DNA of 29,582 nt from positions 1-29,582 of IMG/VR virus record IMGVR_UViG_3300041964_000026, one strand, 5' to 3'. Within the stretch, counting starts at the first letter, position 1. The number at the start of each line of letters is the position of its first letter. This stretch comes from a virus. Positions 1 through 29,582 of this stretch are shown in pieces. Position numbers and translations under genes: made by a program. Under the pieces are notes generated by a model. It worked only from the letters and a program-made list of their open reading frames with translations, had not been told where the DNA came from and searched no databases.

Positions 1-540
1 TCGGACTGGTCGGTGATCCGGCTGGAGACGATGGACGGTTTCCAGTTCACTCCGACGTACGGGCCGGACAAGCGGCCGACGATCTGGAACCCGGAGGAGT
101 GGGGCGGCCGGATCCCCCGCTCGGAGGTCCACGCGGCGTGGGATGAGCTGGCCCGTCGCTACAGCTTGGTGCGGGTGTACTGCGACCCGCCGAAGTGGGA
201 CTCGGAGATCGACGACTGGGCTCTGCTGTACGGCGAGAACACGTTCGTGAAGTGGGCGACGTACCGGCCGGCGCAGATGTACGCCGCGCTGGAGCGGACG
301 GTCACCGACCTGGAGTCCGGGCGGATCACCACCGACAACTGCGAGATCACCCGCCGGCATGTGGGGAACACCCGCCGCGCGGCCCGCCCGGGTGAGCGGT
401 ACGTCCTGACCAAGCCGTCCGAGGCCGAGAAGATCGACGCCGCGATGTCTTCGGCGTTGGCGCATGAGGCTTGCGCGGATGTTCTGGCTGCTGGCTGGTC
501 GTCCGCTCCACCCGACCGACGTGTGATCGTCTACCGATAG
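1..540 (+). CDS. Terminase large subunit, C-terminal part (5' truncated by window)
   Basis: The frame is open from base 1, so only the C-terminal ~179 residues of the packaging motor's large subunit are present. This part holds the RNase H-like nuclease that cuts concatemeric DNA. Visible nuclease-type acidic sites are the YCDPPKWDSEID segment (about 170-215) and the C-terminal KIDAAMSSALAHEA segment (about 433-474), which match the usual pattern of phage terminase nuclease ends. The N-terminal Walker ATPase lies upstream of the window. It stops at TAG 538-540, four bases before the portal frame begins, the standard terminase-portal order. A GTG at 13 is an internal codon, not the start. No frame break is seen. 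Confidence 0.88.
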   Translation, partial: SDWSVIRLETMDGFQFTPTYGPDKRPTIWNPEEWGGRIPRSEVHAAWDELARRYSLVRVYCDPPKWDSEIDDWALLYGENTFVKWATYRPAQMYAALERTVTDLESGRITTDNCEITRRHVGNTRRAARPGERYVLTKPSEAEKIDAAMSSALAHEACADVLAAGWSSAPPDRRVIVYR

Positions 541-543
541 GGG

Positions 544-1936
544 GTGCGGCGGGTGGCTCTGTCCGACATCGAAGATGCCACGTTCCGCCGCCTCTCGTCT
601 GCCCTAACGAAATCGCAGCGGGACCTGGAGCGCCTCGACGCCTACTACGAGGGCATCCACCGCCTCGAGCAGTTGGGCTTGGCGGTGCCACCGGAGTTGG
701 GCCGGTTCGTCACGACCGTGAACTGGCCGCGGATCACCGTGGACTCGCTGGAGCAGCGCTGCGACGTGGAAGGCTTCCGCCTGACCGGGCAGGACTCCGC
801 CGACGACGAGCTGTGGAGTATCTGGCAATCCTCCGGCATGGACGAGGAGTCGCAGCAGGCGCACCTGGAGGCGCTCATCTTCGGCCGCTCCTATGTGTGT
901 GTGGGTACTCGCAGCCCGGATGACCCGGATCCGGACGTCCCGCTGATCACGGTGGAGTCGCCGTACGAGATGACCCACGAGGTGGATCCGCGGACTCGTC
1001 GGGTGACGGCCGCGCTGCGCCGGACGAAGGTGGCGGTGCCGCTGATCTCGGAGCACGCCACCTTGTACCTGCCGAACGAGACGGTGTGGCTGCAGCGCGT
1101 CGGCCGTTCCGGCTGGGTGGAAGTCGACCGGGACGAGCACAACATCGGCCGGCCGTTGGTGGTGCCGCTGCTGAACCGGTCGCGGCTCCGCAACCGGCAG
1201 GGCTCCTCGGAGATGGCCGATGTGCTGTCACTGACCGATGCGGCGTGCCGTGCGTTGGACCAACGCGCAGGTGGCGACCGAGGTCCTCGCCGTGCCGCAG
1301 CGCTACATCCTGGGTGCGTCCCCGACGGACTTCGTCGACCAGCACGGGAAGCCGTTGACGGCGTGGGAGACGTACTTCGGTGCGGTGTGGGCGCTGCAGT
1401 CGGGGGAGGCGAAGGTTGGTCAGTTCCAGGCGGCTGACCTGGGGAACTTCGAGAGGATCGTCAACCACTACGCCAACCTGGTGTCCGGCGTGTCCGGTCT
1501 GCCGACCCGGTTCTACGGGCAGTACACGACGAACCCGCCCAGCGAGGGCAGCATCGTGGCGGACGAGACCCGCCTGATCATGAACGCGCACCGGAAGCAC
1601 CGGGCGTGGGGCGGCACGTGGGAGCTGGTCAACCGCATCGTCCGTCGCATCCTGGACGGCGACTGGAACCCGGAACTCGCCCGCATGGAGACGCTGTGGC
1701 GCGCACCTGAGACCGACACGAAGGCTCAGGAGGCCGACGCCATCACGAAGCTGGTGGGCGCCCGCATTCTCCCGGTCGAAGCCGCGTGGGAGGAGCTTGG
1801 CTACTCGGCGACCCGCCGTCAGCAGCTCAAGCGGATGCGTGACGCGGAGATGGCAGTCGACCCGGTCTCCTTGCTCGCCGACCAGTTCAGGACGGCGACT
1901 GAGCCGGCCGCTGTCGTCCCGGCCCTCCCGCCGCTG
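544..1936 (+). CDS. Portal protein (one frameshift; end not certain)
   Basis: Predicted dodecameric portal at the capsid vertex, through which DNA enters and to which the connector proteins attach. The N-terminal part reads in one frame to about 1256 (ending ...TDAACRAL) and continues in the next frame as TNAQVATEVLAVPQRYILG. Removing one G from the GG at 1257-1258 restores a continuous portal. Family-like segments include the RFYGQYTTNPPSEGS stretch, the DETRLI helix and a C-terminal SATRRQQLKRMRDAEMA helix. Length of about 450-460 residues fits SPP1 gp6-like portals of actinophages. No stop separates it from the MuF-like protein that follows: the frame runs through to 2809. Either the two are fused or a portal stop was lost; a TGA at 1900-1902 would end the portal after one more single-base change. 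The boundary is set at the ATG 1937. Confidence 0.82.
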
Positions 1937-2809
1937 ATGTCCCTGCTTGACGTCGCGCTGTCGCACTACGACCGGCAGCAGGCCATCACCCGCGCCACCC
2001 AGGAAGCGGTCCGCCGCCTGTGGCTGGGGCTGGATCCGATCGACCTGGACGGGTCGTGGGTTGTCGATGGCCGACCGGATGTTGGTGACCGTTGCCGCGG
2101 CGCAGATGTTCGCGGCGCAGCAGGCCGACGGTACATCGACGAGGCTCTCGCCGAGCAGGACGCCGACACCGACGCGGTCGCGCGGGTGTCACCGGCGGCG
2201 TTCGCGGGTGTCGCCTCCGACGGCCGCAGCCTCGACGCGCTGCTGTACTCGGCGGTCATCGCGGTCAAGCAGGCACTGCAGTTGAGGGTTCCGACGTCGG
2301 GGGCGATGGCCCGGGGTGAGGCGACGCTGCTGCGGGTCGTCGGCACCCAGGTCCAGGACGCAGGCCGTGCTGCGGTCGGTGCGGGGATGGTGGCCCGTCC
2401 GCAGGTGACCGGCTGGACGCGGATGCTGTCCGGTCGTGCGTGCGGTCGGTGCGCGATCCTCGCCGGCCGGGTCTACCGGTACAGCGAAGGCTTCAAACGC
2501 CACCCTGGGTGTTCGTGCCGGCACATACCCGCAGTCGAGGATGCGCCCGACGACATCCGCACCGACCCGCGCGCCTACTTCGACAGCCTGCCCCGCCCGG
2601 AGCGGGAACGCCTGTTCGGGGTGAAGGCCACCGAGCAGATCCTCGCCGGGCAGGACATGAACCGGGTGGTCAACGCCTCCCGGGCGACCGCCACCGCCGG
2701 TGCCCGTCCTCGAGGTCCGGCCCGGGTCACCGCCGAGCAGATTTTCACCGGCACCCCGGACCGGGCTGCGGCTGTGGCCAGCCTGCGGCGCGCCGGTTTC
2801 CTCACCTGA
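1937..2809 (+). CDS. MuF-like capsid morphogenesis / minor head protein (two compensating indels)
   Basis: Minor head protein of the SPP1 gp7/Mu gpF type, which binds the portal and helps head assembly. It begins MSLLDVALSHYDRQQ at ATG 1937. The LWLGLDP, AAFAGVASDGR, VGTQVQDAGRAAVGAG and AGQDMNRVVNA segments are typical of actinophage versions. A Cys/His cluster CGRCAILAG...HPGCSCRHIP (about 2446-2530) is the characteristic putative metal site. Between about 2061 and 2131 the sense frame is displaced: an extra T in TT 2061-2062 and a missing G at 2130-2131 turn the segment MADRMLVTVAAAQMFAAQQ into nonsense in the open frame, and the correct frame resumes at YIDEALAEQ. It ends RRAGFLT. No toxin domain of the kind sometimes fused to MuF proteins is visible. 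It shares an uninterrupted frame with the portal. Confidence 0.82.
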   Translation: MSLLDVALSHYDRQQAITRATQEAVRRLWLGLDPIDLDGSWVVDGRPDVGDRCRGADVRGAAGRRYIDEALAEQDADTDAVARVSPAAFAGVASDGRSLDALLYSAVIAVKQALQLRVPTSGAMARGEATLLRVVGTQVQDAGRAAVGAGMVARPQVTGWTRMLSGRACGRCAILAGRVYRYSEGFKRHPGCSCRHIPAVEDAPDDIRTDPRAYFDSLPRPERERLFGVKATEQILAGQDMNRVVNASRATATAGARPRGPARVTAEQIFTGTPDRAAAVASLRRAGFLT

Positions 2810-2871
2810 CCGCTCCGCATCCGCGGGGTCCGCCCGTCACGGGCATCCACCATCCCGACACGGGAGCACAC

Positions 2872-3501
2872 ATGGCCGACGACACCCCCGACACCGCCCC
2901 TGAGCCGAAGGCCGACACCCCGACCCCTCCGGCTCCGAGCCCCCCGCCGTCCGCCCCGTCGAAGGGCGACCAGGGGTTCCCGGAGGACACGCCGCTCACC
3001 GAGATGACCGACGCGCAGCAGGCTGCGTACTGGAAGTCCCATGCTCGGCGCCATGAGGCCGTCGTCAAGTCGCGCGCCGACTACGACGAGCTCAAAGCAC
3101 AGGCCGCCGAGGCGAAGAAGCTCCGCAAGGAACGCGAAAGCGAGACCGAGAAGCTGATCCGCGAGGCCGGGGAGCAGGCCGCCGCCGCCGCCCGCGCCGA
3201 AGTCGCCCCCCAACTGGTCATGGCCGAGTTCCGGGCCGCCGCCGCCGGTGGGCGAATCGACGCCGCCCGCCTCGCCACCCTCACCGAGGACATCGACCTC
3301 ACCCGTTTCCTCACCAAGGACGGCACCGTGGACGTCGACCGGATCACCGCGAAGGTCGAGGCGTGGGCCCCGGCGGCCGAGCAGCGCAAACCCGCCCCGA
3401 AGCCGGACCCCACACAGGGCGCCCGGAACACCAAAACCTCCGGCACCGACGTGGGCCGGGAAATGTACGAGTCGCGCAGAAAGCCCGCGCGCACCCCCTG
3501 A
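2872..3501 (+). CDS. Capsid scaffolding protein
   Basis: A 209-residue acidic, charged, mostly helical protein. It has a Pro/Asp-rich N-terminus (residues 1-40), a central coiled-coil run rich in Ala, Glu, Lys and Arg (about residues 65-110, KAQAAEAKKLRKERESETEK), and a basic, Pro-rich C-terminal tail. This composition, and its place between the MuF-like and decoration/capsid genes, identify it as the internal scaffold that guides capsid shell assembly. It starts at ATG 2872 with a GGGAG box at 2862-2866; upstream codons in the same frame overlap the MuF-like gene and look non-coding. A DUF4355-like relationship is possible but cannot be confirmed by eye. Confidence 0.8.
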   Translation: MADDTPDTAPEPKADTPTPPAPSPPPSAPSKGDQGFPEDTPLTEMTDAQQAAYWKSHARRHEAVVKSRADYDELKAQAAEAKKLRKERESETEKLIREAGEQAAAAARAEVAPQLVMAEFRAAAAGGRIDAARLATLTEDIDLTRFLTKDGTVDVDRITAKVEAWAPAAEQRKPAPKPDPTQGARNTKTSGTDVGREMYESRRKPARTP

Positions 3502-3564
3502 CGCCGACACGGCGATGTGTGGACCGACACGGACCTCACCCCACCCCCTCACAGCTAGACCTAT

Positions 3565-3571
3565 AGGAGGA
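3565..3571 (+). promoter_or_regulatory. Strong ribosome binding site of the decoration protein gene
   Basis: AGGAGGA lies 7-8 bases before ATG 3579. It is a near-perfect anti-16S match and the best one in the head module, fitting a protein needed in hundreds of copies per particle. Confidence 0.75.
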
Positions 3572-3578
3572 ATCCAAG

Positions 3579-4268
3579 ATGCCCCGTCTCGCAACCGAGA
3601 CCTACGGCACGGGTGACCAGTCCTGGCTCGGGTCCACGCACGGCCTCTACAACAGCCGCACCGTGACCCCCGACCCGGCCCTGTTCACCACCGCCGCCTA
3701 CCCGAACGGCATCCCGTCGGGCACCCCGCTGGGTGAGGTGACCGCAACCGGGCTGGTCGGCCCGTACACCGGCGACTCGTCCGACGAGGTCCAGACCGTC
3801 ACCCAGGGCGGTACCGGTCTGACATCGTTCACCCTGACCTACGCCGGGCAGACCACCACCAGCCTGGCCGCGGCGTCCACCGCCGCGCAGGTCCAGGCCG
3901 CGCTGGTGGCGCTGTCCAACATCGGGCCGGGCGACGTCATCGTCACCGGCGGCACCGGTGGCCCCTACACGGTCATGTTCGCCGGGGACCTGGCGAACAC
4001 CGACGTCGCGCAGATGACGGCGACCCCCACCGGGGGCACCGGCACGGTGACCGTCGCGACCACCACTGCGGGCGGGGCTGATGTCGGCTCCGACGGCCGT
4101 CAGATCCTCGCGGGGTTCCTGGTCACCGACCAGAAGGCGCCCGGTGAGGCGGGCTGGCCGATGCTCGACCACGGCCGCATCACCGTGAACCACCTGCCCG
4201 TTCCGTTCGCGACCACAGGCCACAACACGACTGGGCAGTTCGTGTTCATCACCAGCACGGGGGCATGA
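3579..4268 (+). CDS. Head decoration protein with inserted beta-sandwich domain
   Basis: Located directly before the major capsid gene, where lambda gpD-like capsid-stabilising proteins lie. The N-terminus (residues 1-65, with the SGTPLGEVTATGLVGPY turn) and C-terminus (about 165-229, ILAGFLVTDQKAP... and ...FVFITSTGA) form the decoration fold. Between them lies a Gly/Thr-rich insert of about 95 residues (VTQGGTGLTSFTLTYAGQTT...VTVATTTAGG). Its pattern, with AAQVQAALVALSNIG and the GGTGGPYTVMFAG turn, matches a beta-sandwich module repeatedly found in phage surface proteins. The module would project from the capsid. It has the strong RBS at 3565 and is separated by three bases from the capsid gene. 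Confidence 0.78.
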   Translation: MPRLATETYGTGDQSWLGSTHGLYNSRTVTPDPALFTTAAYPNGIPSGTPLGEVTATGLVGPYTGDSSDEVQTVTQGGTGLTSFTLTYAGQTTTSLAAASTAAQVQAALVALSNIGPGDVIVTGGTGGPYTVMFAGDLANTDVAQMTATPTGGTGTVTVATTTAGGADVGSDGRQILAGFLVTDQKAPGEAGWPMLDHGRITVNHLPVPFATTGHNTTGQFVFITSTGA

Positions 4269-4271
4269 GCC

Positions 4272-5309
4272 ATGGCACTGTGGACTGACATCATCGACCC
4301 GGCGACCCTGTCCGGGTACGCGCGGGCCTCGATCGCCGACTACGAGTCCCGCAAGGGCACGCTGGCTCGCTGGCTCCCCAATCGGGACCTCAACGACATC
4401 GTCGCCCGCTTCGTGCAGGGCGGCACCGGCCTCATCGACGTCGCCAGGTTCCGCGCCTACGACGCGGAGCCCGAGATCGGCCGGCGGCCGCAGGGCAAGC
4501 GGGTCACCATCGAACTGCCCGCCCTGTCGGTGAACATCCCCGTCTCGGAGTACGAGCAGCTGCGGATGCGCGGCGGCACCCCCTCCGACGCCGCAGCTCT
4601 GGTCACCATCCAGAACACCACCGACGCGGTGGTCCGGGCCATCGCCGACTCGGTCGAACGGATGCGCGGTGTCGTGCTCACCACCGGGAAGGCGACGATC
4701 GACCAGAACAACTTCCAGTCCGACGACGACTTCGGTCGGCCCGCTGAGCACCAGCTCGTCGCGGGCGCGCTGTGGACCCTGCCGGCCACGTCCCGGCTGG
4801 AGTACCTGATGACGATCGTCGACGTCTTCCGGGACACCACCGGTGAGGACCCGGGCTCGCTCGTCATGTCGAGCCGCGTGTTCCGCGCCCTCGCCGCGGG
4901 CACGGAGTTCCAGACCCAGCTCATCAACGGCTCCGCCCGCCCGGCCACGGCCACGCAGGTGCGGGACACCGTCACCGGTGCTGGGCTGCCCGACATCTAC
5001 ATCTACGACCGGCGCGTGTCGGTCAACGGTGCGATGGTGCGGGCCCTGCGGGACGACACCATCCTGGTGCTGCCCGCGCCGGTGGACGTCAACGACTGGC
5101 AGGGCACCGACCTCGGGGCGACGTTCTGGGGTCGCACGCTGACCTCGACGGACGCTGACTGGGCGATCCCGGACACGGAGCAGCCCGGCATCGTCGCCGG
5201 AGTCTGGAAGAACGACAAGATCCCGATGGGTCTGGAAGTTCTGTCCGACGCCATCGCCCTGCCGGTCCTGGCCAACGCGGACCGCTCGCTGGCGGCCCGG
5301 GTTCTCTGA
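4272..5309 (+). CDS. Major capsid protein (lambda gpE-like)
   Basis: A 345-residue protein that forms the icosahedral shell. Recognisable features are the N-terminal MALWTDIIDPATLSGYAR, a segment with RGVVLTTGKATI in the middle, and a C-terminal region with WKNDKIPMGLEVLSDAIALPVLAN, typical of gpE-type HK97-fold capsids in actinophages. Length fits the family (about 330-350). It starts at ATG 4272, three bases after the decoration gene, and ends at TGA 5307-5309, directly before the next GTG at 5312. No frame break was seen, and it lies within the clean-reading part of the window. Confidence 0.9.
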   Translation: MALWTDIIDPATLSGYARASIADYESRKGTLARWLPNRDLNDIVARFVQGGTGLIDVARFRAYDAEPEIGRRPQGKRVTIELPALSVNIPVSEYEQLRMRGGTPSDAAALVTIQNTTDAVVRAIADSVERMRGVVLTTGKATIDQNNFQSDDDFGRPAEHQLVAGALWTLPATSRLEYLMTIVDVFRDTTGEDPGSLVMSSRVFRALAAGTEFQTQLINGSARPATATQVRDTVTGAGLPDIYIYDRRVSVNGAMVRALRDDTILVLPAPVDVNDWQGTDLGATFWGRTLTSTDADWAIPDTEQPGIVAGVWKNDKIPMGLEVLSDAIALPVLANADRSLAARVL

Positions 5310-5311
5310 CC

Positions 5312-5713
5312 GTGGCCCGCAAGCTCACTGCCGGGGTGGTCCTTCGCCGCCCCGGCAGCGGCGGTCAGGTGGTGTTCCTACCGGCGGGGTCGGACCTTCC
5401 GGGGTGGGCGGTCAGCCTCGTCGGCGACCATGTCCTCACCCCGGTCGACGCCAGCGAGTGGCAGCCCGATCCTGACGGGGTCGACTGGCCGGACCTCGAC
5501 GAAACCGACCCGGCGTCGTCCTGGTCACCTGACGGTGCGGCGGCCGCCGTGCCTGCCGCTCCGGCGGACCCGCCGCCTCCGAAGGCGGGGTCGGGTTCGT
5601 CCCGGGCGCGGTGGCTGGCCTACGCCGACACCCACGGTGTGACCGTGGACGCCGACGCCACCCGCAGCGACATCATCGCCGCCCTACACGCCGCCGGCGT
5701 CCCCACCGACTGA
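5312..5713 (+). CDS. Small head-module protein with C-terminal SAP/HeH-like motif
   Basis: A 133-residue protein starting at GTG 5312, two bases after the capsid stop. The N-terminal part (1-60) is compact and hydrophobic (GVVLRRPGSGGQVVFLPAG). A Pro/Ala linker (about 70-97) follows. The last ~35 residues, RARWLAYADTHGVTVDADA then TRSDIIAALHAAGV, resemble the helix-extension-helix pattern of SAP/Rho-N/LEM-type small domains, which often bind nucleic acid. Its place between capsid and connector genes suggests a head-associated or connector role. The function is not established. Confidence 0.7.
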   Translation: MARKLTAGVVLRRPGSGGQVVFLPAGSDLPGWAVSLVGDHVLTPVDASEWQPDPDGVDWPDLDETDPASSWSPDGAAAAVPAAPADPPPPKAGSGSSRARWLAYADTHGVTVDADATRSDIIAALHAAGVPTD

Positions 5714-5730
5714 CGAGGGGAGTCCCCGGT

Positions 5731-6102
5731 ATGGCTTCGTTCGCGACCGTCGAGGACATCGAAGCTCTGTGGCGGCCCCTCGGCGAGGATGAGGTGGTCG
5801 GCGCCTCGGTCCTCCTGGCGAGGGTGTCGGCGCTGGTCCGCACCCGCATCCCCGGCATCGACGCCCGGATCGGGGCGGACCCCAACCTGGGGGTTCTCGC
5901 CACCGGCGTGGTGGTGGATGCGGTGCTGCGGGTGCTGCGCAACCCGGAGGGTTACACCTCGGAGCAGATCGGGGCGTACGCCTACAGTCGCGCCGCGGGT
6001 GCCGCGGGTCTGTACCTGACGGACCTGGAGTGGGCGCTGCTGCTGCCGCCGACAGCGGCGCGGGGTGCGTTCACGATCCGGCCGTGGTCGCGGTCGCCAT
6101 GA
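5731..6102 (+). CDS. Head-tail connector, Gp15/Gp19-like adaptor
   Basis: A 123-residue protein. Its N-terminal FATVEDIEALWRPLGEDE and the following helices (LLARVSALVRTRIPGID...LRNPEGYTSEQ) match the small helical head-tail adaptor family (phage Gp15/Gp19/Gp42-like) that binds beneath the portal. It starts at ATG 5731, 17 bases after the preceding stop with a GAGGGGAG purine run. Its TGA overlaps the next gene's ATG at 6099 in an ATGA junction, indicating translational coupling within the connector set. Confidence 0.8.
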   Translation: MASFATVEDIEALWRPLGEDEVVGASVLLARVSALVRTRIPGIDARIGADPNLGVLATGVVVDAVLRVLRNPEGYTSEQIGAYAYSRAAGAAGLYLTDLEWALLLPPTAARGAFTIRPWSRSP

Positions 6103-6428
6103 TGCGGCTCCCCGACCCGGTGGTCATCGTCCGCGGGCCGGTCAAGGATGCATTCGGGGACCTACCCGCCGATGGGGTGGCGGAGCGGTTCTGCACGCGG
6201 GGGGCGTACGCCGACGCGGGCACCTCCGAGGACGTCACCAGCCGCGGCGCCACCGTCTCCACCACCTCCACCCTCTATCTGCCGTTCGGGACGGACGTTG
6301 TCCGCACCGACCGGATCGAGGTCCGGGGGCGGGTGTGGGAGATCGACGGCGACCCGCAGCACTGGCGGTCCCCACTGACCGGCACCCCAGCGACCACGGT
6401 CGTCAACCTGCGCTCGGTGAGGGGATAG
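6099..6428 (+). CDS. Head closure / head-tail stopper protein
   Basis: A 109-residue, mostly beta protein. The order adaptor, stopper, Gp10-like, terminator is the common connector layout, and the VRTDRIEVRGRVWEIDGDP motif is the usual signature of small head-closure proteins. It starts at ATG 6099 (or ATG 6102), overlapping the previous stop by four bases, and ends at TAG 6426-6428. Assignment rests on the motif, size and position. Confidence 0.75.
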   Translation: MMRLPDPVVIVRGPVKDAFGDLPADGVAERFCTRGAYADAGTSEDVTSRGATVSTTSTLYLPFGTDVVRTDRIEVRGRVWEIDGDPQHWRSPLTGTPATTVVNLRSVRG

Positions 6429-6430
6429 CC

Positions 6431-6754
6431 GTGCCCGCACCACGTCTGCAGATCAACCAGGCCGGGGTCCGGCGGATCCTGCAGTCCACGGAGATGCAGC
6501 GCGCGGTGGGCCGGGTCGGTGAGGACATCGCCGGTCGGGTGCGGGCTGCGCTGCCGCTGCGGAGCACCCCCCAGGGTGCGCCGTACAGCGGCCTGGCGGT
6601 GCGGGTGGAAACCACACCCAACGGCGGGGTCCGCCGGGACCGGGCCATGGCCTCGGTGATCGTGGCCGCACCCGCCCCGGACGAGGTGCGGTTCCCCGAC
6701 CGACGGCTGCGGTTCGGGGTTGTGGCCCGCGTCGCGGGGGAGGTGTCGTCGTGA
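6431..6754 (+). CDS. HK97 gp10-like / minor tail completion protein
   Basis: A 107-residue basic protein starting at GTG 6431, two bases after the preceding stop. The N-terminal LQINQAGVRRILQSTEMQRA and helical VGEDIAGRVRAALP segment, followed by a beta region, resemble HK97 gp10-like head-tail proteins. It sits between the stopper and terminator genes. Its TGA (6752-6754) overlaps the next GTG (6751) in a GTGA junction. The assignment is mainly by position and general pattern. Confidence 0.7.
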   Translation: MPAPRLQINQAGVRRILQSTEMQRAVGRVGEDIAGRVRAALPLRSTPQGAPYSGLAVRVETTPNGGVRRDRAMASVIVAAPAPDEVRFPDRRLRFGVVARVAGEVSS

Positions 6755-7140
6755 CCGACCTGCTGGCGGCGTTCCCCGACGTGGAAGCCGAGGTACTGCC
6801 GGTGGTACTGGCCGGCATCCAGGGCGCCACCGTGGGCACGGAGACACCCGCCAGCTTCGACCGGTACATCCGGGCGTTGCGGACCGGCGGCACCGACGAC
6901 GGCATCACCGACTCCCCGATCGTCGCGGTCACCACGTACGCGCCGTCCCGGGCGGAGTCGATGGCGATGACCGCCGAAGCCGCACGCCGGATCCGGGCGG
7001 CGGCTGCCACCACCGCCGGCGGCGTGCTCATCGACTACACGTCGGTGTACACCGGCCCGCTCGAGCAGCCCGACCAGAACCCCGACATCCGCGCGGTCAC
7101 GACGTACTACGTGATCGAGTACCGACGACCGAGAGGCTGA
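6751..7140 (+). CDS. Tail terminator protein
   Basis: A 129-residue protein, predicted to cap the tail tube and set its end during assembly. It starts at GTG 6751 in a GTGA overlap. The first ~20 residues (TDLLAAFPDVEAEVLPVVLA) and the C-terminal YVIEYRRPRG strand fit the alpha/beta terminator fold. The gene directly precedes the major tail protein, as expected. It reads without break. Confidence 0.75.
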   Translation: MTDLLAAFPDVEAEVLPVVLAGIQGATVGTETPASFDRYIRALRTGGTDDGITDSPIVAVTTYAPSRAESMAMTAEAARRIRAAAATTAGGVLIDYTSVYTGPLEQPDQNPDIRAVTTYYVIEYRRPRG

Positions 7141-7142
7141 CC

Positions 7143-7802
7143 ATGCCCGACTTGACCGCACTCCAGACCAGGCAGCAGAGCCTGATCCGCAAGGCCCTGA
7201 ACGGCGGGGTGTGGGTGGCGCCGTACGCGACGACCAGCCCGACCGCGCTGACGTCGGGCGCCTCCGCGGACCCGCAGACGCTGCCCGTCGGCTTCCTCGA
7301 CGTCGGCTACATCCTCAAGGACGACGGCCTCACCTTCTCCCGGGCCATCGAGAACAGCGACACGGTGTCGTGGGGTGCGTCGGAGCCGACCCGTCGCGAC
7401 ATCACCTCCGACGTCGACACGGTCTCCTTCTCCATGCAGGAGACGAAGCGCGCGACGTTGGAGCTGTACCACGGCGTCAACCTCGCCGCGCTCACCCCCA
7501 CCGCCGTCACCGGCGAGGTGTCGTTCACGAAGGCCGTGTCCCCGCAGACGATCTACCGCCGGTTCATGGCGATCTGCCAGGACGGCGCCGGAACCGACGC
7601 CATCTACATCGGGCGCTACCACCCGCGCTGGTCGGTGACCGGCGTCGAGGACCTGCAGTGGACCGACGGCACCGAGATTCGCTACCGCGTCACCGGCACC
7701 GCGTTCGCGGACTCGGTGCTCGGATTTTCTACACGCTTCACATTCGGAGGTCCCGGATGGCGTAGCGCGCTCGTGTCGATGGGCTTCCCGGCCGTCGCCT
7801 GA
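7143..7802 (+). CDS. Major tail protein (tail tube)
   Basis: A 219-residue protein that polymerises into the tail tube. Signature-like parts are GFLDVGYILKDDGLTFSRA near residue 60, the WGASEPTRRDITSD stretch, and a C-terminal RFTFGGPGWRSALVSMGF motif commonly seen at the end of actinophage tail tube proteins. It starts at ATG 7143, two bases after the terminator stop, and is followed by the chaperone region, which fixes its identity. No frame break. Confidence 0.87.
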   Translation: MPDLTALQTRQQSLIRKALNGGVWVAPYATTSPTALTSGASADPQTLPVGFLDVGYILKDDGLTFSRAIENSDTVSWGASEPTRRDITSDVDTVSFSMQETKRATLELYHGVNLAALTPTAVTGEVSFTKAVSPQTIYRRFMAICQDGAGTDAIYIGRYHPRWSVTGVEDLQWTDGTEIRYRVTGTAFADSVLGFSTRFTFGGPGWRSALVSMGFPAVA

Positions 7803-7833
7803 CCTTCACCCCGACCGACGAGAGGACCTGATC

Positions 7834-8094
7834 ATGGCAGCGAAGAAGGACCAGGCGGAGGCGCGGGAGCTGGCCGTCGTCACGCTCACCGACCCGGACG
7901 GCGCCAAGTACGGGGTCACCAGCCCCGCCGAGCTGTACAACCTGCTGTCGCGGGGCTACAGCCTGCCGCGGGGCACCGACGAGGCCGAGGCGGCGGAGCG
8001 GCTGGCCGGCAACGTCGGCGGCGAGCCTGCCGCGTCCACGGCCACCGTGTCCACCGGGACGGCACCGGCCAGCGGGTCGAGCGGGGCGGCGTGA
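7834..8094 (+). CDS. Small hypothetical tail-module protein
   Basis: An 86-residue protein starting at ATG 7834 with a GAGAGGA box at 7821-7827. The N-terminal two thirds are charged and contain VTLTDPDGAKYGVTSPAEL; the C-terminus is an Ala/Ser/Thr/Gly-rich tail that is probably disordered. It lies between the tail tube and the first chaperone and overlaps the latter by four bases (GTGA). No function is recognised; small proteins of this kind are common here in actinophages. Confidence 0.65.
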   Translation: MAAKKDQAEARELAVVTLTDPDGAKYGVTSPAELYNLLSRGYSLPRGTDEAEAAERLAGNVGGEPAASTATVSTGTAPASGSSGAA

Positions 8095-8435
8095 ACGCCG
8101 CAGGCCAGAACCGCGCCGCGCGGCGCGGCTGGACGAAGCGGGTCCAGGAAGCCCGTGACGTCTTCGCCGAGATCCCGATGGGCGAGGACGAGGCGCCGAT
8201 CAAGGTCTACATCCCGGACACCGAGACGCTTGAGGCGTTCTTCACAGCCCGCCACAAGGGCAGCACGTTCGGCGCCCTGGGTGCGCTGATGGGCGAGGAC
8301 AACGTGGCCCGGCTGCGGGACTCAGCGAAGAGAGCTGCGGGCGAGGATGGCCGGGTGCCGATCACCGTCTGGCGCGATCTGCTGGAGGACGTCATGGAAG
8401 ACCTCGGCCTCGGGGCGGCCAACCCGGAACGCTAG
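8091..8435 (+). CDS. Tail assembly chaperone (gpG-like)
   Basis: A 114-residue protein starting at GTG 8091 (GTGA overlap). Its place between the tail tube and the tape measure gene identifies it as the upstream chaperone that coats the tape measure during tail assembly. The C-terminal half is acidic and helical (WRDLLEDVMEDLGLG). Tail chaperones are usually made as a short form and a -1 frameshifted long form. The following gene is indeed in the -1 frame, and that frame is open well upstream of this gene's stop, but no standard heptameric slip site is evident before the TAG at 8433-8435. Confidence 0.75.
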   Translation: MNAAGQNRAARRGWTKRVQEARDVFAEIPMGEDEAPIKVYIPDTETLEAFFTARHKGSTFGALGALMGEDNVARLRDSAKRAAGEDGRVPITVWRDLLEDVMEDLGLGAANPER

Positions 8436-8443
8436 CCCGAGTC

Positions 8444-8905
8444 GTGCGGCTGATCGACCGGTACGGCGACCAGCTGGAGTACGACCTGCATTCGCGTCTC
8501 GGGCTGGACCTGCAGGACTGGTTTCGGGGCCGTCACGCCTGGGACAAGCTGCTCCGCCTCGCCGAGCAGTTGCCCCGGGAGTCCCGGTACAAGGCGGAAC
8601 TGTACGACGACGACGACGTGGTGGCCGAGTACCTGCTGCTGCACGGGACGCCGGGCGACGACCAGCCCGACGCCCCGCTGACGTTGCAGGACTGGACGCC
8701 TGAGCGGGCCCAGCTGGTGTCTCTGACCGAGGCGATCATGGGCTTGCACCGGACCCTCATCGCGATCCACAACAAGGGCAAGGCCCCCGACGTCAAGCCG
8801 CTGCCGAGGCCACGTACGGCGTGGGACCGGGCGCAGCGGGCAGAGAACCTGGCCGTCGCGCAGGGCCTGGTGGCGATGTTCAGCCCCGCAGACCTGGACG
8901 AGTAA
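8444..8905 (+). CDS. Tail assembly chaperone, downstream part (gpT-like)
   Basis: A 153-residue product from GTG 8444. The -1 frame is already open upstream, and the residues before the GTG (LARVV then RLIDRYGDQLEYDL) look like genuine protein, which argues that it is at least partly reached by frameshifting from the upstream chaperone. The LGLDLQDWFRGRHAWDKL helix is typical of the second chaperone half in actinophages. The C-terminal AVAQGLVAMFSPADLDE ends just before the tape measure gene. Independent initiation at 8444 is possible too. Confidence 0.75.
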   Translation: MRLIDRYGDQLEYDLHSRLGLDLQDWFRGRHAWDKLLRLAEQLPRESRYKAELYDDDDVVAEYLLLHGTPGDDQPDAPLTLQDWTPERAQLVSLTEAIMGLHRTLIAIHNKGKAPDVKPLPRPRTAWDRAQRAENLAVAQGLVAMFSPADLDE

Positions 8906-8943
8906 CGACCGCGATTCGCTATCTGAACTAGGGGGATAGCGGA

Positions 8944-11900
8944 GTGGCCACATACACGGCAGCCTCGGTCGCACTCAATTGCGTGCCGGACATGACCGGC
9001 TTCTTTGCGGAATTGGACGCGCGTATCCGCGGCTATTCTCCGCCGCCGATCCCGGGTCCGGACACTGGCCCACCGGACACCTCCGACACCGAGGAGGGCC
9101 TGGAGGACTCGGCCCGCAGCGGGGGGCTAGCTGCGGCTGCGGTCGCCGCCGGTGTGCTGATCGGTGCGGCACTGAGCTCGGCGATCGGGAGCGCGCTGGA
9201 CATGTCCAGCGCCCAGTCCCGGCTGGCCGCGCAGCTCGGCGACCAGAACATGATCGGTGCCGAGCGGGCGGGCAAGGTCGCGGCGAACCTGTACGCGGGC
9301 GCGTGGGGCTCGTCCCTGGGTGAGGTGTCCGACGCGGTGTCCATGGTGATCCGCTCGGGTGCAGTCGCCGCGGACGCCACAGATGAGCAGATCCAGGGCG
9401 TCACGGCCAGCGTGCTGGACCTGGCCGCGGCGTTCGACGTGGACACGGTGCAGGCCACCGCGGCGTTGTCGGCGATGGTACGCAACAACCTGGTGCCGAA
9501 CGCCGAGGCCGGCCTGGATGTGATCACCCGGCTGTACCAGACCCTCGGGCCCGGGGCTGAGGACGTCCTGGACACGTTCGAGGAGTACAGCAGCCAGTTC
9601 GCGAAGGTCGGGATCGACGCGCAGATCGCGGGTGGGCTGATCGCGCAGATGATGGAGGGCGGTGCGCGGTCCACCGACATCGCCGCGGACGCCATCAAGG
9701 AATTCTCGATCCGGTCGATCGACGGGTCGAAGACGACCATCGAGGCGTACAGCGCGATCGGTGTGAACGCGGACGAGATGCGACGTCGGATCGCGGCTGG
9801 TGGACCGGACGCGCAGGTCGCCATGTCGCAGGTCGTCGCGGCCCTGCAAGGGGTTGAGGACCCGGCGGTGCGCGCCGAGGCTGCGGTGGGCCTGTTCGGT
9901 ACACAGGCTGAGGATCTGGGTAACGCCCTGTTCGCGATGGACCCGGAGAACGCGGTGGCCACCCTCGGCGATGTTGAGGGTGCGGCAACCCGGATGGGTA
10001 CCACCCTGAACGACAACGCCACGGTGAAGATCACCGAGTTTCAGCGCGGCCTGGAGGTCGGGGTCGCGGGGATCATCAACGAGAACGTGATCCCGGCGGT
10101 CGAGGGCTTCCTGACCGCCATGGACGGCTTCCTCAGCATCCCCGGGGTTCCCGACGTGCTCGGGTTCATCTTCTCCGCCGGCGCCGGGATTGCGATCACA
10201 CTGGGCACCATCGCGGCCGTGACCAGGGCGTGGACCATCGCGCAAGCCGCGTTCAACATCGTGATGGGCCTGAGCCCCCTGACGATCGTGATCGTCACCC
10301 TGGCTGCGCTGGCGGGATGATGGTCTACGCCTACAACACGTCTGAGGATTTCCGGGTCATCGTCGACGGGGTGTTCGCCTGGGTCGGCGAGGCAGCCGGC
10401 AGGCTGAGTGCGGCCTGGTCCACGACGATGACGTCGATGGGCGCGATCCTGGGTTGGTTCCAGGACGCGGTCGGCCGGTTCGGCGCTGCCTGGGATCAGA
10501 CGATGCGTTCCTTCGCCGACATCGTCGGGTGGGCCGGGGGTGTGGTCGACTCGGTGTTCGCTTGGATCGGCGGCTCCGCGACCCGGTTCAGTGAGTCCTG
10601 GGCGCAGACGACGGACTCGATCAGCCGGATGTTCCGGGCGGTCGGGGACGGGTTCGTCTGGGTCTACGACAACATCATCAAGCCAATGTTCGACGGCTTC
10701 CTGCGCTTCGTCGGCGATGTGGTGCACGGGCTGGGTATCGCCTGGGGCGCGCTCAAGGAGGCGTTCATGGCGCCCGTGCGGTCGTCGTGGACGTCGTGTG
10801 GAACCAGGGCATCGGCGGGATCTGGAACAGCGCGAAGGGGCTGGGGATCCCGCTCGGGGACTTCCCGGTGGTCAAGTTCGCCACCGGTGGCCGGGTGCCC
10901 GGTCGCCGTGGACGGAAGGACGCGGACGACGTCCCGGCCCTGCTGACCGCGGACGAGTACGTCCAGCCGCGGGACGCCGTGGACTACTACGGCATGGGCA
11001 CGATGGAGGCGCTGCGGAAGCGGCGGATCCCGCGCGACGGCCTGGCTGCGTTGCAGTCGGGGGAGTACATCGACGGCGGCGACCACGACGGGCCCGGTGC
11101 CCGCAAGTCCGGGTTCGGTGGGGTGAAGCGCACGTCGCGATGGCCGGCCACCACCTGATGCGCAAGTACGGGATCAGCAGTGTGGGTGGGGTGGGGCAGC
11201 GCGCGAACGCGTCCGATCACCCGAAGGGACTGGCGCTGGACTTCATGGTCCGCGACTCCCGCGGCACCCAGCTCGCCAACGAGGTCATGGCCCAGGCGAA
11301 CCACTACGCCACGAAATACGCGATCTGGCGCCAGCAGATCAACAAGGGCAACGGTTGGGCGCGGATGGAGAACCGCGGCAACGACACCGCCAACCACTTC
11401 GACCACGTCCACGTGTCGTTCCACGGTGACCCGAACGCGGCAGCCCGCGGCAACCGCAGCGGCGGTGGGTCGTTCGACGACATGGAGTCGACGTCGTGGC
11501 TGGAGGACCTGCTGTCCGGCGCGTTCGACGGCTGGCCAACGGGGTCCGGTCGATGGTCGGGGCGGTCGCCCCGCGCACCGGGAACTTCATCGGCGACATG
11601 CCCATGGACTTCACCGACTGGGGCATCGCCAAGACCCGCGAGTTCCTGTTCGGCAAGGCCAAGGAGGAGGACTCGAAGGGCGCCGGCGGCGGGGACATGG
11701 GCGGGTCGGGAGTGGCGCGCTGGTCCAACATCGTCAGCTCCGCACTGCAGATGCTCGGCCAACCGCAGACCCTGGTTGCCACGACGTTGCGCCGGATGAA
11801 CCAGGAGTCCGGCGGCAACCCGCGGGCGATCAACAACTGGGATTCGAACGCGAAGCGCGGCACGCCCAGCAAGGGGTTGATGCAGGTCATCGACCCCACG

Positions 11901-12257
11901 TTCCGGGCGCATCGGGACCCGCGGGCGCCGAACGACATCTGGGACCCGATGGCCAACATCCTGGCGTCGATGAGGTACGCGTTGTCCCGGTACGGGGGCA
12001 GCCTGTCCAGGGCGTACGACCGCAAGGGCGGCTACGACGCGGGCGGTGCGCTCATGCCCGGCATCACGCAGGTGCACAACGGGTTGGGCCACAGCGAGAC
12101 GGTGATCCCCCTGCCCCCCGACCTGGTCAACAACCTGCTCCGCCAAGGCGGCGGCGGGCCGGCGGTGGCCATCGCCAACGCCACCTTCGCCGACCCGGTG
12201 GACGTGGACGTGCTCATGCAGCGCGCCAGCTACCTCGTCCAGGCCGGGAGGATGTGA
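8944..12257 (+). CDS. Tape measure protein with M15-like and SLT lytic domains (four frameshifts)
   Basis: The longest gene, about 1,100 residues, sets tail length. N-terminal residues 1-60 are polar. Then come Ala/Gly-rich hydrophobic segments (near 9120-9190 and 10130-10310) and a long helical region with MuF/TP901-type tape measure character. Trp-rich repeats (FAWVGEAAGR..., FAWIGGSATR...) follow at about 10370-10660. A putative M15/D-Ala-D-Ala carboxypeptidase-like domain lies at about 11150-11440, with HPKGLALDFMV (His 11218) and HFDHVHVSF. A soluble lytic transglycosylase-like domain lies at about 11760-12000, with MNQESGGNP (Glu 11805-11807) and GLMQVIDPTF. Single bases are missing at about 10314-10316, 10780, 11134 and 11532; each is followed by continuation in the next -1 frame. 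Start GTG 8944. Stop TGA 12255-12257. Confidence 0.87.
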
Positions 12258-12281
12258 CTCGTGAACCGTAGCGGGCGGGTC

Positions 12282-12297
12282 CTGGCCTCCAGGCCAG
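12282..12297. repeat. Short perfect inverted repeat after the tape measure gene
   Basis: CTGGCCT-CC-AGGCCAG: a 7-bp stem with a two-base loop in the 83-base gap between the tape measure and Dit-like genes. It lacks a T-run, so it may be an mRNA stability or attenuation hairpin rather than a terminator. A 32-codon frame from GTG 12261 also crosses this gap without recognisable features. Confidence 0.4.
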
Positions 12298-12340
12298 TGG
12301 TAGCGCACCGAGCCGGTTGTGACAGGCGGGAGAGCGTCAA

Positions 12341-13205
12341 GTGGCGGTCCTGCGTGTGACCCTGGTCAACCGGGGATCGGGAGCATTGTCCTGATGGACC
12401 TGACCGGCCCCACCCCGCGGGAGGATCTGTTCCTGCAGAAGCTGGACGTGCCCAGCCCCGCGATCCGGGAGGTCGTCGACGACCAGGTCGGAGACGGGGT
12501 CGTCGACCGGTCCCTGTACGTGGGCCCTCGGACGGCGGCAGTGGAGCTGCGGCTGGGCGACACCCCCGAACAGATCATGGGGCAGCTGCGGCCGTACATG
12601 TCGCCGCGGGTCCGGCCGCTGCTGCGAGTCGTGGACTCGGAGTGGGCGCAGGACCGGCAGTTGGTGATGCGGGGGGTGTCGTGGGCGGGGGAGCGCTCCG
12701 GTGTCCTCGACCGGCTCCGCGATGTGCAGCTGCAGTGGACGGTGCCGTCCGGGACATGGGAGGCGGTGCTGCTGACGTCTGTGTCGATCGCTGCGGCGAC
12801 CGGCGGCGGCGACGGCCGGGTCTATGACCTGGTCACGCCGAGGACGTACCCGGCGACTGTCAGTGCCCGCGCGGGGCGTGCTCAGCAACCCTGGGATTTG
12901 CACGGTGCGTTCAAGGCGCGGCTGTACGGGCCCTGCATCGGGCCGCGGCTGACGGAGACTGACGGCCTCGCGGTGCGTTCACTGCCGAGCTGGTGTTGGC
13001 GGCCGGCGAGTACGTGGAGATCGATACGGCGCACAGACCGCCTACATCAACTCCGCCATCGACTCGATCGGCGCTGCCGATGCTCGACTTCGACGCAACC
13101 ACGTGGTGGCACATCCAGCGGGCCTGTCACTGGTCCGATACAACCCGCTGTCGGGCGTGTCCCGGCGCGGTCGCCGTGATCGACTACCGCCCGCAGTGGA
13201 TCTAG
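12341..13205 (+). CDS. Distal tail protein (Dit-like) (six frameshifts)
   Basis: Predicted baseplate hub that joins tail tube to tip. It starts at GTG 12341 (VAVLRVTLVNRGSGS...) and continues, after a missing G near 12380, as IVLMDLTGPTPRED. The region up to about 12970 reads cleanly, with the family-like pattern of an N-terminal beta half (VDRSLYVGPRTAAVELRLGD) and the later YDLVTPRTYPATVSAR turn. Then indels cluster at about 12976, 13034, 13084, 13115 and 13160. The protein can be followed as FTAELVLAAGEYVEIDTA, then TAYINSAIDSIGAADAR, LDFDATTWWHIQ, AGLSLVRYNPLSGVS, and PGAVAVIDYRPQWI with a stop at 13203-13205. The recovered C-terminus with WxxRxxxN-like end strands fits tail-tube-proximal Dit proteins. 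Position after the tape measure supports it. Confidence 0.72.
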
Positions 13206-14102
13206 GGGGATCATCGGGGCGTTCACACGCCCGCTTTAACCAACAGCTGCGGTGGCGACGCGGCGATCTCAGCTACACCGCGATGCCGACGAACGCGCTC
13301 ATCCGCGCGCTGGTCCTCCCAGAAGGCGTGTTCGACCTGGACTCGGTCGCCCCCGTCCTGCGCCAGCGCGGCGCAGGCGCGAACGCCAGCATCGATCGTG
13401 GCGTTCCGCGCGCTGTCGTCGGTGACGACGTCGCGAACCAAGCACCTACTGATCTACAACGACGCGACGGTGAACTGGACGACGGTATCCCCGCCCGCCC
13501 GGGTCCGGCACCCGCAAGCACCGGGTGATCGTGCGGGTCCGGGACAAGCTGCACAACGGCACGTGACGACCTACGACGCCACCCCCGCGATCCTCGCCGA
13601 CACCGGCTCCGGCACCCCCGCCGAACCGGCCACGGCCATCACGCTCGGTTCATCAACCAGGCGGCGGGGCAGACGTCGATCACCACGGCGATGCTGGAGT
13701 CCGCGACGCCGCGCGCCTCGGTCGGCAGCGTCGACCTGTCGCGCACGTTCGACATCCACTCGGCAGTCAGCACGGTGGGACGGCACCCGCCCGCTGCGGT
13801 GGCAGGTCAACGCAGACGGCCGGGTCATGCTGTCCGGGTGGCGGATGCGTTCAGGCTCGACCGTCTCCTACGCGTTCAACACCCTCTACTCGATCACAGA
13901 TGTGAAACTTTCAGAGCCGCCTACTGCCAGCGGAGGTGCGACCGTCCGGTATTCGGGACTCGTGGTGGCCTCCTACAACGGCCCGGTTCACATGCTGTGC
14001 ACCCGACGGGCAGGTGTACGTCCGGTACGTCGCGACCTCGGACATCCCGCAAGGGGTTTGGTGGGATCAGCTTTTGACGGCGCGACGTATCTGAGGTCCT
14101 GA
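13196..14102 (+). CDS. Minor tail protein (several frameshifts, start uncertain)
   Basis: A roughly 300-residue protein, predicted to be part of the baseplate. The frame is broken several times, but an ordered series can be followed: ALIRALVLPEGVFDLDSVA (about 13300), FRALSSVTTSRTKHLLIYND (about 13405), VIVRVRDKLHNGT (about 13530), LADTGSGTPAEPATAITLG (about 13600), INQAAGQTSITTAMLES (about 13660), SVDLSRTFDIHSAVST, WRMRSGSTVSYAFNTLYS (about 13840), ATVRYSGLVVASYNG (about 13945), GQVYVRYVATSDIPQGVWWD and FDGATYLRS with TGA 14100-14102. It is beta-rich and Ser/Thr-rich without an enzyme motif. The start is placed at GTG 13196 because that frame is open; a lost start near 13212 is equally possible. 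The exact family is not recognised. Confidence 0.55.
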
Positions 14103-14105
14103 CCG

Positions 14106-15258
14106 GTGGCCGAGCCGGCGCGGTGGATGTGAGTGTGCGGTCCGTGGTACGGCGGTCCGCACCATCCGCTGTCCAGGGCGAAAGCCGGAAGGTTACGCTG
14201 CACTGAACGACGCCTCGTCGTGCTCGTTCACCCTGGACGGCCTGGACCCCGGTAGCCGGTCAGGTCCAGAGTTGGTGACCGACGTTCACGCCCTGCGTGA
14301 CCAGCCGGATGCGGCCCTCGGGACCGGGTGTTCCGCGGCCGGGTCGGGCCGACCACCGACGATCTGGACGGTCTCCGGCACACGGTTGCGGTGACGGCGT
14401 GTGGGACTACCGGGAGGTGCTGAACCGGCGCATTCTCTGGTCGTCCAGCCCACGGAGTTCCGGGTGGTCGACCAGGGGCAGATCGTGGCCGCGCTGGTCA
14501 CGGACGCGCAGAGCCGCCCGGTGGCGGTCTCGGCTTGACGGTGACCGGGGCAACGACCGGGCAGCTGCGGGACCGGGTGTACGACCCGGGCAAGTCGGTC
14601 GGCGAGCTGATCCAGGAACTGTCCGAGGTGATCGGCGGGTTCGACTGGGATGTGGTATCCCCGTCGCTGGACTCGCTGGTGCTGCGCATCCACTACCCGG
14701 CCAAGGGTGGCGTGAAGGCTGTGATCCTGTCGTGGGGCGACGCGCTGCTGGCGAAGGTGTCGCGGTCGTGGAGCTCGGCGCGTACGGGCAACGCGGTGAG
14801 GGTGACGGGCCGGGTAGCGTGAACGGGCCGAGGGCGCCACGGACGACCCGGTGGAGCCTGTGCCGTTCGAGGGCGACACCGCGGGTATCGGGGCTAACCC
14901 AACCGGCAGGTGGGAACGCGCCGAGGGCACGGACATCACCACGGACGCAGGGCTGGCCGAGCGCGGCGCGTGGCACCTGGCCGAGGCGGAGACGGTCCGC
15001 CCCACCTACGACGTGAACTGCACCGCGGTGCGTGGCGGGGCCGGTCGCACATCGACACCGGCGACTGGGTGCGGCTGCGCGTGAAGTCCGGCCGCCTCGG
15101 TGTGGACACGTCGCTGCGCGTGCACACCATCTCGATCCCCATCGAGGACGACGGCCGCGAAGGCCCGGTGTCCGCTGTCACTGGGTGGGCCCCGACAGGA
15201 CTACGGCCGCCGCGCAGCCCTGACCGAACGGCGCCTCGCCGACCTGCGCCGCCGCTGA
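14106..15258 (+). CDS. Tail hub protein, Gp37/gpD-like (several frameshifts)
   Basis: A roughly 380-residue protein resembling the siphovirus ReqiPepy6 Gp37-like hub family (late-control gene D fold), which forms the central tail tip spike support. Evidence in order across frames: FTLDGLDPGS (about 14235), FRGRVGPTTDDLDG (about 14330), the conserved DYREVLNRRILW segment (about 14405), QGQIVAALVTDAQSR, then the clean block DRVYDPGKSVGELIQELSEV and GGFDWDVVSPS (about 14570-14670), ILSWGDALLAKVSRSWSSAR (about 14730-14785), TTDAGLAERGAWHLAEAETV, and the C-terminal DTGDWVRLRVKSGRL...HTISIPIEDDGREG with stop at 15256-15258. Breaks occur near 14133, 14220-14400, 14815, 15045 and 15195. Start at GTG 14106 immediately follows the previous stop. 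Confidence 0.65.
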
Positions 15259-15322
15259 CCTGCGTCTCGTCCTGGCCGTCTCTGACACCTACCGGCCGGG
15301 TATCCGGCGCGATCGGAGCCCC

Positions 15323-15796
15323 ATGACCAACCCCCTGGGCACGTCCTGCCACACGGAGACGGTCGGCCCGGCGAGTGTGCATCTGTCGTGGCGGGTCGGG
15401 GACTCCTGGGCTTCCGAGGAGTGGGTGGTCCTCATCAACGGCGGCCCCGTCGACCTGACCTCCTACGGGTGGCAGGTCCGCGCCCAGGCCCGGTCGTCGG
15501 GGGGGCTGGTGTTGGCGGAGTGGTCGAGCCTCACCGTCGACCCCGGGACGTCCGGGCGGGTCGTGATCGGTGAGGCGCGCGGTGCCGCTGGTCCCCGACG
15601 GCCCGGACGTCGTCACCTCCAGTGTGCGACTGACGCACTCCCCGAGCGTGTCGAAACGCTGGGGCCCGTTCGTCGCCATCGGTGACGTCGAGGTGATGCG
15701 CCGCCCGCAGCGGACCTCGACCCCTCGGCAGGGCCGGTCGAGAACTACACCATCGCAGTCGCCCCAGATCGTCGCCCGACAGGAGGTTTCCGATGA
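15323..15796 (+). CDS. Small beta-rich baseplate protein (two frameshifts)
   Basis: About 155 residues once two breaks are bridged. It starts at ATG 15323 with GGAG at 15315-15318 (MTNPLGTSCHTETVGP). It runs to VVIGEAR near 15575, continues as VPLVPDGPDVVTSSVRLTH, then after a break near 15712 ends DLDPSAGPVENYTIAVAPD...TGGFR with TGA 15794-15796. The alternating hydrophobic pattern (WVVLINGGPVDLTSYGWQVR) suggests an Ig-like or BppU-type beta-sandwich. It couples to the tail fibre gene through ATGA at 15793. No enzymatic motif; a baseplate or fibre-attachment role is an inference. Confidence 0.6.
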
Positions 15797-17658
15797 GCGC
15801 ACAGCTGATCCGGGTGGGGTGACCCGGCCCTCGCTGGCGCAGCTCACCGACGTCGAAGCAACCGCCACCGCCCCGACCGACACCCCGCTGTTGTGGCGGA
15901 AGGGTGTGGACGGGCAGTGGCGCCCGGAGCCGGCACCGCCGTTCGCGGAGGACGCCCCCGCCATCCTGGGGGAGCTCGCCGCGCACGAGGTCCGCCTGGA
16001 CGGGCACGACGAGGATTTGGACGCGAAGGCGAACATCGCCTCCCCGACGTTCACGGGCACCGTCGGCGGTGTCACTAAGGCGATGGTGGGGCTGGGCAGT
16101 GTCGCCAATCTCGCGCCAGCCGATCTCCCGGTCAGCACCGCGACTGCCGCTGCGATCGCCTCCGCGCCGGGGGCTGTCGCCTCGGTCAACGGCGCCACCG
16201 GCGCCGTGGTCCTCACCAAGGCCGACGTCGGGCTCGGGAACGTCACCAACACCTCCGACACTGCCAAGCCGGTGTCGACGGCCCAGCAGGCCGCGCTGGA
16301 CGCGAAGGCGCCCCTGGCGTCTCCCACGTTCACCCGGCACCGTTTCCGGCGTCACCAAGGCCCATGTCGGGCTCGGCAACGTCGCGGACACCGCCCCCGC
16401 CGACCTACCGGTCAGTTCGGCGCAACAGGCGGCGCTGAATACCCGCCTGGCAGGGGACCTGCTCACGCCGCCTCGGTACCGACGGACTTCCACGGAAGAC
16501 GATGCAGACGACGTTCCAATCCGGCCATGGCTGGACTGTCAACCTCGGCACATGGACCGCCGACACGGCGGACTACCAGCTCGGCTCCCAGTCCATCCGC
16601 GTCACCGCCCCAACACGGGACCGGGCAGACATACCGGCGACTCAACCAGCCAGCGCAGGACTTGACCAACCGCAAACTCGCGATGCTGGTCAAGGTTGAC
16701 CAGCCGACGAACCTGTTCCAGATCCAGATGTACTCGGCACTTCCTCCCTGTCCAACTTCATTCCCCTGATCGCAGGGGTAGGAGGGGTGCCAGCCAACGC
16801 CACCGTCCCTCCCAACGAATGGGTCTGGATTCATTTCTCCTGGGCCGACGCGGGTAGCATGGTGGGTACGGTCGACAAAACGGTCATCACCGACTGGCAA
16901 CTGCGGGTCGTCTCCCCAGCTGAAGCGACCGTCCGGCAACGGTGTGGTGCAACGCGATCGCCCACTACCCGAAGCCGACGACCTACCCCAACGGGGTCGT
17001 GTCGTTCGCGTTCGACGACAACTACATCAACCAGTACACGCTTGGCCGCCCCATCCTGGACGCTGTCGGTTTCGGCGCTACTGCGTTCGTGATCGTCGAG
17101 TCGTTGGGCTCGACAGGCTCCTTCATGACCCGCGCGCAGGTCGACGAGCTACAGGCGACGCACGGATGGGAGGTCGGCGGGCACGCCTTCACACGGCCGC
17201 GCACAACGCCGGGTTCACCACGCTCAGCGCCGCCGACCTGGAGACCGAGGTGCGGTCCCTGCGGGACTGGCTGCGCCGGGGCGCCTACAAGGGCGCCGAC
17301 CTGTTCGCGTACCCCCTCGGGGACGAGAACGCCGCAGTCCGCGGCAGTGTGGGGCAGTACTTCACGTTGGCCCGGCAGATCGTTCGCCGACCGCACCTGC
17401 CCGCCCATCTGGATCAACCGCTGCGGGTGCGGTCGCACTCCGTGTCGTCGTCAGACAGCTTGTCGACGATCCAAGGGGTCGTCGACAAGCGTACGAGAAT
17501 GGGACTTGGCTGATTCTTACGTTCCACCACCTCATCGCAGGAACTCCGACAGCCGGTACACAGTGGCCGTAGCCGATTTCCAGTCTCTTGTCACATACGT
17601 ACAGAACAAGGGTATCGCCGTCGAGACGGTCGGGCAGGTGCTCGACTCCCTGCGCTGA
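15793..17658 (+). CDS. Tail fibre with C-terminal NodB-type polysaccharide deacetylase (several frameshifts)
   Basis: About 620 residues. It starts at ATG 15793 (MSAQLIRVG) and shifts frame near 15820 (missing G in a G run). The shaft carries two fibre-type repeats, SPTFTGTVGGVTKAMVGLGS and SPTFT...SGVTKAHVGLGNVAD, with LPVST/LPVSS phrases. A lectin-like beta domain follows at about 16500-16940 (TFQSGHGWTVNLGTWTAD...). The C-terminal domain from about 16960 has carbohydrate esterase 4 signatures: SFAFDD (Asp-Asp 17014-17019), GGHAF followed by TAAHN (HxxxH region, about 17180-17205), FAYPLGDEN (about 17303-17330) and LTFHHLI (about 17517). It ends VGQVLDSLR, TGA 17656-17658. The likely role is host recognition plus removal of acetyl groups from a surface glycan. 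Breaks lie near 16330, 16450-16630, 16735, 16935, 17190, 17490 and 17570. Confidence 0.72.
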
Positions 17659-17716
17659 CGCCGACGGCGGTGCTAGCAAGCCCGTAGCAACGACGACAGT
17701 TTGTGCAGGGTTACGC

Positions 17717-17728
17717 AGGCAGCTGCCT
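17717..17728. repeat. 12-bp perfect palindrome before the lysis cassette
   Basis: AGGCAGCTGCCT lies in the 93-base gap between the tail fibre stop and the first membrane-protein gene. It could be an operator or part of an mRNA hairpin. No clear -10/-35 pair is visible in the gap. Confidence 0.35.
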
Positions 17729-17751
17729 GACGGACCGGGGGAGGGGGCCGC

Positions 17752-17865
17752 ATGGACGACCCCGCCACGCAGGTCCAGGCCGCCGTCGACCCGCTGTCCC
17801 CGCTGCTGCAGGTCGGCATCACCGGTGCCGTCCCGAGGAGGCGCCGTGCTGCTGCCCTTCGCTGA
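17752..17865 (+). CDS. Very small hypothetical protein
   Basis: A 37-residue frame from ATG 17752 preceded by a GGGGGAGGGGG purine run (17736-17746), a reasonable ribosome binding site. The N-terminal 27 residues (MDDPATQVQAAVDPLSPLLQ...) look like protein; the Arg-rich end comes from overlap with the next gene and may reflect a nearby indel. It could instead be the N-terminus of a longer membrane protein. Function unknown. Confidence 0.45.
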   Translation: MDDPATQVQAAVDPLSPLLQVGITGAVPRRRRAAALR

Positions 17866-18127
17866 TCTGCTCCGGACCCTCGCTGCGGTCGAGGCGATAG
17901 CGCTGATCGGCCCCAGCGTCTACGCCATCTTCAAGTCCATCCCCGTCGACCAGAGATCCGGTTCGCCTCCCTCGCGCTCATGGGGGTGGTGGTCGTGGCC
18001 TGGCAGATCGAGGCGTGGGGGCATCCTGGCACTGGCGGATCCCCGTGATGATCGCCGCCCTCACCCTCGCCAACGCCGGGGTGGTCATGTTCCTCATCGA
18101 GCAGCGCCGGCCGCGCACCGCGACTAG
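17846..18127 (+). CDS. Small multi-pass membrane protein, holin-like (frameshifted)
   Basis: Starts at GTG 17846 with GAGGAG at 17835-17840 (VLLPFADLLRTLAAVEAIAL...). The first segment FADLLRTLAAVEAIALIGPS, a second FASLALMGVVVVAWQIEAW (after a break near 17953) and a third PVMIAALTLANAGVVMFLIE (after a break near 18025) form three likely membrane helices. A basic end, EQRRPRTAT, follows. Size and topology fit a class I holin-like protein. The TAG at 18125-18127 is in the starting frame but is out of frame after the breaks, so the end is uncertain. Other membrane proteins in this cassette are competing holin candidates. Confidence 0.5.
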   Translation: MLLPFADLLRTLAAVEAIALIGPSVYAIFKSIPVDQRSGSPPSRSWGWWSWPGRSRRGGILALADPRDDRRPHPRQRRGGHVPHRAAPAAHRD

Positions 18128-18158
18128 CCCGTACGCAGCCTGCGCGGCACGACCGCAC

Positions 18159-18488
18159 GTGACCCGGGGGTGTCTGATCTTCAGTGCCGAGTTCGTTTCC
18201 GCCGCGTTCGGTGGCTCGCCTCCTCGTCGGCGCCCTGGCCACGTTCACCGCCAACCGCAGCCGCAGGTCAGCGAAGACCAGCGGCTCCGCAAACACAACT
18301 TCGCCAGTACCGGGACCGCCTCGAAGCCGCCCTGGAGTACGATGTACCGGCTCCGTGAGGAACTCGCCCAGCACGGTCACCGCATCCCGCCGCGCCCCCG
18401 GATCCTGGAGGACGACGACGAGGATGAACACCCACGTCCTACACCAGACCCACCCACCCCCGCAGGGGCCCCCGGTGCCGCCGACTGA
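18159..18488 (+). CDS. Small membrane-anchored coiled-coil protein (frameshifted)
   Basis: Reads from GTG 18159 ([12 protein letters not shown]), then in another frame [19 protein letters not shown] (about 18210-18270), then [22 protein letters not shown] (about 18305-18340) and [19 protein letters not shown] to an acidic tail [13 protein letters not shown] with TGA 18486-18488. The parts make one protein of about 110 residues: a short hydrophobic N-terminus, a coiled coil and an acidic Pro-rich end. At least three single-base breaks are needed. Such small anchored coiled-coil proteins are common next to lysis genes in actinophages; function unknown. Confidence 0.5.
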
Positions 18489-19121
18489 CCGCCGCCCCAC
18501 CCCGCCGCCGCCCCGGTGGATGCCCGCAGCGCTGGTCGCAGGCACCGCCGCCCTGCTCGGCGTTGGCCTGACCTTGCTGTGGGGTGTCGCGGCCACCGAG
18601 GAAGCCAACGCCGGCCTCGCAACGTCCAACACCGTCCTGGAGCAGCAGCGCAACGCCACCGCCGACCAAGCCACCACCCTCGCCGACCAGGTCGCCTCCG
18701 CATGCGCCGCAGGCGGTGATGCACGGTCCGCGCTGGACCGGGTCGGGGCGTGCCGGCAAGCCCAGCAGGTCCAGGCCGCCCCCATCGCCGGGCCGCCCGG
18801 ACCGGTCGGCCCCCCCGGCCCGGCGGTCATCGGGCCGAAAGGCTCCCAAGGCCCGCCCGGTGAACCCGGCACCCCCGGATCCGCCGGTGACGGCGGCAAT
18901 ACAGGCACCCCCGGATCTGACGGGGACAACGGATCCGCCGGACCGCCCGGACCCACCGGGGAACGCGGCCCCGTAGGCGACGCAGGACCTCCGGCCCCCG
19001 AGGCCCCGCCGCCGCCGACTTCACCTTCACCACCGCCGACGGCACGACGCAGCGCTGCACCCGGACCCCTGGCAGCGCCGCTGACGCCCCCACATACACC
19101 TGCACGCCGGAGGGGCCATGA
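18475..19121 (+). CDS. Membrane-anchored collagen-like protein (one frameshift)
   Basis: About 215 residues. A Pro-rich N-terminus is followed by one membrane helix ([20 protein letters not shown], about 18517-18580), then an extracytoplasmic coiled coil ([20 protein letters not shown]...). A collagen-like Gly-X-Y tract of about 25 triplets follows (about 18790-18995; [33 protein letters not shown]). After a missing base near 19005 it ends in a compact domain with two Cys ([23 protein letters not shown]). TGA 19119-19121 overlaps the next ATG. The start is GTG 18475 for minimal overlap with the previous gene; ATG 18424 in the same frame is the alternative. It may trimerise and present the terminal domain outside the cell or on the particle. 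Confidence 0.65.
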
Positions 19122-19591
19122 CCACACCCGAGGACCACGCCACCCACGGCGAACGGGGGGAGCCCGGCGCCACCGGCGCCGCAGGCGCCCGGGGAGCCGC
19201 GGGCACCACCGGGCTGCGCGGCCCCCGAGGTGACGACGGCAGCGACGTCACCCACGAATGGGACACCCTGCGGGTCGCGACCCTGGCGCTGCTGGGGCTG
19301 CTCACCCTCGCGGTCGGCGCCCTCCTGTGGTTCGTCCTCACCTACGTGGCGGAGCAGCGCGCCCTTTCGGAGTGCCACCGGCGGGCGTTCGCGGAGACCA
19401 ACACCTCGCTGGTCGCCATCACCGGCGCCGCGGGCCGGGACCGGGCCGATCTGCTCGAGGTTCTCAACGCGCTGACCGACCCGCTGGCGTCGGAGCAGAC
19501 CCGCGCCGCCGCGCTGGAGTCCTACAAGCGCACCCTCACCGCCACCAACGCAGCCCGCGCGGACAACCCGCTACCGACCCGCACCTGCTGA
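19118..19591 (+). CDS. Second collagen-like membrane protein
   Basis: A 157-residue protein starting at ATG 19118 (ATGA overlap). The N-terminus holds about nine Gly-X-Y triplets ([16 protein letters not shown]...) before a membrane helix ([20 protein letters not shown], residues about 55-76). Then comes a helical extracytoplasmic domain with one Cys near residue 85 and another at the C-terminus. The order, collagen tract first then helix, is the reverse of the preceding protein, so the two would place their triple-helical parts on opposite sides of the membrane if both have N-in topology. No enzyme motif. Confidence 0.7.
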
Positions 19592-19631
19592 CCCGTTCAA
19601 GGTCGACCAACTACCGCCTGGGAGGCGCGCC

Positions 19632-20261
19632 ATGCTGGACGAGCACCGATACCGGGGGCGCCACCGGGCACCCTCCACCGCCGGCCGCACCGCAGCCCGG
19701 GTCGTCACCGCAGGCATGGTCCTGACCGCCCCCACCGCACTGGCCGCCCCCGCCCTGGCCGCCTCGGACAGCACGTGGGACCGCCTCGCTCAGTGCGAGT
19801 CGGGCGGCAACTGGGCCATCAACACCGGCAACGGCTACTCGGGCGGGCTCCAGTTCCACCCACGCACCTGGACCGGCTTCGGCGGGGGAGAGTTCGCTTC
19901 GACCGCCCACCAGGCCAGCCGCGCCGAGCAGATCGTCGTCGCGGAGCGGGTCCTCGCCGGTCAGGGCTGGGGCGCGTGGCCTGCCTGCTCCCGCAAGCTC
20001 GGGCTGCGCGGTGAGGCCGCCGCCCCGCGCAGCGCACCGACTGCGGGAGCCCGCCGGTCCGCACCCGGCCCGGTCCCGTCCGGGCGTCACCGGGCAGCTG
20101 AGGGTGCCTCCCAGGACACGTACACGGTCCGGCGGGGCGACACCCTCGCCGAGATCGCCGCCGCCCACGGCGCCACCTGGCGGAATCTGTACGCCGCCAA
20201 TCGGGCCGTCGTCGAGAACCCCAACCGGATTTTCCCTGGTGAGCGGCTCAAGGTCGCATGA
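19632..20261 (+). CDS. Secreted Rpf-like transglycosylase with LysM domain
   Basis: A 209-residue protein starting at ATG 19632 after a GGGAGG box at 19620-19625. A signal peptide occupies about residues 20-44 (Arg-rich, then VVTAGMVLTAPTALAAPALA). The resuscitation-promoting-factor fold spans about 45-120: CESGGNW with the catalytic-type Glu56, GGLQFHPRTW, and the partner Cys119 (GWGAWPACS). A Ser/Ala/Pro linker leads to a LysM domain at about 163-208 (YTVRRGDTLAEIAAAHG...NRIFPGERLKV), which binds peptidoglycan. The enzyme would cleave the glycan strand from outside. This layout is common for chromosomal actinobacterial Rpf proteins. It overlaps the next gene by ATGA. Confidence 0.88.
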   Translation: MLDEHRYRGRHRAPSTAGRTAARVVTAGMVLTAPTALAAPALAASDSTWDRLAQCESGGNWAINTGNGYSGGLQFHPRTWTGFGGGEFASTAHQASRAEQIVVAERVLAGQGWGAWPACSRKLGLRGEAAAPRSAPTAGARRSAPGPVPSGRHRAAEGASQDTYTVRRGDTLAEIAAAHGATWRNLYAANRAVVENPNRIFPGERLKVA

Positions 20262-20833
20262 GCGGCGAGACCGAGACCAACGTCTCGGGATGGACGACAG
20301 ACACTCTGCGTGAGCATGTGCGGAGTCAGATCGATTCGACCCGCGGGGAACTCGCAGCCCACATCAGCGCCAGCCGCGCCGAGTTCACCGTGTACGTGGC
20401 CCTCCTCGACGAACGCGCCCTCAGTCAGACGACCGCGATGCACGCCGCCCTCACCGCATCCAAGGAGGCGATCAGTAAGGCCGAGGCGGCGGTGGAGAAG
20501 CGCCTCGACGGGATGAACGAATTCCGGGGCCAGCTCGCCGACCAGGCCGCCACTCTGATGCCCCGCAGTGAATCCGAGGGCGAACACCGCCGCCACAACG
20601 AACGCATTCAGGACCTCATGCTTGTCGTGGCCCGGCTGGTCACCCGCGAGGAATCGCAGGTGGGCATGGGTTCGCTCGCCGACAAGATCGACGCGCTGGC
20701 CACTCGCCTCGACAAGGCCGAAGGTCGCGGTGCCGGGCAGTCTGCCTCCTGGGGGTACCTCCTCGGCGCGGTCAGCCTCGTCGGCACCATCATCACGATC
20801 GTCGTAATCCTCGCCGCCAACGGCGTGTTTTAG
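20258..20833 (+). CDS. Coiled-coil protein with C-terminal membrane anchor (holin/antiholin-like candidate)
   Basis: A 191-residue protein starting at ATG 20258 (ATGA overlap). It is predominantly helical. Residues about 20-130 form coiled coil with the phrase MNEFRGQLADQAATLMPR, a recurrent signature in phage lysis-region proteins. A second coil near 140-155 (LADKIDALATRLDKAE) is followed by a C-terminal membrane helix (GYLLGAVSLVGTIITIVVIL, about 167-188). It has no signal peptide, so the coil is probably cytoplasmic. A holin or antiholin-like role is possible from position, but there is no direct evidence. Confidence 0.68.
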   Translation: MSGETETNVSGWTTDTLREHVRSQIDSTRGELAAHISASRAEFTVYVALLDERALSQTTAMHAALTASKEAISKAEAAVEKRLDGMNEFRGQLADQAATLMPRSESEGEHRRHNERIQDLMLVVARLVTREESQVGMGSLADKIDALATRLDKAEGRGAGQSASWGYLLGAVSLVGTIITIVVILAANGVF

Positions 20834-20835
20834 AG

Positions 20836-21564
20836 GTGGCCGGCCGACACCGCAAACCTCGCCAGGCCGGTCTGCCGCCCCTCCTGGCGGCTCTGGCATC
20901 TGTCGCCGCCCTCGGGATGACCTTCGCGATGGTCCAGCCCGCCACGGTCGTGGACGACGTCCCGCCGCCGCCGGAGCCTGCCATGCAGACCACCACCCCC
21001 CGGCCCACCCCACGGCCGGCACCGTCGGCTGCGCCGGCGATGCAGATGCCGCCCGTCGTGCTGACGATCAAGCCGCTCCCGACGACGGCGAAGCCCACCC
21101 CGGCACCCGCACCGACCACGGCGCCGACCCCTGAACCTGAGCCGGAGCCCGCACCGGAGTCGACCGAGGCCCCGAAGCCTCCTCTGGAACGGAAGGTCGC
21201 CCGGCCGCTCGCCCCCGAGGTTCCCACGATCCCGGAGGCTCCCGCTGCCAGCGCGAAGTGCCGCGGCCTGCGCGTTGCCGACCAGGTCCAGCGGGCCTGC
21301 GACCTCATCGTCGCGGCCGTCCCCGGCATCGGGGCCATCGGCGGGCGCGCCGCCCGCCCGAACAACCCCACCAGTTGCCACCCCAAGGGCCTGGCCCTGG
21401 ACTTCATGGTCAACGGCAGCGGGCGCAACGACAAGGCACTCGGCGACCGCATCTACGCCTTCATTCAGGCCAACAGGGACCTGCTGGGTGTGACGACGCT
21501 GCTGTGGCGGACCGCCGACCACTACGACCACATCCACGCGAGCTTCGCGCCGTGCCACCACTGA
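20836..21564 (+). CDS. Secreted M15/D,D-carboxypeptidase-like protein with long Pro-rich linker
   Basis: A 242-residue protein starting at GTG 20836, two bases after the previous stop. The N-terminus is basic then hydrophobic (LLAALASVAALGMTFAMVQP, residues 16-35): a signal anchor or signal peptide. Residues about 42-135 are a Pro/Thr/Glu-rich, probably wall-spanning linker. The C-terminal domain (about 142-242) has CHPKGLALDFMV (His182, Asp189) and HYDHIHASF (His232, His234), the zinc-site arrangement of VanY/M15-like peptidases. Cys142, Cys155, Cys181 and Cys240 may form disulfides. The HPKGLALDFMV block is identical to one in the tape measure protein. Confidence 0.78.
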   Translation: MAGRHRKPRQAGLPPLLAALASVAALGMTFAMVQPATVVDDVPPPPEPAMQTTTPRPTPRPAPSAAPAMQMPPVVLTIKPLPTTAKPTPAPAPTTAPTPEPEPEPAPESTEAPKPPLERKVARPLAPEVPTIPEAPAASAKCRGLRVADQVQRACDLIVAAVPGIGAIGGRAARPNNPTSCHPKGLALDFMVNGSGRNDKALGDRIYAFIQANRDLLGVTTLLWRTADHYDHIHASFAPCHH

Positions 21565-21575
21565 TGGGAGCTCCC

Positions 21576-22574
21576 GTGCGTCGTACCGCTGCACTCCTGG
21601 TCGCCGCGCTGGCCTGCGCTGGCGCGCTCGCCGCCTGCGAGTCGGGAGCCCCGCCGATCCCGCGACCGACGTTCACGAAGTCTGCTGTGCCGCCGGTACC
21701 TCCCCACACCGTCACGCCGTCACCGACCACGACCGCGTCCATGCCGTCGATCACCGTGATCCGGCCGCCGACCACGACCCGACCGGCCCCCACGACCACG
21801 CGGGCTCCCACCACGACGGTTTCGCCCACCCCGACACCCGCACCCACCACCGTCAGGCCGCCTCCGGTCAACACAGAGGCAGCTGTACGGCTCTCCTGGG
21901 GCACACCGATCGCGGGGGAGACCGACGAGTTCAACTACACCGGGCGTCCCGACACGGCCCGCTGGACGCTGCCATCGGCCGGGTGCTGGCCAGGGCACGC
22001 TGGCAACGGGCGCCGCTGCCCCGACCGCGCCACCGTCAACGGGACGGCGCTCGTCCTGACCGGTCTCGCCAACGGCGACACCGCCTGGATCGCCGGGAAC
22101 ACCGACCGGCAGTACGGGCGGTGGGAGGCCCGCATCCGGTCCTCCGAAACCGGACCCGGCAACCACTCCTACCACGTGTTGGCACTCATCTGGCCGAGCT
22201 CCGAGCGGTGGCCCCACGACGGCGAATACGACTGGTTCGAGATCGACCGCCCCGGGCAGGCATGCGCGGTCGCGTTCCTCCACTACCCCCACCCTCCCGG
22301 CCCCGTCCAGCAAGAGCAGGCCCGGGAAACGAACTGCGGCGCCCCGCTCAGCGAGTGGACGAATGTGGCTTTCGAGTGGGCCCCCGCCGGAGTGGCCGGC
22401 TACCTCGACGGCGTCCAGTGGTTCCGCTACTCCGGCGGCGCCGGACCCGGCGGACGCGGCGCGATCCAGTCGATGCCGTCTGGCCACCTGAATTTCCAGG
22501 TTGACAACTTCCACGGCTCCGGGATGCGCCCCGCGCAGCTTGAGGTCGACTGGCTGCGTTCCTACCGCCCCTGA
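21576..22574 (+). CDS. Lipoprotein glycoside hydrolase, GH16-like
   Basis: A 332-residue protein from GTG 21576 with a GGGAG box at 21567-21571; ATG 21564, overlapping the previous stop, adds four residues. The N-terminus (RRTAALLVAALACAG) ends in a lipobox LAAC (Cys21), predicting lipid attachment. Residues about 25-105 are a Pro/Thr-rich linker. The C-terminal domain contains EYDWFE (Glu217, Asp219, Glu222), the ExDxxE catalytic pattern of GH16 beta-glucanases, agarases and related enzymes, with flanking YGRWEARIRSSETGPGN and WPSSERWPHDG. The last strand, QLEVDWLRSYRP, is also family-like. The substrate cannot be told from sequence. Paired with the preceding M15-like gene. Confidence 0.78.
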   Translation: MRRTAALLVAALACAGALAACESGAPPIPRPTFTKSAVPPVPPHTVTPSPTTTASMPSITVIRPPTTTRPAPTTTRAPTTTVSPTPTPAPTTVRPPPVNTEAAVRLSWGTPIAGETDEFNYTGRPDTARWTLPSAGCWPGHAGNGRRCPDRATVNGTALVLTGLANGDTAWIAGNTDRQYGRWEARIRSSETGPGNHSYHVLALIWPSSERWPHDGEYDWFEIDRPGQACAVAFLHYPHPPGPVQQEQARETNCGAPLSEWTNVAFEWAPAGVAGYLDGVQWFRYSGGAGPGGRGAIQSMPSGHLNFQVDNFHGSGMRPAQLEVDWLRSYRP

Positions 22575-22642
22575 CGGGCCCGGACCAGCCCCCAGTACGG
22601 CCCAGACCCCGCCCGTGCTCAGCCCACCCCGGAGGACCCGTC

Positions 22643-22933
22643 ATGTCCGACGACCCGCGCCCGAAAATCTACGACGAGATGGTCGACCTGGCCCGCCGCG
22701 CCGGAACCGCAGCCCCTGGCGGTCTCCGCTACGGGCAGGAGCCGGCCCTGACGCAGGTCCCCACCCCGTACCGCCGCCAGCCAGGTGGGCGCGTCACCTA
22801 CGCAGGCCACGTCGACTGGTCCGGAGAGAACGACGACCTCGTCACCGCCACCTGGAACGGCCTACGCCCCGCCGACGCCTCCCTGCCTCAGCCCCCGCAA
22901 GACCCCGATTGGACACCCGATGCCGATCGCTGA
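22643..22933 (+). CDS. Small hypothetical protein of the lysis cassette
   Basis: A 96-residue protein from ATG 22643 with GGAGGA at 22631-22636. It is charged and Pro-rich, with KIYDEMVDLARRAGTAAP near the N-terminus and RVTYAGHVDWSGENDD in the middle. No signal peptide or membrane segment. It overlaps the endolysin start by 14 bases, so it is probably co-translated with it. Function not recognised. Confidence 0.65.
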   Translation: MSDDPRPKIYDEMVDLARRAGTAAPGGLRYGQEPALTQVPTPYRRQPGGRVTYAGHVDWSGENDDLVTATWNGLRPADASLPQPPQDPDWTPDADR

Positions 22934-23894
22934 GGACGTCCTCCGCGTCGCCCGCGCCGAACTCGGGTACCGCGAGGGCACCAACAACGCCAACAAGTAC
23001 GGCGCCGCGTACGGCATGAACAACGTGGCCTGGTGCATGCAGTTCTGCTGGTGGGTCTTCCGCGAAGCGGGCGCCTCCAGCCTGATCCACCCGAAGACGG
23101 CGTACACCCCGACCGCCGCCAGCTGGCACCGCGCCCGCGGCACCTTCAGTACCACCCCGCGCGTCGGGAGCCTGGTGTTCTTCGACTGGCCGGACAGCGT
23201 CCACCGCATCCAGCACGTCGGCATCGTTGAGGTCGTCGAGGCGAACGCCGTTGTGGTCATCGAGGGCAACACCCAGTCGGGGACCGCAGGTAACCAGTCC
23301 GATGGCGGCGGGGTGTGTCGCCGCCGCCGAGCGCGGAACTCGTCCATCGCCGGCTACGGCCACCCCGCCTACACCACGTCCGCAGCCCGCGCCCCATCCG
23401 TAGCCATCACGGCACGCCCCGCCGCAGCCCGCACCGCAGCCCCCGGAGGTTTCCTCATGGCCCTGTCCGACGCCGAGCAGGCCGAGGCCCTCGCGCTGCT
23501 CCGCACCCTCAACGCCCAGATCACCGGCGACGTCGACGGCGCCGGCCCCGACGGCTGGGGCTGGCCGAGCTGGCGTTACGGCCCCGACCACGGCAAGCCC
23601 ATCACCCCCGTCGACATGCTCCGCACCGTCGACGCCGCCGTCGCGTCCCCGCTGGACCTCACCGGCCGCCCCGGGAAGGACTCCGACAACCTGTTCGGGC
23701 ATGTCCTGTCGATGCGCGCCGAGCTCCGCCAGCTGAGTGCCGACCTGGCGAAGCGCATCACCGCCGTGGAGACGGCCCTCGCCAACGCCGGTGTCGACCC
23801 CGACCTGGTCCGCAAAGCGTTCACCTCGGCGTTCGGCGCCGGGCTGACGATCACCGGTGTGGCCACGCCGGCGAACCTCTCGAAGGGGAACTGA
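22920..23894 (+). CDS. Endolysin with CHAP domain
   Basis: A 324-residue protein from ATG 22920. The N-terminal CHAP domain (about residues 1-150) would cleave peptidoglycan as an amidase or endopeptidase. Catalytic-type residues are Cys39 (NVAWCMQFCWWVF), His99 (RIQHVGIVE) and the EGN motif (Glu115, Asn117). A basic stretch follows near 130-140, then an Ala/Pro linker. The C-terminal region (about 180-324) has GWGWPSWRYGPDHGKP and helical heptads (LFGHVLSMRAELRQLSADL). It probably serves for wall or partner binding. No signal peptide, so it needs a holin. It precedes a membrane protein at 23896, as in standard lysis cassettes. Confidence 0.85.
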   Translation: MPIAEDVLRVARAELGYREGTNNANKYGAAYGMNNVAWCMQFCWWVFREAGASSLIHPKTAYTPTAASWHRARGTFSTTPRVGSLVFFDWPDSVHRIQHVGIVEVVEANAVVVIEGNTQSGTAGNQSDGGGVCRRRRARNSSIAGYGHPAYTTSAARAPSVAITARPAAARTAAPGGFLMALSDAEQAEALALLRTLNAQITGDVDGAGPDGWGWPSWRYGPDHGKPITPVDMLRTVDAAVASPLDLTGRPGKDSDNLFGHVLSMRAELRQLSADLAKRITAVETALANAGVDPDLVRKAFTSAFGAGLTITGVATPANLSKGN

Positions 23895-23895
23895 C

Positions 23896-24294
23896 ATGAC
23901 CGCACCCACCTCACCCGTCCTCATCTTCGGCCGGGAGCCGGCCGTCCTCGCCGAGCTGGTCGCCGCGATCCTCATCGCGGTGAACCTGTTCCTGCTGCCC
24001 GACTTCAACACGGTCCTGCAGGGAGCCATCAACGCCGTGGTCGTCGCAGCTGCGTCGATCTACGTGGCGTTCAAGGTGCGCTCCGAGAACCTCCTCCCGC
24101 TGCTCCTGGGCGGATTCAAGGTGCTGGTGGCCCTGTTCGTCGCGTTCGGCGTCAACTGGGACGACGGGCAGCAGGCCGCAGCGCTGGGTCTCGCGGCGAT
24201 CGTCGCGGGCCTGTTCGTCCGCACCCAGGCCACCGCACCGGTCGCGTCAGACGGCACAGTCGTCGCCACCGTCGGCCGCCACGCCGCCGCCTGA
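23896..24294 (+). CDS. Multi-pass membrane protein, probable holin
   Basis: A 132-residue protein from ATG 23896, one base after the endolysin stop. Hydrophobic stretches include LAELVAAILIAVNLFLLPDF (about 18-37), AINAVVVAAASIYVAFKV (about 44-61), LLLGGFKVLVALFVAFGV (about 69-86) and AALGLAAIVAGLFV (about 93-106), suggesting up to four helices. The C-terminus is polar. Position right after the CHAP endolysin makes it the strongest holin candidate in the window, though other membrane proteins in the cassette compete for that role. Confidence 0.7.
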   Translation: MTAPTSPVLIFGREPAVLAELVAAILIAVNLFLLPDFNTVLQGAINAVVVAAASIYVAFKVRSENLLPLLLGGFKVLVALFVAFGVNWDDGQQAAALGLAAIVAGLFVRTQATAPVASDGTVVATVGRHAAA

Positions 24295-24297
24295 CCC

Positions 24298-24681
24298 ATG
24301 TCGTCCCCACTCGATCGCGTCGCCTCCTGGTGGCGCGACCTCAGCGCTCTGCCACGACGTGTGGCGGAGATCCACACCCGGACGGAAAGGCTCCTCACCA
24401 TGGCCGACCAGATCACGACTGTCCTCACCGAGGTTGCGGAGGGGCTCCGCGGCCCGCTCGCCACCTCCATCACCGCCCTCATCGCCGAGCGGGACACCCT
24501 CGCGGCGCGCAACGCCGAGCTCGAGGGCACGGAGGTCGTCCAGTCCTCCGCTGCTGCCGACGTGCGGGCGGCGTTCCACGAGGTGGCCGCGTCGATCGCG
24601 CCGGTCCAGGACGTCCAGGACGTGCCGGACCTGCCTGCCGACCCGGAGGCCCCGGCCCCGGAGGCGGACCCGGCCGCCTGA
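24298..24681 (+). CDS. Small coiled-coil protein ending the late operon
   Basis: A 127-residue protein from ATG 24298, three bases after the previous stop. The N-terminal 30 residues are amphipathic and Trp-containing (VASWWRDLSALPRRV). The middle is coiled coil (TALIAERDTLAARNAELEG) and the C-terminus is acidic Pro/Ala-rich (DVPDLPADPEAPAPEADP). A shorter start at ATG 24400 is possible. It has no membrane segment or enzyme motif. It is the last rightward gene before the hairpin terminators. Confidence 0.62.
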   Translation: MSSPLDRVASWWRDLSALPRRVAEIHTRTERLLTMADQITTVLTEVAEGLRGPLATSITALIAERDTLAARNAELEGTEVVQSSAAADVRAAFHEVAASIAPVQDVQDVPDLPADPEAPAPEADPAA

Positions 24682-24688
24682 CCTGACC

Positions 24689-24721
24689 GTCTCGGCCCGC
24701 CCCCGTCACAGCGGCCGAGAC
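24689..24721. terminator. Hairpin downstream of the late operon (first)
   Basis: GTCTCGGCC (24689-24697) pairs perfectly with GGCCGAGAC (24713-24721) around a 15-base loop, just after the last rightward gene. No T-run follows, as usual in high-GC actinobacteria. Confidence 0.6.
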
Positions 24722-24727
24722 AGCGAA

Positions 24728-24759
24728 GCGCCCCACTTCCCTCAGGGGGAGTGGGGCGC
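24728..24759. terminator. Bidirectional hairpin terminator between convergent genes (second)
   Basis: GCGCCCCACT (24728-24737) pairs perfectly with AGTGGGGCGC (24750-24759). An inner stem of TCCC with GGGG (one wobble) and a four-base loop make about 14 pairs. It sits between the rightward gene ending at 24681 and the leftward gene ending at 24781, so it can stop transcription from both sides. Confidence 0.72.
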
Positions 24760-24780
24760 ATTCGTGCGTCCGGGGTCAGG

Positions 24781-25218
24781 TCACCACTGGGCTCCGAGGA
24801 TCTGCGCCAGCCGCTCCTGGAACTGCGCACTCCCGACGCCACTGACTGTCTCGACTTCCGGGTCCCCGACGGTCACCTGCCCGTCCGCGACGGTGATGGT
24901 GGCGATGCAGGTGGTGTCTTCCCAGTCGTCGCCGCAGTGCACCTTGAGGGCCGCCGAGGGGGCGGCCGGGAGAACTACATCGCGGATGTGCTCGGCGACG
25001 GACTCCACGCTGTAGTCACGCTCGAACAGGTTCCCGCCCGCCTTCACCTCCGGGGCGGGCCACGGACCGAGACCTCCGAGGCTCGGGTAGAACGACAGCG
25101 GCCCAGGTCCGGGCTCCGCGTCCAAGTCGTCCATGTCCCAGCGCAGCGCTGCCTTGAGCGCCGCCACGTGCTCGGGTGCGATCGAGCCTTCGATGCTCAC
25201 GGTTCGCCAGTTGCCCAT
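24781..25218 (-). CDS. Hypothetical protein, third gene of the leftward operon
   Basis: A 145-residue acidic protein from the complement of 25216-25218, with an AGGAGAG box at 25225-25231. It contains APEHVAALKAALRWDMDD in the N-terminal helix and an alternating beta-like C-terminal half (CIATITVADGQVTVGDP). Cys pair near residues 95-105 (VHCGDDWEDTTC). No signal peptide, membrane segment or known motif. It faces the late operon across the terminator hairpins. Function not recognised. Confidence 0.62.
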   Translation of the reverse strand: MGNWRTVSIEGSIAPEHVAALKAALRWDMDDLDAEPGPGPLSFYPSLGGLGPWPAPEVKAGGNLFERDYSVESVAEHIRDVVLPAAPSAALKVHCGDDWEDTTCIATITVADGQVTVGDPEVETVSGVGSAQFQERLAQILGAQW

Positions 25219-25290
25219 GTGGTGCTCTCCTCGGTCGTCTCGGTCAGGTTTGGTGCCGACAGCCAGGGAGCCGCTGTCGGCAGGACAGGG

Positions 25291-25602
25291 TCAGCGGTAG
25301 TTCGACTCCCGCAGTACTTCGCTGATGGTCTTGGTCTGGTCGGTGAGCAGCTCCTCACTCGGCGGCTCCAGGTCGTACGGCTGCGCGGCCTGTGCACGGG
25401 CAATGGCCTCCCGCAGCTCCTCACGGCTGGCCAGCTTCACGCAGACCTCTGCGGACCCGTCGACCGATCCGAGCACCATCGGGTCGCCGTTGGCGATCCC
25501 CATCAGCTCCGTGATGGTGGCGATGATGATCGGGATGCCGTGGTCGCGGGCGGAGTTGACGACGAAGTCGTCCAGGTCGGGCCGTCCAGGGATGTTGGGC
25601 AT
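25291..25602 (-). CDS. Hypothetical protein, second gene of the leftward operon
   Basis: A 103-residue protein starting at the complement of 25600-25602 with AGGAGT at 25609-25614. It has a hydrophobic strand-helix beginning (ARDHGIPIIIATITELMG) and an acidic helical second half (SREELREAIARAQAAQPYD). No known motif. A 72-base gap separates it from the gene ending at 24781, with no terminator seen, so the three leftward genes probably share one transcript. Confidence 0.6.
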   Translation of the reverse strand: MPNIPGRPDLDDFVVNSARDHGIPIIIATITELMGIANGDPMVLGSVDGSAEVCVKLASREELREAIARAQAAQPYDLEPPSEELLTDQTKTISEVLRESNYR

Positions 25603-25633
25603 GGCGTGACTCCTGTGTGTCGGTTCGGTGGGG

Positions 25634-25864
25634 TCAGTGGCCGTCGATGAGCGCGAGCACCGCCCGCAGGTCCCCGAGGGTGAGTCCGGTGACGTGGCCG
25701 TAGATGCCGCTGGTGGCGGGCAGGACCATCCGGTCGTCGGGGACGTGGTCGGCGTGGACGGCGAGGGTGTGGCGGAGGTTGCCGATGGGGGTGCCGTCGG
25801 GGCGGGGGACGCCCAGCGCGTCGAGCTTGTCCATGCGCCGGTAGTCGAGGCGGTCGCTGCTCAT
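25634..25864 (-). CDS. Hypothetical protein, first gene of the leftward operon (leaderless)
   Basis: A 76-residue protein from the complement of 25862-25864, beginning SSDRLDYRRMDKLDALGVPR. The start was chosen because a TACGGT -10 box lies six bases upstream, making the mRNA begin at or near the ATG. Longer in-frame starts fall beyond this promoter. The sequence has charged N-terminal and helical C-terminal parts (LTLGDLRAVLALIDGH). No motif recognised; divergent from the HTH gene at 25954. Confidence 0.6.
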   Translation of the reverse strand: MSSDRLDYRRMDKLDALGVPRPDGTPIGNLRHTLAVHADHVPDDRMVLPATSGIYGHVTGLTLGDLRAVLALIDGH

Positions 25865-25870
25865 GAGGGA

Positions 25871-25899
25871 ACCGTAGCAATCCGACTCACTGACCGCAA
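25871..25899 (-). promoter_or_regulatory. Leftward promoter, leaderless type
   Basis: On the minus strand: -35 TTGCGG (25894-25899), a 17-base spacer, then -10 TACGGT (25871-25876), six bases before the ATG ending at 25864. This spacing puts the transcript start at the first codon. Confidence 0.65.
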
Positions 25900-25941
25900 G
25901 TGATCCGCCCAAACAAGTCTCACACCGTCGCACGCCTCTGC

Positions 25942-25947
25942 TATCCT
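25942..25947 (+). promoter_or_regulatory. Rightward -10 box, leaderless type, divergent from the leftward promoter
   Basis: TATCCT fits TANNNT and ends six bases before ATG 25954. No convincing -35 is visible at the right distance, so an activator or extended element may be needed. Confidence 0.55.
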
Positions 25948-25953
25948 CGGCGC

Positions 25954-26166
25954 ATGGAAGACGACCCGCTGCTCCCCATCACGGCAGCCGCCCGCAAGGC
26001 GGGCGTGTCCCGCGCGACCGTGTGGCGGATGGTGTCCTCCGGGCAGCTCGCCCCGCACGACCGCACCCCCGGCGGGCACCTCCGCTTCCGGGCCGGGCAG
26101 TTGTCCCGGGAGTTCGCGGCGATCCGCGCAGCGCGGATCGCCACCCCCAATAGGGAGACGCCGTGA
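25954..26166 (+). CDS. BldC/excisionase-like winged-helix DNA-binding protein
   Basis: A 70-residue protein from ATG 25954. ITAAARKAGVSRATVWRMVS forms the helix-turn-helix, and the GQLAPHDRTPGGHLRFRAGQ stretch forms the wing, the MerR-superfamily arrangement of BldC, excisionases and recombination directionality factors. It lacks an effector domain. It may regulate the divergent promoter pair at 25871-25947 or act as an excisionase; no integrase is in the window to decide. Starts on a leaderless-type promoter and overlaps the next gene by GTGA. Confidence 0.78.
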   Translation: MEDDPLLPITAAARKAGVSRATVWRMVSSGQLAPHDRTPGGHLRFRAGQLSREFAAIRAARIATPNRETP

Positions 26167-26393
26167 TCGTCACCGTCACCCACCTCGGCACCGGCCGCAC
26201 CGCCACCGGCACACCCATCCAGGTCCACCGCGCCATGCAGCGCTGGTACACCCCCGGCACCGTCGCCGACCTACTCACCACCGACGCCCTCATCCACGCC
26301 GTCGAGCGCGGGGACCGGCTGCAGCACGACCTGGCCGCCGTCCTCGGCGTCGCCGTCGACGTCCACCCACGATCGAACGGAGCAATCCCATGA
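26163..26393 (+). CDS. Small hypothetical protein
   Basis: A 76-residue protein from GTG 26163, in GTGA overlap with the HTH gene and ATGA overlap with the following gene, so it is translationally coupled to both. It has a beta-like N-terminus (IVTVTHLGTGRTATGTPIQV) and a helical C-terminal half (DALIHAVERGDRLQHDLAAV). Function not recognised. Confidence 0.6.
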   Translation: MIVTVTHLGTGRTATGTPIQVHRAMQRWYTPGTVADLLTTDALIHAVERGDRLQHDLAAVLGVAVDVHPRSNGAIP

Positions 26394-26683
26394 CCGACAC
26401 TGACGAGCAGCGTCGCAACCGCCGCCTAGCGCAGAACCTCGCGGCAGGCACTGCCGTGCCCGGTCTCGACGAAGTCATGGAAGGTGCGCGCCGAATGGCT
26501 GGGGCATACCTGGACGTCCCCGGTCCGCGTGCCGTCCAACTCTGCGACGAGATCGACCGACTCCGGGTTGGCATGGCCGCAGCCCGCGATGCGCTGCGCG
26601 TTGGCCAGCGCGTGGAGTACGGACTGATCCAGCGCCTCTCGGCTGCGGAAGCTGAGGTTGAGGCGCTCAGGGCCCCCAGCTAG
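26390..26683 (+). CDS. Small helical hypothetical protein
   Basis: A 97-residue protein from ATG 26390 (ATGA overlap). It is almost entirely helical and charged, with RRNRRLAQNLAAGTAVPG near the start and a coiled-coil-like end (LIQRLSAAEAEVEALRAPS). No motif. It ends four bases before the stop of the convergent leftward gene. Confidence 0.6.
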   Translation: MTDTDEQRRNRRLAQNLAAGTAVPGLDEVMEGARRMAGAYLDVPGPRAVQLCDEIDRLRVGMAAARDALRVGQRVEYGLIQRLSAAEAEVEALRAPS

Positions 26684-26687
26684 GCGA

Positions 26688-26909
26688 CTAACCGCCGCCG
26701 TCCTCCCGCAGCCGGTGCCTGCCAGCCGACCTGCCCGAAGGCGGGGGAGCGGGCACCCCGCGCTCCTCGATGCCGTCCGGGTCGTCGCTGCGGCGTTCCG
26801 CGGCAGCCAGGCAGCCTGACCGGCCGCACGTCCGCGGTGTCGGATCGTCCGGGTCGGTGGGCAGTTCCAGGGGGCGGAGGCAGCCGACGCAGCGGGAGTG
26901 GACGTGCAT
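26688..26909 (-). CDS. Small Cys-rich protein, zinc-finger-like
   Basis: A 73-residue leftward frame from the complement of 26907-26909. CVGC near residue 7-10 and CGRSGC near 28-33 form a four-Cys arrangement typical of small zinc ribbons, followed by a basic, Pro-rich tail. It is convergent with the preceding gene and divergent from the gene at 27046. Its status as a real gene rests on the Cys spacing and strand layout; moderately sure. Confidence 0.5.
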   Translation of the reverse strand: MHVHSRCVGCLRPLELPTDPDDPTPRTCGRSGCLAAAERRSDDPDGIEERGVPAPPPSGRSAGRHRLREDGGG

Positions 26910-27009
26910 CAGCTCAGGGACGGCACGCGGTAACTCTGGGTGGGCATGTCGTCACCGTCGTCCCGACGTTGCGGGGCGTTACGCCGAACGGCTCAGCCGT
27001 TGGGCAAGG

Positions 27010-27039
27010 TTGACACCTTGTCGCGTGCGGCGATAAGGT
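27010..27039 (+). promoter_or_regulatory. Sigma70-type promoter of a leaderless gene
   Basis: TTGACA (27010-27015), an 18-base spacer, and TAAGGT (27034-27039), six bases before ATG 27046. It is the best consensus promoter in the window and predicts initiation at or next to the ATG. Confidence 0.78.
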
Positions 27040-27045
27040 TTGGCC

Positions 27046-27711
27046 ATGCAGCTCAAGAAGATCCGCACGGGCGTCGTCTACGCCGAGCACCGCAACAGCC
27101 AGTACTCGGCCGACACTGGGACGCCCGTCGTCGTCCTCGACACCGCCGTCTGGACTCACCGCGGCAGCTACGGCCGGGGGCGGGGCTCCTACCGCCGCAC
27201 ACCGGGCGCACGCCCCGGCGTCGACCGCGGGTTCGGGGGGCCCAGCGAGACCCGCGGCCTACCTGTACTGGCTCTGCACGGGGCAGGCTGGCAGGAACGC
27301 TGCCGCCCCACGGACGCCGACCTCGACGAGTTGGGCCGCGTCGCCGCCGCTGTCTCCATGGAGCTGCGCGGCGAGCGCGTGCCGACCGACCTCGCCAACA
27401 TCGGCAACTTCCGGGCGGAAGTCCAGATCGTCAACCCCCGCGAGATCCAGGCGGGCTGGGCCGACTACGTCACCGAGCGGCGGAAGGCAGAGGAGGACCA
27501 GCGCCGGCTGGACGCAGCGGCGCGAGAGCGACTGGACCGCGCCGAGTGCGAGCGCCGGGATGCGGTGGACCGCATCGTCGCGGTGCTGCCCGAGTACCCG
27601 CTGCTCACCAGCCGCACCCAGTACCGGGTGCCGCACGAGCTGACGCTGTCGTGGCCCGAGTTGGCTGCACTGCTCGATGCCTACGCCGACGCCCGGACCC
27701 TGGCGCCGTGA
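27046..27711 (+). CDS. Hypothetical early-type protein with strong leaderless promoter
   Basis: A 221-residue protein from ATG 27046 (MQLKKIRTGVVYAEHRNS...). Residues about 40-70 are Gly/Arg-rich (SYGRGRGSYRRTPGARPG), possibly disordered or nucleic-acid binding. The middle has RPTDADLDELGRVAAAVSME, and residues about 140-180 form a charged coiled coil (RKAEEDQRRLDAAARERLDR). The C-terminal LSWPELAALLDAYADA is helical. It opens a three-gene rightward unit with the HTH gene at 27708. No known family recognised. The promoter suggests early or constitutive expression. Confidence 0.65.
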   Translation: MQLKKIRTGVVYAEHRNSQYSADTGTPVVVLDTAVWTHRGSYGRGRGSYRRTPGARPGVDRGFGGPSETRGLPVLALHGAGWQERCRPTDADLDELGRVAAAVSMELRGERVPTDLANIGNFRAEVQIVNPREIQAGWADYVTERRKAEEDQRRLDAAARERLDRAECERRDAVDRIVAVLPEYPLLTSRTQYRVPHELTLSWPELAALLDAYADARTLAP

Positions 27712-27920
27712 CCGACCCGCTCATGTCCCGCGAGGAAGCCGCCGCCCTCTGGAGCCAACGCACCGGCCGCGCAGTCCAGCCCCGGTCGATGCGCAACATC
27801 CTCGCCCGCTACGGCATCCGCGAACACCGCGGCTACCTCCGCCACGAAGTCGAAGCCGTCGAACCACTCGGCCAAGGCCGACGCACAGACCTGCAACGCC
27901 CCGAACCCCAGGAGGGCTGA
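27708..27920 (+). CDS. Small HTH protein
   Basis: A 70-residue protein from GTG 27708 (GTGA overlap with the previous stop). SREEAAALWSQRTGRAVQPR then SMRNILARYGIREHRGYLRH followed by EVEAVE is consistent with a short helix-turn-helix of the excisionase or MerR type, with an extended charged C-terminus. It probably binds DNA; the target is unknown. Confidence 0.6.
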   Translation: MTDPLMSREEAAALWSQRTGRAVQPRSMRNILARYGIREHRGYLRHEVEAVEPLGQGRRTDLQRPEPQEG

Positions 27921-27923
27921 CCG

Positions 27924-28110
27924 ATGCAGCACCCGACGGACGCCGAGATGGACGAGTTCGCCGAGGAGGTCGACGACGCCATGCGCGCCCACGGCCTGAC
28001 CGAGAAGCAAGGCTGTGGAGCTGCTGACGATGGGTGACATCTACAGCCAACCCGACGAACCGTGCGTCTGCGACACCGGCTTCACCTGCTTGGCGCGGCA
28101 CGACACCTAG
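27924..28110 (+). CDS. Small Cys-containing protein (one frameshift)
   Basis: Starts at ATG 27924 with AGGAGG at 27910-27915 (MQHPTDAEMDEFAEEVDDAM...LTEKQ). One extra G near 28012-28014 displaces the frame; removing it gives AVELLTMGDIYSQPDEPCVC then DTGFTCLARHDT, TAG 28108-28110, about 61 residues. The acidic N-terminus and a CVC...C end suggest a small metal-binding protein. Without the correction, two smaller frames (37 and 26 residues) remain. Confidence 0.55.
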
Positions 28111-28302
28111 CCGTGGGGGAGTTCCACCACCCGCGCCGACACGTACCGCTGCGCCTCCCGGTCGTACAGCCGCCCAGCCGGCGTCACCGTCAGCCGGGCA
28201 AGGGGCATCGCCGTCAGCCGCTGCGCCACCGCCGGCTCGCACTCCACGACGACACCGGCGAAGGTGCCCGCCGGTGAACTTGACACGCTCCATCGAAGTC
28301 AT
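28107..28302 (-). CDS. Small hypothetical leftward protein (one frameshift)
   Basis: From the complement of 28300-28302 (MTSMERVKFTGG), continuing after one extra base near 28270 as TFAGVVVECEPAVAQRLTAM, then RLTVTPAGRLYDREAQRYVS and VVELPHG, stop at 28107-28109, about 64 residues. It overlaps the convergent gene's stop by three bases. A TACCGT -10 box seven bases upstream supports the start; MERVKF at 28293 is an alternative. Function unknown. Confidence 0.5.
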
Positions 28303-28309
28303 CCGGCGG

Positions 28310-28315
28310 ACGGTA
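28310..28315 (-). promoter_or_regulatory. Leftward -10 box, leaderless type
   Basis: TACCGT on the minus strand, seven bases before the start codon ending at 28302. The -35 region is weak. Confidence 0.45.
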
Positions 28316-28611
28316 GCCAGCCGTGCGGCGACTGCGCCGTGATATGCGGGACGGTCTGCGGGTGACGACATCTTCGGGGATCGACGTCGCGTACCGACAG
28401 ACGGTGTATACTTAAGTATCCCTGCTGTGGGATCTCATTCTCATCTCCGGCTACAGGCATGCTTAACACGAGCTGATCTGGATCAAACCATGGGGTATGC
28501 TGCCGCCCGGTCGCGCCATCTTTTACCTCGTCTCCTTTCCCCTCCCTAAAATTACACCCACGCACCGGGTCACACCCCGCACCCCAAATACGCGGGGCCA
28601 CCCACACGGCG
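28316..28611. other. Intergenic regulatory region
   Basis: About 300 bases without a convincing gene. Composition is less GC-rich than the surroundings, with pyrimidine runs (about 28519-28550) and the palindrome at 28408. A leftward open frame across it overlaps the promoter of the gene at 28302 and looks spurious. Confidence 0.5.
28408..28419. promoter_or_regulatory. AT-rich 12-bp perfect palindrome, operator candidate
   Basis: ATACTTAAGTAT is a perfect palindrome embedded in otherwise GC-rich DNA, in a long intergenic region. Palindromes of this kind are typical operators for GntR-type and similar repressors of actinobacterial mobile elements. The cognate regulator is not in the window. 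Confidence 0.55.
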
Positions 28612-28806
28612 ATTCCGGTATACGACATCGATCGACTCGTCGTCGAGCGTCACGGAGTGGAGCGCCTTGTCGCATCATCCGAGAACACCAGGCGCAGAGC
28701 GTACGGGCTCTTCGTCTACGACGCCTCGCACACCTGGTGCGCCGTGAGCCGCGGGCGCGTCACCTCGGCCACGCTTGAGACGTTCACGAGCTCCGTATCC
28801 AGATGA
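28612..28806 (+). pseudogene. Coding-like fragment, start missing, unknown protein
   Basis: An open stretch of about 64 codons that reads like protein (AIPVYDIDRLVVERHGVERL, then YGLFVYDASHTWCAVSRG and RVTSATLETFTSS) and ends at TGA 28804-28806. The frame has no ATG; the only usual start is GTG 28657. After the stop, a neighbouring frame continues sensibly as DDHRQAAPAKISQHMGAIVS, so the stop may be caused by an indel. No family recognised. Confidence 0.4.
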
Positions 28807-29582
28807 TCACCGCCAGGCCGCACCCGCGAAGATCAGCCAGCACATGGGTGCGATCGTAAGCGCACTAGCTCACCGCTTCGACGGCCAGCACCCACCAGTG
28901 AGGCGGCACGCCATCTCTTCGCGGCTCTACCGACGCGCGCGCGCCGCGTCGGCGAGGCGACCGCGAAGCCGCACAGCTGATGCAGCCCGCGTAGTCTGTA
29001 CGCATCATCGCCCACGCTCGACCCGACGCGCCTCACTGGCACAGGCGCGACCACTGCTCCTCGTGCTCGGGCTTCGCCATGTGAGGCCCGCCGACTCGAT
29101 ACTCGCGCATCATGCATTGGCGACGTCAATCTGAGACCTGCCGACGGCCTCGACATCACGGTCCGCACCTCGCACGACCGACAAGGGACTCCCGCGGCGC
29201 AGTAGTCTCCATCCCACGCGCGAGCACCCGTGAACTGGCGCTGTCTCTCTCGTCCACTGAGTGGCGCGACCTGCCTCACTCCGCGGCATCGTCGAGCGGC
29301 CACTGCTCGGGCCGTCGCCGACACATAGCACGGCCACGAGCGCTCAAGCGGACACGGTCACGCCATCGTGCAGGATCTCGTCCGCCGGGCGAAGCTCCGA
29401 ACCCCGAGCGCTACTTCCGCCCCAGCCTCCGCGCTGGCGGCTCACCGCGGCCCTCCGAGCAGGCTTCCCGCTTGGTGTCGCTGCGGGCACGGCCGTGGTC
29501 CCCGAGCTCCCCCGTCGTCATCCGCTACGCCCGCGCCGCCGACCCTGCGCGCGACAATGCGATGCGCGTGTCTGTGAACGCG
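28807..29582. other. Fragmented coding-like region of unknown content
   Basis: No single frame is convincing. Rightward pieces that look coding are AKISQHMGAIVSALAHRFDG (about 28830-28890), NLRPADGLDITVRTSHDRQG (about 29130-29190), VVSIPRASTRELALSLSSTE (about 29200-29260) and PVVIRYARAADPARD (about 29512-29556, open to the window end). Leftward, a 26-residue frame (29033-29113, MMREYRVGGPHMAKPEHEEQ) and small frames up to 29337 compete. The region resembles the frame-broken tail genes in indel density. It could hold one or two rightward genes or several small leftward ones. Confidence 0.35.

Follow-up and report, generated by a model that had tools for sequence, protein, structure and literature searches.

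Organization of the GH16-like lipoprotein gene

The window, meaning the whole stretch of 29,582 bases analyzed here and identical with a linear IMG/VR virus record, encodes on its plus strand a putative stalked lipoprotein with a glycoside hydrolase family 16 (GH16) domain. The gene and its parts are as follows.

21566 to 21570, + strand: Shine-Dalgarno-like GGGAG, five bases 5' of the GTG, read from the sequence
21576 to 22574, + strand: GH16-like lipoprotein gene, GTG start, 332 amino acids, intact open reading frame (ORF)
21576 to 21635, + strand: Sec/lipoprotein signal peptide, residues 1 to 20, matching the G+LPP pattern
21636 to 21638, + strand: lipobox cysteine C21 (LAA-C), predicted lipid anchor by the G+LPP pattern
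21639 to 21872, + strand: Pro/Thr/Ser-rich stalk, residues 22 to 99 (78 amino acids, 64% Pro, Thr, and Ser)
21873 to 22571, + strand: GH16 catalytic domain, residues 100 to 332, by profile, predicted fold, and structure alignment
22224 to 22241, + strand: catalytic ExDxxE with E217 (nucleophile), D219, and E222 (acid/base), invariant in 40 of 40 relatives

An alternative start is possible at an in-frame ATG at position 21564, which overlaps the TGA of the preceding gene. A scan for promoters and terminators was uninformative, and no promoter was recognized for the gene. The signal peptide, MRRTAALLVAALACAGALAA, carries two arginines (RR) in its n-region and runs directly into C21. Of the 1,021 candidate starts in the window, just 3 fit the Gram-positive lipoprotein pattern G+LPP, each of them in this gene; the lipobox is therefore more than a chance resemblance, and the LAAC lipobox proposed by the initial annotation is a canonical one. 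The long Pro/Thr stalk described there is likewise present, with 23 Pro, 21 Thr, and 6 Ser among its 78 residues. The ExDxxE pattern needs more care: without further constraint, E.D..E is present in 5 of the 304 window ORFs and is thus weak when taken alone, while the GH16-style motif [GA]E[YILVF]D..E is found in the GH16-like ORF only.

The phage contig and its probable host

Genes for terminase, portal, capsid, tape-measure, tail-fiber, endolysin, and holin proteins are all present in the window. The terminase, portal, capsid, tape measure, and tail fibers identify a tailed phage, and the capsid, with 48 to 55% identity to proteins of Arthrobacter phages, Gordonia phages, and one unassigned phage from human feces, identifies the window as a fragment of an actinophage, as the initial annotation had supposed. 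No near relative was found among sequenced phages, which cover about 1% of the first 25 kb, and no close capsid relative was found in 62 Pseudonocardia genomes (best, 41%). Since the capsid lacks such a relative, the host genus is not proved; we infer from the GH16 relatives described below that the host was a Pseudonocardia-like soil actinobacterium.

Some structural genes are split. The portal gene (positions 544 to 2809) matches phrog_104 at positions 38 to 269 and then, in another frame, at 269 to 491, and the tape-measure region (8944 to 12271) is also divided over frames, which suggests that either the contig contains indel errors or the frameshifts are genuine. Despite these apparent frameshifts, the GH16 ORF is unbroken and can be aligned with its relatives over the full length. 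A temperate lifestyle is hinted at by a small ORF at 25900 to 26166, which matches families of MerR-like regulators and excisionases. Among the tail-fiber genes, positions 16942 to 17658 give a weak polysaccharide deacetylase match (PF01522; E value, 5e-4) below the cut-off.

Assignment to GH16

Searched by itself, the protein matched nothing in Pfam, PHROGs, or NCBIfam, PF00722 included, and a single-sequence search of the PDB gave no credible match. Among direct searches with the window protein, the scan of bacterial genomes alone opened the family, returning eight relatives of 52 to 60% amino acid identity, one of them from Rhodococcus rhodnii and the other seven from Pseudonocardiaceae. 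Six relatives were scanned against PF00722, four of which scored above the cut-off and two just below it, and 9 of 12 members of an alignment match this model. A profile of eight domains retrieved the laminarinase 3iln from the PDB (E value, 8e-12) together with other GH16 enzymes. In the sequence E217-Y-D219-W-F-E222, E217 aligns with the leading glutamate of the motif in SCLam, a residue that is serine in the E144S mutant entries.

A concanavalin-like beta-jelly-roll fold is predicted by an AlphaFold2 model built from 12 sequences (pLDDT, 88; pTM, 0.88). VIA-align superimposes 211 residues of the model on ZgLamA (4bq1) with a Z score of 22.7 and a root mean square deviation of 2.9, the Z score to 3iln is 22.6, and Foldseek finds SCLam at an E value of 2e-12. 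The initial annotation had named structure prediction as the check on its GH16 call, which a fold lacking the two catalytic glutamates would contradict; both are in place in the model, on one strand together with D219. Reached through relatives and a model, membership of the window protein in GH16 is secure on these sequence and predicted-structure grounds.

The EXDXXE sequence is the beta-bulge form of the GH16 catalytic motif (PMC6827312). For subfamily GH16_3, a pattern WPA...WXX...WPX has been described that is conserved largely, but not strictly (PMC6827312). The window protein has the WPX (in RWPHDGE) and a tryptophan in LIW, and it has YHV near the position of the WPA of 3iln. The initial annotation had called for a subfamily assignment; the domain may be placed near GH16_3. 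The initial annotation also listed beta-1,3/1,4-glucans, agarose, and carrageenan among the substrates of GH16 enzymes; the nearest solved structures of the domain are mostly endo-beta-1,3-glucanases.

Relatives in phages, prophages, and host genomes

The initial annotation had also proposed looking for homologues in other actinophages. No relative was found in 50,697 GenBank phage records, where searches with a tail-fused and with an unsignaled relative were empty as well, and a scan of viral contigs with the single window protein found none. Profile scans of the IMG/VR viral contigs yielded five loci and then six, and further copies lie in Pseudonocardia prophages, so that homologues do exist in uncultivated viral contigs and in prophages. 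Cellular copies are abundant: GH16 paralogues occur in 54 of 60 Pseudonocardia genomes, with up to 13 copies each, and a strong match was obtained in 35 of 297 Pseudonocardiaceae genomes. Some paralogues, annotated as GH16, are carried on plasmids of fungus-growing-ant symbionts. No obvious polysaccharide-synthesis cluster from which a substrate might be deduced was seen near four chromosomal host copies, whose neighborhoods were read by eye. Within the open-licence literature, we found no relevant paper on phage GH16 lipoproteins.

The best genome match (L009) lies within a prophage of Pseudonocardia asaccharolytica, where minor-tail genes are followed by genes for an Rpf-LysM protein, the GH16 lipoprotein, a sortase lipoprotein, and an amidase. 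A stretch of P. asaccharolytica prophage (L119) matches eight window genes in the same order, from the head region through the Rpf gene, which is one of the eight; the GH16 gene follows the Rpf gene, and the M15-like gene of the window is missing. In an IMG/VR contig (L016), an Rpf-LysM gene immediately precedes one for a GH16 lipoprotein whose lipobox is again LAAC. Prophage module L111 comprises GH16, Rpf, M15-like, and sortase lipoprotein genes, and L112 comprises sortase lipoprotein, GH16, and Rpf-NlpC genes. The last-named L112 protein (6391 to 7629, - strand) combines an Rpf-type transglycosylase with an NlpC/P60 peptidase.

Elsewhere the domain is fused to tail proteins. In the IMG/VR loci L017/L018 and L019, GH16 makes up the C-terminal part of a large protein of the tail (L017:4608-8687 and L019:5091-8702), and L011 is likewise tail fused; these are likely virion depolymerases. 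L016 and L018 are parts of one 25-kb contig, IMGVR_UViG_3300009991_000015, which therefore holds a lipoprotein copy as well as a tail-fused copy.

Signal sequences were called on 51 different homologues with a simple pattern, which leaves a few calls doubtful (e.g., L017, L008, L079, and L080). Only the window and L016 copies have a strict lipobox, to which L009 adds a loose form (LTVAC); the signals of most host copies are of the ordinary Sec type without a clear lipobox. The L111 and L112 copies have a plain signal peptide, are presumably secreted, and have no lipobox, and the L034/L113 copy, from the IMG/VR scans, has no signal. Five of the six free-standing phage and prophage copies are thus predicted to be exported and three to be lipid anchored, and lipid anchoring is not universal. 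In the gene tree, in which the window row was left out of the phage rows and change counts serve as a guide only, the phage copies do not form one resolved clade.

Genomic neighborhood

The genes surrounding the GH16 gene include several for predicted wall-cutting and lysis proteins.

19632 to 20261, + strand: exported Rpf-type transglycosylase with LysM (PF06737; E value, 7e-35; PF01476; E value, 4e-10)
20258 to 20833, + strand: coiled-coil protein with a C-terminal hydrophobic segment, by translation; no family above cut-off
20836 to 21564, + strand: protein with an N-terminal hydrophobic anchor, Pro-rich stalk, and C-terminal M15-like motif (HPxGxxxD ... DHxH; phrog_8240; E value, 2e-4)
22785 to 23894, + strand: CHAP endolysin (PF05257; E value, 1e-12; phrog_21357; E value, 2e-33)
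23857 to 24294, + strand: holin (phrog_9752; E value, 1e-17)

NCBIfam Rpf models match the first of these proteins below their cut-offs. The M15-like protein has no Pfam match and has a homologue in prophage L111; a second M15-like peptidase domain lies in the tape-measure region (11167 to 11436). The true start of the endolysin is probably inside its ORF. The GH16 gene is on the same strand, between the Rpf and M15-like genes upstream and the CHAP endolysin and holin genes downstream, and this packing suggests that it would be expressed late.

The Rpf-adjacent context of free-standing phage GH16 copies is a new observation with respect to the initial annotation. An Rpf domain is encoded within about 2 kb in all six cases (the window, L016, L111, L112, L113, and L015, the free-standing copy from the 55-kb P. 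asaccharolytica prophage) and at none of the 18 chromosomal Pseudonocardia loci (L093 to L110), a contrast to be read as a pattern and not as a clean statistic because the loci are related. Often, free-standing copies also have a gene for a sortase lipoprotein or an M15-like peptidase close by, with endolysin and holin genes in the vicinity. Among other Rpf loci surveyed, with the window left out, few lipoproteins were found beside Rpf outside Pseudonocardia-type loci.

Sortase-domain lipoproteins (PF04203; E value, about 1e-20) are encoded at L009:7658-8206 (+ strand), L111:3169-3720 (- strand), and L112:8417-8977 (- strand), and they belong to the exported-enzyme module in all three of these Pseudonocardia prophages. 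A sortase lipoprotein gene is also found near an Rpf gene in IMG/VR contig L021.

Proposed role in envelope opening and progeny release

The initial annotation envisaged display of the enzyme on the outer membrane face of the infected cell, a location not supported by the closest relatives, which are in Pseudonocardia and other Pseudonocardiaceae. Pseudonocardia and other Pseudonocardiaceae have no mycolic acids, and the lipoprotein would therefore sit on the cytoplasmic membrane with its stalk crossing the wall. The initial annotation also took the enzyme to be unnecessary for ordinary lysis, yet its gene stands between those for exported wall enzymes and those for the endolysin and holin.

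We propose that the protein is made from the late region of the actinophage genome, exported by Sec, lipidated on C21, and anchored on the outer leaflet of the cytoplasmic membrane, from which the 78-residue stalk (roughly 20 to 25 nm if extended) would take the catalytic domain through the wall. There it would form part of a set of exported envelope enzymes, with the Rpf-LysM transglycosylase and the stalked M15-like peptidase, beside the CHAP endolysin and the holin. It would cut a beta-linked surface or extracellular glycan of the Pseudonocardia-like host, so that this layer no longer blocked lysis and the release of progeny, and tethering would confine the glycanase activity to the infected cell. 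The joint reading, to which we give slightly less than an even chance, is that the domain is a catalytically competent GH16 endo-glycanase, with a predicted fold closest to those of beta-1,3-glucanases, and that the lipoprotein is a late, membrane-tethered glycanase aiding envelope opening at lysis and progeny release. Regarding the substrate, the same domain on tail proteins of related phages suggests a host-surface glycan; the many GH16 paralogues secreted by the hosts indicate that the substrate may instead be environmental (fungal or plant) and not the host's own surface. More tentatively still, and with appreciable doubt, we suggest that Rpf transglycosylases, stalked or lipid-anchored GH16 proteins, M15-like peptidases, and sortase lipoproteins form a conserved exported envelope-remodeling module in phages of Pseudonocardia-type actinobacteria that acts outside the membrane before or at lysis. 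In monoderm actinobacteria, the tethered GH16 would then add a further step to lysis, directed against a surface glycan and not against peptidoglycan.

The main rival to the release role is removal of the phage receptor, in which the tethered GH16, like a receptor-destroying enzyme, would strip infected or lysogenic cells of the glycan recognized by GH16-bearing tails and so block both superinfection and the sticking of progeny to the producing cell and its debris. Phage-encoded lipoproteins that act in superinfection exclusion are known from other phages, and the tail-fused domains of L017/L018, L019, and L011 speak for this reading, as does the contig with both a tail-fused (L018) and a lipoprotein (L016) copy. 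However, a single GH16 domain was found in the window, its late position beside lysis genes is ill-suited to lysogen immunity, and its exported partners are peptidoglycan enzymes; we consider receptor removal unlikely, if the strongest of the alternatives. The late position, between wall-enzyme and endolysin genes, also argues against lysogenic conversion, by which a prophage would supply an additional surface-held glucanase with which to feed on or attack fungal or plant beta-glucans. Such a role would suit the GH16 paralogues of Pseudonocardia, mostly with signal peptides where examined, and those on symbiont plasmids, but the prophage copies adjoin tail and Rpf genes and the hosts already hold up to 13 copies of their own, and this explanation appears rather improbable.

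The failure of the phage copies to group in the tree would allow several captures and hence a gene acquired from the host at random that serves no conserved function in phages. Against such captures stand the Rpf neighbor and the retained catalytic residues in six of six free-standing phage copies, five of which are exported by prediction, and we regard this possibility as improbable to a greater degree than conversion. Least probable is a lectin-like surface protein of GH16 fold that binds without cutting: GH16 members without catalytic residues do exist (PMC6827312), and the window protein itself misses the Pfam GH16 model, but the three catalytic acidic residues are invariant in all 40 relatives.

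Phage GH16 domains are expected on tails, as depolymerases. In the window, a predicted lipid-anchored stalk would instead place the domain on the infected cell itself, its gene adjoining those for wall cleavage and lysis, and prophages show comparable arrangements. Should the role in release be correct, phages of mycolate-free actinobacteria would have a lysis protein directed against a layer other than peptidoglycan, and a beta-linked glycan on the surface of these hosts would be indicated.

Comparison with known systems

With the GH16_3 endo-beta-1,3(4)-glucanases (3iln from Rhodothermus, ZgLamA 4bq1, and SCLam 6xof), the window protein has in common the jelly-roll fold (Z score, about 22), the EXDXXE beta-bulge, and the WPX loop before the motif (PMC6827312). 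It differs from these laminarinases in its low identity (about 16 to 22% in structure alignments), in YHV in place of WPA, and in being a phage-encoded, stalked lipoprotein. The secreted GH16 proteins of Pseudonocardia and other Pseudonocardiaceae are closer, with 52 to 63% identity over the whole domain, the same catalytic motif, and often a Pro-rich linker; in contrast to the window protein, they have a plain Sec signal with no convincing lipobox, are chromosomal, and have no Rpf neighbor at the 18 loci. The single characterized viral GH16, that of chlorovirus PBCV-1, is near GH16_3 and has glucanase activity (PMC6827312). Both proteins are virus encoded, a likeness drawn from description and not from sequence, but PBCV-1 is a virus of a eukaryotic alga.

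A purely functional analogy can be drawn with phage lysis cassettes that include the mycobacteriophage LysB or spanins, in which an additional protein for a non-peptidoglycan envelope layer is likewise encoded near the endolysin and holin. The window protein differs from LysB and spanins in fold and presumed substrate, and it would act as a membrane-tethered glycanase. The superinfection-exclusion lipoproteins of phages are also phage encoded and located on the cell surface; whereas those proteins are known to block by binding, the window protein has an intact predicted glycanase active site.
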